In this document: positions 1-64,000 of the stretch, in pieces
Layout of the letters: every line of letters starts with the position of its first letter
Numbering within the stretch: position 1 is the first letter of the stretch
Assembly (NCBI RefSeq): GCF_000009265.1
Contig: NC_008380.1
Coordinates: 2,795,501 to 2,859,500 of the forward strand
From: Rhizobium johnstonii 3841
GTDB taxonomy: Bacteria; Pseudomonadota; Alphaproteobacteria; Rhizobiales; Rhizobiaceae
Reading direction: 5' to 3'
DNA length: 64,000 bases
Notes under the pieces: model-generated
The model's input: only the letters and a program-made list of their open reading frames with translations
Database searches by the model: none
What the model was told of the DNA's origin: nothing
Translations under genes and position numbers: made by a program

Positions 1-250
1 TTGTGTGAAGAGCCCAGATGTGTCACTACGATACTGGTGGAGCGGGTTTATGGTACGCGCCTTTGCCGAGCGAGTGGATAATGGTAGTGTTTTGATACCT
101 TCCGTTTGAAAAAGCGGCTATCTACTCTGAAATGACATGCTTATCCGTCCTTCGTTGGGATGGAAGGCTGGAACGGCAAAGTTGTTCCCGGGTGAGGCGG
201 AAGCCCAGGAAGCGCTGTCGGACTGGCTGACAGTAACGAGGCATAACCGA

Positions 251-3200
251 ATGGCGAACAACAAATATAACGAGTCAATTGAGGACAAGGCGTTCAAGGC
301 ATTGGACGAGGCGCTCCAGATCGACTTTAGCAAGGATAACGTACCGTCTCGCCGCGGCGACGCGCCCCAGGCCCCGGAGGCTAATGTGTCTGATCCAGTA
401 AATGCGCGTAACCAGCAGGCCCAGGAAGAAGCGCAGCGCCGCAGCCGCCGCGGTGCCGCCGGCGAGCAGGCTTCCAGGGGTCCGGCCTTCGCGCCCGCCA
501 ACGATGCCAGCCGCAATACGCCCGCCTCGATCCTGAAATCCTTTGACGGCGCCTCCAGCCGCTCGGCGGTGCGCACCGCCACCCTGTTTTCCGTGCTTTG
601 GGTTATGGCCGGCCTTGGCCTGATGTCGCTGCTTTATGCTCCGCAGATCTGGCAGATCCGTTCGCTCGCCGATCTCGTCGCCCTGCCCGGCGTGATCGCC
701 GGCCTCGTCGGCATCATCATTCCCGTGATGATGTTCTATGCCTTCGCCATCATGATCTCCCGCGCCCAGGACATGCGCAACGCCGCCCGCTCCATGGCAG
801 AGGTGGCGTTGCGCCTGGCAGAGCCGGAAACCATCGCCTCCGAGCGCATCATGACCGTCGGCCAGGCCGTGCGCCGTGAGGTCTCGGCCATGAATGAAGG
901 CATCGAGCGCACCATCGCGCGTGCCTCCGAGCTGGAAACGCTCGTCCATTCCGAAGTCAATGCGCTTGAACGTTCTTATGCGGACAACGAGTTGCGCGTT
1001 CGCGGCCTCGTCCACGAACTCGGCTCCGAACGCGAGGCGATCGTCAACCATGCCGACCGTATCCGCACCTCGATCGGCAGCGTGCACGACCAGTTGAAGG
1101 AAGAGCTGTCGCTTGCGACCGAAGAGATCGCGGTGCGGCTGGCCACATCGGGCGAAGCCTTCGCCTCGCTGATCGATACACGCGCCGCAACGATCCTGGA
1201 AAAATCGGACAGCGCCTTGCAGTCGATGGGCAGCCTGCTCGCCGCCAAGACCGATACCCTGCTGCAGACCCTAAACGCATCGGGTTTTGCGCTGGCCACC
1301 GAATTCGACAACCGCCTCGAAGCCCTCTCCGTCAATCTCAACGATCATGGCGAAAGGCTGCTCAGCCAGTTCGAGACGCGCGCCTCGACCATGGACAGCA
1401 GCACCGAAAAGCTGAATGCGGCGCTGAACGAGCGTACGCACCAGCTCAACGAGATCCTGATCGCCCGCACCCGCGAGATCAATGAGAGCCTGACGTCAGG
1501 CGAACGCACCATCGGCGGCACGCTCGACGACGTGCTATCGAAGCTGAACAACGCGCTCGACGAAAAGGGCGCAAGCTTCCGCCAGAGCCTGCAGACCACC
1601 GCCGACGACGCCGTCATGGATCTCGACGTGCGCTCCGGCTTCTTCGAGGAGCGGCTGCAGACGACCGTCGCCCAGCTGTCGACCGCCTTCGACGAACGCG
1701 TCTCCGAATTCACCAGCGCCTTCGACAAACGCACCGGCTCGCTCGACACCAAGCTGATGGAGAGCCTCGCCCGTATCAACGAGACGCTGACCGGCGGATC
1801 GGATTCGATCGACGGCATCCTGAATTCCGGCATCGACCGCCTTGGTTCGTCGATGACCGACCAGTCGCTGGCGCTCGCCACCGCGCTCGCCACCGGCCAC
1901 GAAGTGCTGGAAAGCACGCTCGGTAACCGGGCGGACGAAATCACCACCGCACTCACCAGCCGCACTGGCGAGCTGACCTCGGCGCTGCAGAGCGCGACCT
2001 CGGAAATCGCGCTGACGCTTGCGACCGGCACCTCCGAGCTGCAGAACAACCTTCAGACACGCTCGGCCGAATTCCGCGACACGCTGCGCACCACCACCAC
2101 CGATCTGACGACTGCCGTTGCCGCTGGCACCGAGCAGGTGACCACGGCCTTCGGCGGTCGCGCCGAGGAACTGAGCGGCGTGCTTGCCGCCCGTGCGGCC
2201 GAAATCAGCGAGGCGCTCGGCACGGCCCATGGCCGTATCGACAGCGTCATGGCAGAGCGCGGCGGCGCACTGGTCGAGGCGCTGACCACCCATCACGGCC
2301 GCTTCGAGGAAGCGCTGACGACCCGCTCCGACGCCATCATCAATGCCGTCTCCGACACCCATGACCGTCTTGCCGAGACGCTCGACGAAAAGTCGATGGC
2401 GCTCGCCATCTCTCTGAACGAGAGCCAGGCCCGCATCGAGGACACGCTCGAGACCCGCTCCGAGGCCTTCCTCAACGCCGTGTCTGGCACCCATCATCGC
2501 CTCTCCGAGACGCTCGACGAGAAGGCGATGGCGCTCGCCATTTCGCTCAGCGAAAACCAGGCCCGCATCGAGGATACGCTCGAGACCCGCTCCGAGGCCT
2601 TCCTCAACGCCGTGTCTGGCACGCATGATCGCCTGTCGGAAACGCTGGACAGCAAGGCGGCGGCCCTGACGACCTCGCTCGACGAGCGCCATGCCCGCAT
2701 CGAGGATGCGCTTGGAACGCGCGCCGAGGCACTGCTGAACACTGTATCCGGCACGCGCGATCGTCTTGCCGAGACGCTCGACGAGAAGGCGATGGCGCTC
2801 GCCATGTCCTTGAACGAGAGCCATGCCCGTATCGAGGAGACGCTGGAAACCCGCTCCGCCGCCCTGCTGAACGCTGTCTCCGGCACCCATGATCGTCTCT
2901 CGGAGACTCTGGACGGCAAGGCGGCAGCTTTTGCCACCTCGCTGAGCGAAGGCCAGGCCCGTATCGAGAATACGCTCGAAAGCCGCTCCGCAGCGCTGCT
3001 GAACGCCGCCTCCGGCATCCATGATCGCCTCTCCGAGACGCTGGACGAAAAGGCGATGGCACTCGCCATTTCGCTCAACGAAACCCAGACGCGTATCGAG
3101 GACACGCTGGAAACCCGTTCGGCGGCCCTGCTGAATGCGGTCTCCGGCACGCATGATCGCCTCTCCGAGACGCTGGACGAGAAGGCGATGACGCTCGCCA

Positions 3201-6200
3201 TCTCGCTCAATGAGAGCCAGTCGCGGATCGAAGACACGCTGGAAGCACGCTCCGAAGCCTTCCTCAAGGCCGTGTCCGGTACGCACGACCGTCTCTCGGA
3301 AACGCTCGACGAAAAGGCGACGGCGATCGCCGCCTCCCTGAACGAGGGCCAGAGCCGCCTGCAGGACACGCTGGAGAGCCGCTCGGAATCCTTCCTGAAT
3401 GCGGTCTCTGCCACCCACGACCGCCTGTCCGAGACACTCGACGATCGGGCGATGGCGCTTGCCATCTCGCTGAACGAGAGCCAGAGCCGTCTCGAGGAGA
3501 CGCTGACAACAGGCGCCGATGCGATCACCAATGCGGTCTCCGGCACGCATGTCGGCCTGAACGGTGTACTCGACCAGAAGGCCGCCGCCCTCGCCACCTC
3601 GCTGAGCGAAGGCCAGGCCCGCCTCGAGGAAGCCTTGGGCCACCGCACCGCCGCGATCATCGGCGCCGTAACGGCAACCCACGATCGGCTCACCGATACG
3701 CTCGACGAAAAGACCATGGCGCTCGCCATTTCGCTCGATGATAACCAGAGCCGCTTCGACAGTGTGCTCGAAGCCCGCAGCAACGCCATCATGGAGGCCG
3801 TCTCCGGTGCCGAGGCACGAGTCGCCGGCGCCTTCTCCGACAAGACCGATGCGATCCGCACTGCCTATACCGATAATCAACAGCGGCTCGAAAATGCGCT
3901 TTCTGAACATAGCGCCGCCCTCTCGGGCGTTCTCGATGCTGGCGGCAACCGCTTTGAGGATCTCGTCGGCGGCTTGACCGGCCGCATCGAAGGCCGTCTG
4001 ACCGATGCCCATACACGGCTCGGAGGCCTCGCCGACGAAGCCGCGGCTCGTATCGAGGGCGGGCTCGCCTCTGCCCATGAGCGCATCCGTACGACGCTCG
4101 AAGACCGCGCCAACGCCATCGACCTATCGCTGAACCAGGCCCATGCGCTGATCAGCGATACGCTGGCCGAACAGGCGACCAGCATCGGCACCTCGGTGGC
4201 GACGAGCGTCGGCATGCTCGAATTGTCGCTGGAGCACCGTGAAGCCGCGATCCGCCAGGCGATCGATGCCGGCGCCCAGACATTGGAAGATCGCATGCAT
4301 GCCGGCGCGGGCCAAATCGCCGGCCGCTTCCAGGAGGCGGCAAATGCGATTTCGAGCTCCACCCAGGATTTCTCCGCCCACCTCGATCGGTCGGTCGAAA
4401 GCCTGACGGGCCGTTTTGAAGAAACCGGGGCGCGTGTGGAAGCCGGCCTTGCGGCGATCGAGACCCGCATCCGCGACGGCGTCGGCGGCGTTGCCGAAAG
4501 GGTCGAAGCGGCCAGCGGCCAGCTGTCGGGCGTGCTTGCCGACGGCGTCTCTCGTATCGGCGCGCTCAGCGACGACGCCACGCAGCGCATCTCGGCGACG
4601 CTCGAAGGCAGTGCCGCAAACCTCACCCAGGCGATCGACAACCGCACTGCCAATCTGGCCGAGACGCTGGACAGCCGCACGACCAGCCTGACCGACGCTA
4701 TCGACGGCCGCACCGCGAGCCTCGGCGAAACTCTCGACCGCGGCAATGAACGCATCGAGGAACGCCTCTCCACCATGGACCGTGCGTTGACCGTCGGCCT
4801 CGAGGCCGTCAACCGCACCATCGAAGGCAAGGCCGCCGGTCTCGCCTCGACGCTGCGCAGCGCGGTTGCCGACGCAGCCCAGGGAATGGAAGGCGAAGCC
4901 ACGAGAACCACCGAACTGCTTGGCAAGACCGGCCAGCAATTCGCCGAGGATCTCAATACGAAAAGCGACGAATTCACCCGCACAATGGATGAGCGCTCGT
5001 CGCAGATCGTAACCCGCGTCGCCGAAGCGCAGAACCGGCTGGCAAGCCAGGCCGCTGCCGTCGCCCAGACATTCTCGGAAGCCGGCAACGCCATCGTCAA
5101 CAAGGTCGCCGAAGCCGAGACCATCGTCGGCACGCAGGTCAATGCCATCTCCAAGGTGCTGTCGGATGCCGGCCAGTCTCTGGAGACACGCGGCAACGCC
5201 ATCCGCTCGACACTGTCGGGCGCCGGCAGCGAGATTTCCGCCACCATGGCGGATGTCGACCGGGCGCTCGAAGCACGCAGCAGCGCCATTCGCACCAACC
5301 TCGAAGAGCGTGCCCGCGAGATCGATACGACGTTCTCCGATATCGACCGGGCGCTCGAAGCACGCGGCAACTCGATCCGCTCGACGCTCGAGGAGCGCAC
5401 GCGCGACCTCAACTCGATGCTATCAGGCCGTTCGGTCGAATTGACGCGCATCCTCGACGAAACGGCCCGCCCGATCATCGACCGCTACACCGATGCCGGC
5501 GAGCAGGCCGCCGCCCGCATTACCGCCGCGGCCAACCTCAGCGCCGACCGCCTGCGCGCCGAAAACGAAGCGCTCGCCAGCGCCGTTGCCGCCCGCACCG
5601 AGAATGTCGCCAATGCCGTCAGCGCCATAGAGAACAGCCTGGTCGGCAACGTCAACGGCCTCGTCGAGCGCATGTCGGAAAGCAGTGCTGCAATGGCGAT
5701 GATGATGAACCGCGCCGCCGAGCAACTGGCCAGCGTCGACGGCCGTCTCGGCGATACCACCACACGCTTTGCCGACTCCGCCACCAAGGCCGCTGAAATG
5801 GTCTCCGCCTCGACCAGGCTTCTCGAAGGCAAGGTCGACCGCCTCTCCGACATCTCGGGCCAGACGCTGGCACAGGTCGGCGGCATCATCGGTCGCTTCG
5901 ACGAACACTCCAAGGTTCTGACCCAGGCTTCGCAGCTTCTCGGCGCCGCCCAGTCCAACCTCGCCTCGACGCTCGAAGAGCGCGAGAGCGCTCTGCAGAC
6001 GCTCTCGGTCGGCCTCGTCCAGCGCTCCGCCGAGATCGAAAAGACCATGCAAGGCCTCGGCGGCATGATCGAGACCGTGTTCGAGCGGGCAGAGCAGCGC
6101 TCAGCCCAAGTCACCGGCAATCTGCGCCAAGGCGTGCAGTCGTCCTTCGCCGATATCGGCCGCATTCTCACCGAAACCGAGAAGCGCGCCCAGGAAGCGG

Positions 6201-7378
6201 CAGAGACGATGCGCGAGGCGATCACCCGCGCCGGCGACGAGGCCAATACGACGATCGACGGCACCTTCGCCAATGTCGAGCGCCGCTCCGGCGATCTCTC
6301 CAATCGCATTCGCGGCGGTCTCACCGCCTCGCTGTCGGAAGTCGAGCGCATGCTCGGCGAAGCCGGCCGCGCTTCCGACGGCGCCGCCCAGAATATGCGC
6401 GAAGCGCTGCGCGAGGCGATCGATGATGCCGTCGGCCGCTTCTCCGGCGCCACCGAAGATATCCGCCGCTCCGCCGCCGACATCCGCAGCGAGCTCGACG
6501 CCACCCGCGCCGAACTGAAGCGCGGCGCCTTCGATCTTCCCGAGGAAGCCAAGGAAAGCGCCTCGGCCATGCGCCGGGCCGTCGCCGAGCAGATTAAGGC
6601 GCTGCAGGATATCTCCCAACTCGTCGGCCGCTCCAGCCAACAGCTCGAGATCTCCGAACCCGTTGCCCGCACGCTCGCCCAGGTGCAGCCGGCCCCGCGT
6701 CCCTCCAAGCCGGTCGCAGCCCAGCCGCCGCAGGCGGCAGCACCCCCGCCGATCGAAGCGACAGGTCTGCGCGGAACGATCGCACCATCTGCGCCGGCTG
6801 CCGCCCCCCAGCGCGCCGCGCCGCAGCCTGCCCCCGCTCGCCAGGAAACAGGCCGCCCGGAAACAGGTCGCCAGGAGCCGGCTCGTCCGGAAAGCGGCGG
6901 CTGGATCAGCGATCTCCTGCGTGGCGCATCGCGTGAGGAGGCCGCCGACGAGGCCGCGGCCGCCCGTGTTCCGGCCCGCCCGGCGGAAACTGCCGCGCCG
7001 GCCGCGCGAAGCAATGACAGCCGCAATCCGCGCCACGTCGTCGAATCGCTGAACTCGCTCTCGGTCGATATCGCCCGCGCCATCGACCACGACGCTTCGG
7101 TCGATCTCTGGCGCCGTTACCAGCGCGGCGAGCGCGATGTCTTCACCCGTCGCCTCTACACGCTGAAGGGCCAGCAGACCTTCGACGAGATCAAGCGCAA
7201 ATATGACCGCGAACCGGAGTTCCGCACCGCCGTCGACCGCTACATCGGTGATTTCGAAAAGCTGCTCGCCGACGTCGCCCGCACCGACCCGAACCGGACG
7301 GTGACGCAGTCCTACCTCACCTCGGATACGGGCAAGGTCTACACGATGCTCGCTCATGCCGCAGGCAGGCTCGGCTGA
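251..7378 (+). CDS. GPR/RgsE-like growth pole ring protein, giant membrane-anchored coiled coil
   Basis: A 2375-residue protein. The ATG at 251 follows an AACGAGG ribosome site and is preferred over an in-frame start at 137. Seen: a charged N-terminus, two hydrophobic segments near residues 112-131 and 145-169, then almost 2000 residues of helical sequence in 11-residue periods, a Pro/Ala-rich linker (about 2137-2255) and a conserved charged C-terminal domain ending HAAGRLG. Residues 701-1184 are eleven near-identical 44-residue units. Size, two membrane segments and apolipoprotein-like repeats fit the Agrobacterium Growth Pole Ring protein and Sinorhizobium RgsE, which organise unipolar growth in Rhizobiales. 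By analogy it should be anchored in the inner membrane, with most of the chain on one face. The family call is from memory, not a search. It stands alone, closed by a terminator. Confidence 0.85.
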   Translation: MANNKYNESIEDKAFKALDEALQIDFSKDNVPSRRGDAPQAPEANVSDPVNARNQQAQEEAQRRSRRGAAGEQASRGPAFAPANDASRNTPASILKSFDGASSRSAVRTATLFSVLWVMAGLGLMSLLYAPQIWQIRSLADLVALPGVIAGLVGIIIPVMMFYAFAIMISRAQDMRNAARSMAEVALRLAEPETIASERIMTVGQAVRREVSAMNEGIERTIARASELETLVHSEVNALERSYADNELRVRGLVHELGSEREAIVNHADRIRTSIGSVHDQLKEELSLATEEIAVRLATSGEAFASLIDTRAATILEKSDSALQSMGSLLAAKTDTLLQTLNASGFALATEFDNRLEALSVNLNDHGERLLSQFETRASTMDSSTEKLNAALNERTHQLNEILIARTREINESLTSGERTIGGTLDDVLSKLNNALDEKGASFRQSLQTTADDAVMDLDVRSGFFEERLQTTVAQLSTAFDERVSEFTSAFDKRTGSLDTKLMESLARINETLTGGSDSIDGILNSGIDRLGSSMTDQSLALATALATGHEVLESTLGNRADEITTALTSRTGELTSALQSATSEIALTLATGTSELQNNLQTRSAEFRDTLRTTTTDLTTAVAAGTEQVTTAFGGRAEELSGVLAARAAEISEALGTAHGRIDSVMAERGGALVEALTTHHGRFEEALTTRSDAIINAVSDTHDRLAETLDEKSMALAISLNESQARIEDTLETRSEAFLNAVSGTHHRLSETLDEKAMALAISLSENQARIEDTLETRSEAFLNAVSGTHDRLSETLDSKAAALTTSLDERHARIEDALGTRAEALLNTVSGTRDRLAETLDEKAMALAMSLNESHARIEETLETRSAALLNAVSGTHDRLSETLDGKAAAFATSLSEGQARIENTLESRSAALLNAASGIHDRLSETLDEKAMALAISLNETQTRIEDTLETRSAALLNAVSGTHDRLSETLDEKAMTLAISLNESQSRIEDTLEARSEAFLKAVSGTHDRLSETLDEKATAIAASLNEGQSRLQDTLESRSESFLNAVSATHDRLSETLDDRAMALAISLNESQSRLEETLTTGADAITNAVSGTHVGLNGVLDQKAAALATSLSEGQARLEEALGHRTAAIIGAVTATHDRLTDTLDEKTMALAISLDDNQSRFDSVLEARSNAIMEAVSGAEARVAGAFSDKTDAIRTAYTDNQQRLENALSEHSAALSGVLDAGGNRFEDLVGGLTGRIEGRLTDAHTRLGGLADEAAARIEGGLASAHERIRTTLEDRANAIDLSLNQAHALISDTLAEQATSIGTSVATSVGMLELSLEHREAAIRQAIDAGAQTLEDRMHAGAGQIAGRFQEAANAISSSTQDFSAHLDRSVESLTGRFEETGARVEAGLAAIETRIRDGVGGVAERVEAASGQLSGVLADGVSRIGALSDDATQRISATLEGSAANLTQAIDNRTANLAETLDSRTTSLTDAIDGRTASLGETLDRGNERIEERLSTMDRALTVGLEAVNRTIEGKAAGLASTLRSAVADAAQGMEGEATRTTELLGKTGQQFAEDLNTKSDEFTRTMDERSSQIVTRVAEAQNRLASQAAAVAQTFSEAGNAIVNKVAEAETIVGTQVNAISKVLSDAGQSLETRGNAIRSTLSGAGSEISATMADVDRALEARSSAIRTNLEERAREIDTTFSDIDRALEARGNSIRSTLEERTRDLNSMLSGRSVELTRILDETARPIIDRYTDAGEQAAARITAAANLSADRLRAENEALASAVAARTENVANAVSAIENSLVGNVNGLVERMSESSAAMAMMMNRAAEQLASVDGRLGDTTTRFADSATKAAEMVSASTRLLEGKVDRLSDISGQTLAQVGGIIGRFDEHSKVLTQASQLLGAAQSNLASTLEERESALQTLSVGLVQRSAEIEKTMQGLGGMIETVFERAEQRSAQVTGNLRQGVQSSFADIGRILTETEKRAQEAAETMREAITRAGDEANTTIDGTFANVERRSGDLSNRIRGGLTASLSEVERMLGEAGRASDGAAQNMREALREAIDDAVGRFSGATEDIRRSAADIRSELDATRAELKRGAFDLPEEAKESASAMRRAVAEQIKALQDISQLVGRSSQQLEISEPVARTLAQVQPAPRPSKPVAAQPPQAAAPPPIEATGLRGTIAPSAPAAAPQRAAPQPAPARQETGRPETGRQEPARPESGGWISDLLRGASREEAADEAAAARVPARPAETAAPAARSNDSRNPRHVVESLNSLSVDIARAIDHDASVDLWRRYQRGERDVFTRRLYTLKGQQTFDEIKRKYDREPEFRTAVDRYIGDFEKLLADVARTDPNRTVTQSYLTSDTGKVYTMLAHAAGRLG
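2351..3802 (+). repeat. Eleven 132-bp in-frame tandem repeats (44-aa, 4 x 11) inside the GPR-like gene
   Basis: Each unit encodes four 11-residue blocks of the type S-G-T-H-D-R-L-S-E-T-L / D-E-K-A-M-A-L-A-I-S-L. Unit borders fall exactly 132 bases apart (2351, 2483 and so on). Early units are nearly identical; the last two or three diverge. Hendecad periodicity favours long amphipathic or right-handed coiled helices. Copy number probably varies between strains through recombination. Confidence 0.9.
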
Positions 7379-7402
7379 GCCTGACTGGTACCCGCCGATT
7401 GG

Positions 7403-7435
7403 AAAGCCGCTTGACCACGTGTCGGGCGGCTTTCT
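7403..7435 (+). terminator. Terminator after the GPR-like gene
   Basis: A perfect 9-bp inverted repeat, GAAAGCCGC and GCGGCTTTC, encloses a 15-base loop and is followed by a pyrimidine-rich TCTCT tract. It lies 25 bases after the stop codon. Confidence 0.7.
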
Positions 7436-7489
7436 CTCTATGAAGCGAGTGTTATCCATTCGCCATCCAGCCGCGGAAGCCACTCCCGA

Positions 7490-8050
7490 ATGACCAAGGC
7501 CCTTCTGATCATCGACGTACAGAATGCGATCCTCCGCGGAAAAGCCTCGCCAGAGCGGCAGCCTCAAGTCGATGCCGCACTCGACGAGACCGTCGCACGG
7601 CTGGCCGCGCTACAGGAAAAAGCTCGGCAGGCGGGCGCGCCGATCGTGCTCGTTCAGCATGACGGCGACAGCGGCCATCGATTGGCTGTCGGCACGCCGG
7701 GTTGGGCGCTGCGCGACGAGCTCGCGCCGAGGCAGGCCGAGGTCGTTGTGCGCAAGAAAAGCGCCGACGCCTTCTTCGAGACCGATCTTGCCGAACGCCT
7801 GGACGAACGATCGGTCACCCACCTCGTCATCGGTGGATGCATGTCGCAATTCTGTGTCGACACGACAGTCAGGCGAGCCGTGTCGCTCGGATATGACGTG
7901 ACGTTGATTGCCGATGGTCACACGACCGGCGACACGGCGACCTTGACCTTCTCCGAGATCATTGCCCATCACAACGAAACACTCAATGGTTTCGATGCGG
8001 GCAAGGCGACGGTAGAAATCCGCCCCGCCGCCGAGATCGACTTTAGATAA
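7490..8050 (+). CDS. Isochorismatase-family cysteine hydrolase
   Basis: 186 residues, a normal length for the isochorismatase-like hydrolases. The catalytic triad is visible: Asp in LLIIDVQN near the N-terminus, Lys in VVRKKSADAF, and the nucleophilic Cys in GGCMSQFCVDTT. The cis-peptide glycine region and the TLIADGHTT segment are also typical. Members hydrolyse amides or nicotinamide-like compounds in the cytoplasm; the substrate cannot be told from sequence. It starts at ATG 7490, about 110 bases after the GPR-like gene and beyond its terminator, so it is probably transcribed separately. Confidence 0.85.
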   Translation: MTKALLIIDVQNAILRGKASPERQPQVDAALDETVARLAALQEKARQAGAPIVLVQHDGDSGHRLAVGTPGWALRDELAPRQAEVVVRKKSADAFFETDLAERLDERSVTHLVIGGCMSQFCVDTTVRRAVSLGYDVTLIADGHTTGDTATLTFSEIIAHHNETLNGFDAGKATVEIRPAAEIDFR

Positions 8051-8283
8051 TTTTTCGAGCTGCAGGTGACCGGAATTGCCAGGCGGCCCCGGTCTCCTAT
8101 TTCTTACCGATCGTCCGCTATGTTCCAGTTGTGGACGCAACAATCGAGGCAGGGTGAGACAAAAGGAATCAGCTGTGGATGACCCTTTTTTATTGCCCCC
8201 TGTCCTTCATTCCGTCACAAACTTTTCTGATCCGCTCACATCAAAGCGAATGGCTCACTCAAACGACAGAGACAGCAACATTG

Positions 8284-9159
8284 ATGACCAAGACGACATC
8301 CAGGCTCCTTGCCACCGCGCTCTCTTCCTTTTTCCTGATGGGCGCTTTCACTCAGGTTCAGGCAGGCCAGGCAAGCTTCGTCGTGGATGTGCAGTCCGGC
8401 CAAGTCCTCGAAGGTTCCAACCAGGACGATCTGAACTATCCGGCGTCGCTGACCAAGATGATGACGCTCTATCTCGCCTTCGAAGCCTTGCATGACGGAC
8501 GCCTCAACTGGGACCAGAAGCTCACCATGTCGGAAAATGCCGAGAGCAAGGAGCCCTTCAAGCTCGCTGTCGGCGCCGGCCGCAAGGTGACGCTGCGCGA
8601 AGCGGTCGAAGGAATTGTTGTGCTCTCTGCCAATGATGCGGCTGTGGCGATCGCTGAACAGCTTGGCGGCACCGAACAGGTTTTCGCCAAGGCGATGACC
8701 GACAAGGCACACCAGCTCGGCATGAAGGATACGGTCTTCAGGAATCCGTCGGGCCTTCCCGATCCGGAGCAGGTCACCACGGCGCGGGACATGGCGACGC
8801 TCGGCGTTTCGCTGATGCGGGACTTCCCCGAGGAGTTCAAACTCTTCTCCATGCGCGGCTTCCAGTTCCGCGGCATGAAGCTGCGCGGCCACAACAACCT
8901 CATGTATCGCTACGACGGTGTCGACGGCATCAAGACAGGCTACACCGATGCATCGGGCTACAATGTCGTGACGTCGGCGTTGAAGGATGGCCGCCGCGTG
9001 GTCGGCGTCGTCATGGGCGAAAAGACCGCGAGCATACGCGACGACAAGATGGCAAGCTTGCTGGACAGCACCCTATCGCCGTCATCGACCGCCACAGCTT
9101 CGACGACGCCAGGCAGCCAGCCGGGCGCGACGATGACGGATTCGCAACCGACGAAGTAG
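8284..9159 (+). CDS. D-alanyl-D-alanine carboxypeptidase (S11 family)
   Basis: 291 residues from ATG 8284. The first 27 residues form a Sec signal peptide (hydrophobic core, VQA-G cleavage), which is why the upstream in-frame start at 8179 was rejected. Penicillin-binding motifs are in order: SLTK with Ser55 and Lys58, SAN in the VVLSANDAA segment, and KTG in DGIKTGYTDASG. It should act in the periplasm, removing the terminal D-Ala from peptidoglycan pentapeptides. The C-terminus is a short Ser/Thr-rich tail without the amphipathic anchor of PBP5/6, so this may be a soluble or loosely attached form. It lies close to the GPR-like growth-pole gene. Confidence 0.9.
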   Translation: MTKTTSRLLATALSSFFLMGAFTQVQAGQASFVVDVQSGQVLEGSNQDDLNYPASLTKMMTLYLAFEALHDGRLNWDQKLTMSENAESKEPFKLAVGAGRKVTLREAVEGIVVLSANDAAVAIAEQLGGTEQVFAKAMTDKAHQLGMKDTVFRNPSGLPDPEQVTTARDMATLGVSLMRDFPEEFKLFSMRGFQFRGMKLRGHNNLMYRYDGVDGIKTGYTDASGYNVVTSALKDGRRVVGVVMGEKTASIRDDKMASLLDSTLSPSSTATASTTPGSQPGATMTDSQPTK

Positions 9160-9194
9160 ATCAATGAGCGGAGACCTGCCGACAGGTTTTCGCT

Positions 9195-9266
9195 AGCGCA
9201 TCGGCCCGAAAAACTCAAAGAGTGAGAGCGTCCTTCATGCGTCCGAAAGGACGCACGGCGCTCTAA
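9195..9266. repeat. Dispersed intergenic repeat, RIME-like, copy 1
   Basis: Begins AGCGCATCGGCCCGAAAA and ends with a hairpin TGCGTCC-GAAA-GGACGCA followed by CGGCGCTCTAA. A second copy with the same ends and a longer middle lies at 56167-56269. It sits between convergent genes, where its hairpin may also stop transcription. Confidence 0.75.
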
Positions 9267-9270
9267 CGGC

Positions 9271-10524
9271 TTATCTGAAAGCGACTTCCAGATGCTGCCG
9301 GTCTTGCGCGATCACCCTGCAATTCGTTTCGAAACCTTCGCCTTTGATGGCCAGGATGAATTCCGAAGGAATGCCTGATGTGTTGGAGACTGAAATGCCG
9401 GCGCTCTCCGATCCAATGGTTTTGACGGTGCAGTCGATGGTTGAGCGTCGATCGTTGAACAGGATCGAACCCGCCTTCAGCACCCGCCGTCGCGCCCCAA
9501 TGGCGTGATCGGCGTGGATGGAACTCCACGACACGCACCGATTCCGTCCGCCATGCTTGGCCTGATACATTGCCGCATCCGCCTGAGCCAGCAGGGTCTC
9601 GATCTCCTTGCTGACGATCGAGAGCGCCGAGGTTCCGAAGCTGGCTGTAACGGTCAGGTCGCCATGATCGCCGCGTATGATCTGAGAGGCGATGGCGGCT
9701 CTGAGTTTCTCGGCGACTGCGGCAGCACCTTCCCGATCGACATGCGGCAGGATGACGGCAAATTCCTCGCCGCCAAGACGGCCGAACAGATCACCGGCTC
9801 GAAGGGTCGTCTTGCAGGTCGATGCCACCGCCTTGAGGACCTCGTCTCCTGCGGCATGTCCGTGCGTATCGTTCACCTTCTTGAAATGATCGATATCGAA
9901 GACGATGCATGAGAGGTCGTGCTTGTGCCGCAGAGCGAGCGAAATGAGCTGCTCGGCTTCCTGCTTGAAGGCACGCCGCGTCATCGCCTCGGTCAGGCTG
10001 TCGATCGCGGCCGACTGCATGAGCTCGATGCGGTCCATCGCGGCCCCTGCCAGCTCCTCGAGAATGCCGATATCCCTGTTGCCGAACGATCGTGGCCTGC
10101 GGTCGATCGCGCATACCGTCCCGATCAAGTGCCCGGCTTTTGTTCTCAACGGCACACCGGCATAAAAACGAATATGATCCTCTCCCGTCACGGAGGGATG
10201 CTGTGAAAACCGCGGGTCCTTGATGGCGTCCTGCACGACAACAGGCATTTCACAGTCCACGACATAGCGGCAGAACGTGTCTTCGCGCGACACCTCGTCG
10301 GCCGAGAGGCCGGAGCAAGCCTTGTACCATTGCCGATGTGCATCGATCAGCGACACGATGCCGATGTCGATGGAAAAGATCTCCTTTATCAGGCGTACGA
10401 TCCGCTCGAAGCCCTCGTCTCTCGGCGTGTCGAGCAGATCGAGCTGTTGCAGCGCAGCCAGGCGATCATTTTCGCGCTGGATCGCCTCCGATGACGATTT
10501 CCCGAATACTCGCGCAACCACCAT
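9271..10524 (-). CDS. Diguanylate cyclase, GAF-GGDEF-PilZ
   Basis: 417 residues. Residues about 25-150 form a GAF sensor domain (FCRYVV, FYAGVPL, GTVCAIDRRPR). A GGDEF domain follows with active site GGEEF at 251-255. The RAGD inhibitory I-site sits five residues before it, so c-di-GMP feedback inhibition is likely. From about residue 343 a C-terminal PilZ-like module starts with RRRVLKAG and ends LEVAFR, with the central serine-rich strand typical of alphaproteobacterial PilZ domains. The protein should make c-di-GMP in the cytoplasm and also bind it. No membrane segment is visible. It is monocistronic and convergent with the carboxypeptidase gene. Confidence 0.88.
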   Translation of the reverse strand: MVVARVFGKSSSEAIQRENDRLAALQQLDLLDTPRDEGFERIVRLIKEIFSIDIGIVSLIDAHRQWYKACSGLSADEVSREDTFCRYVVDCEMPVVVQDAIKDPRFSQHPSVTGEDHIRFYAGVPLRTKAGHLIGTVCAIDRRPRSFGNRDIGILEELAGAAMDRIELMQSAAIDSLTEAMTRRAFKQEAEQLISLALRHKHDLSCIVFDIDHFKKVNDTHGHAAGDEVLKAVASTCKTTLRAGDLFGRLGGEEFAVILPHVDREGAAAVAEKLRAAIASQIIRGDHGDLTVTASFGTSALSIVSKEIETLLAQADAAMYQAKHGGRNRCVSWSSIHADHAIGARRRVLKAGSILFNDRRSTIDCTVKTIGSESAGISVSNTSGIPSEFILAIKGEGFETNCRVIAQDRQHLEVAFR

Positions 10525-10671
10525 GCAGCATTCCTCCTGAAAGGGACTGTATGATGCGTTCCATAAATTCGTGAAGAAATTGAATACGATGACGACCCCT
10601 ATGCCATGGGATCAAACATTTTTCACAATCGACAACCCCCGATATTCACGGGGCGGCCTCGAAATTCCAGT

Positions 10672-11283
10672 TCAAATTGAGCGCAGCGTCCAGCTGACGA
10701 TCTCGGAGGCGACCGTGGAGAAGGCGCGATCGAGGCCTTTGACGAAGCCGTCATTGTCGCCGCCGGCCGGCGCCATGGCGCGGAACACCTTCTGAGCGCG
10801 CACCGAGCCGTTGCGATCGTTGAGGATCTTGGCGGAGATCTCGACCACCGCCTGGTTGCCGTGCGAAGCATCGATCTCGAAGGAGCGGATATCGGTGACG
10901 ATCTGGTAGTCGATCGCCAGCCCCTGCCCCGGCATGCCGACGCCGCCGAGCTTGCCCGAATTCTCGAAGGCTTCCACCAGCTTCGACTGGACTATGCGCG
11001 GCAGCTTGTCGCCCCACTGCGCCTTTGAGAGATACTGGATTTCCGAAGGCGAAACACGGATGACGATCTGTTCGCTGTCGAGCGACCTTAGCGCCGTCGG
11101 GCTGGCGATCAGGATCTGGCGGGATTTGGCCGCGGGACCGCTTCCATCGACGGCGGCGGGCAGGTCATAGGTGTCGTTCTTGGCCGCGGTGCCGCACCCC
11201 GATAGGATCAGCGCCGTCAGCGGCAGCGCGATCACCGTTCCCCTGATCCAAGAACGGCGCGACAACAGATGCGATGCGACCAT
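10672..11283 (-). CDS. Mla-type ABC transport auxiliary lipoprotein (PqiC/DUF330-like)
   Basis: 203 residues with a basic N-terminus, a hydrophobic stretch and a lipobox LILSGC, giving a lipid-modified Cys at about residue 30. The mature part fits the ABC-type transport auxiliary lipoprotein family, which partners MCE proteins in the periplasm. It is the last gene of a four-gene operon (mlaE, mlaF, mlaD, lipoprotein) and lies 24 bases after mlaD. Inference: it links the MCE channel to the outer membrane for phospholipid traffic. Confidence 0.8.
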   Translation of the reverse strand: MVASHLLSRRSWIRGTVIALPLTALILSGCGTAAKNDTYDLPAAVDGSGPAAKSRQILIASPTALRSLDSEQIVIRVSPSEIQYLSKAQWGDKLPRIVQSKLVEAFENSGKLGGVGMPGQGLAIDYQIVTDIRSFEIDASHGNQAVVEISAKILNDRNGSVRAQKVFRAMAPAGGDNDGFVKGLDRAFSTVASEIVSWTLRSI

Positions 11284-11307
11284 ATTAGGCTACCCCTGAT
11301 TTCCCAG

Positions 11308-12678
11308 TTAACGCCGCGTCCGGCCGTCATATTGCTTGACCGTGTCCCCGCCGAAGATCAGGCGTTGCGGATTGCGGTCGAAGTTGGTGATCGTATCGTT
11401 CAGATTGCTCACGGTTCCGCGCATGTCGTTGACGAGAGTCTGCACGTCGCGCAAGCCGCCGCTCGAGAATTTCTGCAGATTGTCGGCAATCGGCCCAATG
11501 CGCGAATTCAGGTTGTCGGCCACTTTCTTGAAGGATTCCAGCGTATTGCGCGCCTCAGTGAACAGCGATTGCGTATTGTCGGTGCCGAGCAGCGCATCGA
11601 CCTTGATGAGGATGCCGTCGATGCGGGTCGACGCCGAATTCAGCTTGTTGGAAAGCTGCGACACATCCTGGATCGTCTGGTCGATATCTTTCTGACGCGC
11701 CGAAACCGTGTTGGCGACATCGCGGATCGAAGCGACGGCGGCGCGCGCATCCTTGGTCGCCTGCGCGATGTCGTCGACCGAGCCCTTCACCTTCGCGGGA
11801 TCGATCTGGGCAACGAGCGTATCGACGCGATCGAGCGTCGCCTGCGCCTGCTTGCCGAAATCGTTGAAGGTGGTGGCCGTCTGGTCGAACTTCTGGATCG
11901 CGCCCTTGAGGTCGCCCGAGGCATCGGCGACATTGGCGGTGATCTTCTCGGCATTGGAGACGATGTTGTCGATCTTCTGCGCATCGACCGCCTTGACCAG
12001 CGATTCGACGGCTTGAAGCGTCGAATCGACACGGCCGGAGACCGCCTTCACCGTATTGGAGAGCTCACCCACGCTCTGCAGGAAGGCGTCGATATTGCCG
12101 GAATTCTTGGCAAGCGCATCGGAGAAGGTCTCGGCATTCTTGAAAGTCTCGGTCAGCGGCCCGCGCGAATCCTCGATGAAACCTTGAAGTTCGCCGACCG
12201 CGTCGTTGGCCCGATCGAGGATCTTGTCGGCCGTCGCCAGAAGATTGGTGACGCTCGACTGGTCGGCGACGATGACGGCGCGTTTGCCGTTGTCGATCGC
12301 GTGCTGGAGAATGCTTTCCTCGCCCTTGCGGCCGCCCGACAGTTCGATATAGGCAGCCCCGGTCAAACCCTGGATTTCAAGGGCGGCCTTGGTGGAGGGG
12401 TAGATCGGCGCATCGGTGCGCACCTGGGTGAAGGCCAGCGAATATTGCGGATCGTCGGCATCGATCGACAGCGTCTGCACCGAGCCGATCTGGATACCGT
12501 TGAAGCGCACCGGCGAGCCGACGCTGAGGCCGTTGGCCGAACCCGGAATACGAACGATCAGTTCCGTCATCGGGCCGCCGCGGCCATATTCGGCCATCCA
12601 GTAGACGAAGCCGAAGGCAGCCGCGATCACCAGCACCGTGAAAAAACCGACAATCGTGTAATTGGCTTTGGTTTCCAT
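11308..12678 (-). CDS. mlaD: MCE-family substrate-binding protein (MlaD-like)
   Basis: 456 residues. An N-terminal transmembrane helix (about 8-30, YTIVGFFTVLVIAAAFGFVYW) is followed by one MCE domain (about 38-115, with GSANGLSVGSPVRFNGIQIG). A long helical tail follows and ends VKQYDGRTRR. The long tail distinguishes it from the 180-residue E. coli MlaD and is common in alphaproteobacteria. It should hexamerise in the periplasm and pass lipids to or from the permease. It lies 9 bases downstream of mlaF, within one operon. Confidence 0.9.
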   Translation of the reverse strand: METKANYTIVGFFTVLVIAAAFGFVYWMAEYGRGGPMTELIVRIPGSANGLSVGSPVRFNGIQIGSVQTLSIDADDPQYSLAFTQVRTDAPIYPSTKAALEIQGLTGAAYIELSGGRKGEESILQHAIDNGKRAVIVADQSSVTNLLATADKILDRANDAVGELQGFIEDSRGPLTETFKNAETFSDALAKNSGNIDAFLQSVGELSNTVKAVSGRVDSTLQAVESLVKAVDAQKIDNIVSNAEKITANVADASGDLKGAIQKFDQTATTFNDFGKQAQATLDRVDTLVAQIDPAKVKGSVDDIAQATKDARAAVASIRDVANTVSARQKDIDQTIQDVSQLSNKLNSASTRIDGILIKVDALLGTDNTQSLFTEARNTLESFKKVADNLNSRIGPIADNLQKFSSGGLRDVQTLVNDMRGTVSNLNDTITNFDRNPQRLIFGGDTVKQYDGRTRR

Positions 12679-12687
12679 CTTATCCGG

Positions 12688-13533
12688 TCACTTTCCGCTG
12701 CTGTCGTGCCGCGCGGCAGCATCGTTCTGCGGCACGATCGACCGCGCGCGTTTGCCCTTGAAATAGGCCTGCACCCACGGATCGTCATAGGCCAGCATGT
12801 CGTCGATCGTGCCTTCCACCATTACTCGCTTCTTTCCGAGCACGGCAATACGGTCGCAGACCGAAAACAGGCTGTCGAGGTCGTGCGTCACCATATACAC
12901 GGTCAATCCCAGACTATCGCGCAGGTTGGCGATCAGTTCATCGAATTCGGCCGCGCCGATCGGGTCGAGGCCGGAGGTCGGCTCGTCCAGGAAGACGAGT
13001 TCCGGATCGAGTGACAGCGCGCGCGCAAGGGCTGCGCGCTTGATCATGCCGCCGGACAGTTCGGAGGGGTATTTGTCGGCGGCATCGGCTGCAAGCCCGA
13101 CCATACGGATCTTCAGATGCGCCAGCTCGTCCATCAGCGAGGTCGGCAGGTCGAGATATTCGCGCATCGGCACCTGGATGTTTTCCTTGACCGTCAGCGA
13201 CGAGAACAGCGCCCCCTGCTGGAACAGCACGCCCAGCCGCATGTCGAGCGCGTTGCGTTGCGGTTCGTCGAGCTCGTCGAAATCCTGGCCGAGGATCTTG
13301 ATCGTGCCGGAGCGGCGCGGCAGCAGTCGGAGCACCGTGCGCATCAGCACCGATTTGCCGGTGCCCGACGCGCCGACGAAGCCGAGGATCTCGCCGCGGT
13401 AGATATTGAGGTTCAGATTGTCGAGCACGACCTTGGAGCCGAAGCCGACGGTGACGTCGCGCGCCGACAGGACGATGTCCCTTTCGTCCTTGTCTTCCAT
13501 ATCGATCGGTTTCTCGTCCACGCGGTCCGCCAT
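12688..13533 (-). CDS. mlaF: Mla-type ABC transporter ATP-binding protein (MlaF-like)
   Basis: 281 residues from ATG 13533, which lies one base after the mlaE stop. An in-frame ATG at 13566 would overlap mlaE and is less likely. Motifs: Walker A GASGTGKS, Q-loop LFQQGALFSSL, signature LSGGM, Walker B LVFLDEPTSGLDP, and switch His in VTHDLDS. The LSGGM signature is typical of the MlaF/Ttg2A group. It powers lipid transport at the cytoplasmic face with MlaE. Confidence 0.92.
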   Translation of the reverse strand: MADRVDEKPIDMEDKDERDIVLSARDVTVGFGSKVVLDNLNLNIYRGEILGFVGASGTGKSVLMRTVLRLLPRRSGTIKILGQDFDELDEPQRNALDMRLGVLFQQGALFSSLTVKENIQVPMREYLDLPTSLMDELAHLKIRMVGLAADAADKYPSELSGGMIKRAALARALSLDPELVFLDEPTSGLDPIGAAEFDELIANLRDSLGLTVYMVTHDLDSLFSVCDRIAVLGKKRVMVEGTIDDMLAYDDPWVQAYFKGKRARSIVPQNDAAARHDSSGK

Positions 13534-13534
13534 C

Positions 13535-14704
13535 CTAGAAATCGATCGCTGCATAGAACATCGCAAAAAGCCCGTCCATCAGGATGACGACGAAAATCGC
13601 CTTGACCACCGCGGCCGTCACATGCTGGCCGAGCGATTCCGCGCTGCCGCCGACCTTCAGCCCCTCGACGGCGGCGACGATGCCGATGACCAGCGCCATA
13701 AACGGCGCCTTGATCATGCCTGAGAGCACCGTCGACAGTGTCACCGCCTCGTGCAGGCGCGACAGGAAATTGGCGAAGGTGATGCCGGAATAGCCCCAGG
13801 CGACAGCGGCAGCCCCGCCCAGCGAAGCGAAATTTGCGAGCACCGTCAAAAGCGGCAGCGCGATGGTCAGAGCCACCAGTCGTGGGAAGATCAGCACGCC
13901 GATCGGGTTCAGCCCCATCACCTTCAGCGCGTCGATCTCCTCGCGCATCTTCATCGAGCCGATTTCGGCGGTGATGGCGCTGCCCGAACGGCCGGCGATC
14001 ATGATCGAGGTCAGAAGCACGCCGATTTCGCGCAATTGCAGGATGCCGACGAGATCGACGACGAAAACCTCAGCGCCGAAGTAACGCAGCTGGAAGGCGC
14101 CCTGCTGGGCGATGATCGCCCCGATCAGAAACGACATCAACAGAATGATCGGAACGGCGCGAACGCCCATATGGTCGATCTGGTTGACGATCGAGGCCGG
14201 CGAAACGCCGCTGCCGCGACCGAACTTCATCTGCGCGCCGCGCACCGCCGAGCCGAGGATGTACATGGCGGCGGCGAAATTGTCCCAGACCTCATAGGTC
14301 ATTTTGCCGATCGGCGCGAAGATGCGCGCGGCAAGCGAGACTTTCTCCGTCTGCTCCGGCTCGACCTTGGCCGGCTCCTCGGAAAACATCTCCAGCATTT
14401 CGTCGATATGCGAGTTGGTGCCTTCGAAGCGAACCGTCCGCCCGCCCGCCTCTTCTTGCTTCTTCAGCCGGCACAGCAGCCAGATGCCGGCGGTGTCGAT
14501 CTCCGAAATATCCGAGAGGTCTACCGACAGGTCGCCAGTCTTCTTCTGCAAAAGCTTTTCGAAATCGCGCAGCACCAGATGGATGTAGGCGCTGCGCCAA
14601 TTGCCCTGAAGACGCACACGCTGTCCCGAGCCATCAGCCTGGTCGTCCACTTGCAGTGAGGCGGCGTTGCGATTCTCGGCGTTCAAGATACTTGTGTCTT
14701 TCAA
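13535..14704 (-). CDS. mlaE: STAS-MlaE fusion permease
   Basis: 389 residues. Residues about 20-115 form a STAS domain (LSVDLSDISEIDTAGIWLLCRLK), the fold of the separate MlaB protein in E. coli. The rest is an MlaE permease with about five hydrophobic helices (PIILLMSFLIGAIIAQQGAFQLRYFGA, then EIGSMKMREEIDALKVMGLNP). MlaB and MlaE are thus one polypeptide here, which explains the absence of a free mlaB. It is the first gene of the operon. Its start is about 100 bases from that of the divergent epimerase gene, so the two promoters share this gap. Confidence 0.92.
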   Translation of the reverse strand: MKDTSILNAENRNAASLQVDDQADGSGQRVRLQGNWRSAYIHLVLRDFEKLLQKKTGDLSVDLSDISEIDTAGIWLLCRLKKQEEAGGRTVRFEGTNSHIDEMLEMFSEEPAKVEPEQTEKVSLAARIFAPIGKMTYEVWDNFAAAMYILGSAVRGAQMKFGRGSGVSPASIVNQIDHMGVRAVPIILLMSFLIGAIIAQQGAFQLRYFGAEVFVVDLVGILQLREIGVLLTSIMIAGRSGSAITAEIGSMKMREEIDALKVMGLNPIGVLIFPRLVALTIALPLLTVLANFASLGGAAAVAWGYSGITFANFLSRLHEAVTLSTVLSGMIKAPFMALVIGIVAAVEGLKVGGSAESLGQHVTAAVVKAIFVVILMDGLFAMFYAAIDF

Positions 14705-14803
14705 GGCTTACAGCGACATTGCCGAATCGCGAAGCAGATCGTTCGCCCGGCGCGTTAATATACAGAAGCACCGTGCAATTTCCATGCTTGCAGGAGAGCA
14801 ATA

Positions 14804-15787
14804 ATGCCGCGCACCCTCGATATCCAGATGAATTCCTTTCCGATTGCCGGGACCTTCACCATCTCGCGCGGGGCAAAGACCGAAGCCGAGATCATCACCT
14901 GCACGCTTATCGAAGAGGGTGCGCAGGGGCTTGGCGAATGCGTGCCCTACCGCCGCTACGGCGAGACCATGGAGAGTGTTTTCGCCCAGATCGAGGCCGC
15001 GCGACCGCTGATCGAGGCCGGCATCTCGCGCAGCGATCTGCTGTCGGCCATGCCGCCGGGTGCTTCCCGCAACGCCGTCGATTGCGCCCTCTGGGATCTC
15101 GAGGCGAAGCGGACGGGAGACCGTGTCGCCGCCCGCCTCGGCCTTTCCGCTCCGCAGCCGCTCACCACCGCTTACACCATCTCGCTCGGTGAGCCGGAGG
15201 TGATGGCCGCCCAGGCGCGCGAGCATGCCGGCCGGGCCCTGCTGAAGGTCAAGGTGGGTACCGGCGACGATGAAAGCCGCATCCGCGCCGTCCGCGCCGC
15301 CGCGCCCGATGCCGAAATCATCCTCGACGCCAATGAAGGCTGGCCCGAAGCGGTGTTGGAGCGTCATCTCCATATCGCCGCGGAAGCAGGCATCGCCCTC
15401 GTCGAGCAGCCGCTGCCGGCCGGCCGCGATGGGCTGCTCGCCGAAATCCGCCGCCCGCTCCTCGTCTGCGCCGATGAGAGCGTCCACCACACCGGCGATC
15501 TCGCAAGCCTTGCCGACCGCTACGACGCGATCAACATCAAGCTCGACAAGACCGGCGGCCTGACGGAGGCGCTGTCGATGAAGGCCGAGGCCGAACGGCT
15601 TGGATTCAGCATCATGATCGGCTGCATGGTCGGCACCTCGCTTGCCATGGCGCCCGCCGTTCTGCTCGCCCAGAATGCCGATTTCGTCGATCTCGATGGT
15701 CCGCTATTACTTGCCCGCGACCGCGAACCCGGCCTGCGTTACGCCGCCTCCCTGGTCTTTCCGCCCGAAACTAACCTTTGGGGCTGA
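14804..15787 (+). CDS. Dipeptide epimerase, enolase superfamily (L-Ala-D/L-Glu epimerase-like)
   Basis: 327 residues. Enolase-superfamily features: a capping domain (about 1-120), the catalytic KxK at Lys148/Lys150 (LLKVKVG), metal ligands near Asp175 (ILDANEGW), Glu in LVEQPLP and Asp in CADESVHH, and the opposing Lys in INIKLDKTGG. This set fits muconate-lactonising-subgroup dipeptide epimerases such as YcjG/YkfB, which interconvert L-Ala-D-Glu and L-Ala-L-Glu during murein peptide recycling. The exact substrate is inferred. The last 49 bases overlap the end of the convergent MFS gene. Confidence 0.82.
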   Translation: MPRTLDIQMNSFPIAGTFTISRGAKTEAEIITCTLIEEGAQGLGECVPYRRYGETMESVFAQIEAARPLIEAGISRSDLLSAMPPGASRNAVDCALWDLEAKRTGDRVAARLGLSAPQPLTTAYTISLGEPEVMAAQAREHAGRALLKVKVGTGDDESRIRAVRAAAPDAEIILDANEGWPEAVLERHLHIAAEAGIALVEQPLPAGRDGLLAEIRRPLLVCADESVHHTGDLASLADRYDAINIKLDKTGGLTEALSMKAEAERLGFSIMIGCMVGTSLAMAPAVLLAQNADFVDLDGPLLLARDREPGLRYAASLVFPPETNLWG

Positions 15788-16959
15788 AGATAATAGGCGA
15801 AGATGACGAGGCCGAGGCCGGAGAACGCGACTACGGCCATGACGTAATAGCTGACGACGCCGAGCGAGGCGTAGAGATAACCCGACGCCAGGGTCATCAG
15901 CGCCATCGCCATGCCGACATAGAAGAAATAGGCGCCCTGTGCCGAGGATTCCTGCGTCTCCTGCACCGTCGCCACGATCCGTCGCTGCACGCCGGTATGC
16001 ACGAAGGCGTAGGTGAAGCCGTGGAAACATTGCAGCAGGAAGAAACCGGCAAATCCCGTATTCATCGGAAACAGGATCCAGCGGCAGACGCTGATGGCGC
16101 AGCCGAAGCGGATCAGCGTCCAGGCGTCGAAGCGACGGCTGAGGCGCTTCGACAGGAAGAACACTGTCACTTCCGAAGCGACGCCGGCGCTCCAGAGCAG
16201 GCCGACCTCGGTGCCGGAAAAGCCGAGGTGATGCCAGTAGATCGAGGAGAAGGCGTTGAGCACCGCATGGCTCGATTGCTGGATGGCGACGCCGATCAAG
16301 AGCAGCAGCAGGTGCGGCTCCCGCAGGCCGCTGCCGGTGGCGGCCGGAAGATCGATCGGCTGGCCGCGGCGCCGCGTCGGCCCGATGCGCGGACAGAAGA
16401 TCGCCATAACAACGGTCATGATAAAGCCGAACGCCATGACTTCAAGCACCATCCCGCCGCCCCACCGGTTGATCAACTGGCCACCGACCAGCGTCGAGAC
16501 GATGAAGGCGATCGAGCCCCAGACCCGCATCGATCCGTAATCGAGCCCCCAACGGCGCACGCCCGATATGACGATCGATTCGACGACCGGCACATAGGGC
16601 GCGAAGGTGGCGCCCTGCAGCGTAAAGACGATGAAGACAGGCCAGAAAGTCGTCGTCCAGTAGAGTGCTACGGCCGTCAGCAGCGACAGGCCGCCTGACC
16701 AGAGCAACACGTCGGCGCGCTCCTTCATCCGGTCGGCAATCATGGCGACAACAGGCGCCACCAGCACGCGCACCACCATAGGAACGGCCAGGATGACACC
16801 GATTTCGTGGTCGCTGAAGCTGTGGCCCGCAAGCCAGACGGGGAAGAACGGCAAGACGATGCCGTTGACGAGCAGCGGTGCGCAATAGGAAAGCGCGCTG
16901 AGCAGCCGGAAGCGCGGCGGCGCTCCCTCACCCGTCGGGGAATTTTGAGCGGGAATCAT
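15739..16959 (-). CDS. MFS transporter, phenylpropionate-permease-like
   Basis: 406 residues with about twelve hydrophobic segments. The N-terminus FRLLSALSYCAPLLVNGIVLPFFPVWLAGHSFS and the short DRMKER loop suit the HcaT/nucleoside-symporter-like MFS_1 group. It sits in the inner membrane; the substrate is unknown. Its 3' end runs 49 bases into the epimerase gene on the opposite strand. Association with muropeptide uptake is tempting from position, but convergence gives no operon support. Confidence 0.8.
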   Translation of the reverse strand: MIPAQNSPTGEGAPPRFRLLSALSYCAPLLVNGIVLPFFPVWLAGHSFSDHEIGVILAVPMVVRVLVAPVVAMIADRMKERADVLLWSGGLSLLTAVALYWTTTFWPVFIVFTLQGATFAPYVPVVESIVISGVRRWGLDYGSMRVWGSIAFIVSTLVGGQLINRWGGGMVLEVMAFGFIMTVVMAIFCPRIGPTRRRGQPIDLPAATGSGLREPHLLLLLIGVAIQQSSHAVLNAFSSIYWHHLGFSGTEVGLLWSAGVASEVTVFFLSKRLSRRFDAWTLIRFGCAISVCRWILFPMNTGFAGFFLLQCFHGFTYAFVHTGVQRRIVATVQETQESSAQGAYFFYVGMAMALMTLASGYLYASLGVVSYYVMAVVAFSGLGLVIFAYYLQPQRLVSGGKTREAA

Positions 16960-17110
16960 GGGTGGACCTGAAGGAAACTGGACGTTGTCCTAACACACCA
17001 CCCTGGAGGCGACTATTGCGAGAAATAGCCGTTCTGAAACGTTTTAGAAAATAAATAGGGCCTGTCGCCTGACGGTAACGGCTAAATTCGATGGAGCGCA
17101 GGCGCCAAAA

Positions 17111-17953
17111 TCAGGCGGCTTGCGGGGCCAGTTCGCCCTCGTCATGCATTTCGATAGCGGCAAGCGCCGGCACACTGCTGGCGAGCGCCCGCCAGGTGAT
17201 CAGTTCGAACGTGCCATCCTCGTGTTCGGCGACAGCCGTGCAGCTTTCCACCCAATCGCCGGTGTTGATGTAGCGGATACCGTCCATATCCTGGATGATG
17301 GCATGATGGATATGTCCGCAGATCACCCCATCGGCGCCGTTTTTGCGGGCTTCCTCGGCCACGACACGCTCGAATTCGCCGATGAAGTTGACGGCATGCT
17401 TGACCTGGAGCTTCGCCCAGGCCGAGAACGACCAGTAGGGCATGCCGAGCCGGCGGCGCACCGCCGCCAGGATGATGTTGATGCGGATCGCCGTGTCATA
17501 GGCCCAGTCGCCGAGATAGGCGAGCAGCCGGGCGTTGCGGACCACGACGTCGAACTCGTCGCCGTGCAGGATCAGGTATTTTTTGCCGTCGGCGCCGTCA
17601 TGCATCATGCGTTCGACGACCTCGATGCCGCCGAAATGCATGCCCGGGAAGGCGCGGAGGAATTCGTCATGATTGCCGGGAATATAGACGACGCGCGTGC
17701 CCTTGCGCGCCTTGCGCAACAGTTTCTGGACGACGTCGTTGCAGACCTGCGGCCAGTACCAGCTGCGCTTCAGGCGCCAGCCGTCGACGATGTCGCCGAC
17801 GAGCACGATGGTATCGGCCTCGTGGTGGCGCAGGAAATCCAGCAGGAAGTCGGCCTTCGCGGCCTTCGAGCCGAGATGGACATCGGAAATGAAGAGCGTG
17901 CGGAAATGTCTGGGTTCCATCATGTCTTTCACGAGCTGCCGCTCATGTCCCAT
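17111..17953 (-). CDS. UDP-2,3-diacylglucosamine diphosphatase-like metallophosphoesterase (LpxH family)
   Basis: 280 residues. The calcineurin-like metal motifs are complete: DVHLGSK, GDIVDGW, GNHDEFL, HGDEFD and GHIHHA. This arrangement fits LpxH, which splits UDP-2,3-diacylglucosamine in lipid A synthesis at the inner membrane surface. Many rhizobial paralogues share these motifs, so the substrate is probable rather than certain. The start at 17953 has a GGAAGG about eleven bases upstream. ATG 17923 or 17920, directly before EPRHFRTLF, is an alternative. Confidence 0.75.
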   Translation of the reverse strand: MGHERQLVKDMMEPRHFRTLFISDVHLGSKAAKADFLLDFLRHHEADTIVLVGDIVDGWRLKRSWYWPQVCNDVVQKLLRKARKGTRVVYIPGNHDEFLRAFPGMHFGGIEVVERMMHDGADGKKYLILHGDEFDVVVRNARLLAYLGDWAYDTAIRINIILAAVRRRLGMPYWSFSAWAKLQVKHAVNFIGEFERVVAEEARKNGADGVICGHIHHAIIQDMDGIRYINTGDWVESCTAVAEHEDGTFELITWRALASSVPALAAIEMHDEGELAPQAA

Positions 17954-18037
17954 CTTTCATCTAACCTTCCAAAACCAGACTCGTGTTTCAGGAAGATGAC
18001 AAGCTGGGGAAATGCCCTGCAAACCTGTTCATCCCGC

Positions 18038-18150
18038 GCGGGCAGCATGCCCGTCGCCACGCGGGCAGCATGCCCGTCGCCGCGCGGGCAGCATGCCCGT
18101 CGCCACGCGGGCAGCATGCCCGTCGCCACGCGGGCAGTATGCCGTCGCGG
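18038..18150. repeat. 23-bp tandem repeat, four full copies plus a degenerate fifth
   Basis: Units start at 18038, 18061, 18084 and 18107, each beginning GCGGGCAGCATGCCCGTCG. A decayed copy follows to about 18150. The core has GGGC...GCCC arms around a GCATGC palindrome, so each unit can fold. It lies in the gap between the divergent LpxH-like and histidine phosphatase genes. Confidence 0.9.
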
Positions 18151-18233
18151 CCAAGGCCCGCCGACAAGGTTGCCCTGTGCATTCAGGGCGTTCATGATGA
18201 CGGCGATTCATATCCGACAATGCGGGATGGCTG

Positions 18234-18983
18234 ATGCGTCTCTTTCTCGTTCGCCACGGCGAATCCCTCGGCAACATCAATGAACAGGCCTACCGCCAAT
18301 TCGGCGATCACAACGTGCCGCTGACGCGATGGGGCCATCGGCAGGCTCTCGAGGCAGGCGGCGTGATCGCGTCCTATCTCAAGGCATTGCCGAGCGCGGG
18401 TTTCGGCAAGCTGCATGTTTGGTATTCGCCCTTTCTCAGGACCCGGCAGAGCAAGGATGCGCTGCTCGAAGCCCTGCCGGAAAGCTTCGTCGGCGATATC
18501 AGGGAGGATTATCTGCTGCGCGAGCAGGATTTCGGTCTCTTCACCGAAATCTACGATCACGCCGAACAGAAGCAGAAGTTTCCCGAGGAGTTCGAAAAAT
18601 GGGCTAGGCTGCGCAGTAACAGCGGCAAGTTCTACGCCCGGCCGCCGGATGGCGAAAGCAGGGCGGATGTGGCCCAGCGGGTGCGCCTGTTCCTCCAGAC
18701 CGTCATGCACGATGCCGAAAATAGCGACCACAACCTCGTGATCGTCGGTCATGGCGTCACCAACCGCGCGATCGAAATGAACTTCCTGCACCGCCCTGTC
18801 GAGTGGTTCGAGCGCTCCGACAATCCCGGAAACGCCGATATCACCCTGATCGAGGGGACGCGCTCGCAAGGATACGAGTCGATCCTGCTGCATCAGGCCG
18901 CCGACCGGCAGCCAGGACAGGAAGGCGAACTGCGCGATGCCTATGGCGCCGACGTGACGATCACGCCGAAGCCGACCGCATAA
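18234..18983 (+). CDS. Histidine phosphatase family protein
   Basis: 249 residues. The phosphohistidine signature LFLVRHGESLGN is at the N-terminus. The second catalytic His is in VIVGHGVTNRAIEM, with conserved Arg in YSPFLRTRQSKDA. It belongs to the phosphoglycerate mutase-like superfamily, but the long insert suggests a phosphatase rather than a glycolytic mutase. The physiological substrate is unknown. The start lies within 100 bases of the 23-bp tandem repeats, which therefore form part of its promoter region or leader. Confidence 0.82.
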   Translation: MRLFLVRHGESLGNINEQAYRQFGDHNVPLTRWGHRQALEAGGVIASYLKALPSAGFGKLHVWYSPFLRTRQSKDALLEALPESFVGDIREDYLLREQDFGLFTEIYDHAEQKQKFPEEFEKWARLRSNSGKFYARPPDGESRADVAQRVRLFLQTVMHDAENSDHNLVIVGHGVTNRAIEMNFLHRPVEWFERSDNPGNADITLIEGTRSQGYESILLHQAADRQPGQEGELRDAYGADVTITPKPTA

Positions 18984-19012
18984 TTCCTGAAATCGGACCG
19001 GCGCAAAGGTGC

Positions 19013-19037
19013 GGCGGGTTGCGCAAGGCAACCCGCC
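19013..19037. terminator. Bidirectional hairpin between convergent genes
   Basis: GGCGGGTTGC and GCAACCCGCC form a perfect 10-bp stem with a 5-base loop. A T-rich stretch (AATTCTTC) follows on the plus side. It separates the histidine phosphatase and RND transporter genes. Confidence 0.6.
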
Positions 19038-19048
19038 AATTCTTCACC

Positions 19049-22000
19049 TCAGGTCGGTGACGTCACCGGCGCAGGCTCCTGCCCGGCCGGCGCCTCCTCG
19101 TTCACAGTCTCCAGCCGCTTCGTCCTCAAGAGACGCAGCACGAAGACGAAGAAGACGGGAACGAAGAAGATCGCCAGCACCGTCGCCGAGATCATGCCGC
19201 CAAGCACGCCCGTACCGATGGCATTCTGGCTCGCCGCGCTTGGCCCGGTGGCGATCGCCAGAGGCACCACGCCCAGTGTGAAGGCGAGCGAGGTCATGAT
19301 GATCGGCCGGAAGCGCAGACGGGCGCCTTCGATCGCGGCATCCATCAGCGATTTGCCCTCGGCAAAACCGTCCTTGGCGAATTCGACGATCAGGATGGCG
19401 TTCTTCGCCGACAGTCCGATGATCGCGATCAGGCCGACCTTGAAGTAGATGTCGTTGGACATGTCGCGGCTCATCACCGCGAGCACACAGCCGATGACGC
19501 CAAGCGGCACGACCAGCATCACCGACAACGGGATGGACCAGCTCTCGTAAAGCCCCGACAGCAGCAGGAAGACGAAGAGAATGCTGAGGCCGAACAGGAA
19601 CGGCGCCTGCGATCCCGATCTCAGCTCCTCCAGCGACTGGCCGGTCCATTCGAAGCCGAAGCCATCCGGAAGTTCGGAGGCCAGCCGCTCCATTTCGGCA
19701 ATCGCCGCCCCCGACGAATATCCAGGCGCCGGAGCGCCAGAGATACGTACGGAAGGGTAGCCGTTATAGCCGACGATCTGCGCCGGTCCCTTCTGCCATT
19801 CGGCGACGGCGAAGGACGATAGCGGCACCATGCCGCCGCTCGCATTGCGGACATTGAGCTTCATCAGGTCTTCGGCTTGAAGTCTGCTCTTGTCCTGCGC
19901 CTGCACGATGACGCGCTGCATGCGGCCCGAATTCGGGAAGTCGTTGACATAGCTCGAACCGAGATTGGCGGTGATCGTGCTGTTGATGTCGGCGAAAGCG
20001 ACGCCGAAGGTATTTGCCTTCTCGCGATCGATAACGAGCACGAGCTGGGCCGAGTCGGGCATGCCTTCCGGGCGGATACCCGCGATCATGGGGTTCTGCG
20101 ATGCCTTGCCGATCAGCATTCCCGCCGCCTCGGTCAGTGCCGCCTGACCTTTCGCCCCGCGATCTTGAAGGCGGAAGGTGAAGCCGTTGGTCGTGCCGAA
20201 ACCTTCGATCGGCGGCGGCGACAGCGCGAAGGACGTGGCGTCCTTCAGCCCAAACAGCTGCATGTTGGCGCGGTTGGAAATCTCCTGCACCGAATTGCCG
20301 GCGCCGCGTTCGGCCCAGTCCTTGAGTGTAACGAACACCAGGGCGGCGTTCGGTCCCTGCCCCGAGAAGCTGAAGCCTTGGATCGCGACGACGTTGGCAA
20401 CGGCCGGCTCCTTCTTGAAGATCGCTTCGATGCTTTCGAGCGAGGCCACCGTGCGGTTGCGGCTCGCCTCCGGCGGTCCCTGCACGTCGACGATCAGGAA
20501 GCCCTGATCCTCATCCGGCACGAAGCTGCTCGGCAGGTTGACGAAGAGGTAGCCAAGGCCGATCAGCAGCGCGACATAGACGGCCATGACCCGCCAGGAG
20601 CGCTTGGCCAGTCCCTCGACGGTGCGGGCATAACGGCCGGTCAGCCGGTCGAAGTTGCGGTTGAACCAGCCGGCGATACCCTTCTTCTCGTGATGACCCT
20701 TGATCGGCTTCAGGAAGGTGGCGCAAAGCGCCGGGGTCAGCGACAGTGCCAGGAAGGCCGAAAACAGGATGGAGACGACCATGGTCAGGCTGAACTGACG
20801 GTAGATGATGCCTGTGGAGCCTGGGAAGAACGCCATTGGTACGAAGACGCAGGAGAGAACCAACGTAATCCCGAGGATCGCGCCGGTGATCTGCCGCATC
20901 GCCTTCTTGGTCGCTTCCTTAGGTGAAAGCCCTTCCACCGCCATCAGCCGCTCGACGTTTTCCACCACCACGATGGCGTCGTCAACGAGAATGCCGATGG
21001 CAAGCACCATCGCGAACATCGTCAGCACGTTGATCGAGAAGCCGGCGGCATACATGACAGCAAGCGTCCCGAGCAGCGCGACGGGCACGACGAGCGTCGG
21101 AATGATGGTGTAGCGGAAGCTCTGCAGGAAGATGAGCATGACGACGAAGACGAGCGCAACGGCTTCTGCGAGCGTATGCGCCACCTTCTCGATCGATGCC
21201 GAGACGAACGGGCTGGTATCATAAGGAACGGAATATTCGACGCCATCAGGGAAAAAGCGTGACAGCTCCTCCATCTTCGCCTTGACCAGGTTGGAGGTGT
21301 TGACGGCATTGCCCGTCGACGACAGCTGGATGGCGATGGCGGCACTCGGCTGCCCGTTCAAGCGGGTGGAGAAGCTGTAGCTCTCGCTGCCCTCTTCGAT
21401 GCGCGCGACATCACGTAGCCTGACGTTCGATCCGTCGGCATTGGCGCGCAGCACGATGTCGCCGAACTCCTTGATGTCGGTCAGTTGCCCCTTCACCAGC
21501 ACCGTCGCCGTCAGGTCCTGCGAGATCGGATTGGGTGCTGCACCGATCTGGCCTGCCGCGACCTGGGCGTTCTGCGCCGAGATCGCCGCGCTGATGTCGG
21601 ACGCGGTGAGATTCAGGCCGACCATCTTGTCGGGATCGATCCAGATGCGCATCGCCCGCTGCGACGCAAACAGCTGGGCACGGCCGACGCCCTCGAGACG
21701 GCGCAGCTCGCCGATGACGTTTCGGTTGAGATAGTCGCCGAGCGCCACCTCGTCGGTCTTCCCGTCCGTCGAGGTCAGCGAGATGAACATCAGGAAGCCC
21801 GAAGACGCCTCCTCGACCGTAATACCCTGATCCTTGACGGATTGCGGCAGCCGCGGTTCGACGCGGCGGATGGCGTTCTGAACGTCGACCGAGGCCTGGT
21901 CGATATCAGTGCCGGCCGCAAAAGTCGCGGTGATGGTCATCGCACCCGACGTATCCGACGTCGACTCGAAATAGGAAAGGTGCTCAACCCCGTTCAGCTC

Positions 22001-22201
22001 TTCTTCGATCTGGCGAGTGACGCCCTGATAGATATCCTGGGGCGAAGCGCCGGGATAGCTGGTGGTGATGCTGAGCTGCGGCGGCGCGACCTTCGGATAT
22101 TGCGCGACCGGCAGGAACGGCAGCGCGATCAGACCGGCGAGGGAGATGAAGATCGCAAAGACCCAGGCTAGGATCGGGCGATCGATAAAGAAACGTGCCA
22201 T
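19049..22201 (-). CDS. RND multidrug efflux transporter, HAE1 (AcrB/MexB-like)
   Basis: 1050 residues, the expected size. It begins MARFFIDRPILAWVFAIFISL with the canonical first helix. Two large periplasmic loops follow, and the proton-relay aspartates are in GILVDDAIVVVENVERL. The C-terminal half repeats the fold (PLSVMLVVPLGVIG; KNAILIVEFAKDG). It forms an inner-membrane trimer exporting hydrophobic drugs or plant compounds with the adaptor encoded just upstream. No outer-membrane channel gene is nearby, so it must use one encoded elsewhere. It lies five bases after the adaptor stop. Confidence 0.95.
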   Translation of the reverse strand: MARFFIDRPILAWVFAIFISLAGLIALPFLPVAQYPKVAPPQLSITTSYPGASPQDIYQGVTRQIEEELNGVEHLSYFESTSDTSGAMTITATFAAGTDIDQASVDVQNAIRRVEPRLPQSVKDQGITVEEASSGFLMFISLTSTDGKTDEVALGDYLNRNVIGELRRLEGVGRAQLFASQRAMRIWIDPDKMVGLNLTASDISAAISAQNAQVAAGQIGAAPNPISQDLTATVLVKGQLTDIKEFGDIVLRANADGSNVRLRDVARIEEGSESYSFSTRLNGQPSAAIAIQLSSTGNAVNTSNLVKAKMEELSRFFPDGVEYSVPYDTSPFVSASIEKVAHTLAEAVALVFVVMLIFLQSFRYTIIPTLVVPVALLGTLAVMYAAGFSINVLTMFAMVLAIGILVDDAIVVVENVERLMAVEGLSPKEATKKAMRQITGAILGITLVLSCVFVPMAFFPGSTGIIYRQFSLTMVVSILFSAFLALSLTPALCATFLKPIKGHHEKKGIAGWFNRNFDRLTGRYARTVEGLAKRSWRVMAVYVALLIGLGYLFVNLPSSFVPDEDQGFLIVDVQGPPEASRNRTVASLESIEAIFKKEPAVANVVAIQGFSFSGQGPNAALVFVTLKDWAERGAGNSVQEISNRANMQLFGLKDATSFALSPPPIEGFGTTNGFTFRLQDRGAKGQAALTEAAGMLIGKASQNPMIAGIRPEGMPDSAQLVLVIDREKANTFGVAFADINSTITANLGSSYVNDFPNSGRMQRVIVQAQDKSRLQAEDLMKLNVRNASGGMVPLSSFAVAEWQKGPAQIVGYNGYPSVRISGAPAPGYSSGAAIAEMERLASELPDGFGFEWTGQSLEELRSGSQAPFLFGLSILFVFLLLSGLYESWSIPLSVMLVVPLGVIGCVLAVMSRDMSNDIYFKVGLIAIIGLSAKNAILIVEFAKDGFAEGKSLMDAAIEGARLRFRPIIMTSLAFTLGVVPLAIATGPSAASQNAIGTGVLGGMISATVLAIFFVPVFFVFVLRLLRTKRLETVNEEAPAGQEPAPVTSPT

Positions 22202-22206
22202 CGACC

Positions 22207-23385
22207 TTACTCCGGCTTCTTGGCGTCACCGGACGCGAGCTGGCCATCCCGCCACTCTTCCGGCGCGACCTTTGCGCCCGGCTGCAGCTTCTGGCCGCCG
22301 TCGACGACGAGACGCTCGCCTGCCGACAGGCCGCTTTCGACCACCCACTCATTGCCGGAGGATTGACCAAGCTCGACGTCGCGCGGTTGCGCCACATCTC
22401 CCTCCTGGACGACATAGACCTGCGCCTTGCCGTCGGCCGTGCGGATGACGGCGCGCTGCGGGATGAGGATCGCCTTCTCACGGACGGCCTGTTCGATGCG
22501 GACCCTGATGTAAAGACCGGGCAGCAGGTCGCCCTTCGGATTGGGGAATTCACCGCGGAGGGTGACCTGCCCCGTCGTCGCATCGACGCTGGCGCTGCTG
22601 AAGAGCAGCTTACCGGCTTTGCCGTATACCGTGCCGTCGTCGAAGACGAGCTTGATATCGGCCTTGCCTGGTTCGGTCGATGTGAGGCTGCCGTTCTCGA
22701 CCGCCCGCTTCAGCGCCAGCAGGTCTCCGGAGGATTGCGTGAAGTCGGCATAGACGGGGTCGATCTGCTGGATCATTGCCAGCGCGTCGCCGGCATCCGC
22801 CGTCACCAGCGCGCCTTCCGTCACCAGCGCGCCGCCGATGATGCCTGTGATAGGCGCACGAACTTCGGTATAGCCGAGATTGATTTTCGCTTCGTCGAGT
22901 GCGGCCCGCGCCAGCGCGACATCGGCATCGGCCTGGGCAAGGGCGACGGCCGCCGCATCGTATTCGATACCGCTTGCAACATCGCGGTCGCGCAACGACT
23001 TCTGCCGGTCCAGCTGCTGGCGGGCATTCAGTTGCGTCGCCCTGGCGCGATCGAGGCTTGCCTCTGCACTTGCCACCCGGACCCGGAACAGCGCCGGATC
23101 GATCCGGTAGAGCACGTCGCCTTGCTGAACGAGGCTGCCCTGCTCGAAGATCCGCTCCTGCAGGATGCCGGAAACCCTGGCCCGCACTTCCGAAACGCGC
23201 GTTGCCGCAATGCGGCCGGGCAATTCGCTGATAACGGGAACCGGACGCGCGTTGAGCGTCAGGACGCTGACGGCTGCTGGCGGCATCGCGCCGCCTTCCT
23301 GTGCGTAAGCCGACAGGCCGGCGCCGAATATCAGCGCCAGGACAAGCGTATAATGCAATGATTTCGTTCGAAAAAGCATGTTCAT
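22207..23385 (-). CDS. RND efflux periplasmic adaptor (AcrA/MexA-like)
   Basis: 392 residues from ATG 23385, preceded by a strong AGGAAGG; an upstream reading frame to 24099 is not coding. The N-terminus is a plain Sec signal ending AYA-Q with no lipobox Cys, so it is not lipidated, unlike AcrA. Domains in order: first barrel and lipoyl half (ELPGRIAATRVSEVRARVSG), a helical hairpin (about 95-170), the second lipoyl half (YTEVRAPITGIIGG), and barrel/membrane-proximal domains ending with KLQPGAKV. First gene of the efflux operon; a palindromic operator and a terminator-like hairpin lie in its leader. Confidence 0.93.
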   Translation of the reverse strand: MNMLFRTKSLHYTLVLALIFGAGLSAYAQEGGAMPPAAVSVLTLNARPVPVISELPGRIAATRVSEVRARVSGILQERIFEQGSLVQQGDVLYRIDPALFRVRVASAEASLDRARATQLNARQQLDRQKSLRDRDVASGIEYDAAAVALAQADADVALARAALDEAKINLGYTEVRAPITGIIGGALVTEGALVTADAGDALAMIQQIDPVYADFTQSSGDLLALKRAVENGSLTSTEPGKADIKLVFDDGTVYGKAGKLLFSSASVDATTGQVTLRGEFPNPKGDLLPGLYIRVRIEQAVREKAILIPQRAVIRTADGKAQVYVVQEGDVAQPRDVELGQSSGNEWVVESGLSAGERLVVDGGQKLQPGAKVAPEEWRDGQLASGDAKKPE

Positions 23386-23425
23386 TAGCCTTCCTGCTGG
23401 TCCCGCTGGGGTCCAAAAAAGCACA

Positions 23426-23451
23426 GCCCGCCGAAATGACGTTCGGCGGGC
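23426..23451 (-). promoter_or_regulatory. Terminator-like hairpin in the efflux operon leader
   Basis: GCCCGCCGAA and TTCGGCGGGC form a perfect 10-bp stem with a 6-base loop. On the minus strand it is followed within a few bases by a run of six T. It lies between the putative promoter/operator and the adaptor start, so transcription may be attenuated here. Confidence 0.55.
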
Positions 23452-23493
23452 CTCCTCAGCCGACAGATAGTCGATCTTTTTTTGCTTTGCAAG

Positions 23494-23511
23494 ATACCTA
23501 CCGGTTGGTAT
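23494..23511. promoter_or_regulatory. TetR-type operator palindrome
   Basis: ATACCTACCGGTTGGTAT is an 18-bp imperfect palindrome with one mismatched pair, centred on ACCGGT. It resembles operators of AcrR-like repressors that read ATACC...GGTAT arms. It lies between the divergent regulator and efflux genes, so repression of both is inferred. Confidence 0.7.
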
Positions 23512-23523
23512 TATAGCATTATC

Positions 23524-24177
23524 ATGATCGGACTCCCATGGCACGGCGATCCCGGGAGTGATACTGATCTTCTCGGCCGCCTCGGCGCGAAGCTTATCTC
23601 GAACACAGGTCATGCATTGGTAGATAGCCCCCGCAACAGAAAGAAACAGCCGGATGTCGTGCGGCAGGCTCTTCTCGATTGCGCCAGGAAGCTGGCGCTC
23701 GAGCATGGTCTGGCCGCCGTCAGCTTGCAGGCGGTCGCCAGCGCAGCCGGCGTGACCAAGGGAGGTCTGTTTCATCACTTCCCCAATAAGCAGGCTCTTG
23801 TAGAGGCCGTGTTCGACGGCATGATGGAAAGCCTCGACCGCGAGATCGACGAGGAGCTTGAAAAGGATAAGGGCGGCCATGGCACATTTACCCGCGCCTA
23901 TGTCCGCACCCTGTTTGCCGACCGAGCCCTTGCCAACAGCCCGTGGTCGGCCCAGACGATGACGGTGCTCGCCGACCCCTACTCCAAGAGCCTCTGGCAC
24001 AGATGGATGAATGACCGGCTGGTCAGGCACGCCGAAACCGACATGGGAATGCGGCTGGAGATCGTTCGCCTGGCGGCGGACGGCGCATGGCTCGCCCACG
24101 TTCTAAGGCCCGACGACCGTGCCGCGTCCGACGACGCGGTTCTGCTGCGCGAATTGATCGAACTCACCGAGGGGTGA
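23524..24177 (+). CDS. TetR/AcrR-family repressor of the RND efflux operon
   Basis: 217 residues from ATG 23524. The helix-turn-helix is clear: ARKLALEHGLAAVSLQAVASAAGVTKGGLFHHFPNKQALVEAVF, with GGLFHHF as the TetR signature. The start is uncertain: a TTG at 23482 would overlap the operator, and a TTG near 23617, just before the HTH, is possible because the first 30 residues look unstructured. The C-terminal ligand-binding domain resembles TetR_C proteins of efflux loci. It is divergent to the adaptor gene, so autoregulation and efflux repression are likely. Confidence 0.85.
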   Translation: MIGLPWHGDPGSDTDLLGRLGAKLISNTGHALVDSPRNRKKQPDVVRQALLDCARKLALEHGLAAVSLQAVASAAGVTKGGLFHHFPNKQALVEAVFDGMMESLDREIDEELEKDKGGHGTFTRAYVRTLFADRALANSPWSAQTMTVLADPYSKSLWHRWMNDRLVRHAETDMGMRLEIVRLAADGAWLAHVLRPDDRAASDDAVLLRELIELTEG

Positions 24178-24237
24178 CAAGCAATTGGCGCCTCATCCCG
24201 CGCCCGGCTATTTCACCCGAGCGCGGGATCGTCGGGG

Positions 24238-25677
24238 CTAGGCAGCTCGCACTGCCGCCATCGGTTTAACATTCTGGTTCATCCGGAACAGATTGTTCGG
24301 ATCGTAGCGCCGCTTGATCTCGGCAAGGCGAGCGTAGTTGGCGCCGTAGGCGGTCTCGACGCGATCGCCTTCGTCTTCGGGCATGAAGTTGATGTAGGCG
24401 GTGCCGACCGAATGCGGCTTGGTGGCCTCAAACAGATCCCGCGCCCAGCCTATGCAGCTTCCATCCATCCCGGCCTCCCGCCAGCGCGCATGCACATTCA
24501 TGACGAAATGCGAGCTGCGCTGCGGAAATGCGGTGGCCTCGGTGGGCACGCGGCCAGCCGCACCGCCGACATGGCCGATGAAGATCTCGCATTCCGGGCC
24601 GGGCAGCCTGCGCACGGCATTGAGCAGAACCTCGATCGCGACATCAGAGAGAGAGGCAAAATCCTGGCTCTTCCAGTAATTGCGCGCACCGGGCGTGAGC
24701 AGCGGGTCGAATGCCTGCTGCCAGCCGGTGAACGGCACCGGGCCGACGACGTCGGCAATCGGATTTCCGATCGCGCGCAATCTGGCTGTCGCCTTTTCGC
24801 CCGCCGCGATGTCTCCGCAATAGCACATGGCGAGCACGACGATCTCCTTGCCGTGCCATTCCGCGGGAAGGAACGGCAGAGGCGGCGCCTGGCGCATCAC
24901 CACCCAGCAGGTCAGTTCGTCAGGGGCCGCGTCCAGCGCCTGCCGGTATTCCCTCAGCACCTTCTCCGCATCGGCGAAGGGATGCACGACCAGCCCAGCG
25001 AGAACCTCTGTGTTGAGAGGGTTGAGCTGGAACTCGAAGGAGGTCACGACGCCGAAATTGCCGCCGCCGCCCCGCAGCGCCCAGAAGAGATCCGGCATTT
25101 CCGTCTCGCTCGCCTTGACCAACTCGCCGTCGGCCGTCACCACGTCCACCGAAAGCAGATTGTCGAGCGTCAGCCCGAATTTGCGGGTCAGCCAGCCGAA
25201 GCCGCCGCCGAGTGTGAGCCCGGCGATGCCGGTGGTGGAATTGATGCCGGTCGGCAGCACCAGCCCGAAGGCCAGCGTTTCCTGGTCGACATCGGCAAGC
25301 GTGGCGCCCGGCTCGATCCTGGCGCGCCGCGTTTGCGGATCGACCCGCACCGATTTCATCGCCGACAGGTCGATGACCACACCGCCCTCGCAGACCGCAT
25401 TGCCGGCGATGCCGTGGCCGCCGCCACGCACCGAAAGGAGCAGATTGTTGTCGCGTGCAAACCGCACCGCCCGCACGACATCGGCGGCACCCGCGCATCG
25501 TGCGATAAGCCCGGGCCGGCGGTCGATCATCGCATTCCAGATTGCCCGCGCCTCGTTGTAATTCATGTCTTTACTGGTCAGGAGACTGCCGCGAAATCCG
25601 GCGGCAAAGGCATCGATGGCCACGTCATTGACCATCGTCTGCCCCCTTTGCAGGGTCGTCAGGTTCAAATTGTCCAT
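24238..25677 (-). CDS. FAD-linked oxidoreductase with berberine-bridge-like C-terminus
   Basis: 479 residues. ATG 25677 has GGAGGA eight bases upstream; a longer reading frame to 25857 is excluded. The FAD_binding_4 fold spans about 40-200: GLIARCAGAADVVRAVRFAR, SVRGGGHGIAGNAVCEGG, and GGGFGWLTRKFGLT. His in RGGGHGIAG is the likely covalent flavin attachment site. The C-terminal BBE motif YGANYARLAEIKRRYDPNNLFR is intact, completing the family. It probably oxidises a sugar or alkaloid-like substrate; the target is unknown. No partner genes are adjacent. Confidence 0.85.
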   Translation of the reverse strand: MDNLNLTTLQRGQTMVNDVAIDAFAAGFRGSLLTSKDMNYNEARAIWNAMIDRRPGLIARCAGAADVVRAVRFARDNNLLLSVRGGGHGIAGNAVCEGGVVIDLSAMKSVRVDPQTRRARIEPGATLADVDQETLAFGLVLPTGINSTTGIAGLTLGGGFGWLTRKFGLTLDNLLSVDVVTADGELVKASETEMPDLFWALRGGGGNFGVVTSFEFQLNPLNTEVLAGLVVHPFADAEKVLREYRQALDAAPDELTCWVVMRQAPPLPFLPAEWHGKEIVVLAMCYCGDIAAGEKATARLRAIGNPIADVVGPVPFTGWQQAFDPLLTPGARNYWKSQDFASLSDVAIEVLLNAVRRLPGPECEIFIGHVGGAAGRVPTEATAFPQRSSHFVMNVHARWREAGMDGSCIGWARDLFEATKPHSVGTAYINFMPEDEGDRVETAYGANYARLAEIKRRYDPNNLFRMNQNVKPMAAVRAA

Positions 25678-25872
25678 GATTTCCTCCATGCGACCGGCGC
25701 CCCGCACCGTCGCGGCCGGCATTTTGCGCTTGCTGCGGTCGTCAAACAAGTTTCGAAAAGGATTAGCCCTCTGCGCCCGCAACGAAAGGAAGCGGCTTCC
25801 TATTGAATTTTCATGGAAAATCGATGCCTGCGGCGGCAATCCCGGCAATCCCGGCATGCGGTGGAACAGGCC

Positions 25873-26760
25873 CTAATCCCGCAGTCCCCGAGCAATGGCC
25901 TCAATGACCGCGCCAATCCTTCCGGGTACGAACCGGCGTGACGGATGAATGGCGTGGATCGGCAGCACCAGTTTCCGCCAGCCGGCGAGAACTTCCACGA
26001 GCCTGCCATCCGCTATGTCGTCCGCCACGAGATCCACCGGGACGTAGATGACGCCTGCTCCGGCGAGCGCCGCCATCCGCAGCGCCTCTCCGTTGTCGAT
26101 CTCGATGTTGCCGCGAACACCCACCGTGAAACTCTCTCTGCCCTCTGTCTCGAATGGCCATTCGTCGCGGGGAACGAGATTGAGGTTGAGGATGCAGCGG
26201 CCGAGGCGAAGATCCTCAGGCCTCTCCGGCACGGCAAATCTATCGAGATATGCCGGAGAGGCGCAGCAGACAAAATGATAGCTGCCGACGCGCCGCGCAA
26301 TGAGCGACGAGGGCTTCAATTCGCCGATCCGGATCGCCAGATCATACCCCTCGGCCACCAAGTCGACATTGCGATCGCTGAGATTGAGCTCGACCGAAAG
26401 GGCCGGATGCCGCTCCGCGAGTTCGGCCATAACGGGCGCAAGCCGCTTGATCCCCAGTGTCGTCGGAGCGCTTAAACGCAGGCGTCCCGACATGGCCTCT
26501 GCGTCGGGCCGGGAGATGTCGTTGAGTTCCTCCAACTCATCGATGATTCTGTTTGCCTTGACCAGGAAACGGGACCCGACCTCGGTCAGCCGCTGCGTGC
26601 GCGTCGTGCGCTCGATCAGCTTGACCCCATACTCCTGCTCCAGCGCCTGGATGCGCCTGCCGACCATGGCAGGCGAAATGCCGAGCCGTTTCGCAGCGCC
26701 GGCGAAACTCCCCGACGTCGCGGCAGCAATGAGGGTCTGCAAGTTCAGAAGATCGGGCAT
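25873..26760 (-). CDS. LysR-family transcriptional regulator
   Basis: 295 residues, typical length. The N-terminal winged HTH (about 1-60) reads LQTLIAAATSGSFAGAAKRLGISPAMVGRRIQALEQEYGVKLIERTTRTQRLT. The remainder is the substrate-binding fold, with the LRLSAPTTLG start seen in the CrgA-like branch. It is divergent to the short reductase gene at 26864 with a 103-base gap, the classic LysR layout, so it probably controls that gene. Confidence 0.9.
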   Translation of the reverse strand: MPDLLNLQTLIAAATSGSFAGAAKRLGISPAMVGRRIQALEQEYGVKLIERTTRTQRLTEVGSRFLVKANRIIDELEELNDISRPDAEAMSGRLRLSAPTTLGIKRLAPVMAELAERHPALSVELNLSDRNVDLVAEGYDLAIRIGELKPSSLIARRVGSYHFVCCASPAYLDRFAVPERPEDLRLGRCILNLNLVPRDEWPFETEGRESFTVGVRGNIEIDNGEALRMAALAGAGVIYVPVDLVADDIADGRLVEVLAGWRKLVLPIHAIHPSRRFVPGRIGAVIEAIARGLRD

Positions 26761-26863
26761 TCGATACTTTTATGCATCTCTGTTATCGATATCAATGCAA
26801 TTAACGACGGAATATTTCGGATGTATCCCTGTGACCATCACATCGGAAACAGGAGACAGAACG

Positions 26864-27484
26864 ATGAAGACTGCAATTATCGGCATCGGAAACATGGGCA
26901 AGGGCCTGGCCTCACGCCTTGCCGGGAAGACTGACCTGATCGTCGCGGGACGTAACGATCAGGCCGCGCGCAGCCTTGCCGAAAGCCTCGGCGTTGAAAG
27001 CGCCACCATTGCAGACGCGATCGCCGCCGCGGGGATCGTCATCCTCGCCGTTCCCTATGCCAGTGCTCTTGAGATCGCCACCTCGCCGTCGCTCTCGGGC
27101 AAGATCGTCGTCGACATCAGCAATCCCCTGAAGCCCGATTTCTCCGGTCTGCTCTTCGGTCACGAGATCTCCGCCGCCGACAAAATCCAGAATGCCGCGA
27201 CCGGCGCCAAGGTGGTCAAAGCTTTCAACACCATCTTCGCCGAGCTCTTCTACGCGTCCCGCGATGCCACGGCCAAGGTGCCGGTATTTGTCGCCGGAAA
27301 TGACGAAGACGCGGTGGAAAAGGTTTCCAGACTGGTCGTGGACGCAGGATTTGCCGTCGAAAAGACCGGAGGCCTCGATGCTGCCAAGCTCCTGGAACCG
27401 CTGGGCATGCTCAATATCCGCCTCGGCTATGGCCTCGGCCGCGGAACCGCCATCGCCCCGGCTTGGATAAACCTCGCCGTCTGA
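26864..27484 (+). CDS. NADP-dependent F420 reductase-like oxidoreductase
   Basis: 206 residues. ATG 26864 follows an AGGAG site at 26851; the upstream extension overlaps the LysR gene and is not coding. The N-terminus MKTAIIGIGNMGKGLASRLAG is a Rossmann dinucleotide motif, followed by VAGRNDQAA, VILAVPYAS and VVDISNPLKPD. This pattern fits the NADPH-dependent F420 reductase / NAD-binding family (NAD_binding_2 and F420 oxidoreductase fold). Rhizobia lack F420, so the true acceptor is probably another small molecule. A terminator follows directly. Confidence 0.82.
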   Translation: MKTAIIGIGNMGKGLASRLAGKTDLIVAGRNDQAARSLAESLGVESATIADAIAAAGIVILAVPYASALEIATSPSLSGKIVVDISNPLKPDFSGLLFGHEISAADKIQNAATGAKVVKAFNTIFAELFYASRDATAKVPVFVAGNDEDAVEKVSRLVVDAGFAVEKTGGLDAAKLLEPLGMLNIRLGYGLGRGTAIAPAWINLAV

Positions 27485-27507
27485 GGCCTCTCATCGATCA
27501 GCAGACC

Positions 27508-27538
27508 GACATTCCGTCCGTGAGGACGGGATGTTTTT
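27508..27538 (+). terminator. Intrinsic terminator after the reductase gene
   Basis: ACATTCCGTCC and GGACGGGATGT form a stem with one mismatch (a G-T wobble in RNA) and a 4-base GTGA loop, followed by TTTTTG. Strong rho-independent shape. Confidence 0.8.
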
Positions 27539-27638
27539 GTTGCCTGGACAAAAACTCGCCAACTCCGCCATTTCCATACTGTCGCCCGTATCCGATTGAT
27601 GTATGGAGGGAGCTCAAAAGACGTGCACGGAGGCGGCG

Positions 27639-29951
27639 ATGGATCACCCGGAAAAATCGAAGACAGAAAAGAACCTGACGAGCGGCGATTTCGACGAGCA
27701 GGCACTTTTCTTCCACCGCTATCCCCGCCCCGGCAAGCTGGAGATCCAGGCGACCAAGCCGCTCGGCAACCAGCGCGACCTGGCGCTCGCCTATTCGCCC
27801 GGCGTTGCTGCCCCTTGCCTTGCCATCCGCGACAATCCCGAAATGGCGGCAGAATATACCTCGCGCGCCAATCTCGTCGCTGTCATCTCCAACGGCACCG
27901 CCGTGCTTGGCCTCGGCAATATCGGCCCACTTGCCTCCAAACCGGTCATGGAGGGCAAGGCCGTGCTCTTCAAGAAATTCGCCGGCATCGACGTCTTCGA
28001 TATCGAGATCGATGCCCCAGGCGTCGACCAGATGGTCTCGACCATCGCCTCGCTGGAGCCGACCTTCGGCGGCATCAACCTCGAAGACATCAAAGCGCCG
28101 GAATGTTTCGAGGTCGAGCGGCGCCTGCGCGAGAAGATGAAGATCCCCGTCTTCCACGACGACCAGCACGGCACGGCGATCATCGTCGCCGCTGCGATCC
28201 TGAACGGGCTGGAACTCGCCGGCAAAAACATCGCCGACATCAAGATCGTCGCCTCCGGCGCCGGTGCTGCCGCCCTTGCCTGCCTCAACCTGCTGGTCAT
28301 TCTCGGAGCAAAACGCGAAAACATCTGGGTCCACGATCTCGAAGGCCTCGTCTATGAGGGCAGGGTCGAGCTGATGGACGAATGGAAATCCATCTATGCC
28401 CAGAAGAGCGAGACGCGCACGCTCGCCGAAAATATCGGCGGCGCCGATGTCTTCCTCGGCCTTTCGGCCGCCGGCGTGCTGAAACCGGAGCTGTTGGCGC
28501 AGATGGCCGACAAGCCGCTGATCATGGCGCTCGCCAATCCGACGCCGGAGATCATGCCGGATCTCGCCCGCGCTGCCCGGCCCGACGCGATGATCTGCAC
28601 CGGCCGCTCGGATTTCGCCAACCAGGTCAACAACGTCCTCTGCTTTCCCTATATCTTCCGCGGCGCACTCGATTGCGGCGCCGAGACGATCAATGAGGAG
28701 ATGAAGATGGCGGCCGTGCGTGCCATCGCAGCCCTTGCCCGCGAAGAGCCGTCGGATGTCGCCGCCCGCGCCTATTCCGGTGAGACTCCGGTCTTCGGCC
28801 CTGACTACCTCATCCCCTCGCCCTTCGATCCGCGCCTGATCCTGCGCATCGCACCTGCCGTCGCCAAAGCCGCCGAACAGAGCGGCGTGGCACGCCGCCC
28901 GATCCAGGATTTCGACGCCTATCTCGACCAGTTGAACCGCTTCGTCTTCCGCTCAGGCTTCGTCATGAAGCCGATTTTCACCGCGGCCAAGGCCGCCGAG
29001 CGCAAGCGCGTCATCTTTTCCGAAGGCGAGGACGAGCGCGTGCTGCGCGCCGCCCAGGTGCTGCTCGAAGAAGGCCTTGCCGAGCCGATCCTGATCGGCC
29101 GCCCGCAAGTCATCGAGACGCGCTTGAAGCGCTACGGCCTGCGCATTCGCCCGTTGCAGGATTTCGAAGTCATCAATCCGGAAGACGATCCGCGCTTCCG
29201 CGAATATGTCGATCTTTATTTCTCCCTCGTCGGCCGCCGCGGCGTCATCCCGGAAGCGGCCCGGACGATCGTGCGCACCAACACCACCGTCATCGGCGCG
29301 CTGGCGCTGAGGCGCGGCGAGGCCGATGCGCTGATCTGCGGCCTCGAAGGCCGTTACGAGAAGCACCTGCGCGACGTCCGCCAGATCATCGGCAAGCGCA
29401 AGAATGTCCGCGATTTCTCCGCACTCAGCCTGATGATTTCACAGCGTGGCGCCACCTTCTTCACCGACACCTACGTCACCTTCAATCCGACCGCCGAGGA
29501 GGTCGCAGAGGCGACTGTGCTAGCGGCCGAGGAAATCCGCCGTTTCGGCCTCACGCCGCGCGCCGCCCTGGTCTCGCATTCCAATTTCGGCTCGCGTGAG
29601 TCCGAAAGCGCCACGAAAATGCGCAACGCCCTGCAGCTCGTGCGCGACGCTGCGCCCGACCTCGAAGTCGACGGCGAGATGCACGGCGAAAGCGCCATCA
29701 CCGAAGCACTGCGCAAGCGCGTCATGCCGGACACGACGTTGCACGATGAGGCGAACCTCCTGGTCTTCCCGAACCTCGATGCCGCCAACATCACCCTCGG
29801 CGTGGTCAAGTCGATGACCGACGGCCTGCATGTCGGCCCGATCCTGCTCGGCACCGCCCTGCCCGCCCATATTCTCGCCCCCTCGGTTACCTCCCGCGGC
29901 GTCGTCAATATGGCGGCACTCGCCGTCGTCGAGGCATCGCAACCGGCCTGA
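27639..29951 (+). CDS. NADP-type malic enzyme with phosphotransacetylase-like C-terminal domain
   Basis: 770 residues from ATG 27639, which has GGAGG six bases upstream. Residues about 20-430 are malic enzyme: [59 protein letters not shown], and the Rossmann turn [16 protein letters not shown]. From about 445 to the end is a Pta-like domain ([32 protein letters not shown]) that usually lacks acetyltransferase activity and may be regulatory. It decarboxylates malate to pyruvate, which matters for bacteroids fed dicarboxylates. The [18 protein letters not shown] start resembles rhizobial Tme more than Dme, but cofactor choice is uncertain. Confidence 0.9.
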
Positions 29952-29960
29952 GCCGGCTCA

Positions 29961-30036
29961 GGCTGCTGACAAGTCGGCCAACGCCTCTGTCGTCATGCTC
30001 GGGCTTGTCCCGAGCATCTGCAGCCGGTTGATATGC
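29961..30036. repeat. Dispersed GCTCGGGCTTGTCCCGAGC repeat, copy 1
   Basis: Starts GGCTGCTGACAAGTCGGCC and contains the hairpin ATGCTCGGG-CTTGT-CCCGAGCAT at 29995-30017, then TCTGCAGCCGG. A close copy is at 53116-53190. It lies between convergent malic enzyme and RNase H genes, where it may end transcripts. Confidence 0.8.
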
Positions 30037-30122
30037 AGCAGATATCAGGCACGGGGCATGAGATAAAATCCTTTGGGACGAGCGGTCCTTGAAGCCGCTC
30101 CGATACATGTCCTGATGCCATA

Positions 30123-30656
30123 TCAGGCCCCTCGTAACGACAGACGCCCTTTATCCGCCAGCGCATCCGCGCGCTCGTTGCCGGCAATGCCGGAATGGCC
30201 TTTGCACCAAGCAATGGTCACCAGACCATTCTGGGATAGTTGAAGATCGACCGCTTTCCAGAGTTCCGCATTGGCGATCGTTCGCCTTCGGGCATTCCCA
30301 TTCGGGCTGCTTTTCTTCCAGCCGTTGTTCTTCCAGATATGCCGCCAGCTGTTGCAGCCTTTGATGGCGTAGACGGAATCGGACCAGATGGTCGCGGGCT
30401 CGCCGCTTGCCTCGCTGTTGATCCAGATTGCCGCCCTGAGCACGGCGGTCAATTCCATCGAATTATTGGCGGAATCTTCGGCGCCACCGAAGCCGGACGC
30501 GATTTCCGCCGCGTCGCGGTAAACGACAAAGGCCCAACCGCCGCGCCCGGAACCGGGTTCATAACAACCGTCCACGAAGACGTGGAAGCCGTGTTGGGTT
30601 TCCGGCAGCCCGACTGTCATTGCGGGGGAGCTGAATTCGTTGGCAATACCTGTCAT
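30123..30656 (-). CDS. rnhA: Ribonuclease HI-type protein
   Basis: About 177 residues from ATG 30656; an earlier in-frame start at 30749 and a later ATG at 30620 are both possible because no clear ribosome site is present. The four catalytic carboxylates are in place: Asp in HVFVDGCYEP, Glu in NNSMELTAVLRA, Asp in TIWSDSVYAIKG and Asp in GNERADALADKG. The basic KNNGWKKS handle is also present. It cuts RNA in RNA-DNA hybrids. The family motifs are clear, but rhizobia often have another, canonical rnhA, so this may be a second copy. Confidence 0.85.
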   Translation of the reverse strand: MTGIANEFSSPAMTVGLPETQHGFHVFVDGCYEPGSGRGGWAFVVYRDAAEIASGFGGAEDSANNSMELTAVLRAAIWINSEASGEPATIWSDSVYAIKGCNSWRHIWKNNGWKKSSPNGNARRRTIANAELWKAVDLQLSQNGLVTIAWCKGHSGIAGNERADALADKGRLSLRGA

Positions 30657-30905
30657 TTTCGACGTCCGGATATGAGTACGTTCCCCAAGCGACCAGGAGA
30701 TTGAAGTGGAGGACTTGGCCTCGTTGATTACCATCGGCAGCTTCTTCATAATCGAACACTGGGTCTTCGGCGGTCCGCTGGATAAAATCGCGAAAATACG
30801 CTAGGAATTTATCCCAGCTTATTAAGAGAAATACCCTAAGAGAAACCGGCGGCGATCGAGGCCGCAATCGACCGATCGATTCTTTGCTCATTCCGGGACG
30901 ACGCC

Positions 30906-32003
30906 GTGAAACGCCGAAACCTGTCTCTTGCCCTTCTCATTGCTCTTGCGGCGCCGGCCGCCGCGCAAAGCAGCGCCGTTTGTGAGGACCTGCGCGGCCG
31001 CCTGGCCGACTTGCCGCGATCGATCGGCAATGGCAACGGCCCGGAAGCGCGCCAATATTCCAGCGCCATGGCCGAGCAGAACCTCGAGCTGCGCAAGGTT
31101 CGTAACGAGCTGCGCAACAATGGCTGCACCTCAGGCAGCATGGTCGTAATCGGCGGCGAGAATGCCGATTATTGCGCCGAGCTCTCGCAGTCCGAAGCCC
31201 GCATGATCGACAATATCCGCTATCTCCAAGGCCGCCGCAACGAACTGGCCGACCAGAACGGCGCCGCTGACGGCGCCCGCCGCGAACTGATCGCCGCTCT
31301 CGACCGCAATGGTTGTAACAGCGAGAATTTCTACGCGCCTAGCGATCGCAGCGCCGCCGACCCCGCTCCGAGCGTCGAGGAACAGGCGATGCGCACCGAT
31401 ACCTTCATTCCGCTCGGCGGCGGTGAAGAGATCGATCCGCGTTACGGCGTGCCGCGGGCCGAGATGCTCTCGCCGGTCAGCACCATGTGCGTGCGCAGCT
31501 GTGACGGCGGCTTCTTCCCGATCAGCTCGAACGCCACGTCCGTCGATTTCGGCCGCGACGCCCAGACCTGCGCCAAGATGTGCCCGGGCATCGAGACCGA
31601 ACTGTTCTATCGTGACGTGACGAGCACCGAAGCCTCGAACATGATCTCGGTCGCAACGGGTACGCCCTACAGCGCCATGAAGAACGCCTTTGCCTACAAG
31701 AACCGCACGCCCGGGGAAAAGTCCTCCTGCGCCTGCAATCTCACCGCCTATTACGAGGAGATGCGCGGCAAGCAGGCGTTGAGCGAACCGCCGCAGCAGG
31801 GCTCGATCACTACCATTCGCACCAATCCACCGGCGAAGGATACCGCAGCCGCCGCGCCGCAATCATCCTTTCCCGAGCGCCCCTACGATCCGACGCAGAA
31901 CCGCGTCCGTCAGGTCGGCCCGCAGTTTCTGGCCGGCGATCAGGGCTCGATCGATCTCGCCAACCCGGCAACGTCAGGTCCGCAGCCGCAACAGCAGCAG
32001 TGA
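30906..32003 (+). CDS. DUF2865 secreted protein
   Basis: 365 residues. A Sec signal peptide (RRNLSLALLIALAAPAAAQ) is followed by a helical Arg/Asn-rich region (about 20-150) and a Cys-rich DUF2865 core: TMCVRSCDGGFFPIS, TCAKMCPGIETELFY, SSCACNLTAYYEEM. The tail is Pro/Gln rich. The six cysteines suggest disulfides in the periplasm. The function of DUF2865 is not known. Its stop lies 9 bases from the stop of the convergent SDR gene. Confidence 0.82.
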   Translation: MKRRNLSLALLIALAAPAAAQSSAVCEDLRGRLADLPRSIGNGNGPEARQYSSAMAEQNLELRKVRNELRNNGCTSGSMVVIGGENADYCAELSQSEARMIDNIRYLQGRRNELADQNGAADGARRELIAALDRNGCNSENFYAPSDRSAADPAPSVEEQAMRTDTFIPLGGGEEIDPRYGVPRAEMLSPVSTMCVRSCDGGFFPISSNATSVDFGRDAQTCAKMCPGIETELFYRDVTSTEASNMISVATGTPYSAMKNAFAYKNRTPGEKSSCACNLTAYYEEMRGKQALSEPPQQGSITTIRTNPPAKDTAAAAPQSSFPERPYDPTQNRVRQVGPQFLAGDQGSIDLANPATSGPQPQQQQ

Positions 32004-32012
32004 TCGAATGGG

Positions 32013-32759
32013 TCAGTATGTCGTACGACCGCCGCTCAGGTCGAAGGTCGATGCGGTCGTGTAGGAGTTCTCTTCGGAAAGCAGCCAGACCACCATCGAA
32101 GCGATCTCACGAAGTTCGACAAAACGGTCGCGCGGAATGCGGACGCGCATATATTCGATAAACTCGGCTGTCAGCCCGTCCAAAATAGGTGTCTTTGCTG
32201 TCGTCGGCGTTACCGCGTTCACGGCGATTCCCGTCTTTGCGAGTTCCTTGCCAAGAGACTTGGTGAAGCCCAGCACACCAGCTTTCGCAGCGCTGTAGGC
32301 GGCGATGTTCGGATTTCCTTCCTTGCCCGCAACCGAAGAGATGTTCACGATCCGTCCGTAGTCGCGCTTTGACATGACCGGAACGACGTGCCGGCAACAA
32401 TTGAAGGTTCCCGTCAGGCAGACATCGACGACATCTTTCCACTCGTCGACATCGTATTCGATCGTGGGCTTTACCGGACCGGTAATCCCGGCGGAATTGA
32501 CGAAGCCGTCGATACGGCCAAAAATCTCCTCGGTCGTCGCCGCCGCGTTTTTCACGGATAGGGGATCTGCGACGTTGACGCCGAAAGCGACCGTGCCGGA
32601 TCCGATAGCGGAAGCGCTGTCCTTCGCCATGTTTTCGTTCTGGTCCCAGATGGCCACCTTGCCACCAGACTGGATGACGCGCTCTGCGATCGCGTAACCG
32701 ATGCCGCGCGCACCGCCCGTGATCACGATGATGCGTTCCTTCAAGTCGATCATGTTCAT
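32013..32759 (-). CDS. SDR-family oxidoreductase (FabG-like)
   Basis: 248 residues, normal classical SDR length. Cofactor motif TGGARGIGYAIAE, then NSAG in FVNSAGITG, catalytic Ser in NISSVAG and YxxxK in YSAAKAGVLGF. An Asp after the second strand (IWDQNEN) favours NAD(H). It ends FDLSGGRTTY. The substrate is unknown; FabG-like annotation reflects fold only. It is the last gene before the accessory island, whose left inverted repeat begins about 95 bases upstream of its start. Confidence 0.85.
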   Translation of the reverse strand: MNMIDLKERIIVITGGARGIGYAIAERVIQSGGKVAIWDQNENMAKDSASAIGSGTVAFGVNVADPLSVKNAAATTEEIFGRIDGFVNSAGITGPVKPTIEYDVDEWKDVVDVCLTGTFNCCRHVVPVMSKRDYGRIVNISSVAGKEGNPNIAAYSAAKAGVLGFTKSLGKELAKTGIAVNAVTPTTAKTPILDGLTAEFIEYMRVRIPRDRFVELREIASMVVWLLSEENSYTTASTFDLSGGRTTY

Positions 32760-32853
32760 TGGGCCGTTATCCTCCGATTGAGCCGCCGATAGCTGAATAT
32801 CTATTGGAAATTCCGGGATTCGCCTTCAGCGTATCGATATGAAGGTCAGGAAT

Positions 32854-32938
32854 TTATCCCGAGCCCGACACCATGCCGAGTCCATTCTCTAAAGCCCGAG
32901 ATTTTCGGTAGTCCAGCATCGAAAGCTCAGCATAATAT
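32854..32938 (+). repeat. RIT left inverted repeat
   Basis: Pairs with 37052-37136 on the other strand. Over the outer 63 bases there are seven mismatches by my count, and similarity continues for about 22 more (GAAAGCTCAGCATAAT against GAAAGCTCGGCATAAT). It contains repeated CCCGAG/GCCGAG sub-motifs that may be recombinase binding sites. Confidence 0.9.
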
Positions 32939-32973
32939 TCTGTCTCCGCAACGGCAACTTAGCGGAGACACGC

Positions 32974-34977
32974 ATGACTATTCCATCTTTTGAGACAATA
33001 AAGCGCTGGCAACTGATTGAAGATTGGCCACATCGGGCGAGCGTGGATGCGGTAATCACCTCCATGATAGACAAAGGCTACTCGTCTGAGACCATGGTGA
33101 GAGCCGTTCGATTTATCGGGGCCTTTATCGAATACCAGAACAATCGTGACGGTGGAGAGCCAGAACGACTGGACGCTGGTGATATCGACCAGTTTATCGC
33201 CAGCCGATTGTCTTCAGGTGCTATAGCGAATGGTAATCGCATCGCTCTGCGCCGCCTGCAAATCGAACTCGTGAGAGCTGGTGTCCTATGCCCACCGGCA
33301 GAGAAAGCCGACCCGTCCGAGAAGGTCGCCACGCTTTACGGTGCGGAGCTATTTCGCCGAGGCTATTCGAAGCAGTCGATCACCGGGCATGTCTGGCTGG
33401 CGCGGCGATTTCTTCGAACCGTATTCTTCGAGCAAGGTGACATTTCCCACCTCACACACATCGAAGTACGCGCTGATTTGACGAACAACTTCGAAGGCCG
33501 GAAGAGCACCTCCCTTGGGACTTGGTTCTCGCACCTTCGGGTGTTGCTGCGCTTCCTGCACGCAACGGGGCTCACTGAGCATGATCTCTCCGCAGCGGTC
33601 CCGAGCCCAAGGAACCTGCGTTTCTCGGCATTGCCAGCTTATATGAGCGTCTCACAACTCAATTCAGTTCTGGAGGCCTGTGATCTGTCCACGATCCCTG
33701 GCCGCAGAGACCTTGCTGTGCTTCTGCTGCTTTCGAAGCTCGGTCTGCGTGCAAGCGAAGTTGCCCTTTTGTCGCTTGATGACATCGACTGGCGATCAGG
33801 CCTCCTGCGTGTGAACGGCAAAGGCGGTAGGGTCGCAACCATGCCCCTTCCGAAGGACGTCGGGGCGGCAATATCGGACTACATCCTGCATGGACGTCCA
33901 ACATCCGGGTCCCGCATTATCTTTCACAGGGTGCAGACCCCATGCACACCGTTCGAGACGGCCACACCCGTCATCCTGGTCGCACGCAGGGCGCTGAAGC
34001 GGGCGAAGATTTCAGGCACGCGGTCTCACCATGCGCATATTTTCAGGCACACCTTCGCCACGATTGCGATCGATGCCCTTGAACAATATCTGACATTGCG
34101 GCGCTCACTCGGATTCAAGCTCCAAACTCAGGAGAGCCGTCTGCGCAATTTTGTGAGGTATGCGACTGCTCGTGGCGAACTGCGGGTAACCGCGAAGACT
34201 GCGGTGGATTGGGCAAACCACCAATGTGGTCCCGCAACGTGGTCGTCGCGCCTTTCGACGGTCAGAGCTTTTGCCCGTCATCTCCAGGTGGTCGACCCCC
34301 AAACCGAGATTCCGCCTTCGCACATCTTTCCACCACAACGAAGACCGCGTCCCTTTATCTATTCGGACGAACAGATCGCCGATCTCCTGAAGTCGATGCT
34401 CGACATGCACCCTGGAAGCTTCCGAGGGCCGACATATCATTACTTCTTTGGCTTGCTGGCATCCTCCGGACTTCGGTTCTCGGAGGCGGCGCGGTTGCTT
34501 CGTGAGGATGTCGATCTGGAAGCAGGCATGCTGACGATCCGTGAGACGAAGTTTGGAAAGACCCGCATTGTGCCGCTGCATCCCAGTACGACGCTGGCGC
34601 TTCGGCGGTATGCGTCAATCCGTGACGATCACGCGGTCAGACGGGTTAGCAAATACTTCTTTACCGGAGACCTTGGCAGGGCCCTGATCCATGCCAACCC
34701 ACACTTCTCCTTTATCCTCTGGACACGCCAGACGGGACTGAGGCAACCGGATGAACGTGACGGTCCCAGGATACACGATCTCCGCCACAGCTTCGCCGTT
34801 CGAACGCTGCTGTCCTGGTACCGGGATTGTGAGGACATTGAGCGGCGATTGCCGGAGCTTTCGACCTATCTCGGGCACAATCATGTCAGCGCCACTTATT
34901 GGTATCTTACCGCGCATCCCAATCTGCTGGATCAAGCAAGACTTCGCCTCGACGCAAGGTGGGAGATGGCAGAATGA
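32974..34977 (+). CDS. RitA-RitB in-frame fusion of two tyrosine recombinases
   Basis: 667 residues. Residues 1 to about 366 are an N-terminal recombinase: SAM-like arm domain, Arg in LGLRASEVALL, and HIFRHTFAT. It stops before the LGH box and catalytic Tyr. At about residue 367 the text changes to DALEQYLTLRRSLGFKLQ, the usual start of RitB. This second half is complete: Arg in SSGLRFSEAARL, HDLRHSFAV, LGHNHVSATYWYL. A deletion of perhaps 50-60 codons therefore joined ritA to ritB in frame. The RitB half may still cleave DNA. ATG 32974 follows GCGGAGA and lies 36 bases inside the left inverted repeat. Confidence 0.85.
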   Translation: MTIPSFETIKRWQLIEDWPHRASVDAVITSMIDKGYSSETMVRAVRFIGAFIEYQNNRDGGEPERLDAGDIDQFIASRLSSGAIANGNRIALRRLQIELVRAGVLCPPAEKADPSEKVATLYGAELFRRGYSKQSITGHVWLARRFLRTVFFEQGDISHLTHIEVRADLTNNFEGRKSTSLGTWFSHLRVLLRFLHATGLTEHDLSAAVPSPRNLRFSALPAYMSVSQLNSVLEACDLSTIPGRRDLAVLLLLSKLGLRASEVALLSLDDIDWRSGLLRVNGKGGRVATMPLPKDVGAAISDYILHGRPTSGSRIIFHRVQTPCTPFETATPVILVARRALKRAKISGTRSHHAHIFRHTFATIAIDALEQYLTLRRSLGFKLQTQESRLRNFVRYATARGELRVTAKTAVDWANHQCGPATWSSRLSTVRAFARHLQVVDPQTEIPPSHIFPPQRRPRPFIYSDEQIADLLKSMLDMHPGSFRGPTYHYFFGLLASSGLRFSEAARLLREDVDLEAGMLTIRETKFGKTRIVPLHPSTTLALRRYASIRDDHAVRRVSKYFFTGDLGRALIHANPHFSFILWTRQTGLRQPDERDGPRIHDLRHSFAVRTLLSWYRDCEDIERRLPELSTYLGHNHVSATYWYLTAHPNLLDQARLRLDARWEMAE

Positions 34978-35968
34978 CCAATCCGCTACCTCGACTGATT
35001 GAACGCTTCTTTGGACAGCGCCTTGCTCGCCAGCGCAACGTGAGCCCACATACGATTGCCTCCTACCGCGACACATTCAAGCTCTTCCTGGAGTTCGCAC
35101 ATCGCCGAACCGGCAAATTTCCGTCTGATCTTCGACTGGAGAATTTCGATGCGGTGCTGGTTGTCGCGTTCCTTGACGATCTGGACTCCGAGCGCCACGC
35201 CAGCCCTGCGACGTATAACCTTCGGCTGACGGCAATCCGGTGCTTCTTCCGTTTCCTGGCCTTCGAGGAACCAGTATATAGTGGGCAGATACAGCGTGTC
35301 CTTGCGATCCCAGGCAAGATCGGGTCGAAGCGGGAGGTGCAATTCCTCACCCGCAGCGAGATCGAAGCGATTCTTTCGGCTCCTGATCGACGAACCTGGG
35401 TTGGGCGTCGTGACCATGTTGTGATGTTGACAGCCGTGCAGACAGGGATGCGCCTCTCCGAACTCGTGGGCCTTGATCGAAGTGCCGTCACCATCGGCAC
35501 AGGGGCGCACATCCGGTGTTTCGGGAAGGGACGCAAAGAACGCACTACGCCGATAACCAGAATGCTCAATGTTGCGCTTAGGGCCTGGTTGAACGAGCCA
35601 CCGGTTGGAAACGGCAATGCTCTTTCCCGACCGTTCACGGTGGGCGGATGAGCCCTGATGCCGTTCAGTATCTTCTGGCAAAATACGTGTCGACGGCGTC
35701 GAAGGGCTGCTCGTCATTACGATCAAAGCGGATATCACCCCATGTCCTTCGACACAGTGCCGCGATGGAGTTGCTGGATGCCGGTGTCGACAGCACGGTG
35801 ATCTCATTGTGGCTCGGCCATGAGTCCACGCGGTCCACACAGCCATACTTGCATGCCCACCTGGCAATCAAGGAGGCCGCTCTAGCCAAGATCGATCCGT
35901 TCAATGGACAATCGCCTGGCCGGTTCAGGGCTGGCGACGAGTTATTGGCGTTTCTCGACAAACTTTGA
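34974..35968 (+). pseudogene. ritC tyrosine recombinase, frameshifted
   Basis: Starts at ATG 34974, overlapping the RitB stop as ATGA. The first frame carries the arm domain (RNVSPHTIASYRDTFKLFLEFA) and Arg in QTGMRLSELVGLD, then ends falsely at 35651. The next frame supplies FPTVHGGRMSPDAVQ, then HVLRHSAAMELLDAG, LGHESTRSTQPYL and the C-terminus DELLAFLDKL. The break lies at the T run at 35623-35625: one extra T would restore ALFP and a single frame of about 332 residues. Either a real single-base loss or a sequencing error. Confidence 0.88.
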
Positions 35969-36127
35969 TCCTGCCGGAGCAATTGACATCGCGGTGAGGG
36001 CCGCGATGTCAATGCCGAGCCCACCAATCATCGAGGAACTTTCACTGGGTGGGAAAGCGCCAATTGCGGTCATTTGGATTACGCGCTACGGCTGCACCTA
36101 TGTCTCTTCGTAGATAGTCATGGAAAG

Positions 36128-36598
36128 ATGATGATGACGCAGTACGATGATTTAAACTTACTCGATGACTGGCTTCTTAGGCAGGCCATTGAGCAAGCGG
36201 AGCGCCGTGTCCCCATTGACGAAGAACTGGTGCCGGAATCGGTCGCGCAACTAGGTCGAGTTTATATTCATCTCTACGTGCAGACAATTTTTGAGGGGGA
36301 GGTCGGAAACGGCGGCCTTCATCAATTTTTCGAGAATTCGTCAGGCGCGTTGGCACCGATCGTTCGAGATGCGTTGGAACAAATGAATTTATCGGATTAC
36401 GCGAACATCATGGGGGAACTCGTCACTGCTCTCGGGCCTGAGTATCCATTCGATCAATCAGCAAGGCTGGTAAAGATGCAGTCCAATCCAGCGTTCCAAG
36501 AAATGTTAGATCGCGGATATCAAGCAATAGATGTCTGGACCGAAGAGTTCTGCCTTGCGCGCGCTAAGTATGCGAGAGACAACGGCGTTGTAAAATGA
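36128..36598 (+). CDS. DUF4375 (DMP19-like) passenger protein
   Basis: 156 residues. The recognisable core is YIHLYVQTIFEGEVGNGGLHQFFENSSG, the NGG-H-Q-F/Y-F-N motif of DUF4375/DMP19 structural-domain proteins, followed by a helical tail ending YARDNGVVK. Three consecutive ATG codons (36128, 36131, 36134) follow GGAAAG; the first is taken. DMP19 of Neisseria is a DNA mimic that blocks a repressor, but the role of most DUF4375 proteins is unknown. Codon use is clearly less GC-biased than the chromosome, supporting arrival with the RIT element. Confidence 0.75.
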   Translation: MMMTQYDDLNLLDDWLLRQAIEQAERRVPIDEELVPESVAQLGRVYIHLYVQTIFEGEVGNGGLHQFFENSSGALAPIVRDALEQMNLSDYANIMGELVTALGPEYPFDQSARLVKMQSNPAFQEMLDRGYQAIDVWTEEFCLARAKYARDNGVVK

Positions 36599-36636
36599 CG
36601 CAATGCACACCCTCAAATCGCTTAAATAGCGGACGG

Positions 36637-36987
36637 TCAGCGACTGATTTCTATTCGTGTTCGGACATTCTCGGGCGTCATGTCATATCCAATCGCGCGT
36701 TTGCCGGACCAGTTTATGCCAACAGCAAGCCCATCTCTTTTCAGTCCGGAAAGCCAGCGATCCAGGAATTCTGACAGCTCAATTCGACGCGTTCGGAAAC
36801 TGTTATATGCAATGACGTTGTCGATGACCTTCTAGGCCCTGCTTTCCAAAGACCAGAAGGGCATTGCGGTCTCGCCATCTAAATTCGTCGATGTAGGGAA
36901 CCCCTCACCATCTTGAATCGACCAAACGCTTCCGTGTGCGATGACCTCGCTAAAAAATCTCTCGGCTTGTGCAGCTGCGGTGCTCAT
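36637..36987 (-). pseudogene. DUF2750 protein with an in-frame TAG
   Basis: Reading from ATG 36987: the DUF2750 opening AERFFSEVIAHGSVWSIQDGEGFP, then AMPFWSLESRA, then TAG at 36834-36832. After the stop the same frame goes on with KVIDNVIAYNSFRTRRIEL, EFLDRWLSGLKRDGLAVGINW and SGKRAIGYDMTPENVRTRI before TGA at 36639-36637. The two parts join into one complete domain of about 116 residues, so the TAG is a nonsense mutation or an error. DUF2750 function is not established. It is convergent to the DUF4375 gene inside the RIT element. Confidence 0.8.
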
Positions 36988-37051
36988 TTCCTCATCAAAG
37001 CATTGAAGGCAAAGGTCCGCAATAGGCCGAACCCGGTCTTCCAACGCGTTC

Positions 37052-37136
37052 AAATTATGCCGAGCTTTCAATCCTGGATTACCGGAAATCTCGGGATTTA
37101 GGGAATGGGCTCGGCATAGTATCGGGCTCGGGATAA
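37052..37136 (-). repeat. RIT right inverted repeat
   Basis: Reverse complement matches the left repeat at 32854-32938. The outer edge GGGATAA at 37130-37136 marks the right boundary of the element. Confidence 0.9.
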
Positions 37137-37143
37137 GGCAGAG

Positions 37144-37218
37144 CGTTTTTAGCTTGGCGTCGCTGATATCGACGATGAGAGGCGCACCGAGGCAGATAGC
37201 GACGGTGAGCTAAAAACG
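37144..37218. repeat. Imperfect inverted repeat at the left end of the IS91-like element
   Basis: Arms CGTTTTTAGCT-TGG-CGTCGCT and, inverted, CGTTTTTAGCT-CAC-CGTCGCT: 21 bases with only the middle three mismatched, around a 33-base loop. Candidate rolling-circle terminus structure. Confidence 0.7.
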
Positions 37219-37486
37219 TGTTGGGCTAAGCCGCGGGCGCGATTGAGGTTCTATGGGTATTGAATGGCGCGGCTCCAACGAAGGGCGTTGCAGGGGCGGT
37301 ATCGACCTGCGCCGCCGCGGGGTGCACGGGACGAAAGCAGCGCCGATTTCGAACTCGACAAGGGGTAAAGATTGCCATCGTGACCTGGCGCGAGGAACTG
37401 GCAGGCGCGACGGCACGCACCTTCGCGGGACCGACCGGTTTCCGGCGGAACGGTGCGACGGTGACGATGAAAGCGGTGCTCTTCTT

Positions 37487-38683
37487 TCATGACGTATCCC
37501 AGTATCGCGGTGGTCCGCTGACGCCGTCGAAGGTTTCGATGGTGATCATCTGCCCTTGACGACAGGCCGGGCATTGCCTGAGGGAACACCCAGTAAGTTC
37601 CTCGTAGCGGTCTCGGTAGTCCTTCGAGGCTCGGCTCTCTGATGGCTCTGGTACCGGCATGCCGAGCAGGTCGCGACAACGGGCAAGCTTTTGTTCGCGA
37701 TACCGATTGCCAAGGAAACCGTAATAGCGGATCCGATGGAAGCCCTCTGGCAGGACGTGTAACAGAAAGCGGCGGATGAATTCATCGGCGGAGACGGTCA
37801 TGACTTTTTGCCGATCGCCGTGCCGATAATCCTTCCAGCGGAAGCGCACCGCGCCATCCTCGATATCGACGAGGCGGTTGTTGGAGATGGCGACGCGATG
37901 CGTGTAGCGGCCGACGTAATCGAGCACCTGTTCGGGCCCGGCGAAGGGCGGCTTGGCGTAGACCACCCAGTCGGCCTTTCGAAGGGGCGCCACAGTGCGC
38001 CGGAAGGCGTTGCGGTCGCTCAGGGCTCGCAAGTCGGAGAAGAACTGCAGCTTGCCGGCGTCGAAGGCTTTCTGCAGGTGCTCGAGGAACAAGCGGCGGA
38101 ACAGGCGTGAGAGCACCCGGACCGGCAGGAAGAAGCCGCGTTTGCAGGTGATCCATCGCGTGCCGTCCGGCGAGAACCCGCCACCCGGGACGACGCAGTG
38201 CAGATGGGGATGGTGCAGCAGATTTTGCCCCCAGGTGTGCAGCACGGCAAAGAAGCCGATCTCGGCGCCGAGATGCTTGGGGTCGGCGGCGATGGTGCGC
38301 AGCGTCTCGGCGGTGGCGCGGAACAGCAGGCCGTAGACGAGCGCCTTGTTTTGATAGGCGATGGCGGCAATGGCCTCCGGCAGCGTGAAGACGACGTGAA
38401 AGTACTGCGTGTCGAGTAGCTCGGCGCGACGATCCTCCAGCCATTGTGCACGGGCGAGTGATTGGCAGCGGGGACAATGTCTGTCACGGCAGCTGTTGAA
38501 GGCGATGCGCCGGTGGCCGCATTGATCGCACGCTTCGACATGCCCCCCGAGCGCGGCGGTGCGGCACAACTCGATCGCCGTCATGACACGGCGCTGAGCG
38601 GTCGACAGCGATGTGTGCTGGGCACGATAGGCCTCGCCGTAGCGACGGAATATATCCGCCACTTCCGGCCCCGGACGGGCCAT
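37487..38683 (-). CDS. IS91-family Y2 transposase
   Basis: 398 residues. N-terminal zinc finger (ACDQCGHRRIAFNSCRDRHCPRCQ), then HUH motif in LLHHPHLHCVVPGGG and the tyrosine region YVGRYTHRVAISNNRL. These are the marks of rolling-circle IS91 transposases. The C-terminus has a CPACRQG finger. Length is normal and no frameshift is seen, so it may be active. The start is 6 bases after the integrase stop, indicating a shared transcript. Confidence 0.93.
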   Translation of the reverse strand: MARPGPEVADIFRRYGEAYRAQHTSLSTAQRRVMTAIELCRTAALGGHVEACDQCGHRRIAFNSCRDRHCPRCQSLARAQWLEDRRAELLDTQYFHVVFTLPEAIAAIAYQNKALVYGLLFRATAETLRTIAADPKHLGAEIGFFAVLHTWGQNLLHHPHLHCVVPGGGFSPDGTRWITCKRGFFLPVRVLSRLFRRLFLEHLQKAFDAGKLQFFSDLRALSDRNAFRRTVAPLRKADWVVYAKPPFAGPEQVLDYVGRYTHRVAISNNRLVDIEDGAVRFRWKDYRHGDRQKVMTVSADEFIRRFLLHVLPEGFHRIRYYGFLGNRYREQKLARCRDLLGMPVPEPSESRASKDYRDRYEELTGCSLRQCPACRQGQMITIETFDGVSGPPRYWDTS

Positions 38684-38689
38684 CAGCGC

Positions 38690-39568
38690 TCAGAAGTACT
38701 CAGGCTTAGCGGGCGGCAGGGTGGGCGCCGGACGCGGCAAAAGCTCGAAGGGGCTCGACGTGGCGCAGACCTTGTTCGTGGCGATGCGCAGATAATGGGC
38801 GGTGGTCGCGAGGCTGCGGTGACCGAGCAACAATTGAATGGTGCGCACGTCGGCACCGGCTTCCAGGAGGTGGACGGCGAAGGCGTGCCGCAAACTGTGC
38901 GGCGTCACCGGTTTGGACAAGCGGGAGAGGTTGTGCGCTTTCGCGCAAGCTTCCCCCACTGCATCCCTGGTGATCGGCTGGCCGGCTCGATCGCCGGGGA
39001 AGAGCCACGCCTTCGGCCGCCGCATCTTCCAGTAATCGCGCAGGATCTCAAGCAGCTTGGGCGACAGCATCACATAGCGGTCCTTCTGGCCTTTACCCTG
39101 CTCGACACGGACGACCATTCTCTGGCTATCGATGTCCGTGGGCTTCAGCTGCACCGCTTCCGAAATGCGTAGGCCCGCGGCATAGCACGTGGTCAGGATG
39201 GCGTGATGTTTGGGATCGAGCACGCAGCCGAGAAAGTGCTGCACTTCATCCGGACTGAGGATAATCGGTAGCTTCTGTGGCTTCTTGGGAAGCGGGAGGA
39301 CCTCTTCAGGCACCCAGTCTCTCTCGAGCGTCACCTTATAGAGAAAACGCAGCGCCGAAATTGCGGTATGGATCGAGCTTGGCGCCAGCTTCTTCTCGTT
39401 GGCCAGATAGACCTGATAGATCCGGACATCCTCGCGGCCGAGCAAGTCCGGCGACTTGCTGAAGTATCGCGCAAACAGCGACACCTGTTGCAGATATGCG
39501 AGTTGGGTATTGAGCGAAAAATTGCGCACCTGCATGTCCTCGCTCATGCGCTGGCGAAGTGGGGTCAT
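38690..39568 (-). CDS. Tyrosine integrase of the IS91-type element
   Basis: 292 residues from ATG 39568, which has GAGGAG nine bases upstream; longer in-frame starts are excluded. XerC/D-like: arm-binding domain (about 1-90, NFSLNTQLAYLQQVSLFARYF), Arg in AAGLRISEAVQL, HSLRHAFAVHLLEAG, LGHRSLATTAHYLRI with catalytic Tyr. Such integrases accompany many IS91-like transposases as accessory proteins, perhaps resolving circles. First gene of the two-gene element. Confidence 0.9.
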   Translation of the reverse strand: MTPLRQRMSEDMQVRNFSLNTQLAYLQQVSLFARYFSKSPDLLGREDVRIYQVYLANEKKLAPSSIHTAISALRFLYKVTLERDWVPEEVLPLPKKPQKLPIILSPDEVQHFLGCVLDPKHHAILTTCYAAGLRISEAVQLKPTDIDSQRMVVRVEQGKGQKDRYVMLSPKLLEILRDYWKMRRPKAWLFPGDRAGQPITRDAVGEACAKAHNLSRLSKPVTPHSLRHAFAVHLLEAGADVRTIQLLLGHRSLATTAHYLRIATNKVCATSSPFELLPRPAPTLPPAKPEYF

Positions 39569-39696
39569 GATGAGCTCCTCAGTCTGATGGAATGGCTGCA
39601 AACAGCCGTGCCATCCTCGCGCAGTTGGGGCTCCTACTGAATATACCTGACCTCCTTGCCGCTCCGGCGTAGCGGAGCGGGTTAGTCCAAATCCCG

Positions 39697-39716
39697 TTAT
39701 GCCGAATTCGGCATAA
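39697..39716. repeat. 20-bp perfect palindrome, candidate element terminus
   Basis: TTATGCCGAATTCGGCATAA equals its own reverse complement. It lies beyond the integrase promoter region and before bluB. The TTATGCCGA half also occurs in the RIT right inverted repeat, which may be coincidence. Confidence 0.6.
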
Positions 39717-39765
39717 AGGCACAAAGATATCTCGGCATCGCACGGCACCGGCGGAAGACCGTGCC

Positions 39766-40690
<925 letters not shown>

Positions 40691-40839
40691 GGAGCGGCGG
40701 CAAGCCGGCCCCCAATGCCACCGACACGCTGCATGCGATATCGATTTCATGGACAGAGGCGCGTCGCTGCCTTAGAAACAAACCGATCCTGACCGACGCC
40801 CATGACGCCGCACTTTATCTCTTTGCATTTCGGTTGCCC

Positions 40840-42261
40840 GTGCCCCGCCTCACACCCATGATCCTTGCGGTCGCCCTGTTCATGGAACAGATGGATTCGA
40901 CCGTGATCGCCACCAGCCTGCCGGCAATCGCCGCCGATATCGGCACCTCGCCGATCGCGCTGAAGCTTGCCGTCACCAGCTATCTCGTGGCGCTGGCGAT
41001 CTTCATCCCGATCAGCGGCTGGATGTCCGATCGTTTCGGTGCGCGCAACATCTTCCGCATGGCGATCTTCGTTTTCATGATAGGCTCGATCGCTTGCGCC
41101 TTTTCCAACTCGATCACGGCCTTCGTCGTCTCGCGCCTGATCCAGGGCGCCGGCGGCTCGATGATGACCCCGGTCAGCCGCCTGCTGCTGGTCAGGGGAA
41201 CGCCGCGCCACGAACTCGTCGATGCCATGGCCTGGCTTACCATTCCCGCTTTGATCGGCCCGATCATGGGTCCGCCGATCGGCGGTTTCCTCACCACCTA
41301 TCTCACCTGGCACTGGATCTTCTGGATCAACGTCCCGATCGGCGTGCTCGGCATCATCCTCGTCACACGCTTCCTGCCGGCGGTCGAGCCACGCAGTCCG
41401 CGGCCGATGGATTTCCCCGGCTTCTTCCTTTGCGGCATCGGCTTCTCCGGCTTCGTTTTCGGCGTGTCGGTGATCAGCCTGCCGGCCGTGCCCGTCATCT
41501 ACGGTTATGTCACGGTTGCGATCGGCATCCTTGCCGGCCTCCTCTACCTCCTGCATGCTCGCCGCGCGCCCTATCCGCTTCTCGACCCGAAGATGTTCCG
41601 TTACCCGATGTTTCGGGCGGCGATCCTCGGCGCCTCGAATTTTCGCATGGGGCTCGGCGCACTGCCTTTCCTGATGCCATTGATGCTGCAGCTCGGCTTC
41701 GGCCTGACGCCGCTGCAATCGGGCTCGGTCACCTTCGTCAGCGCGCTCGGCTCCATGGGCTCGAAATTCGCCGCCTCGCGCACCTTCAATGCCTTCGGCT
41801 TCCTCACAGTCATATCGATCACCACTTTGCTGGCGGCGATCTTCCTCGGCATCAACGGCCTGTTTACCGCCGAAACGCCGCTGTTCCTGATCATGGCCTG
41901 CCTGCTGATCGGTGGCCTGTTCCGCTCCATGGCTTTTTCGGGCGTCAATGCCATGGCCTTCGGCGATGTCGATGATGCCGACAGCAGCCAGGCAACCGCG
42001 ATCAATGCCGTTGCCCAGCGCATCTCCATGGCGATGGGGGTGGCGATCGCCGGCGGCATCCTCGAAATTTCGAGCAGCTTTCACGACGGCAGGCTGCTGA
42101 TCGCTGATTTCCATATCGCCTTCTTCAGCGTCTCGGCGATTTCGGCGCTGGCCTGCGTCACCTTCCTGCGCCTGCCGCATGATGCCGGCGCGGAACTGAC
42201 GGCACGCGGCCGCAAGCGCCGGCATGCCGAGCCCGAAGAGGCCGTGGCGGAAAATAGCTGA
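40840..42261 (+). CDS. MFS drug transporter, DHA2 (EmrB/QacA) type
   Basis: About 473 residues. The first helix reads LTPMILAVALFMEQMDSTVIATSLPAIAADIG, the DHA2 signature. Motif A is GWMSDRFGARNIF and motif C is in WLTIPALIGPIMGPPIGGFLT. About 13-14 helices are visible. The start is uncertain: GTG 40840 is chosen, ATG 40858 sits at the helix itself, and the open frame reaching 40045 is non-coding because it crosses the riboswitch and bluB. Probably a proton-driven exporter; the substrate is unknown. Divergent from bluB but with its own short leader. Confidence 0.82.
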   Translation: MPRLTPMILAVALFMEQMDSTVIATSLPAIAADIGTSPIALKLAVTSYLVALAIFIPISGWMSDRFGARNIFRMAIFVFMIGSIACAFSNSITAFVVSRLIQGAGGSMMTPVSRLLLVRGTPRHELVDAMAWLTIPALIGPIMGPPIGGFLTTYLTWHWIFWINVPIGVLGIILVTRFLPAVEPRSPRPMDFPGFFLCGIGFSGFVFGVSVISLPAVPVIYGYVTVAIGILAGLLYLLHARRAPYPLLDPKMFRYPMFRAAILGASNFRMGLGALPFLMPLMLQLGFGLTPLQSGSVTFVSALGSMGSKFAASRTFNAFGFLTVISITTLLAAIFLGINGLFTAETPLFLIMACLLIGGLFRSMAFSGVNAMAFGDVDDADSSQATAINAVAQRISMAMGVAIAGGILEISSSFHDGRLLIADFHIAFFSVSAISALACVTFLRLPHDAGAELTARGRKRRHAEPEEAVAENS

Positions 42262-42530
42262 TCTCCCTGGCGCGATGGAAGCACTTTTCCCACAGCGGTT
42301 CGCAAAGCTCGACGCAGGCGCGCCAGAGTGAAATGACCCGCGTGTGCTCCGGCATACCATTCTACTTTATGATTTATTCACATATCAAATACACACTGCG
42401 TTTGCGCGTTTTGGGTTGCAATCCGGACATGGGCATGAGGGCTCGTGATGTGACCGTCAGCGCGGATGCCCGTATTGAGACGCCGGTCGGGAACATGTCC
42501 GACTGAGCCGCAATTCTAGGCCGCCGCGGA

Positions 42531-44405
42531 ATGTTCCAATTTATGAAAACGATGCCTCTGACAGCCAAGCTGGCGGCGATTATCGTTGCCGTCAATCTCT
42601 GCGGCATTTCCGCTTTCGCCACCTATACCTGGATGTACGAAACCCGGGCATTGATCGATGGCGCCAAGGCGAACTGGTCCAAGGATGCGGAGCAGTTTGC
42701 ATCTCTGGCCGCCGGCGGCGTGAAATGGGGGAAGGCGAACGCCGTTCGAGAGGCTTATTCGCTCTACCGCGACGACCCCTCGCTCGATCTTGTGCAGTTT
42801 GCCGCATTCAACGCCGAACCTGCCGCAGTCGATACATGGACACGCGACGGCATCAACGGTTTGCCCACACCGGCAGACCTGGCGAAGAGCCTTAGTGCGA
42901 AGCCGGAAAAAACGACGATTGATGACAGTGGAATATCCGCTGGCGCGGTCACGATCATCGCGCCGCTTCCGCTGGACAAGTCAGGCAAGGCCGCCGGTTA
43001 CATCGTCACGAATTGGTCTGTCGAAAAAATCGCTGCCGAAGTCAGGCAGAAGGTTCTCATTTCGCTGCTCACGCAGTCCGTGATCACCGCCATGGCCGTC
43101 GTTGCCTTCCTTCTCGCCATGCGCAGCCTGGTCGGCCGGCCCATCAGGGTGATCAGCGAACGAATCAGCGCGTTGCAGAAAGGCGATTTGGCCTCTCCTG
43201 TTACCTACAAGGAAAACGGCGACGAGATCGGCTTTCTGGCGCGCGCGTTGGAAGTTTTCCGTCATGAAGCGATCGCGAAGGTCGAAAGAGAGCAGGCCGC
43301 TGCCGAGCAGAGCGCTTCGCTCGACGCCGAACGGGCGCGCAACGCATTGTTCACGGAAGAGGCCAGCAACACCCAGCGGCTGGTCATGACCGCTCTTGCA
43401 AACTCACTGGAAAAGCTTGCCGCAGGCGACTTCTCGATACACCTGGCCGATCTCGGTCCTGAATTCGATAAATTGCGGCAGGATTTCAACAACATGGTCG
43501 AAGCGGTCGCGGCTGCGCTGACAGAGATCAAGACTGCCTCGGTCGCGGTCGAAGGCGGGTCGAGCGAGCTGGCATCCTCCGCCGATCAACTCGCCAGGCG
43601 GACCGAGCAGCAGGCGGCAGCATTGGAACAGACCGCCGCGGCACTGGATGAGGTGACTACCACGGTCAGAACATCGTCGCAGCGAGCCGAAAATGCCGGC
43701 AAGCTGGTCGAGGAAACCAAGCGGAGCGCTCATGTCTCGGCAACGGTGGTGCGTGATGCAATCGGAGCGATGGACCGGATTCAGACCTCGTCGAGTCAGA
43801 TCGGCCGCATCATCGGCGTCATCGACGAAATCGCGTTCCAGACAAACCTACTGGCGCTGAATGCCGGCGTCGAAGCCGCTCGCGCCGGCGAGGCCGGCAA
43901 GGGTTTTGCGGTTGTCGCGCAGGAAGTGCGTGAACTGGCCCAGCGGTCTGCAAATGCGGCAAAGGAAATCAAGAACCTGATCAACGTATCCGGCCAGGAA
44001 GTTGCCGCAGGCGTCGGGCTGGTGAACGAAACCGGCGATGCCCTGCTGAAGATCGAGGAGCAGATCAACCGCATCAGCGACAGTATCGCTTCCATCGTCC
44101 AGTCCTACCGCGAACAGGCGACGGGTCTGCAAGAAATCAACGGCGCGATCAACCAGATGGATCAGGCGACGCAGCAGAACGCGGCAATGGTCGAGGAAAC
44201 GAACGCGGCCTGCCAGGAACTGCTGCAGCAGGGACGCCTTCTGCAGGACTCGGCCGGCAGGTTCGTCGTCGGCGCGTCTTCAGCCAGCCAGCCCAGACCC
44301 ATGCAACCCGCCCGCCAATCTCGTCCCGAGCCCAGAGCCTTCGTGCAGCGGCATGCAGGAAATGCCGCCGTCGCCGCTGCTCCCGGTGCCTGGGAGGAGT
44401 TCTAA
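42531..44405 (+). CDS. Methyl-accepting chemotaxis protein
   Basis: 624 residues. Membrane helix about 10-32, periplasmic sensor domain about 33-175, second helix about 178-203 (ITAMAVVAFLLAMRSLVG), HAMP, then a methylation/signalling helix bundle. The hairpin tip is DEIAFQTNLLALNAGVEAARAGEAGKGFAVVAQEVRELAQRS. The extreme C-terminus ends GAWEEF, matching the xWxxF tether for CheR/CheB. The sensor domain is not one I can name. It is followed after 58 bases by a secreted protein gene, so the two may be one unit. Confidence 0.93.
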   Translation: MFQFMKTMPLTAKLAAIIVAVNLCGISAFATYTWMYETRALIDGAKANWSKDAEQFASLAAGGVKWGKANAVREAYSLYRDDPSLDLVQFAAFNAEPAAVDTWTRDGINGLPTPADLAKSLSAKPEKTTIDDSGISAGAVTIIAPLPLDKSGKAAGYIVTNWSVEKIAAEVRQKVLISLLTQSVITAMAVVAFLLAMRSLVGRPIRVISERISALQKGDLASPVTYKENGDEIGFLARALEVFRHEAIAKVEREQAAAEQSASLDAERARNALFTEEASNTQRLVMTALANSLEKLAAGDFSIHLADLGPEFDKLRQDFNNMVEAVAAALTEIKTASVAVEGGSSELASSADQLARRTEQQAAALEQTAAALDEVTTTVRTSSQRAENAGKLVEETKRSAHVSATVVRDAIGAMDRIQTSSSQIGRIIGVIDEIAFQTNLLALNAGVEAARAGEAGKGFAVVAQEVRELAQRSANAAKEIKNLINVSGQEVAAGVGLVNETGDALLKIEEQINRISDSIASIVQSYREQATGLQEINGAINQMDQATQQNAAMVEETNAACQELLQQGRLLQDSAGRFVVGASSASQPRPMQPARQSRPEPRAFVQRHAGNAAVAAAPGAWEEF

Positions 44406-44463
44406 CGTCATCCTCGTTCGACAAGCTTATGCCGCAGCAACCCATAATCAGGAAGGAAACACT

Positions 44464-45045
44464 ATGAAGAAAATCGTGCCCGCATTTCTTTTGGCCTGCA
44501 CCGCATTTGCCGTGCCCATGGGCGCATCCATGGCACAGGATGCCAAGCTTGCCCCGATCTTCGACTACGTGAAGAGCGACGTAACGCCCTGGCTCAACGA
44601 CCCCGCCATCATCGAGGCTATCAAGGCGCAGGACGCTACGAACGCCAATCTGAGCGAGGCCGATATCGACGCCCTCGACAAGAAGTGGCGCGCCGAAGTC
44701 GATGGCTCCGACCACTCGATGATCGACGGCGTGCTCAACAACGCCCTGTCGAAATTCCTTCAGTCAAAGAAGGAAGCCTCCGGCGGCAAGATCACCGAGA
44801 TCTTCGTCATGGATGCAAAGGGCCTGAATGTCGGCCAAAGCGACGTCACATCCGACTACTGGCAGGGCGACGAGGGCAAGTTCCAGAAGTCCTTCGGAGC
44901 CGGCAAGGACGCCGTCTTCGTCGATGAGATCGAAAAGGATGAGTCGACCCAGACGCTGCAGTCGCAGGCAAGCGTCACGATATCAGACGACAAGGGAACA
45001 CCGATCGGCGCCATCACCGTCGGTGTCAACGTCGACGCCCTGTAA
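44464..45045 (+). CDS. Secreted Cache/PDC-like protein, probable chemoreceptor partner
   Basis: 193 residues. ATG 44464 follows a strong AGGAAGGAA. Signal peptide: KKIVPAFLLACTAFAVPMGASMA with cleavage after MA-Q. The mature part has the look of a single Cache/PDC fold: ITEIFVMDAKGLNVGQSDVTSDYWQGDEGKFQ then VSVTISDDKGTPIGAITVGVNVD-like strands. Similar stretches occur inside receptor sensor domains; here the domain is free in the periplasm. Inference: it binds a ligand and presents it to the chemoreceptor encoded just upstream. Confidence 0.65.
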   Translation: MKKIVPAFLLACTAFAVPMGASMAQDAKLAPIFDYVKSDVTPWLNDPAIIEAIKAQDATNANLSEADIDALDKKWRAEVDGSDHSMIDGVLNNALSKFLQSKKEASGGKITEIFVMDAKGLNVGQSDVTSDYWQGDEGKFQKSFGAGKDAVFVDEIEKDESTQTLQSQASVTISDDKGTPIGAITVGVNVDAL

Positions 45046-45222
45046 TCTCATTAAAGCAGTGCAAATGCATATTGCCCGGTAGCAAGCGCGGGCGAAATGC
45101 ATGGACTACGACTTGGCACGCACGTCGCATGAGTGAGATTGAGTGCGACGTGCTTCGTGCATCCCCCGAGACCATTATCATCCGGGGTACCGCGGCGATG
45201 CCAGTGATAAAGGAAACTCTGC

Positions 45223-45843
45223 TTGCGCCATATCACTTTGTCAGTGCTTCTGAATTTGGCTCTGATAGCCTCCGCCAACGCTGGCGAAAACATTTCCGGC
45301 GTTTGGCGAGACTTGTTTACACGGTGCCGAGTTGCAGTAGAAACGGGCAAAGACTTCGATGCAATGGGATTACGCGACTTGGGAGAAAGCCTGAGGATCG
45401 CAGCGCCGCCGACGATGGCCGGATCTACCAAGGCTATCATGCCCGGCTACGACGTGGCCGAACAGCGTTGGGGAATTCCAGGGGATCGTTTTGTCGTGGT
45501 CGAAACGGAGTATCCACCGCATGGCGGCAAAACAAGACGTTCCTGCAATCTCGAACTTGCTCCACAGGCGAAGCCAATCTCTGCTGACGAAGAGAGTCTC
45601 CTGAGAGCGGCTTTTCTTGCCGAACGCGATAAACTCCTTGATGGACGCTATGAGCACTGGAACCCCGACCCCATATTTTCCACCAATCTTGGTATTCGGC
45701 TGGCAGGGAACAATGTGAATGGCTGCCGTGTAGTCTCTCTCCTGTTCATCGACACCCAATCCAACTTCCCGTCATTTCTTCAAACGGGCTCTGGTGAGCA
45801 AGACGGAACCTGTGGTGGAGCACCACGCCTAATACATCCATAA
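45223..45843 (+). CDS. Hypothetical secreted protein
   Basis: 206 residues from TTG 45223, chosen because AAGGAAA lies about nine bases upstream and a Sec signal (RHITLSVLLNLALIASANA) follows directly. The mature region has four cysteines, a GYDVAEQRWGIPGDRFVVVET stretch and no family I recognise. Codon use is a little less GC-rich than in neighbours. It stands alone; upstream is the chemoreceptor pair, downstream the aroG leader. The role is unknown. Confidence 0.55.
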   Translation: MRHITLSVLLNLALIASANAGENISGVWRDLFTRCRVAVETGKDFDAMGLRDLGESLRIAAPPTMAGSTKAIMPGYDVAEQRWGIPGDRFVVVETEYPPHGGKTRRSCNLELAPQAKPISADEESLLRAAFLAERDKLLDGRYEHWNPDPIFSTNLGIRLAGNNVNGCRVVSLLFIDTQSNFPSFLQTGSGEQDGTCGGAPRLIHP

Positions 45844-45984
45844 AGCGCAAGAGACGGTATGTCGTTTGACCCAAGTTGCGCAGCCGCTCCTCATCTAGTT
45901 CACCGCGCTCTCTGTGGCGCGTTCTCGATTTCATCTCCGTTGCACCTTCCGCAAAAGCACCAGCTTCCAGACAGAAAATTCTGC

Positions 45985-46013
45985 GTGACAACGCGCGGCA
46001 GTGACACTACATA
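45985..46013 (+). promoter_or_regulatory. Sigma-70-type promoter of the aroG leader
   Basis: GTGACA at 45985-45990 and TACATA at 46008-46013 with a 17-base spacer. The predicted start site falls at about 46019-46020, exactly on the leader ATG, so the leader transcript would be leaderless. The rest of the 45846-46019 gap shows nothing else recognisable. Confidence 0.6.
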
Positions 46014-46019
46014 CGCCTC

Positions 46020-46094
46020 ATGTCGATCACATCAATCTACGCCTCGCGATTTTATTGGTACCGCTGCTTACAGCGGATGCGGGTCCATGCGTAA
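46020..46094 (+). CDS. Aromatic leader peptide of the class I DAHP synthase gene
   Basis: A 24-codon reading frame, ATG to TAA, with consecutive Phe-Tyr-Trp-Tyr codons (TTT TAT TGG TAC at 46050-46061) and an earlier Tyr at 46038. Four aromatic codons in a row, directly upstream of the first enzyme of aromatic synthesis, is the hallmark of ribosome-mediated attenuation. No Shine-Dalgarno is visible and the predicted transcription start coincides with the ATG, as in the leaderless trpL of Sinorhizobium. Too short for ordinary gene finders. Confidence 0.78.
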   Translation: MSITSIYASRFYWYRCLQRMRVHA

Positions 46095-46151
46095 CTGAAT
46101 TCGACGCGACGACAACCCGAACAGCCGCTAGTCTACCTGGCGGCTTTTTTG
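46061..46151 (+). promoter_or_regulatory. Attenuator: pause hairpin, antiterminator arm and terminator
   Basis: Hairpin 1 is CCGCTG-CTTA-CAGCGG at 46061-46076, starting at the last base of the second Tyr codon of the aromatic run. Terminator is AGCCGC (46123-46128) with GCGGCT (46140-46145) and then six T. The AGCGG arm of hairpin 1 can instead pair with CCGCT at 46125-46129, which would disrupt the terminator. A ribosome stalled at the aromatic codons would mask the first arm and favour this antiterminator. The stop-to-terminator layout fits the classical trp model. Confidence 0.75.
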
Positions 46152-46185
46152 TTCCGCGCGGGTATGACCAAACAGGAGCCATACC

Positions 46186-47247
46186 GTGTCTGATACCATT
46201 GACGATCTGCGTATCGTCGAAATTACCCCCCTGACCAAGCCTGCCGATATCATCGCGGAAATTCCCCGCAATGCTGATGTCAGTAAGACCGTGACCAGCA
46301 ATCGCGATGCGATCCACCAAATTCTTCGGGGCGAAGACGATCGCCTGATCGTCGTCATCGGCCCCTGCTCGATCCATGATCCCGTTGCCGCCAGGGACTA
46401 TGCCGCTCGGCTCACGGAACAGCGGCAGCGCTTCGCCGGCGATCTCGAGATCGTCATGCGCGTCTATTTCGAAAAGCCCCGCACCACCGTCGGCTGGAAG
46501 GGTCTGATGAACGACCCGCATCTCGACGGCAGCTACCGCATTGAGGAAGGCTTGCGCATCGCCAGGCGTCTGCTGCTCGACATCAATGCGATGGGCCTTC
46601 CCGCCGGCGTCGAATTCCTCGACACGATCACGCCGCAGTACATCGCCGACCTCGTCAGTTGGGGCGCGATCGGCGCGCGCACGACCGAAAGCCAGATCCA
46701 TCGCCAGCTCGCCTCCGGCCTCTCCTGCCCGATCGGCTTCAAGAACGGCACCGACGGCGGCGTCCGCGTTGCGCTGGATGCCATCCTCGCCGCCTCGCAG
46801 CCGCATCACTTCCCGGCGGTAACGAAGGACGGCCAAGCGGCCATCGCCTCGACGACAGGCAATGAGGATTGCCACATCATCCTGCGCGGTGGCAAGCGGC
46901 CGAGCTATGAAGCTGCCGACGTCGAAGCGGTGACCGGCGAAGCCGTCAAGCTTGGCGTCGCCCCGCGCATCCTCATCGATGCCAGCCACGCCAACAGCGG
47001 CAAGGACCCGATGAACCAGCCGCTCGTCGTCAAATCCGTCGCCGCACAGATTGCCGCCGGAAACAGCGACATCAAGGGCATGATGATCGAAAGCAACCTC
47101 GTCGCCGGCCGCCAGGATCTCGTTCCCGGCAAACCGCTGGTCTACGGCCAGTCCATCACCGACGGTTGCATCGACTGGGAGATGTCGGTCGCAGTGCTGG
47201 AAGACCTGGCAAAATCCGCCCGCGAGCGCCGCCGGACCCGCGCTTAA
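46186..47247 (+). CDS. aroG: DAHP synthase, class I (AroG/F/H type)
   Basis: 353 residues from GTG 46186 with CAGGAGCC upstream. Class I signature: LIVVIGPCSIHDP, YFEKPRTTVGWKGLMNDPHLDGS, and DASHANSGKDP, with Cys, His and Glu metal ligands visible. It joins phosphoenolpyruvate and erythrose 4-phosphate in the first step of aromatic amino acid synthesis. Control by the upstream aromatic attenuator is inferred. The stop overlaps that of the convergent TolB-like gene by four bases (TTAA). Confidence 0.95.
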   Translation: MSDTIDDLRIVEITPLTKPADIIAEIPRNADVSKTVTSNRDAIHQILRGEDDRLIVVIGPCSIHDPVAARDYAARLTEQRQRFAGDLEIVMRVYFEKPRTTVGWKGLMNDPHLDGSYRIEEGLRIARRLLLDINAMGLPAGVEFLDTITPQYIADLVSWGAIGARTTESQIHRQLASGLSCPIGFKNGTDGGVRVALDAILAASQPHHFPAVTKDGQAAIASTTGNEDCHIILRGGKRPSYEAADVEAVTGEAVKLGVAPRILIDASHANSGKDPMNQPLVVKSVAAQIAAGNSDIKGMMIESNLVAGRQDLVPGKPLVYGQSITDGCIDWEMSVAVLEDLAKSARERRRTRA

Positions 47248-48071
47248 GCCGCCGGGAAATAGCGGACATAGGCGAACTCTTCGCCGTCAGGAGACCAGCA
47301 GGGCACGTTGATCGTGCCCTGCCCCCCGAAGAGCTCGAACAGCGTCTTCAGATTGCCGCCGTCCATATCCATCAGCCGCAGCCGCACGTCGAGGTCGCGC
47401 GGATGGTCGAACACCGATGGGTCGTAGGATAGGAGCAGCACCATGTCGTTGTTGGGCGACGGATGGGCGAACCAGTTGCCCTGATTGTCCGAGGTCACTT
47501 GTTCGAGCCCGGTGCCATCGGGATGGATGCGCCAGATCTGCATCAGCCCGGTGCGGCTGGAATTGAAATAGATCCATTGGCCGTCGGCGGAATAGTCCGG
47601 TCCGTCATTGCGGCCCTCGCCATGCGTCAGCCGCGTCTCGGCTCCGCCGTCGACGGAGATGGTGTAGATATCGAAGAGGTCGTCGCGGATGCCGCAATAG
47701 GCGAGCTGGCGCCCGTCCGGCGACCAGCCATGCCAGTAGGATGGCAGGTTCTCGGTGATGAGCCGCGGCGTGCCGCCTTCGATCGGCAGGGTATAGATCG
47801 CCGACTTGCCGAATTCGGTCTTGTCGGAGATGACAATCTTCGTCCCATCAGGCGAAATGCCGTGATCATTGTTACAGTTGACGGCAAAGCCGGTATCAAC
47901 CTTGACCACCTCGCCGCCATCGAGCGGCAGGCGATAGAGCAGCCCGTCGCCGTTCAAGAGCAAGTAGGAACCATCAGGCGAGAAATTCGGCGCCTCCACC
48001 AGCCTGTCCGTCTGCCAGACCTCACGGGCCCTGCCCGTCCTGACATTGTAGATCTCAACCGAGCTGCGCAT
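47244..48071 (-). CDS. TolB-like beta-propeller protein (PD40/WD40-like)
   Basis: 275 residues made of repeated propeller blades with the PD40 motif (APNFSPDGSYLLLNG, HGISPDGTKIVIS, HGWSPDGRQLAYCG, PDYSADGQWIYFNSSRTG, PCWSPDGEEFAYVRY). There is no signal peptide, so unlike TolB it is probably cytoplasmic. Such short proteins are common in rhizobia and often annotated as biopolymer transport TolB-like; the role is unknown. It is 62 bases from the end of nadE on the same strand and may be co-transcribed. Confidence 0.8.
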   Translation of the reverse strand: MRSSVEIYNVRTGRAREVWQTDRLVEAPNFSPDGSYLLLNGDGLLYRLPLDGGEVVKVDTGFAVNCNNDHGISPDGTKIVISDKTEFGKSAIYTLPIEGGTPRLITENLPSYWHGWSPDGRQLAYCGIRDDLFDIYTISVDGGAETRLTHGEGRNDGPDYSADGQWIYFNSSRTGLMQIWRIHPDGTGLEQVTSDNQGNWFAHPSPNNDMVLLLSYDPSVFDHPRDLDVRLRLMDMDGGNLKTLFELFGGQGTINVPCWSPDGEEFAYVRYFPAA

Positions 48072-48133
48072 GTTTCCTCCCGAAAAGCTTGATGCCGTCA
48101 GCGATCTCGATTGCGACAGCGATCTCGATTACG

Positions 48134-49813
48134 TCAGCGATCCCGGAACCGGTTGGTGATGGGATAGCGCCGGTCGCGGCCGAAATTCTTCTTGGTGATC
48201 TTCACGCCCGGCGCCGATTGCCGGCGCTTGTATTCGGCGAGATAGAGCAGATGCTCGACCCGGTGGACGGTCGCGACATCATGGCCGCGCGCGACGATCT
48301 CCTCGACTGCCATCTCCTTCTCGACAAGGCATTCGAGGATATCGTCGAGCACGGGATAGGGCGGCAGCGAATCCTGGTCCTTCTGGTCGGGACGCAGCTC
48401 GGCCGAAGGCGCCTTGTCGATGATATTCTGCGGGATCACCTCGCCCGACGGCCCCAGCGCACCCGGCGGCACGTTTTCGTTGCGCCAGCGCGAAAGAGCA
48501 TAGACCTGCATCTTGTAGAGGTCCTTGATCGGATTGAAGCCGCCGTTCATGTCGCCGTAGAGCGTGGCGTAGCCGACTGACATTTCCGACTTGTTGCCCG
48601 TCGTCACCACCATCGAGCCGAACTTGTTGGAGATCGCCATCAGAATGACGCCGCGCGCCCGGCTCTGCAGGTTCTCTTCGGTGATGCCACTATCCGTGCC
48701 TTCGAAAAGGCTGGCGAGCGCGCTGCTGAAACCCGTCACCGGCTGTTCGATCGGCACGATATCGTAACGGCAGCCGAGCGCCCTCGCGCAATCGGCCGCA
48801 TCCTTCAGCGAATCCTCGGAGGTATAGCGGTAGGGCAGCATGACGGTGCGCACCCGCTCCTCGCCGAGTGCATCGACGGCGATTGCCGCACAGATCGCCG
48901 AGTCGATGCCGCCGGAAAGGCCGAGCACCACGGTTTTGAAGCCGTTCTTGTTGACGTAGTCGCGGAAGCCGAGCAGGCAGGCGCGGTAATCGGCCTCCTC
49001 GCTTTCAGGGATATGCGCCATCGGCCCTTCGGCGCAGTGCCAGCCGCTGTCGCCGCGCTTCCATGTCGTCACCGCAAGCGCGGTTTCGAACTGGCTCATC
49101 TGGAAGGCAAGCGACTTGTCGGCATTAAAGGCGAAGCTCGCCCCGTCGAAGACGAGTTCGTCCTGGCCGCCGAGCTGGGCGGCATAGATCAGCGGCAGGC
49201 CGGTTTCGATCACCTGCCTCAACACCACCTGATGGCGGATATCGACCTTGCCGCGATAATAGGGCGAACCGTTTGGTGACAGCAGGATCTCGGCCCCGCT
49301 TTCGGCCAGCGTCTCGCAGACGCCAAGATCGCCCCAGATATCCTCGCAGATCGGAATGCCGATACGCACGCCGCGGAAATTCACGGGCCCCGGCATGGCG
49401 CCCTGGTCGAAGACGCGCTTCTCATCGAATTCGCCGTAATTCGGCAGGTCGATCTTGTCGCGCACTGCGATCACCTTGCCGCCATCGAGCACGGCGACCG
49501 AATTATAGCGCCCGGTGTCGTCCTGCCGGGGAAAGCCGATGATGACCCCCGGCCCGCCATCGGCGGTCTCGGCGGCCAGGCTCTCCACCGCTTTCCAGCA
49601 GGCGCGGATGAAGGCGGGCTTCAGCACTAGGTCCTCCGGCGGATAGCCGGAGATGAAAAGCTCGGTCAGAACGAGCAGATGCGCGCCCTCCCGGGCAGCA
49701 TCGGCACGCGCCTCGCGCGCCTTGGCAAGATTGCCGGCAACATCGCCGACCGTCGGGTTGAGCTGGCCGATGGCGATGCGGAAGATATCAGAAAGGGCGT
49801 TTTCCTGTGTCAT
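48134..49813 (-). CDS. nadE: Glutamine-dependent NAD+ synthetase
   Basis: 559 residues. The N-terminal nitrilase-type glutaminase (about 10-260) has catalytic Glu in TELFISGYPPEDL, Lys in VRDKIDLPNYGEFDEKR and Cys in GIPICEDIWGD. The synthetase domain carries the PP-loop LGLSGGIDSAICAAIAVDALG and KSEMSVGYATLYGDMNGGFNPIKDLYK. It makes NAD from deamido-NAD, ATP and glutamine. Length and motifs are complete. Nearby direct repeats of CAGCGATCTCGATT lie just downstream (about 48099-48133). Confidence 0.95.
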   Translation of the reverse strand: MTQENALSDIFRIAIGQLNPTVGDVAGNLAKAREARADAAREGAHLLVLTELFISGYPPEDLVLKPAFIRACWKAVESLAAETADGGPGVIIGFPRQDDTGRYNSVAVLDGGKVIAVRDKIDLPNYGEFDEKRVFDQGAMPGPVNFRGVRIGIPICEDIWGDLGVCETLAESGAEILLSPNGSPYYRGKVDIRHQVVLRQVIETGLPLIYAAQLGGQDELVFDGASFAFNADKSLAFQMSQFETALAVTTWKRGDSGWHCAEGPMAHIPESEEADYRACLLGFRDYVNKNGFKTVVLGLSGGIDSAICAAIAVDALGEERVRTVMLPYRYTSEDSLKDAADCARALGCRYDIVPIEQPVTGFSSALASLFEGTDSGITEENLQSRARGVILMAISNKFGSMVVTTGNKSEMSVGYATLYGDMNGGFNPIKDLYKMQVYALSRWRNENVPPGALGPSGEVIPQNIIDKAPSAELRPDQKDQDSLPPYPVLDDILECLVEKEMAVEEIVARGHDVATVHRVEHLLYLAEYKRRQSAPGVKITKKNFGRDRRYPITNRFRDR

Positions 49814-50006
49814 GTCATTTATTTAGCCTGCACCTTTCGCGACCGCAACACGTTCGCACCGAAAGCGGCGTCTGGCAGTGACGAAATTTTTATGAACGAA
49901 TCGCGCATAGTGTCCCGCGGCGCCGATACGCATTGCAATTTACCTCTGGACCAGAATACTGGCGCCGAAAGCGACCGCATCGATAAACGGGTATCGGAAA
50001 CAGGCC

Positions 50007-50537
50007 ATGTCTAATTTTTCGGACTTCGTGCACCATCATTTCGACAAAGCGGCCAACGAGCTCGGCGACGTCGAAAAGCGCGTGCTGGCGAAAGCGCGCG
50101 AGCGCAAGGTCATCTCGACCGACGTCAACGCCGCCTTCTCCGCCGACGCCTCCTTCGGCGAGCGCATCGCCGACAGCATCGCCCGCATCGGCGGCTCCTG
50201 GTCCTTCATCATCGCCTTCTTCGCTTTCCTCGTCGCCTGGACTGTCATCAACACCGTCATTCTAATGAGCGGCGCCTTCGACCCCTATCCCTTCGTCTTC
50301 CTGAACCTGATCCTGTCGATGCTCGCCGCCATCCAGGCGCCGATCATCATGATGTCGCAGAACCGCCAGGCCGAGCGCGACCGCTTCGAGGCCGCCAAGG
50401 ATTACGAGGTCAATCTCAAGGCCGAACTGGAAGTGCTCTCCCTGCACCAGAAGATCGACATGCGCGTGCTGACCGAGCTGACGGCGCTGCGCGAGGACGT
50501 GGCCCGCCTCACAGCCGCGCTTTCGGCCAAAGGCTAA
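50007..50537 (+). CDS. DUF1003 membrane protein
   Basis: 176 residues. The core ADSIARIGGSWSFIIAFFAFLVAWTVINTVIL and FDPYPFVFLNLILSMLAAIQAPIIMMSQNRQAERDR is the DUF1003 pattern with two transmembrane helices, followed by a coiled-coil tail with EVLSLHQKIDMRVLTEL. Function is unknown. The stop overlaps by four bases with the stop of the convergent GFA gene. Nadir of annotation: no operon partner on this strand. Confidence 0.88.
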   Translation: MSNFSDFVHHHFDKAANELGDVEKRVLAKARERKVISTDVNAAFSADASFGERIADSIARIGGSWSFIIAFFAFLVAWTVINTVILMSGAFDPYPFVFLNLILSMLAAIQAPIIMMSQNRQAERDRFEAAKDYEVNLKAELEVLSLHQKIDMRVLTELTALREDVARLTAALSAKG

Positions 50538-50935
50538 ACCGGATTCACCGCATATTGCGGCAGGCCGTCCGTTATCTCGTAGAAATCGCCCTTGTCGGCG
50601 CAATAGATATGATGGCCGAAGGCAAGGCTACTCGGCGTGTCGAAGGCGCCCGCCATGACGGAACTCTCCGCCGATCCGTCCGCCTGCCAGAACAGCGCGG
50701 AGCCGCAATTCGAGCAGAAGCCGCGCTGCGCCTCCTCGCTCGACCTGTACCAGCGGACCACTTCCGCGCCTTCTACCGAAAGAGCCGCGCGCGCCACGTT
50801 GACCGCGGCGTAATAAAGCCCCGTCTGCCGGCGGCACTGCGAGCAATGGCAGCCGACGACAGGTCCTGGCTTCGCCGTCGTTGAAAATCGCACGGCGCCG
50901 CAAAGGCAGCCACCTGTATGCCGTTCGGTCATCAT
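50534..50935 (-). CDS. GFA-family zinc protein
   Basis: 133 residues from ATG 50935 (or 50932). Paired cysteines GGCLCGAVRF, GCHCSQCRRQTG and GFCSNCGSALFW give the two zinc sites of the glutathione-dependent formaldehyde-activating (GFA/CENP-V) fold. Most such proteins have unknown substrates and should not be assumed to act on formaldehyde. An in-frame extension to 51028 is unlikely. Confidence 0.88.
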   Translation of the reverse strand: MMTERHTGGCLCGAVRFSTTAKPGPVVGCHCSQCRRQTGLYYAAVNVARAALSVEGAEVVRWYRSSEEAQRGFCSNCGSALFWQADGSAESSVMAGAFDTPSSLAFGHHIYCADKGDFYEITDGLPQYAVNPV

Positions 50936-51229
50936 CGCTCTCCCGTTTATGACGGGACGTTGCCGCCGATCGCCCTTGGCGTCAAATCCATTCCGTTCAA
51001 CGAAATTATCAGAAATCTTGAAAATCACCGGCCTTATCCATGCTTGGTCGGCTCAAGCACCTGTTGCTCGACGACAACAGCCACCAACCTCATCTCATCC
51101 CGGCATTGAATCGCCTGCTGTTGTCGGCAATACTTAAGGTCCAATTCATTCAACCCCCCCGGGAGACTGACATGAGAGCGACCCTGTCCAAACAGAAAGG
51201 AAACATCCCCCACAAGGACATTCAGCTTC

Positions 51230-53068
<1,839 letters not shown>

Positions 53069-53097
53069 GAGTCTGGTGCGCGCGCACGGCAACAAGA

Positions 53098-53118
53098 AGC
53101 CCGGCGGTTCGCCGGGCT
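53098..53118. terminator. Hairpin after the ABC exporter
   Basis: AGCCCGGCG and CGCCGGGCT form a perfect 9-bp stem with a GTT loop. There is no T run on the plus strand, so termination is uncertain. Confidence 0.5.
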
Positions 53119-53190
53119 GCTAACAAGTCGGCCAACTCCTCTTTCGTCATGCTCGGGCTTGTCCCGAGCATCTGCAGCCGGTGCAGCAGA
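53116..53190. repeat. Dispersed GCTCGGGCTTGTCCCGAGC repeat, copy 2
   Basis: Matches 29961-30036, including the GGCTGCT-ACAAGTCGGCCAAC start, hairpin at 53149-53171 and TCTGCAGCCGG. A further inverted pair CCTCGGC/GCCGAGG follows to about 53213. Confidence 0.8.
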
Positions 53191-53243
53191 TCCTCGGCAC
53201 AAGGCCGAGGATGACGTCGAGCAAAGAGCGAAGCCTGTCAACA

Positions 53244-53268
53244 AAAAGCCCGGGCGAACCGGGCTTTT
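53244..53268. terminator. Bidirectional terminator below the class II DAHP synthase gene
   Basis: AAAAGCCCGG and CCGGGCTTTT around a GCGAA loop. It works on both strands because A and T runs flank the stem. It separates the exporter and the DAHP synthase. Confidence 0.85.
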
Positions 53269-53290
53269 CATCATCCGTTTCGGCCCGGTC

Positions 53291-54664
53291 TCAGCCGTTG
53301 GCGACCATCCGCTTTTCGTCGCGGCCGCCCTTCATGCGCTCGGCAAGCAGGAAGGCGAGTTCGAGCGCCTGGTCGGCGTTGAGGCGCGGATCGCAATGAG
53401 TGTGGTAGCGGTCCTGCAGGTCTTCCGCGGAGACCGCGCGGGCGCCGCCGGTGCACTCGGTCACGTCCTTGCCGGTCATCTCGATATGAATGCCGCCGGG
53501 ATGCGAGCCTTCGGCGCGGTGGATCTGGAAGAAGCTTTCGACTTCCGACAGGATCCGCTCGAAGGGACGGGTCTTGTAGTTGTTGAGCGTGATCGTGTTG
53601 CCGTGCATCGGATCGCAGGACCAGACGACCTTGCGGCCCTCGCGCTCGACGGCGCGAATGAGCTTCGGCAGGCTGTCGGCGACCTTCTCATGGCCGAAGC
53701 GGCAGATCAGCGTCAGGCGCCCGGCCTCGTTGGCAGGATTCAGGATGTCGATCAGTTGCAGCAGGTCGTCGGCCTGCAGCGACGGGCCGCATTTCAGGCC
53801 GATCGGGTTCTTGATGCCGCGACAATATTCGACATGCGCATGGTCGGCCTGACGTGTACGGTCGCCGATCCAGATCATGTGGCCCGACGTTGCATACCAA
53901 TCGCCCGACGTGGAATCGACGCGGGTCAGCGCCTCCTCATAACCGAGCAGCAGCGCCTCATGGCTGGTGAAGAAATCGGTCTCGCGCAGCGCCGGCTGGT
54001 TTTCCGAGGTGATGCCGATCGCCTTCATGAAATCCATGGTCTCGCTGATGCGGTCGGCGAGCTTGCGGTAGCGCTCGCCCTGCGGGCTGTCCTTGACGAA
54101 GCCGAGCATCCACTGATGTACGTTTTCGAGATTGGCGTAGCCGCCCATCGCGAAGGCGCGCAGAAGGTTCAGCGTCGCAGCCGACTGGCGATAGGCCATG
54201 GCCTGGCGTTCCGGGTTCGGAATGCGCGACTCCTCTGTGAACTCGATGCCGTTGATGATGTCGCCGCGATAGGCCGGCAGCGTCACGTCGCCCTGCTTCT
54301 CGACATTCGACGAACGCGGCTTGGCGAACTGGCCGGCGATGCGGCCGACCTTGACGACCGGCAGCTGCGCACCGAAGGTCAGCACCACGGCCATCTGCAG
54401 GAAGGCGCGGAAGAAGTCGCGGATATTGTCGGCGCCGTGTTCGGCGAAGCTCTCGGCGCAGTCGCCGCCCTGCAGCAGGAAACCGTTGCCTTCGGCGACA
54501 TTGGCGAGATGCTTCTTCAGGCGGCGCGCTTCACCTGCAAAGACAAGCGGCGGATAGCTGGCGAGCGTGGCTTCCGTTGCCGCCAAAGCGGCTGCGTCGG
54601 GATATTCGGGAACCTGCAGGATCGGTTTTTGCCGCCAGCTGCTCGGGGTCCAATTGTCTGCCAT
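53291..54664 (-). CDS. DAHP synthase, class II (plant-like)
   Basis: 457 residues from ATG 54664; a GTG three codons earlier (54673) is also possible. Class II signature: [67 protein letters not shown], and [12 protein letters not shown], with Cys, His and Glu metal ligands. It catalyses the same reaction as the class I enzyme at 46186 but is unrelated in sequence. Having both classes lets the cell regulate the aromatic pathway in two ways. No attenuator is visible upstream. Confidence 0.95.
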
Positions 54665-54884
54665 CTCACTCACCTGTTCTCACATCCATACCTCAGGATG
54701 CCCTCAATATGCGGCGGCTTATAGACCTTTAGGTCAGGCTTGCAAAGGCCATTCGCCGACTGCTTGTCGCCTCGCCGCCGCCGCCCGCCGCTCTCTAGTT
54801 AAACCAGCATATACCATGTCGATTTTCCCATATTTTAGACTTTCAATGTAGAACCGGAGAGAGTTTCAACTTCGGGGACACGGC

Positions 54885-56168
54885 ATGGCAATCCTTCCGC
54901 CCGGTTTCATATCGGACCGCTCGGGCAATTTCGGCATCATGACGGCACTGCTGGTGGTGCCGCTCTTCGGTGCTGCCGGCATGGCGGTGGATTTCGCCCA
55001 CGCGCTCAGCTTGAGGACACAGCTTTACGCCGCTGCCGATGCCGCCGCCGTCGGTTCGATCGCGGAAAAATCCGGCGCGGTCGCAGCCGCCATGACCATG
55101 AGCGGCAACGGCACGATCTCGCTCGGCAAGGACGACGCCCGCAATATTTTCATGTCTCAAATGTCCGGGGAGCTGACCGACGTTCATATCGATCTCGGCA
55201 TTAACGTCACCAAGACCGCCAACAAGCTGAATTCGCAGGTTTCCTTCAGCGCCACCGTGCCCACCACCTTCATGCGCATCCTGGGCCGGGACTCGATCAC
55301 GATCTCGGGTGCGGCGACTGCCGAATATCAAACCGCCGCCTTCATGGATTTCTACATCCTGCTCGACAACACGCCTTCCATGGGCGTCGGCGCAACCGCG
55401 AACGATGTTTCCAAGCTGCAGGCCAAAACAGGCTGCGCCTTCGCCTGCCATCAGATGGACCAGAGCACCAACAACTACACCATCGCCAAAGGCCTCGGCG
55501 TCGCAATGCGCATCGACGTGGTGCGCCAGGCAACCCAGGCACTGACCGATACGGCCAAGACCGAGCGCGTCAGCAGCGACCAGTTCCGTATGGGCGTCTA
55601 TACTTTCGGCACCAAAGCCGAGGACGCAAAGCTGACGACGATCTCCAGCCCCACATCCGACCTGACGAAGGTGAAGAATTACACCGACACAGTCGACCTG
55701 ATGACCATTCCCTACCAGAACTACAACCAGGATCAGCTCACGAGCTTCGATAGCGCCCTGACGCAGATGAATACCATCATCGATCCGGCCGGCGACGGCA
55801 CGTCGAATATCAGCCCCGAAAAGATCCTCTTCTTCGTTTCCGATGGCGTCGGCGACAGCTACAAGCCGTCGACATGCACCAAGAAGACGACCGGCGGCCG
55901 CTGTCAGGAACCGATCGACACCTCCTTCTGCAAGCCGCTGAAGGATCGCGGTGTCAAGATCGCCGTGCTCTACACAACCTACCTGCCACTGCCGAGCAAC
56001 GATTGGTACAACAAATGGATCAGCCCCTTCCAGAGCGAGATCCCGACGAAGATGCAGGCATGCGCTTCGCCCGGCTTCTATTTCGAAGTAACGCCGACCG
56101 AAGGTATCACCGATGCGATGAAGGCGCTTTTCCTCAAGGTTATCCGCTCGCCGCGCATCACCAGCTAG
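54885..56168 (+). CDS. TadE/TadG-like pilus assembly protein with VWA-type domain
   Basis: 427 residues. The N-terminus has the TadG/Flp-type segment (DRSGNFGIMTALLVVPLFGAAGMAVDFAHALSLRTQLYAAADAAAVGSI), a membrane helix with the Glp-like DAA tail. From about residue 155 a VWA-like fold begins with MDFYILLDNTPSMGVG, a variant of the DxSxS metal motif (D-N-T-P-S-M), then ILFFVSDGVGD. A Cys-rich insert (GCAFACHQM; CTKKTTGGRC) suggests disulfides outside the membrane. TadG helps Flp pilus assembly; here no other tad genes are near, so it is an orphan. Confidence 0.82.
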   Translation: MAILPPGFISDRSGNFGIMTALLVVPLFGAAGMAVDFAHALSLRTQLYAAADAAAVGSIAEKSGAVAAAMTMSGNGTISLGKDDARNIFMSQMSGELTDVHIDLGINVTKTANKLNSQVSFSATVPTTFMRILGRDSITISGAATAEYQTAAFMDFYILLDNTPSMGVGATANDVSKLQAKTGCAFACHQMDQSTNNYTIAKGLGVAMRIDVVRQATQALTDTAKTERVSSDQFRMGVYTFGTKAEDAKLTTISSPTSDLTKVKNYTDTVDLMTIPYQNYNQDQLTSFDSALTQMNTIIDPAGDGTSNISPEKILFFVSDGVGDSYKPSTCTKKTTGGRCQEPIDTSFCKPLKDRGVKIAVLYTTYLPLPSNDWYNKWISPFQSEIPTKMQACASPGFYFEVTPTEGITDAMKALFLKVIRSPRITS

Positions 56169-56269
56169 CGCATCGACCCGAAAACGGAATCGATTTTCGG
56201 AAAGCACAATGCGCGGTTCAAAAAGTTAGAGCGTCCTTTGTGCGTCCGAAAGGATTCACGGCGCTCTAA
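56167..56269. repeat. Dispersed intergenic repeat, RIME-like, copy 2
   Basis: Begins AGCGCATCGACCCGAAAA and ends TTAGAGCGTCCTTTGTGCG then CGGCGCTCTAA, with an extra CGATTTTCGG hairpin region missing from the copy at 9195-9266. It starts inside the stop codon of the TadG-like gene. Confidence 0.8.
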
Positions 56270-56319
56270 TTTGCAGCGGTTCCGGGTCAACGACATGCAG
56301 GGCAAAAGCACGTCGCGGC

Positions 56320-57705
56320 TCAAATCCGCTTGCCGTCGCGGATCCGATAGCTCGGCGCATACATGGTGACGAACTCTTCGGCGGCCGTCGGGTGCAGCGC
56401 CATCGTCCGGTCGAAATCGTCCTTGGTGCAGCCGGCCTTCAGAGTGATGCCGAGCAGCTGCGCCATCTCGCCGGCATCGTGGCCGAGGATATGGGCGCCG
56501 ACCACCTTGCGGCTCGCCGCATCGACGATCAGCTTCATGATCATCCGCTCGGCCCGCCCGGAAAGCGTGGCCTTCAGCGGCCGGAACTGGGCGCGGTAGA
56601 CCTCGAGTTCGGAATAACGCTTGCCCGCGTCCTCTTCCGAAAGGCCGACGGTACCGATCTCAGGCTGCGAGAAGACGGCGGTCGGGATCAGCTCGTAGTC
56701 CGGCCGGGTCGGATTGTTCTTGTACTCGGTCTCGATGAAGCACATCGCCTCGTGGATCGCCACCGGTGTCAGCTGTACCCGGTTGGTGACATCGCCGAGC
56801 GCATAGATGTTTTCGACATTGGTGCGGGAATATTCATCGACGATAACGGCGCCGCGCTCGTCGACCGCGACACCGGCCGCCTCGAGGCCGAGGCCTTCGG
56901 TGTTCGGATCGCGCCCGAGAGCCAGCATGACGACGCCGGCTTGCAGCGTGCCGTTGTTCAGCGTCTCCAGAACGAGCCCGTCCTCACCCTTCGAAACCTT
57001 CTGCAGCGTGTCATGGCAGAGGATGCGGATGCCCTTGGCGACCATCGCCTCGTGCAGCCCGCGCCTCAGGTCCTCGTCGAAGCGCGACAGGATCTCGGCG
57101 CCGCGATAAATCAGCGTCGTCTCGACTCCAAGGCCGTGGAAGATATTGGCGAACTCGACGGCGATATAGCCGCCGCCTGATATCACCATCGATTTCGGCA
57201 GCTCCTCGAGATGAAAGGCCTCGTTGGAGGAGATGCAGAGCTCGTGACCCGGAAGGGCTGCATGCGGGTTCGGCCGTCCGCCGGTGGCGATGACGATGGT
57301 CTTTGCCGTCACCGTCCGTCCGGTCTTCAGCAGCCGGACAGTATGGGCATCGACGAGTTCCGCGCGCGTTTCCAGGATCTCGGCATTGGCGCCGGCGAGC
57401 CCCTTCTTGTAGAGGCCTTCCAGACGGGCGATTTCAACATCCTTGGCCGCCACCAGCTTCTTCCAGTCGAAGCTGCTTTCGCCGACCGTCCAGCCGAAAC
57501 CCGCCGCATCCTCGAAATGCTCATGGAACTGCGAAGCATACACGAAGAGCTTTTTCGGCACGCAGCCGCGGATGACGCAGGTGCCGCCGTAGCGATACTC
57601 CTCGGCGATCGCCACTTTCTTGCCGAGCGAGGCGGCGACACGGGCGCCGCGCACGCCTCCGGAACCGCCGCCGATGACGAAGAGGTCGTAGTCGTAGGAA
57701 GACAT
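56320..57705 (-). CDS. gor: Glutathione reductase
   Basis: 461 residues, normal length. FAD motif LFVIGGGSGGVRGARVAA, redox disulfide GGTCVIRGCVPKK, NADP-binding ISGGGYIAVEFANIFHGLG, FAD tail YALGDVTNRVQLTPVA, and dimer-interface His in MALHPTAAEEFV. It reduces oxidised glutathione with NADPH in the cytoplasm, important against oxidative stress and in nodules. Convergent to the TadG-like gene; the 22-bp tandem repeat lies upstream of its start. Confidence 0.96.
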   Translation of the reverse strand: MSSYDYDLFVIGGGSGGVRGARVAASLGKKVAIAEEYRYGGTCVIRGCVPKKLFVYASQFHEHFEDAAGFGWTVGESSFDWKKLVAAKDVEIARLEGLYKKGLAGANAEILETRAELVDAHTVRLLKTGRTVTAKTIVIATGGRPNPHAALPGHELCISSNEAFHLEELPKSMVISGGGYIAVEFANIFHGLGVETTLIYRGAEILSRFDEDLRRGLHEAMVAKGIRILCHDTLQKVSKGEDGLVLETLNNGTLQAGVVMLALGRDPNTEGLGLEAAGVAVDERGAVIVDEYSRTNVENIYALGDVTNRVQLTPVAIHEAMCFIETEYKNNPTRPDYELIPTAVFSQPEIGTVGLSEEDAGKRYSELEVYRAQFRPLKATLSGRAERMIMKLIVDAASRKVVGAHILGHDAGEMAQLLGITLKAGCTKDDFDRTMALHPTAAEEFVTMYAPSYRIRDGKRI

Positions 57706-57830
57706 GGGGAGCTCCGGAAGGGAATCGCAGGAAGGATGTTCCTGATATAGGGGCGATCGTCATGAAAACAAAAGCCCGCTCCTGCGTCATCCGGTTCCCA
57801 TCGCCGAATCTTCATTGTAAAGGGCTGATC

Positions 57831-57903
57831 CCAGTCACCGTTTACGGTTGACCCAGTCACCGTCTACGGTTGACCCGGTCACCGTCTTCGGTTGACCCGG
57901 TCG
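57831..57903. repeat. 22-bp tandem repeat, three copies and a partial fourth
   Basis: Units at 57831, 57853 and 57875, each CCC[A/G]GTCACCGT then [TT/CT/CT][A/T]CGGTTGA. Each unit has an ACCGT-NN-ACGGT inverted pair, lost by one base in unit 3. It lies in the gap between gor and the small protein at 57955. Confidence 0.88.
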
Positions 57904-57954
57904 GCCGAGGCTGGCAGGCAATCCATGGGATGGAAAAGAATGGCGGAGCAAAAG

Positions 57955-58167
57955 ATGGATCAAACTCTCTTCAGCAACCTGTGCAAGGCTGGCAAATTCA
58001 AGGAAGCGCTCGGCCTCGCCATTCAGGGCCACGAGGACGAAAAATACACGCCGAGCCGTTTCTCGATCGACAAGAAGACGCGACTGCCGATCTTCTACCG
58101 CGGCAACAAGCGCGTGGAGCCGGATGAAGAGGGTGTGTGGCAACTTGCAAAGAACCCGAACCCATAG
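57955..58167 (+). CDS. Small conserved-looking hypothetical protein
   Basis: 70 residues from ATG 57955, which has GGAG six bases upstream; ATG 57940 is an alternative. Highly charged and rich in Lys and Asp/Glu: CKAGKFKEALGLAIQGHEDEKYTPSRFSIDKKTRLPIFYRGNKR. Codon use is that of a real gene and the surrounding frames are not open. No known domain is recognised. It lies alone between gor and acyP, downstream of tandem repeats. Confidence 0.55.
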   Translation: MDQTLFSNLCKAGKFKEALGLAIQGHEDEKYTPSRFSIDKKTRLPIFYRGNKRVEPDEEGVWQLAKNPNP

Positions 58168-58224
58168 GGGCTGAGTTGCGGCGCATATGCGATGCCAATT
58201 GCATCTGCTTAGCGATTAGCGCTG

Positions 58225-58509
58225 TCAGCGGGTAATGCGGAAATCCGTCGGGTTCTTCTCAAGCTGGGTTGCTTCCGTCTCGACGCTCGAAACCGACGCC
58301 CCCGAAGGCCCGCGCCTGAAACGCTCGATCATCGTCGAGATGGCGCTGTCGGGTCCTGCGATCACAGCGACGACGGCCCCGTCCTCTTCATTGCGAACCC
58401 ACCCCGTCAAACCGAGCCGTACGGCCTCATCGCGCGTCCAATAGCGAAAACCGACACCCTGGACCTTGCCGGATATCCGCACTCGGACAGCCTTATCATG
58501 ATCGAACAT
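58225..58509 (-). CDS. acyP: Acylphosphatase
   Basis: 94 residues from ATG 58509, the family length; the frame to 58554 would add an unneeded tail. Signature [26 protein letters not shown] contains the catalytic Arg and Asn. It hydrolyses acyl phosphates such as carbamoyl phosphate. It follows the DUF2059 gene on the same strand but a terminator lies between. Confidence 0.92.
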
Positions 58510-58560
58510 GTCTGCGGTCACCTGAAGCCTCGCCGGCGGCATTTGCCCTATCATAACAAA

Positions 58561-58584
58561 AAAGCCCAGACGATGCCGGGCTTT
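58561..58584 (-). terminator. Terminator after the DUF2059 gene
   Basis: On the minus strand, AAAGCCC and GGGCTTT close a short stem over a 10-base loop, followed by more T. It is placed between DUF2059 and acylphosphatase. Confidence 0.75.
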
Positions 58585-58606
58585 CGCAAATTTGATGGGA
58601 CAGGCC

Positions 58607-59170
58607 TTACTGCTGGGCAGCCGGTGCCGGAGCGGGAGCGGTCGGGCTGTCGGTTGCCGGCGGCGGTGCCTTGATGACCTTGGAAAGCTCGACGTTGCTC
58701 TGTTTTTCCAAATCGCGGGAAATGCCCTGCGCCCAGATGTCGGCAGCCTTCGCCGTCTCGCGCGAGGCGACCGGGCCGTCGCGCAGCAGCTTCTTGCCGA
58801 CGTCGGAATTATAGAAGTCGGCGATCGCCTTCAGCTCGTCGACGGTGAAGGTCTTGGCATAGGTGAGTGCCGCCTCCTTCTCCAGATCGCCGCGGCGCGG
58901 CGCCAGCGCCAGCGCCTGCGCGTCGACTGTCGACGAAATGATGTCCTGGTAGTTCGGCGAATCCTGGATCAGCCCGGCCTTCAGGCGCTCGGCGAGACCA
59001 GGCAGGATGTTGTCGAACTGGGCAGTGGCGCCAATGGCGTCGATCGCCGCGCGAGACGCCTTCAGTTGCTCCTCGGAGACCTCCTGCGCCTTGACGGCGG
59101 AGCCGAAGGCAAGCCCGGAAAGAACGACGGTCGCAGCGGCGAGACGGCCAAGACCTGCAATGTTCATCAT
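58607..59170 (-). CDS. DUF2059 secreted protein
   Basis: 187 residues. Signal peptide ([25 protein letters not shown]) then a helical DUF2059 region: [29 protein letters not shown] and [25 protein letters not shown]. The tail is Pro/Ala rich. It should be periplasmic; no function is known for the family. It lies 15 bases after rpiA, so the two are likely one operon. Confidence 0.87.
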
Positions 59171-59185
59171 GAGTATATGCTCCTG

Positions 59186-59884
59186 TTATCTGTTTGCCTG
59201 CAGCGTGCGCGCACCCGCAGGACCGGCAATGATCGCAAGTGCCGCCATATTGATAAAGAGCCCGTGTTCAACGACGCCGGGTATGGAATTCAGCTCGCTC
59301 GAAAGCGCCTCTGCATCAGGAATGCGGCCAAAAGATGCATCGATGATGTGATGGCCGCCATCCGTGGTAAACTCTCCGTCACCCGACTGGCGCAGATCGA
59401 GTTCACCGGAAAGACCTAGCCGGGCCGCGACCTTTTCGATCGCGATCCGCGTCGAGACGAGCCCGAACGGATTGACCTCGATCGGCAGCGCGAAAGCGCC
59501 GAGCGTTTCCACCAGCTTGCTCTCGTCGGCAATGACGATCATTCGCTCGGAGGCGGCCGCGACGATTTTTTCGCGCAACAGCGCGCCGCCGCCGCCCTTG
59601 ATCAGCCTGAGCGCCTGATCGACCTCGTCGGCGCCATCGATCGTCAGGTCGAGTGCCGGCAGTTCGTCGAGCGACTTCAGCGGCACGCCGAGTTCGACGC
59701 AGAGCCGCGCGGTTCGTTCGGACGTCGGAACGCCTTCGACCCTGAAGCCGCCCGCGACCTTCTCCGCCAGCAGGCGAACGAATTCTTCCGCCGTGCTGCC
59801 GGTGCCGATCCCGAGACGCATCCCGCTTTCCACATGGGCGAGTGCGGCCTCGGCGGCCTTGATCTTCATTTCGCGGGCATCCAT
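59186..59884 (-). CDS. rpiA: Ribose-5-phosphate isomerase A
   Basis: 232 residues. ATG 59884 follows AGGAG; the frame to 60031 is not coding. Signature: [55 protein letters not shown], with catalytic Glu and Lys in place. It interconverts ribose 5-phosphate and ribulose 5-phosphate. Divergent from gph with about 225 bases between. Confidence 0.95.
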
Positions 59885-60109
59885 GCGCCGCCAGCTCCTG
59901 ATATTGCGTTGGATGTGCTGTTTACACGGCTCGCCTGGCAAACGAAAGTCAAAATCATCACGGAAAATGAAAAGCCGAAACAGAGGCCTGCAGCCTTCCC
60001 GACCATCGCCGGACGTTGCTTTCCGCCGCACGATCGCCTACCTCAGGGACGATCCATCGTTCCCTAGGACGATCTATCGCTCCTCAAGACGACCACCGCT
60101 CAAAGAGAC

Positions 60110-60826
60110 ATGCCCTTGACCCCTGTTCCCGCTCGCCCGGCGCTCGTCGTCTTCGATCTCGACGGCACCCTTCTGGATACCCATGTGGATCTGGTCGAGA
60201 GCCTGAACCATACGATCGCGGCCCTTGACCTCGAACCGGTCAGCTATGACGACCTCACCCATCTCGTCGGCCAGGGCGCGCGTGTCATGATCGAGCGCGC
60301 CTGCAGGCTGCGCGGCCATCCGCTCGAAAGCGACGCCTTGCCGCCGCTGGTCGAGCGTTTCGTCGCCCATTATGCCGGCAACATGCCCGGCCGGACCGAA
60401 CCCTATCCCGGCCTGGTCGCCGCGATGGACCGGCTGAAATCTCAGGGTTACCGCCTCGCCGTCTGCACCAACAAGATGGAGAGCCTGGCGCTCGGCCTGC
60501 TCGGCAAGCTCGAACTTACCCGATATTTCGACGCCATCACCGGCGGCGACAGCTTCGAATACCGCAAGCCCGACGCCCGTCACCTCACCGGCACGATCGA
60601 ACGCGCCGGCGGCGACATCACCCGCACCGTGATGATCGGCGACAGCGTCAACGATATCGCCGTGGCGAAGAACGCCGGCGCACCGTCGATCGCCGTGCCT
60701 TTCGGTTATTCCGACGTGCCGGTGAACACGCTTAACCCCGACCGCATCATCACCCATTTCGATGAGTTGACGCCGGAGATGGTGGAAACGCTGTTGCGGG
60801 AATATGCGGAGAAAGTCGCCGTCTGA
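60110..60826 (+). CDS. gph: Phosphoglycolate phosphatase, HAD family
   Basis: 238 residues. HAD motifs: VVFDLDGTLLDTHVDLVESLN, VCTNKM (motif II Thr), Lys in EYRKPDARHLTGTIERAGG, and MIGDSVNDIAVAKNAG. The DTHVDL start and cap size fit Gph, which removes phosphate from 2-phosphoglycolate formed in DNA repair or photorespiration-like reactions. Pairing with rpiA recalls the proximity of these genes in other rhizobia. Confidence 0.88.
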   Translation: MPLTPVPARPALVVFDLDGTLLDTHVDLVESLNHTIAALDLEPVSYDDLTHLVGQGARVMIERACRLRGHPLESDALPPLVERFVAHYAGNMPGRTEPYPGLVAAMDRLKSQGYRLAVCTNKMESLALGLLGKLELTRYFDAITGGDSFEYRKPDARHLTGTIERAGGDITRTVMIGDSVNDIAVAKNAGAPSIAVPFGYSDVPVNTLNPDRIITHFDELTPEMVETLLREYAEKVAV

Positions 60827-60860
60827 GGCTTGGCGATCGGGCGTATGTCTTTGCGATCGC

Positions 60861-61026
60861 GGCCCCCTCATCCGACCCTTCGGGCCACCTTCTCCCAACT
60901 GGGGAGAAGAGGGGAACCAGCGGCACGGCTGCAACCGCACGAAACGCTTTGATCAGGAGCGAGGCGTCGCGGCAACGTCCCTTCTACCCAGCGGGGAGAA
61001 GATGCCGGCAGGCAGATGAGGGGGCC
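60861..61026. repeat. Intergenic element with 12-bp inverted ends GGCCCCCTCATC / GATGAGGGGGCC
   Basis: Outer arms at 60861-60872 and 61015-61026 match exactly in reverse. Inside are CTTCTCCC...GGGGAGAAG pairs. This composition is typical of abundant rhizobial intergenic elements. It fills most of the 302-base gap between gph and the L,D-transpeptidase gene. Confidence 0.75.
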
Positions 61027-61080
61027 ACACAGCACGCCCTCTCCTCTTACTTCTTGCACGCAACACCCCAAAAACAAAAA

Positions 61081-61101
61081 CGGGCGGCCCAAAGACCGCC
61101 C
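61081..61101 (-). terminator. Terminator of the L,D-transpeptidase gene
   Basis: On the minus strand GGGCGG and CCGCCC enclose an 8-base loop, followed by CGTTTTTGTTTTTGG. Strong T tract. Confidence 0.85.
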
Positions 61102-61128
61102 GCCAGCATTACTAATCAGAGCTGATTA

Positions 61129-63042
61129 TCAGATCTGCGCGCCCCGCGCCTTGCTCGTCGCGTCAAAGGCCTTGTCGACATAACCGTCGCGGCCGTAGAC
61201 GTCGTCGAAATATTCCACCACGCCGTCCTTGTTCGGCCAGGCGGTGAAGTAGGAGACGTAGACCGGGATCTTCTGCGGCACGCGCACCGCATGGTTCTGG
61301 CCGCTCGCGATCTGCTTGGCGATGTCGTCGACCGTCGTGCCGAGCACGGCAGCCGCCATCGCCCGCGGATCGGCAAGGCGCACGCAACCGTGGCTGAGAG
61401 CCCGCATGTCGCGCTTGAAGAAGCTCTTCGACGGCGTGTCGTGCATGTAGATCGCGTGGCTGTTCGGGAACAGGATCTTCAGTTCGCCGAGTGCATTGTC
61501 GCTGCTTGGCGGCTGGCGCACCGAAACATTATTGGTCGAGCCGTACCAGTCGACGCTCGACGAGGCGACGGCGTGGCCGTTCACCTCGACCTCATAACCG
61601 AGCTGGTCGAGATAGTTCGGATCCGAGCGCAGCTTCGGCAGCATCTCGTTGATGATGATCGACTGCGGCACGCCCCAGAAAGGGTTGAACTCGACCGTCT
61701 CGATTTCGTCGTCGAAGAAATAGGTCTGGTTGTTCTTGCCGCCGACCACCACGCGCATCGACAGCTGTTCCTTGCCGTCATTGTGGTAGTAGACCATGTA
61801 GGCCGGCTGGTTGATCATGACGTAGCGGGAACCGAGATCCTCCGGCAGCCAGCGCGCCTGTTCCATGGCGACGACGAGCTTGTCGATCTTCGAGGCATTG
61901 GTATCGCCGCCGGTCATGGCGCGCACCGTCGCCTGGCCGATGACGCCATCGGGCTTCAGCCCACGCTCTTTCTGGAAATCCTCGACCAGCGAAACGATGT
62001 CGGGCGAATAGTCGATGCTGCCGGCGTAAGCAGCAAGCGTTGCCGCATGATCGGTATTCAGCGTTTCGGAGCCGTGCTTGCCGATCGCCTTGACGATATT
62101 GGCGATCTCCGGCGAGCTGTCGCCAGGCCTCAGCAGCCTGTCGAGCGAAACGACGATTCGCTCCTCATTGCCGCCGTCGGCGGCGCGAAGCTTGGCAAGC
62201 TCCGCCTTCAGCGCCTGGAATTGCGGACTATCCGGCGAGCGGCTGGCGATGTAGGCGCCGACATCGGGGCTCATGCGGGAAAGCTTCAGCACCGGGGCCA
62301 GATTGACCACCTTGCGCTGGAAGTCGTGATAGCCGGAGATCTTGTTCGGATCGATGCGGCCGCGCACCGTGTCCTGCACGAAGGCGAGCACCTTGGCGGA
62401 GAGATCGAGCTCGAACTGTGTCAGCGCCCGGTCGCGGAAGGCGGGATCGGGATTGGCCGGGTCGATATCAGGCGTCTGGACGGCGTAATCCGCCGGGTCG
62501 AGGCCAACGAAGGACGCATCGGCAAGTACCAGCATCGCCGACTTGGCGCGGTCGTTGATCTGGTTGCCCTCGACCCAGACGAGCGGATTGCGGCTGTCGC
62601 CGTAATAGGCTTCGAGCGCCTTTGCGACGTCGGCATTGGCGCGCACCTTGGCCTGCGCCAGGAAACGGCGCTGCACAGCCGGCTCGGCGCTGGCATCACC
62701 GCTGCCCGAAACATCGGCGACCGCGCCGGTGACGACGGGATCGGCAAACCTGCCGGTATCGACGAACTGCAGCGTCTCGGTTTTGTAGGTATAATAACGC
62801 GGACCGCTCACCTTCGGCAGCGGCGCTTCCGGATCGAGCCCGCCGAGCGAGCCACCGACGCCGCTGCGCGAACCCACACGGCCGGGCGGCATCTGGTCCA
62901 TGAAAATGGTGCTCTGCGTCCGCTGCCTGTCGCCGCGCAGCATATCCATCAATGTATAAGCATGCGCGGGTACGGCACTCATCACTGCCACGCCGCAGGA
63001 AATTGCCAATGCGGATGCCGCGCTTTTCAAAACGAACGTCAT
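61129..63042 (-). CDS. L,D-transpeptidase, YcbB-like
   Basis: 637 residues with a signal peptide (SAASALAISCGVAVMSAVPAHA). Central region: a peptidoglycan-binding-like helical domain containing DFQKERGLKPDGVIGQATVRAM (about 380-405). C-terminal YkuD catalytic domain: IYMHDTPSKSFFKRDMRALSHGCVRLADP, with catalytic Cys in SHGCVRL. It makes or modifies 3-3 peptide cross-links in the periplasm, the dominant cross-link at growth poles of Rhizobiales. Size and order match YcbB/LdtD, including the long N-terminal region. Confidence 0.92.
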   Translation of the reverse strand: MTFVLKSAASALAISCGVAVMSAVPAHAYTLMDMLRGDRQRTQSTIFMDQMPPGRVGSRSGVGGSLGGLDPEAPLPKVSGPRYYTYKTETLQFVDTGRFADPVVTGAVADVSGSGDASAEPAVQRRFLAQAKVRANADVAKALEAYYGDSRNPLVWVEGNQINDRAKSAMLVLADASFVGLDPADYAVQTPDIDPANPDPAFRDRALTQFELDLSAKVLAFVQDTVRGRIDPNKISGYHDFQRKVVNLAPVLKLSRMSPDVGAYIASRSPDSPQFQALKAELAKLRAADGGNEERIVVSLDRLLRPGDSSPEIANIVKAIGKHGSETLNTDHAATLAAYAGSIDYSPDIVSLVEDFQKERGLKPDGVIGQATVRAMTGGDTNASKIDKLVVAMEQARWLPEDLGSRYVMINQPAYMVYYHNDGKEQLSMRVVVGGKNNQTYFFDDEIETVEFNPFWGVPQSIIINEMLPKLRSDPNYLDQLGYEVEVNGHAVASSSVDWYGSTNNVSVRQPPSSDNALGELKILFPNSHAIYMHDTPSKSFFKRDMRALSHGCVRLADPRAMAAAVLGTTVDDIAKQIASGQNHAVRVPQKIPVYVSYFTAWPNKDGVVEYFDDVYGRDGYVDKAFDATSKARGAQI

Positions 63043-63464
63043 ATATCTTCCAGTCCCGGTGTCATGCTGTTCTTGTCACGAGCGCAAGGCTCAAGCTCAA
63101 ATCCCGCGAAACTCAAGCAGCGTAGGGCCTCATTGATCAGAAACCGGCCTGCGCCGCCAGCGCCGGCGGACTCAATTTTGTGTGACGGAGATCCTGCACG
63201 GCGCCGCCCAGCAGTTCACACAAAATTATGAAATTATTAGTTAATTTTTTACCGAATTTTCGCCGCCAGGCCAGTCCGGCGAAAACGCCCGGACGCATAA
63301 AATTTCCAAAGTGGCTTAAAAGGCACGCCGAAAAGCCAGCGCAAACATGACTTCCGATTTCAATATTTCGCGCGGCGTCCAGTTTTCTTGTCGGACTTTC
63401 CAACCTATAAGACCTCATCTTTGGAAAATGCCCTAAAACAGCATGTAAAGGGAAGGCAAGGCTG
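63043..63464. other. Intergenic region between the transpeptidase and fumC
   Basis: 422 bases with a clearly AT-rich patch at about 63215-63260 (AAATTATTAGTTAATTTTTT) that probably serves promoters of both divergent genes. No gene, repeat or RNA was recognised, and frames here are shadows. Confidence 0.5.
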
Positions 63465-64000
63465 ATGACTGCAACCCGCACCGAAACCGATACTTTTGGC
63501 CAGATCGAGGTCGCCGCCGACCGATATTGGGGCGCCCAGGCCGAGCGTTCGCTCGGCAATTTCAAGATCGGCTGGGAAAAACAGCCGCTGTCGATCGTGC
63601 GTGCGCTCGGTATCGTCAAGCAGGCCGCCGCCCGCGCCAACATGTCGCTCGACCAACTCGATCCTGCCCTCGGCAAAGCGATCGTCGAGGCTGCCCAGGA
63701 AGTGGTCGACGGCAAGCTGAACGACCATTTCCCGCTTGTGGTCTGGCAGACCGGTTCTGGCACACAGTCGAACATGAACGCCAATGAAGTGATCTCCAAT
63801 CGTGCGATAGAAATGCTCGGCGGCGTCATGGGTTCCAAGAAGCCGGTGCATCCGAACGATCACGTCAATATGAGCCAGTCGTCGAACGACACCTATCCGA
63901 CGGCCATGCACATTGCCTGCGCCGAGCAGATCGCCCATCACCTGCTGCCGGCCCTGAAGCACCTGCATGCCGCGCTCGACATGAAGGTCACAGAATTCAG
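63465..64000 (+). CDS. fumC: Fumarate hydratase class II, 5' part
   Basis: The first 178 codons are open to the window edge, so the gene is cut by the window, not broken. ATG 63465 follows GGGAAGG. Sequence runs [25 protein letters not shown], then [23 protein letters not shown], and [22 protein letters not shown], which are fumarase/aspartase superfamily motifs (substrate A- and B-site residues). It converts fumarate to malate, complementing the malic enzyme in the window in dicarboxylate metabolism. Confidence 0.94.

Follow-up and report, generated by a model that had tools for sequence, protein, structure and literature searches.

Discussion of the first shikimate pathway step usually centres on repressors and on feedback inhibition. 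Proteobacterial attenuators were reportedly surveyed in 2004 by Vitreschak and colleagues, and Neshat 2014 is said to be the original paper on the aroR leader, which precedes the DAHP synthase gene aroF of Corynebacterium glutamicum. As described in excerpts of three papers (PMC11802643, PMC4046766, PMC3890552), the aroR leader encodes a Phe-Tyr-Phe peptide and transcription goes up under Phe shortage; the supply of Tyr is reported to have no influence there. An excerpt of PMC8632094 says that attenuation of DAHP synthase has been proposed in E. coli, and it contains a predicted motif from Acholeplasma, uORFC-13-1, which is a uORF upstream of aroF. Shewanella aroF and aroH are listed for proposed attenuation in part of PMC2659441. 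The trpL leader of Sinorhizobium meliloti (rnTrpL, with its peptide peTrpL) is a leaderless, translated attenuator with consecutive Trp codons, which controls trpE(G) and has shown functions in trans (parts of PMC7298713 and PMC10117765).

We analysed a window of 64,000 nucleotides from Rhizobium johnstonii 3841 (contig NC_008380.1, positions 2,795,501 to 2,859,500), in which a short reading frame with a run of aromatic codons precedes a class I DAHP synthase gene. Like aroR of C. glutamicum, it is a short aromatic leader peptide before a DAHP synthase gene. Unlike the rhizobial leader, aroR comes from another phylum; the rhizobial run is a mixture of Phe and Tyr with an optional Trp. The proposed controls of aroF/aroH in E. 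coli and Shewanella are also placed before DAHP synthase. The Acholeplasma motif has 24 examples, from that genus and from environmental sequences, and has a ribosome-binding site. Like trpL of S. meliloti, which belongs to the same bacterial family, the rhizobial leader is predicted to be a translated and leaderless attenuator, but it has DAHP synthase downstream, uses Phe and Tyr codons and has no known function in trans; the trpL hallmark of consecutive Trp codons before trpE is absent from it. Like the proteobacterial trpL, pheL, ilvB and his leaders, which serve other genes with other control codons, it would follow the 1:2, 2:3 and 3:4 switching logic (in part from excerpts of PMC7298713 and PMC2659441, otherwise general background). 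With a probability of about 0.92, we consider the leader at 46020-46150 to be a ribosome-mediated transcription attenuator of the class I DAHP synthase.

As shown in Table 1, the promoter hexamers, the 24-codon frame, the hairpin, the terminator and the alternative pairing that an earlier note on this DNA had described were each located. The proposal of that note, a leader peptide and attenuator controlling DAHP synthase, was supported by both comparison and folding.

Table 1. Elements of the putative attenuator and DAHP synthase genes in the window
Feature	Position	Strand	Description and basis
-35 element of leader promoter, GTGACA	45985-45990	+	predicted; sequence and comparison
-10 element, TACATA	46008-46013	+	predicted; 17 bases after GTGACA, 6 before ATG
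Leader frame, MSITSIYASRFYWYRCLQRMRVHA	46020-46094	+	24 codons, TAA stop; transcription start predicted at ATG
Control codons TTT TAT TGG TAC (Phe Tyr Trp Tyr)	46050-46061	+	sequence
Region 1, CCGCTG, 5' arm of hairpin 1:2	46061-46066	+	folding, Rhizobiaceae pairing
Region 2, CAGCGG, 3' arm of 1:2 and 5' arm of antiterminator	46071-46076	+	folding, comparison
Inner antiterminator, CGGGT, pairs with 46115-46119	46080-46084	+	fold, pair counts
Inner antiterminator, ACCCG, pairs with 46080-46084	46115-46119	+	fold, pair counts
Region 3, AGCCGCTAG, terminator 5' arm	46123-46131	+	folding, comparison, terminator scan
Alternative pairing, AGCGG (region 2) with CCGCT (region 3)	46072-46076 with 46125-46129	+	sequence
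Region 4, CTGGCGGCT, terminator 3' arm	46137-46145	+	folding, comparison
Terminator T run, six T	46145-46150	+	sequence, terminator scan
Shine-Dalgarno-like AGGAG of DAHP synthase gene	46174-46178	+	sequence
Class I DAHP synthase, 353 aa, GTG start	46186-47247	+	TIGR00034 E 4.2e-155 (above its cut-off); PF00793 E 6.5e-91
Class II DAHP synthase, context only, outside the switch	53291-54673	-	PF01474 E 2.2e-212 at 53342-54652; no aromatic leader upstream

The enzyme encoded downstream of the leader is of the AroF/G/H type according to its profile matches. The terminated RNA is predicted to be about 131 nt long, with its end near 46150. The terminator at 46123-46150 was the sole one in the region 45800-46260 (9 pairs; shuffles mean 0.3, sd 0.7). 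The 132-nt strand folded at -40.9 kcal/mol (z -2.04), and 6 of 200 shuffles were equally good; taken alone, the full-strand folding energy is a modest signal. Pfam and NCBIfam scans of four leader peptides gave no match, although peptides so short may escape profiles. No leader family turned up when Rfam 15 was searched with the window and with 45950-46250; for the leader stretch there was just an RNAI match, of 13.6 bits against a gathering score of 47 (E 4).

Several other features surround the leader. A chemoreceptor gene upstream of it ends at 44405, and a 230-residue frame on the + strand at 44353-45045 has no Pfam or NCBIfam match. The only Rfam match of the window at the gathering threshold is a cobalamin riboswitch (RF00174, 116 bits) at 40495-40682 on the - strand. 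Some 6 kb separates the class I from the class II DAHP synthase gene, and the two are on opposite strands.

At 170 of 197 class I DAHP synthase loci we found an ATG frame that contains an aromatic run and precedes a T-run hairpin of the form CCGC...GCGG; 153 of these leaders were distinct. The loci were not chosen at random. They consisted of 137 best matches, 40 picks from the phylum and 20 further ones from the order. The best matches came from the own genome and 60 relatives (30), from 397 genomes of the order (27) and from named loci (80), and include some genomes twice, under two collections. The 40 phylum loci, from 38 genomes, were hand-picked for diversity among the matches listed, at least 225 of 398 genomes having matched. 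The leader was present in 132 of the 137 best matches (L001-L137), 18 of the 40 phylum picks and all 20 order picks. Because this sample favours close relatives of the window gene, 18/40, albeit from hand-picked loci, is the fairer figure for the phylum. Sixty of the 397 order genomes had a match; 52 were examined and all 52 had the leader, while the remaining eight include one with 26% identity (G260). One leader (L127) was missed by a ranking and was caught when a terminator was also required.

The 27 class I loci without a leader were four named ones (L087, L090, L100, L113), a same-genus locus (L026) and 22 of the 40 phylum picks. The L026 DAHP synthase is 72% identical, and no aromatic leader was found within 900 bases of it.

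Such counts bear on the possibility that the terminator belongs to an upstream transcript and that the aromatic frame is a chance reading frame. Frames or terminators are common singly, and the + strand frames at 44353-45042 and 45223-45840, without Pfam or NCBIfam matches, lie between 44405 and the leader. However, frame, aromatic run and terminator occurred together at the 170 loci mentioned above, and a generic detector of the frame and terminator pair, blind to the hairpin sequence, succeeded at 169 of 197 loci compared with 8 of 3,940 dinucleotide shuffles. When four aromatics in six codons were required, the figures were 135/197 and 0/3,940. We give a chance frame almost no credence.

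The same generic detector found nothing upstream of class II DAHP synthases (0 of 29 loci with upstream DNA; L228, which ends at the gene, was excluded). One class II locus (L207) has a long upstream frame with three aromatics, but without a terminator. Searched with a covariance model built on the Rhizobiaceae leader, 7 of 199 family genomes gave a match, one each, under filters that lose weak matches. All seven matches stood immediately before a class I DAHP synthase, a result that speaks to specificity and not to prevalence. No second copy of the leader was found in the own genome, where the nine other matches were short (15-40 bases, best E 0.509).

Judging by record titles, leaders were found in Rhizobium, Neorhizobium (RFY[WS]YR), Bradyrhizobium (MITVATSYFWYFSYDSSLAAGGSRSI), Devosia, Kaistia and Methylocapsa. 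They were also found in Massilia, Herbaspirillum, Collimonas (e.g. MSFARAYFFFYFSYSSPTAVKSGKRS), Undibacterium, Noviherbaspirillum and Limnobacter, which we take to be betaproteobacteria, and four (L163, L165, L170, L174) came from other families of the phylum. The leader is much wider than the rhizobia and not confined to them. A locus titled Frankia sp. RB7 (L121) has a Bradyrhizobium-type DAHP synthase and leader, and its title may be wrong.

The control codons were compared among these leaders. In the 46 Rhizobiaceae leaders, TTT TAT at codons 11-12 was invariant and codon 14 was Tyr in 43 and Phe in 3. At codon 13 (window 46056-46058), 30 leaders had Ser, 13 had Trp and 3 had Tyr; the codon toggles between a Trp form, TGG, and a Ser form, TCG, which is AGC in Neorhizobium. 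A DAHP synthase gene tree built by a quick method had at least five exchanges of Trp and Ser at codon 13, and at least two of these exchanges were forced by the starred branches. Counted anywhere in the peptide, Phe was present in 153/153 distinct leaders, Tyr in 152/153 and Trp in 102/153.

The TGG at codon 13 in 3841 and the Trp in about two thirds of the distinct leaders would fit an attenuator that senses mainly Trp, of the trpL kind. Against it stand the almost universal Phe and Tyr, the Ser that prevails at codon 13 in the Rhizobiaceae and the repeated Trp/Ser changes on the quick tree, and we find a mainly Trp-sensing leader quite improbable. Sensing of Phe and Tyr would be the constant property of the attenuator, with Trp as an option. 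The earlier note had the locus sensing Phe, Tyr and Trp together. Its Phe and Tyr part agrees with the constant codons; as the Trp codon is variable, joint sensing of all three fits the 3841 sequence and is not a conserved property.

Biased choice of synonymous codons is a known theme in attenuators (excerpt of PMC1183508). We counted codons in the 115 leaders that had the gene among L001-L137, leaving out L138 and later ones. TTT made up 219 of 304 Phe codons in the leaders and 54 of 636 in the downstream DAHP synthases, of which the initial 1,020 bases were counted; in 33 representatives the values were 79/116 and 26/204. For Tyr, the full set had no bias towards TAT (165/317 leader and 338/672 gene codons), and the representatives had a small shift (46/74 and 85/183). 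Since there is presumably a single tRNA for Phe here, slower wobble reading or a constraint on the RNA are possible reasons for the preference for TTT.

The region in front of the leader ATG has a fixed arrangement. In 106 of the 153 distinct leaders, a [GTA][TC]GACA hexamer has its first base exactly 35 or 36 bases 5' of the ATG, and in all 106 a TA-initial hexamer follows exactly 17 bases after it (TATATG in 35, TAGAGA in 20, TACATA in 15, and others). This second hexamer sits 6 or 7 bases before the ATG, and the bases between differ among clades. A Shine-Dalgarno-like word precedes the ATG in just 9/153. A strict scan for the sigma-70 consensus found no promoter (shuffles mean 0.5), so the promoter call rests on comparison among leaders. 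We infer a leaderless message, with transcription beginning on the A of the leader ATG or on a neighbouring base. The leaderless start suggested earlier was thus supported indirectly, by the fixed promoter spacing and the few Shine-Dalgarno-like words. We limit it to the alphaproteobacteria because the upstream sequences of the Massilia and Herbaspirillum types look different. L089, L109, L122, L128 and similar Massilia-type leaders have a common TATAGTC about 25-35 bases before the ATG, which suggests a start with a short untranslated stretch, unlike that of the alphaproteobacteria. According to excerpts, 192 transcription start sites of Bradyrhizobium japonicum lie exactly on start codons (PMC4842269), and Sinorhizobium rnTrpL is itself a leaderless message (PMC10117765).

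In the window, the energies were -9.9 kcal/mol for hairpin 1:2, -15.5 for the terminator and -18.5 for the antiterminator, in which 2:3 is lengthened by CGGGT/ACCCG. A stalled ribosome was modelled by masking everything to 13 bases beyond the start of the codon on which it stalls, an assumed footprint size. With the mask on codon 12 or 13, 2:3 was the best fold before region 4 exists. When the stall was at Arg15, one codon beyond the run, most of region 2 was covered and the 2:3 fold was lost. With region 4 added, equilibrium folding of the masked RNA preferred the terminator in each stalled state tried (-25.4 kcal/mol at codons 12-14). This result counts against the model, in which readthrough would require an early and lasting 2:3.

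Pairing was also compared among the 46 Rhizobiaceae leaders. Hairpin 1:2 was paired in 98.2% of cells, with two pairs having compensatory changes, and terminator 3:4 in 99.8%, with one pair changed on both sides. Pairing 2:3 was kept in 89.8% with an invariant core; it had no covariation, its score being reached by 230 of 500 shuffles, because the core never varies.

For comparison across clades, we used 49 representatives less than 85% alike. A GCGG core after the control codons, within the frame, was present in 46 of the 49 compared with 2,585 of 4,900 shuffles; these 46 were anchored on it, and L103, L139 and L140, which lack it, were dropped. The terminator pair beside the core was A-U in 26 and G-C in 20, and thus paired in 46/46 (shuffled mean 34.7; 0 of 5,000 shuffles reached it). 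A second terminator pair was paired in 40 against 32.2 in shuffles (0/5,000), and three others had no useful variation or were not above shuffles. The 2:3 pair beside the core was kept in 41/46 against 38.6 shuffled (55/5,000) and another in 32 against 28.3 (124/5,000); three more were not above shuffles (20 vs 18.7, 17 vs 15.0 and 8 vs 8.2). Covariation support for 2:3 is weak or absent.

When the modelled ribosome was put on the middle control codon, before region 4 was made, region 3 paired upstream in 49/49 representatives compared with 1,829 of 2,450 shuffles. Taken individually, this stalled-fold test gave p <= 0.05 in 29/49, with p 0.06 for the window leader. Region 3 of the free RNA also paired upstream, with a probability of 0.5 or more, in 24/49. 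In a duplex test, 2:3 reached p <= 0.05 in 22/49 (window leader p 0.18). A duplex-energy search for region 1 over the whole frame gave p <= 0.05 in 8/49 and was uninformative outside the Rhizobiaceae. The terminator and region 2 are general, and a clear 1:2 hairpin could be demonstrated in the Rhizobiaceae only. In the anchored representatives the frame ends 8-27 bases past the region 2 core, and outside the Rhizobiaceae a finishing ribosome may cover region 2 in place of the 1:2 hairpin.

A hairpin near a start codon could also control translation instead of termination, or be part of a metabolite-binding RNA. However, in the 170 leaders a T run follows the 3' hairpin, which is a condition of that count itself, and the T run here ends 35 bases before the start codon of the DAHP synthase gene. 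No Rfam family matches, and conservation follows the frame and the aromatic codons. We rate the chance of such a mechanism as very slight.

Our model of attenuation is as follows. RNA polymerase would begin at the A of the leader ATG or a base adjacent to it, and the ribosome would load on the very end of the message. When charged tRNA for Phe or Tyr is short, the ribosome would stall on TTT TAT TGG TAC and cover region 1; where codon 13 is TGG, as in 3841, a shortage of charged Trp tRNA would have the same effect. With region 1 covered, 2:3 would pair before region 4 is made, the terminator would come too late, and transcription would run on into the class I DAHP synthase. When the amino acids are plentiful, the ribosome would reach the stop codon, and either 1:2 would form or region 2 would be covered. 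In both cases 3:4 would pair and transcription would end at about 46150.

The earlier note suggested a second role for the terminated transcript, namely that the 131-nt leaderless RNA, the 24-residue peptide or both act in trans besides the cis role. The architecture is like that of rnTrpL, being predicted as leaderless, terminated and translated, and rnTrpL and peTrpL of S. meliloti act in trans (excerpts of PMC7298713 and PMC10117765). However, codons 3-6 vary freely in the Rhizobiaceae (I/F/T/N, T/A/S/N, S/Y/H/C and A/I/V/T), which argues against a conserved peptide function, and a good part of the rest is control codons or paired stretches, conserved without needing a trans role. The Rhizobiaceae leaders gave no sign of conservation of the peptide as such. 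The DNA of the 22 Bradyrhizobium-type leaders is almost invariant, and for these a constraint on the peptide and one on the RNA look alike. Nothing found here speaks for a role in trans, and we consider a dual-function RNA unlikely. We hold equally doubtful a broader scheme, in which a single family of leaders, of ancient origin and in alphaproteobacteria at least leaderless, has gated the aromatic pathway since before the split of alpha- and betaproteobacteria, with Phe/Tyr constant, Trp often gained and lost, and a trans job in rhizobia for the 131-nt RNA like that of rnTrpL.

We found no account of the alpha- and betaproteobacterial DAHP synthase leader in the literature searched, which covered few subscription papers. 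The DAHP synthase gene is unmentioned in excerpts of a paper on Rhizobium etli small RNAs (PMC2881028) and of one on Bradyrhizobium start sites (PMC4842269). The earlier note knew of no described case in rhizobia, and the literature searched yielded none either; attenuation of DAHP synthase has been reported from Corynebacterium and put forward for E. coli, Shewanella and Acholeplasma. The proposed mechanism of the leader is ordinary; what is new is a widespread, uncatalogued, probable attenuator of DAHP synthase in proteobacteria.

A class II DAHP synthase was found in 60 of 61 genomes and a class I enzyme in 30 of 61, the own genome included. The class II enzyme would supply basal aromatics, and the class I enzyme would be called up by aromatic starvation. 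An RNA switch that reads the charging of Phe and Tyr tRNAs, and sometimes that of Trp, would accompany one type of DAHP synthase in alpha- and betaproteobacteria, while the other type, class II, was without such a switch in the 29 loci examined. The leader gives a ready annotation for a small, overlooked frame in many genomes, and the Trp/Ser toggle at codon 13 is a tractable natural series and a natural test of Trp sensing. It also leads to a simple prediction of how rhizobia may divide their aromatic supply between two isozymes.
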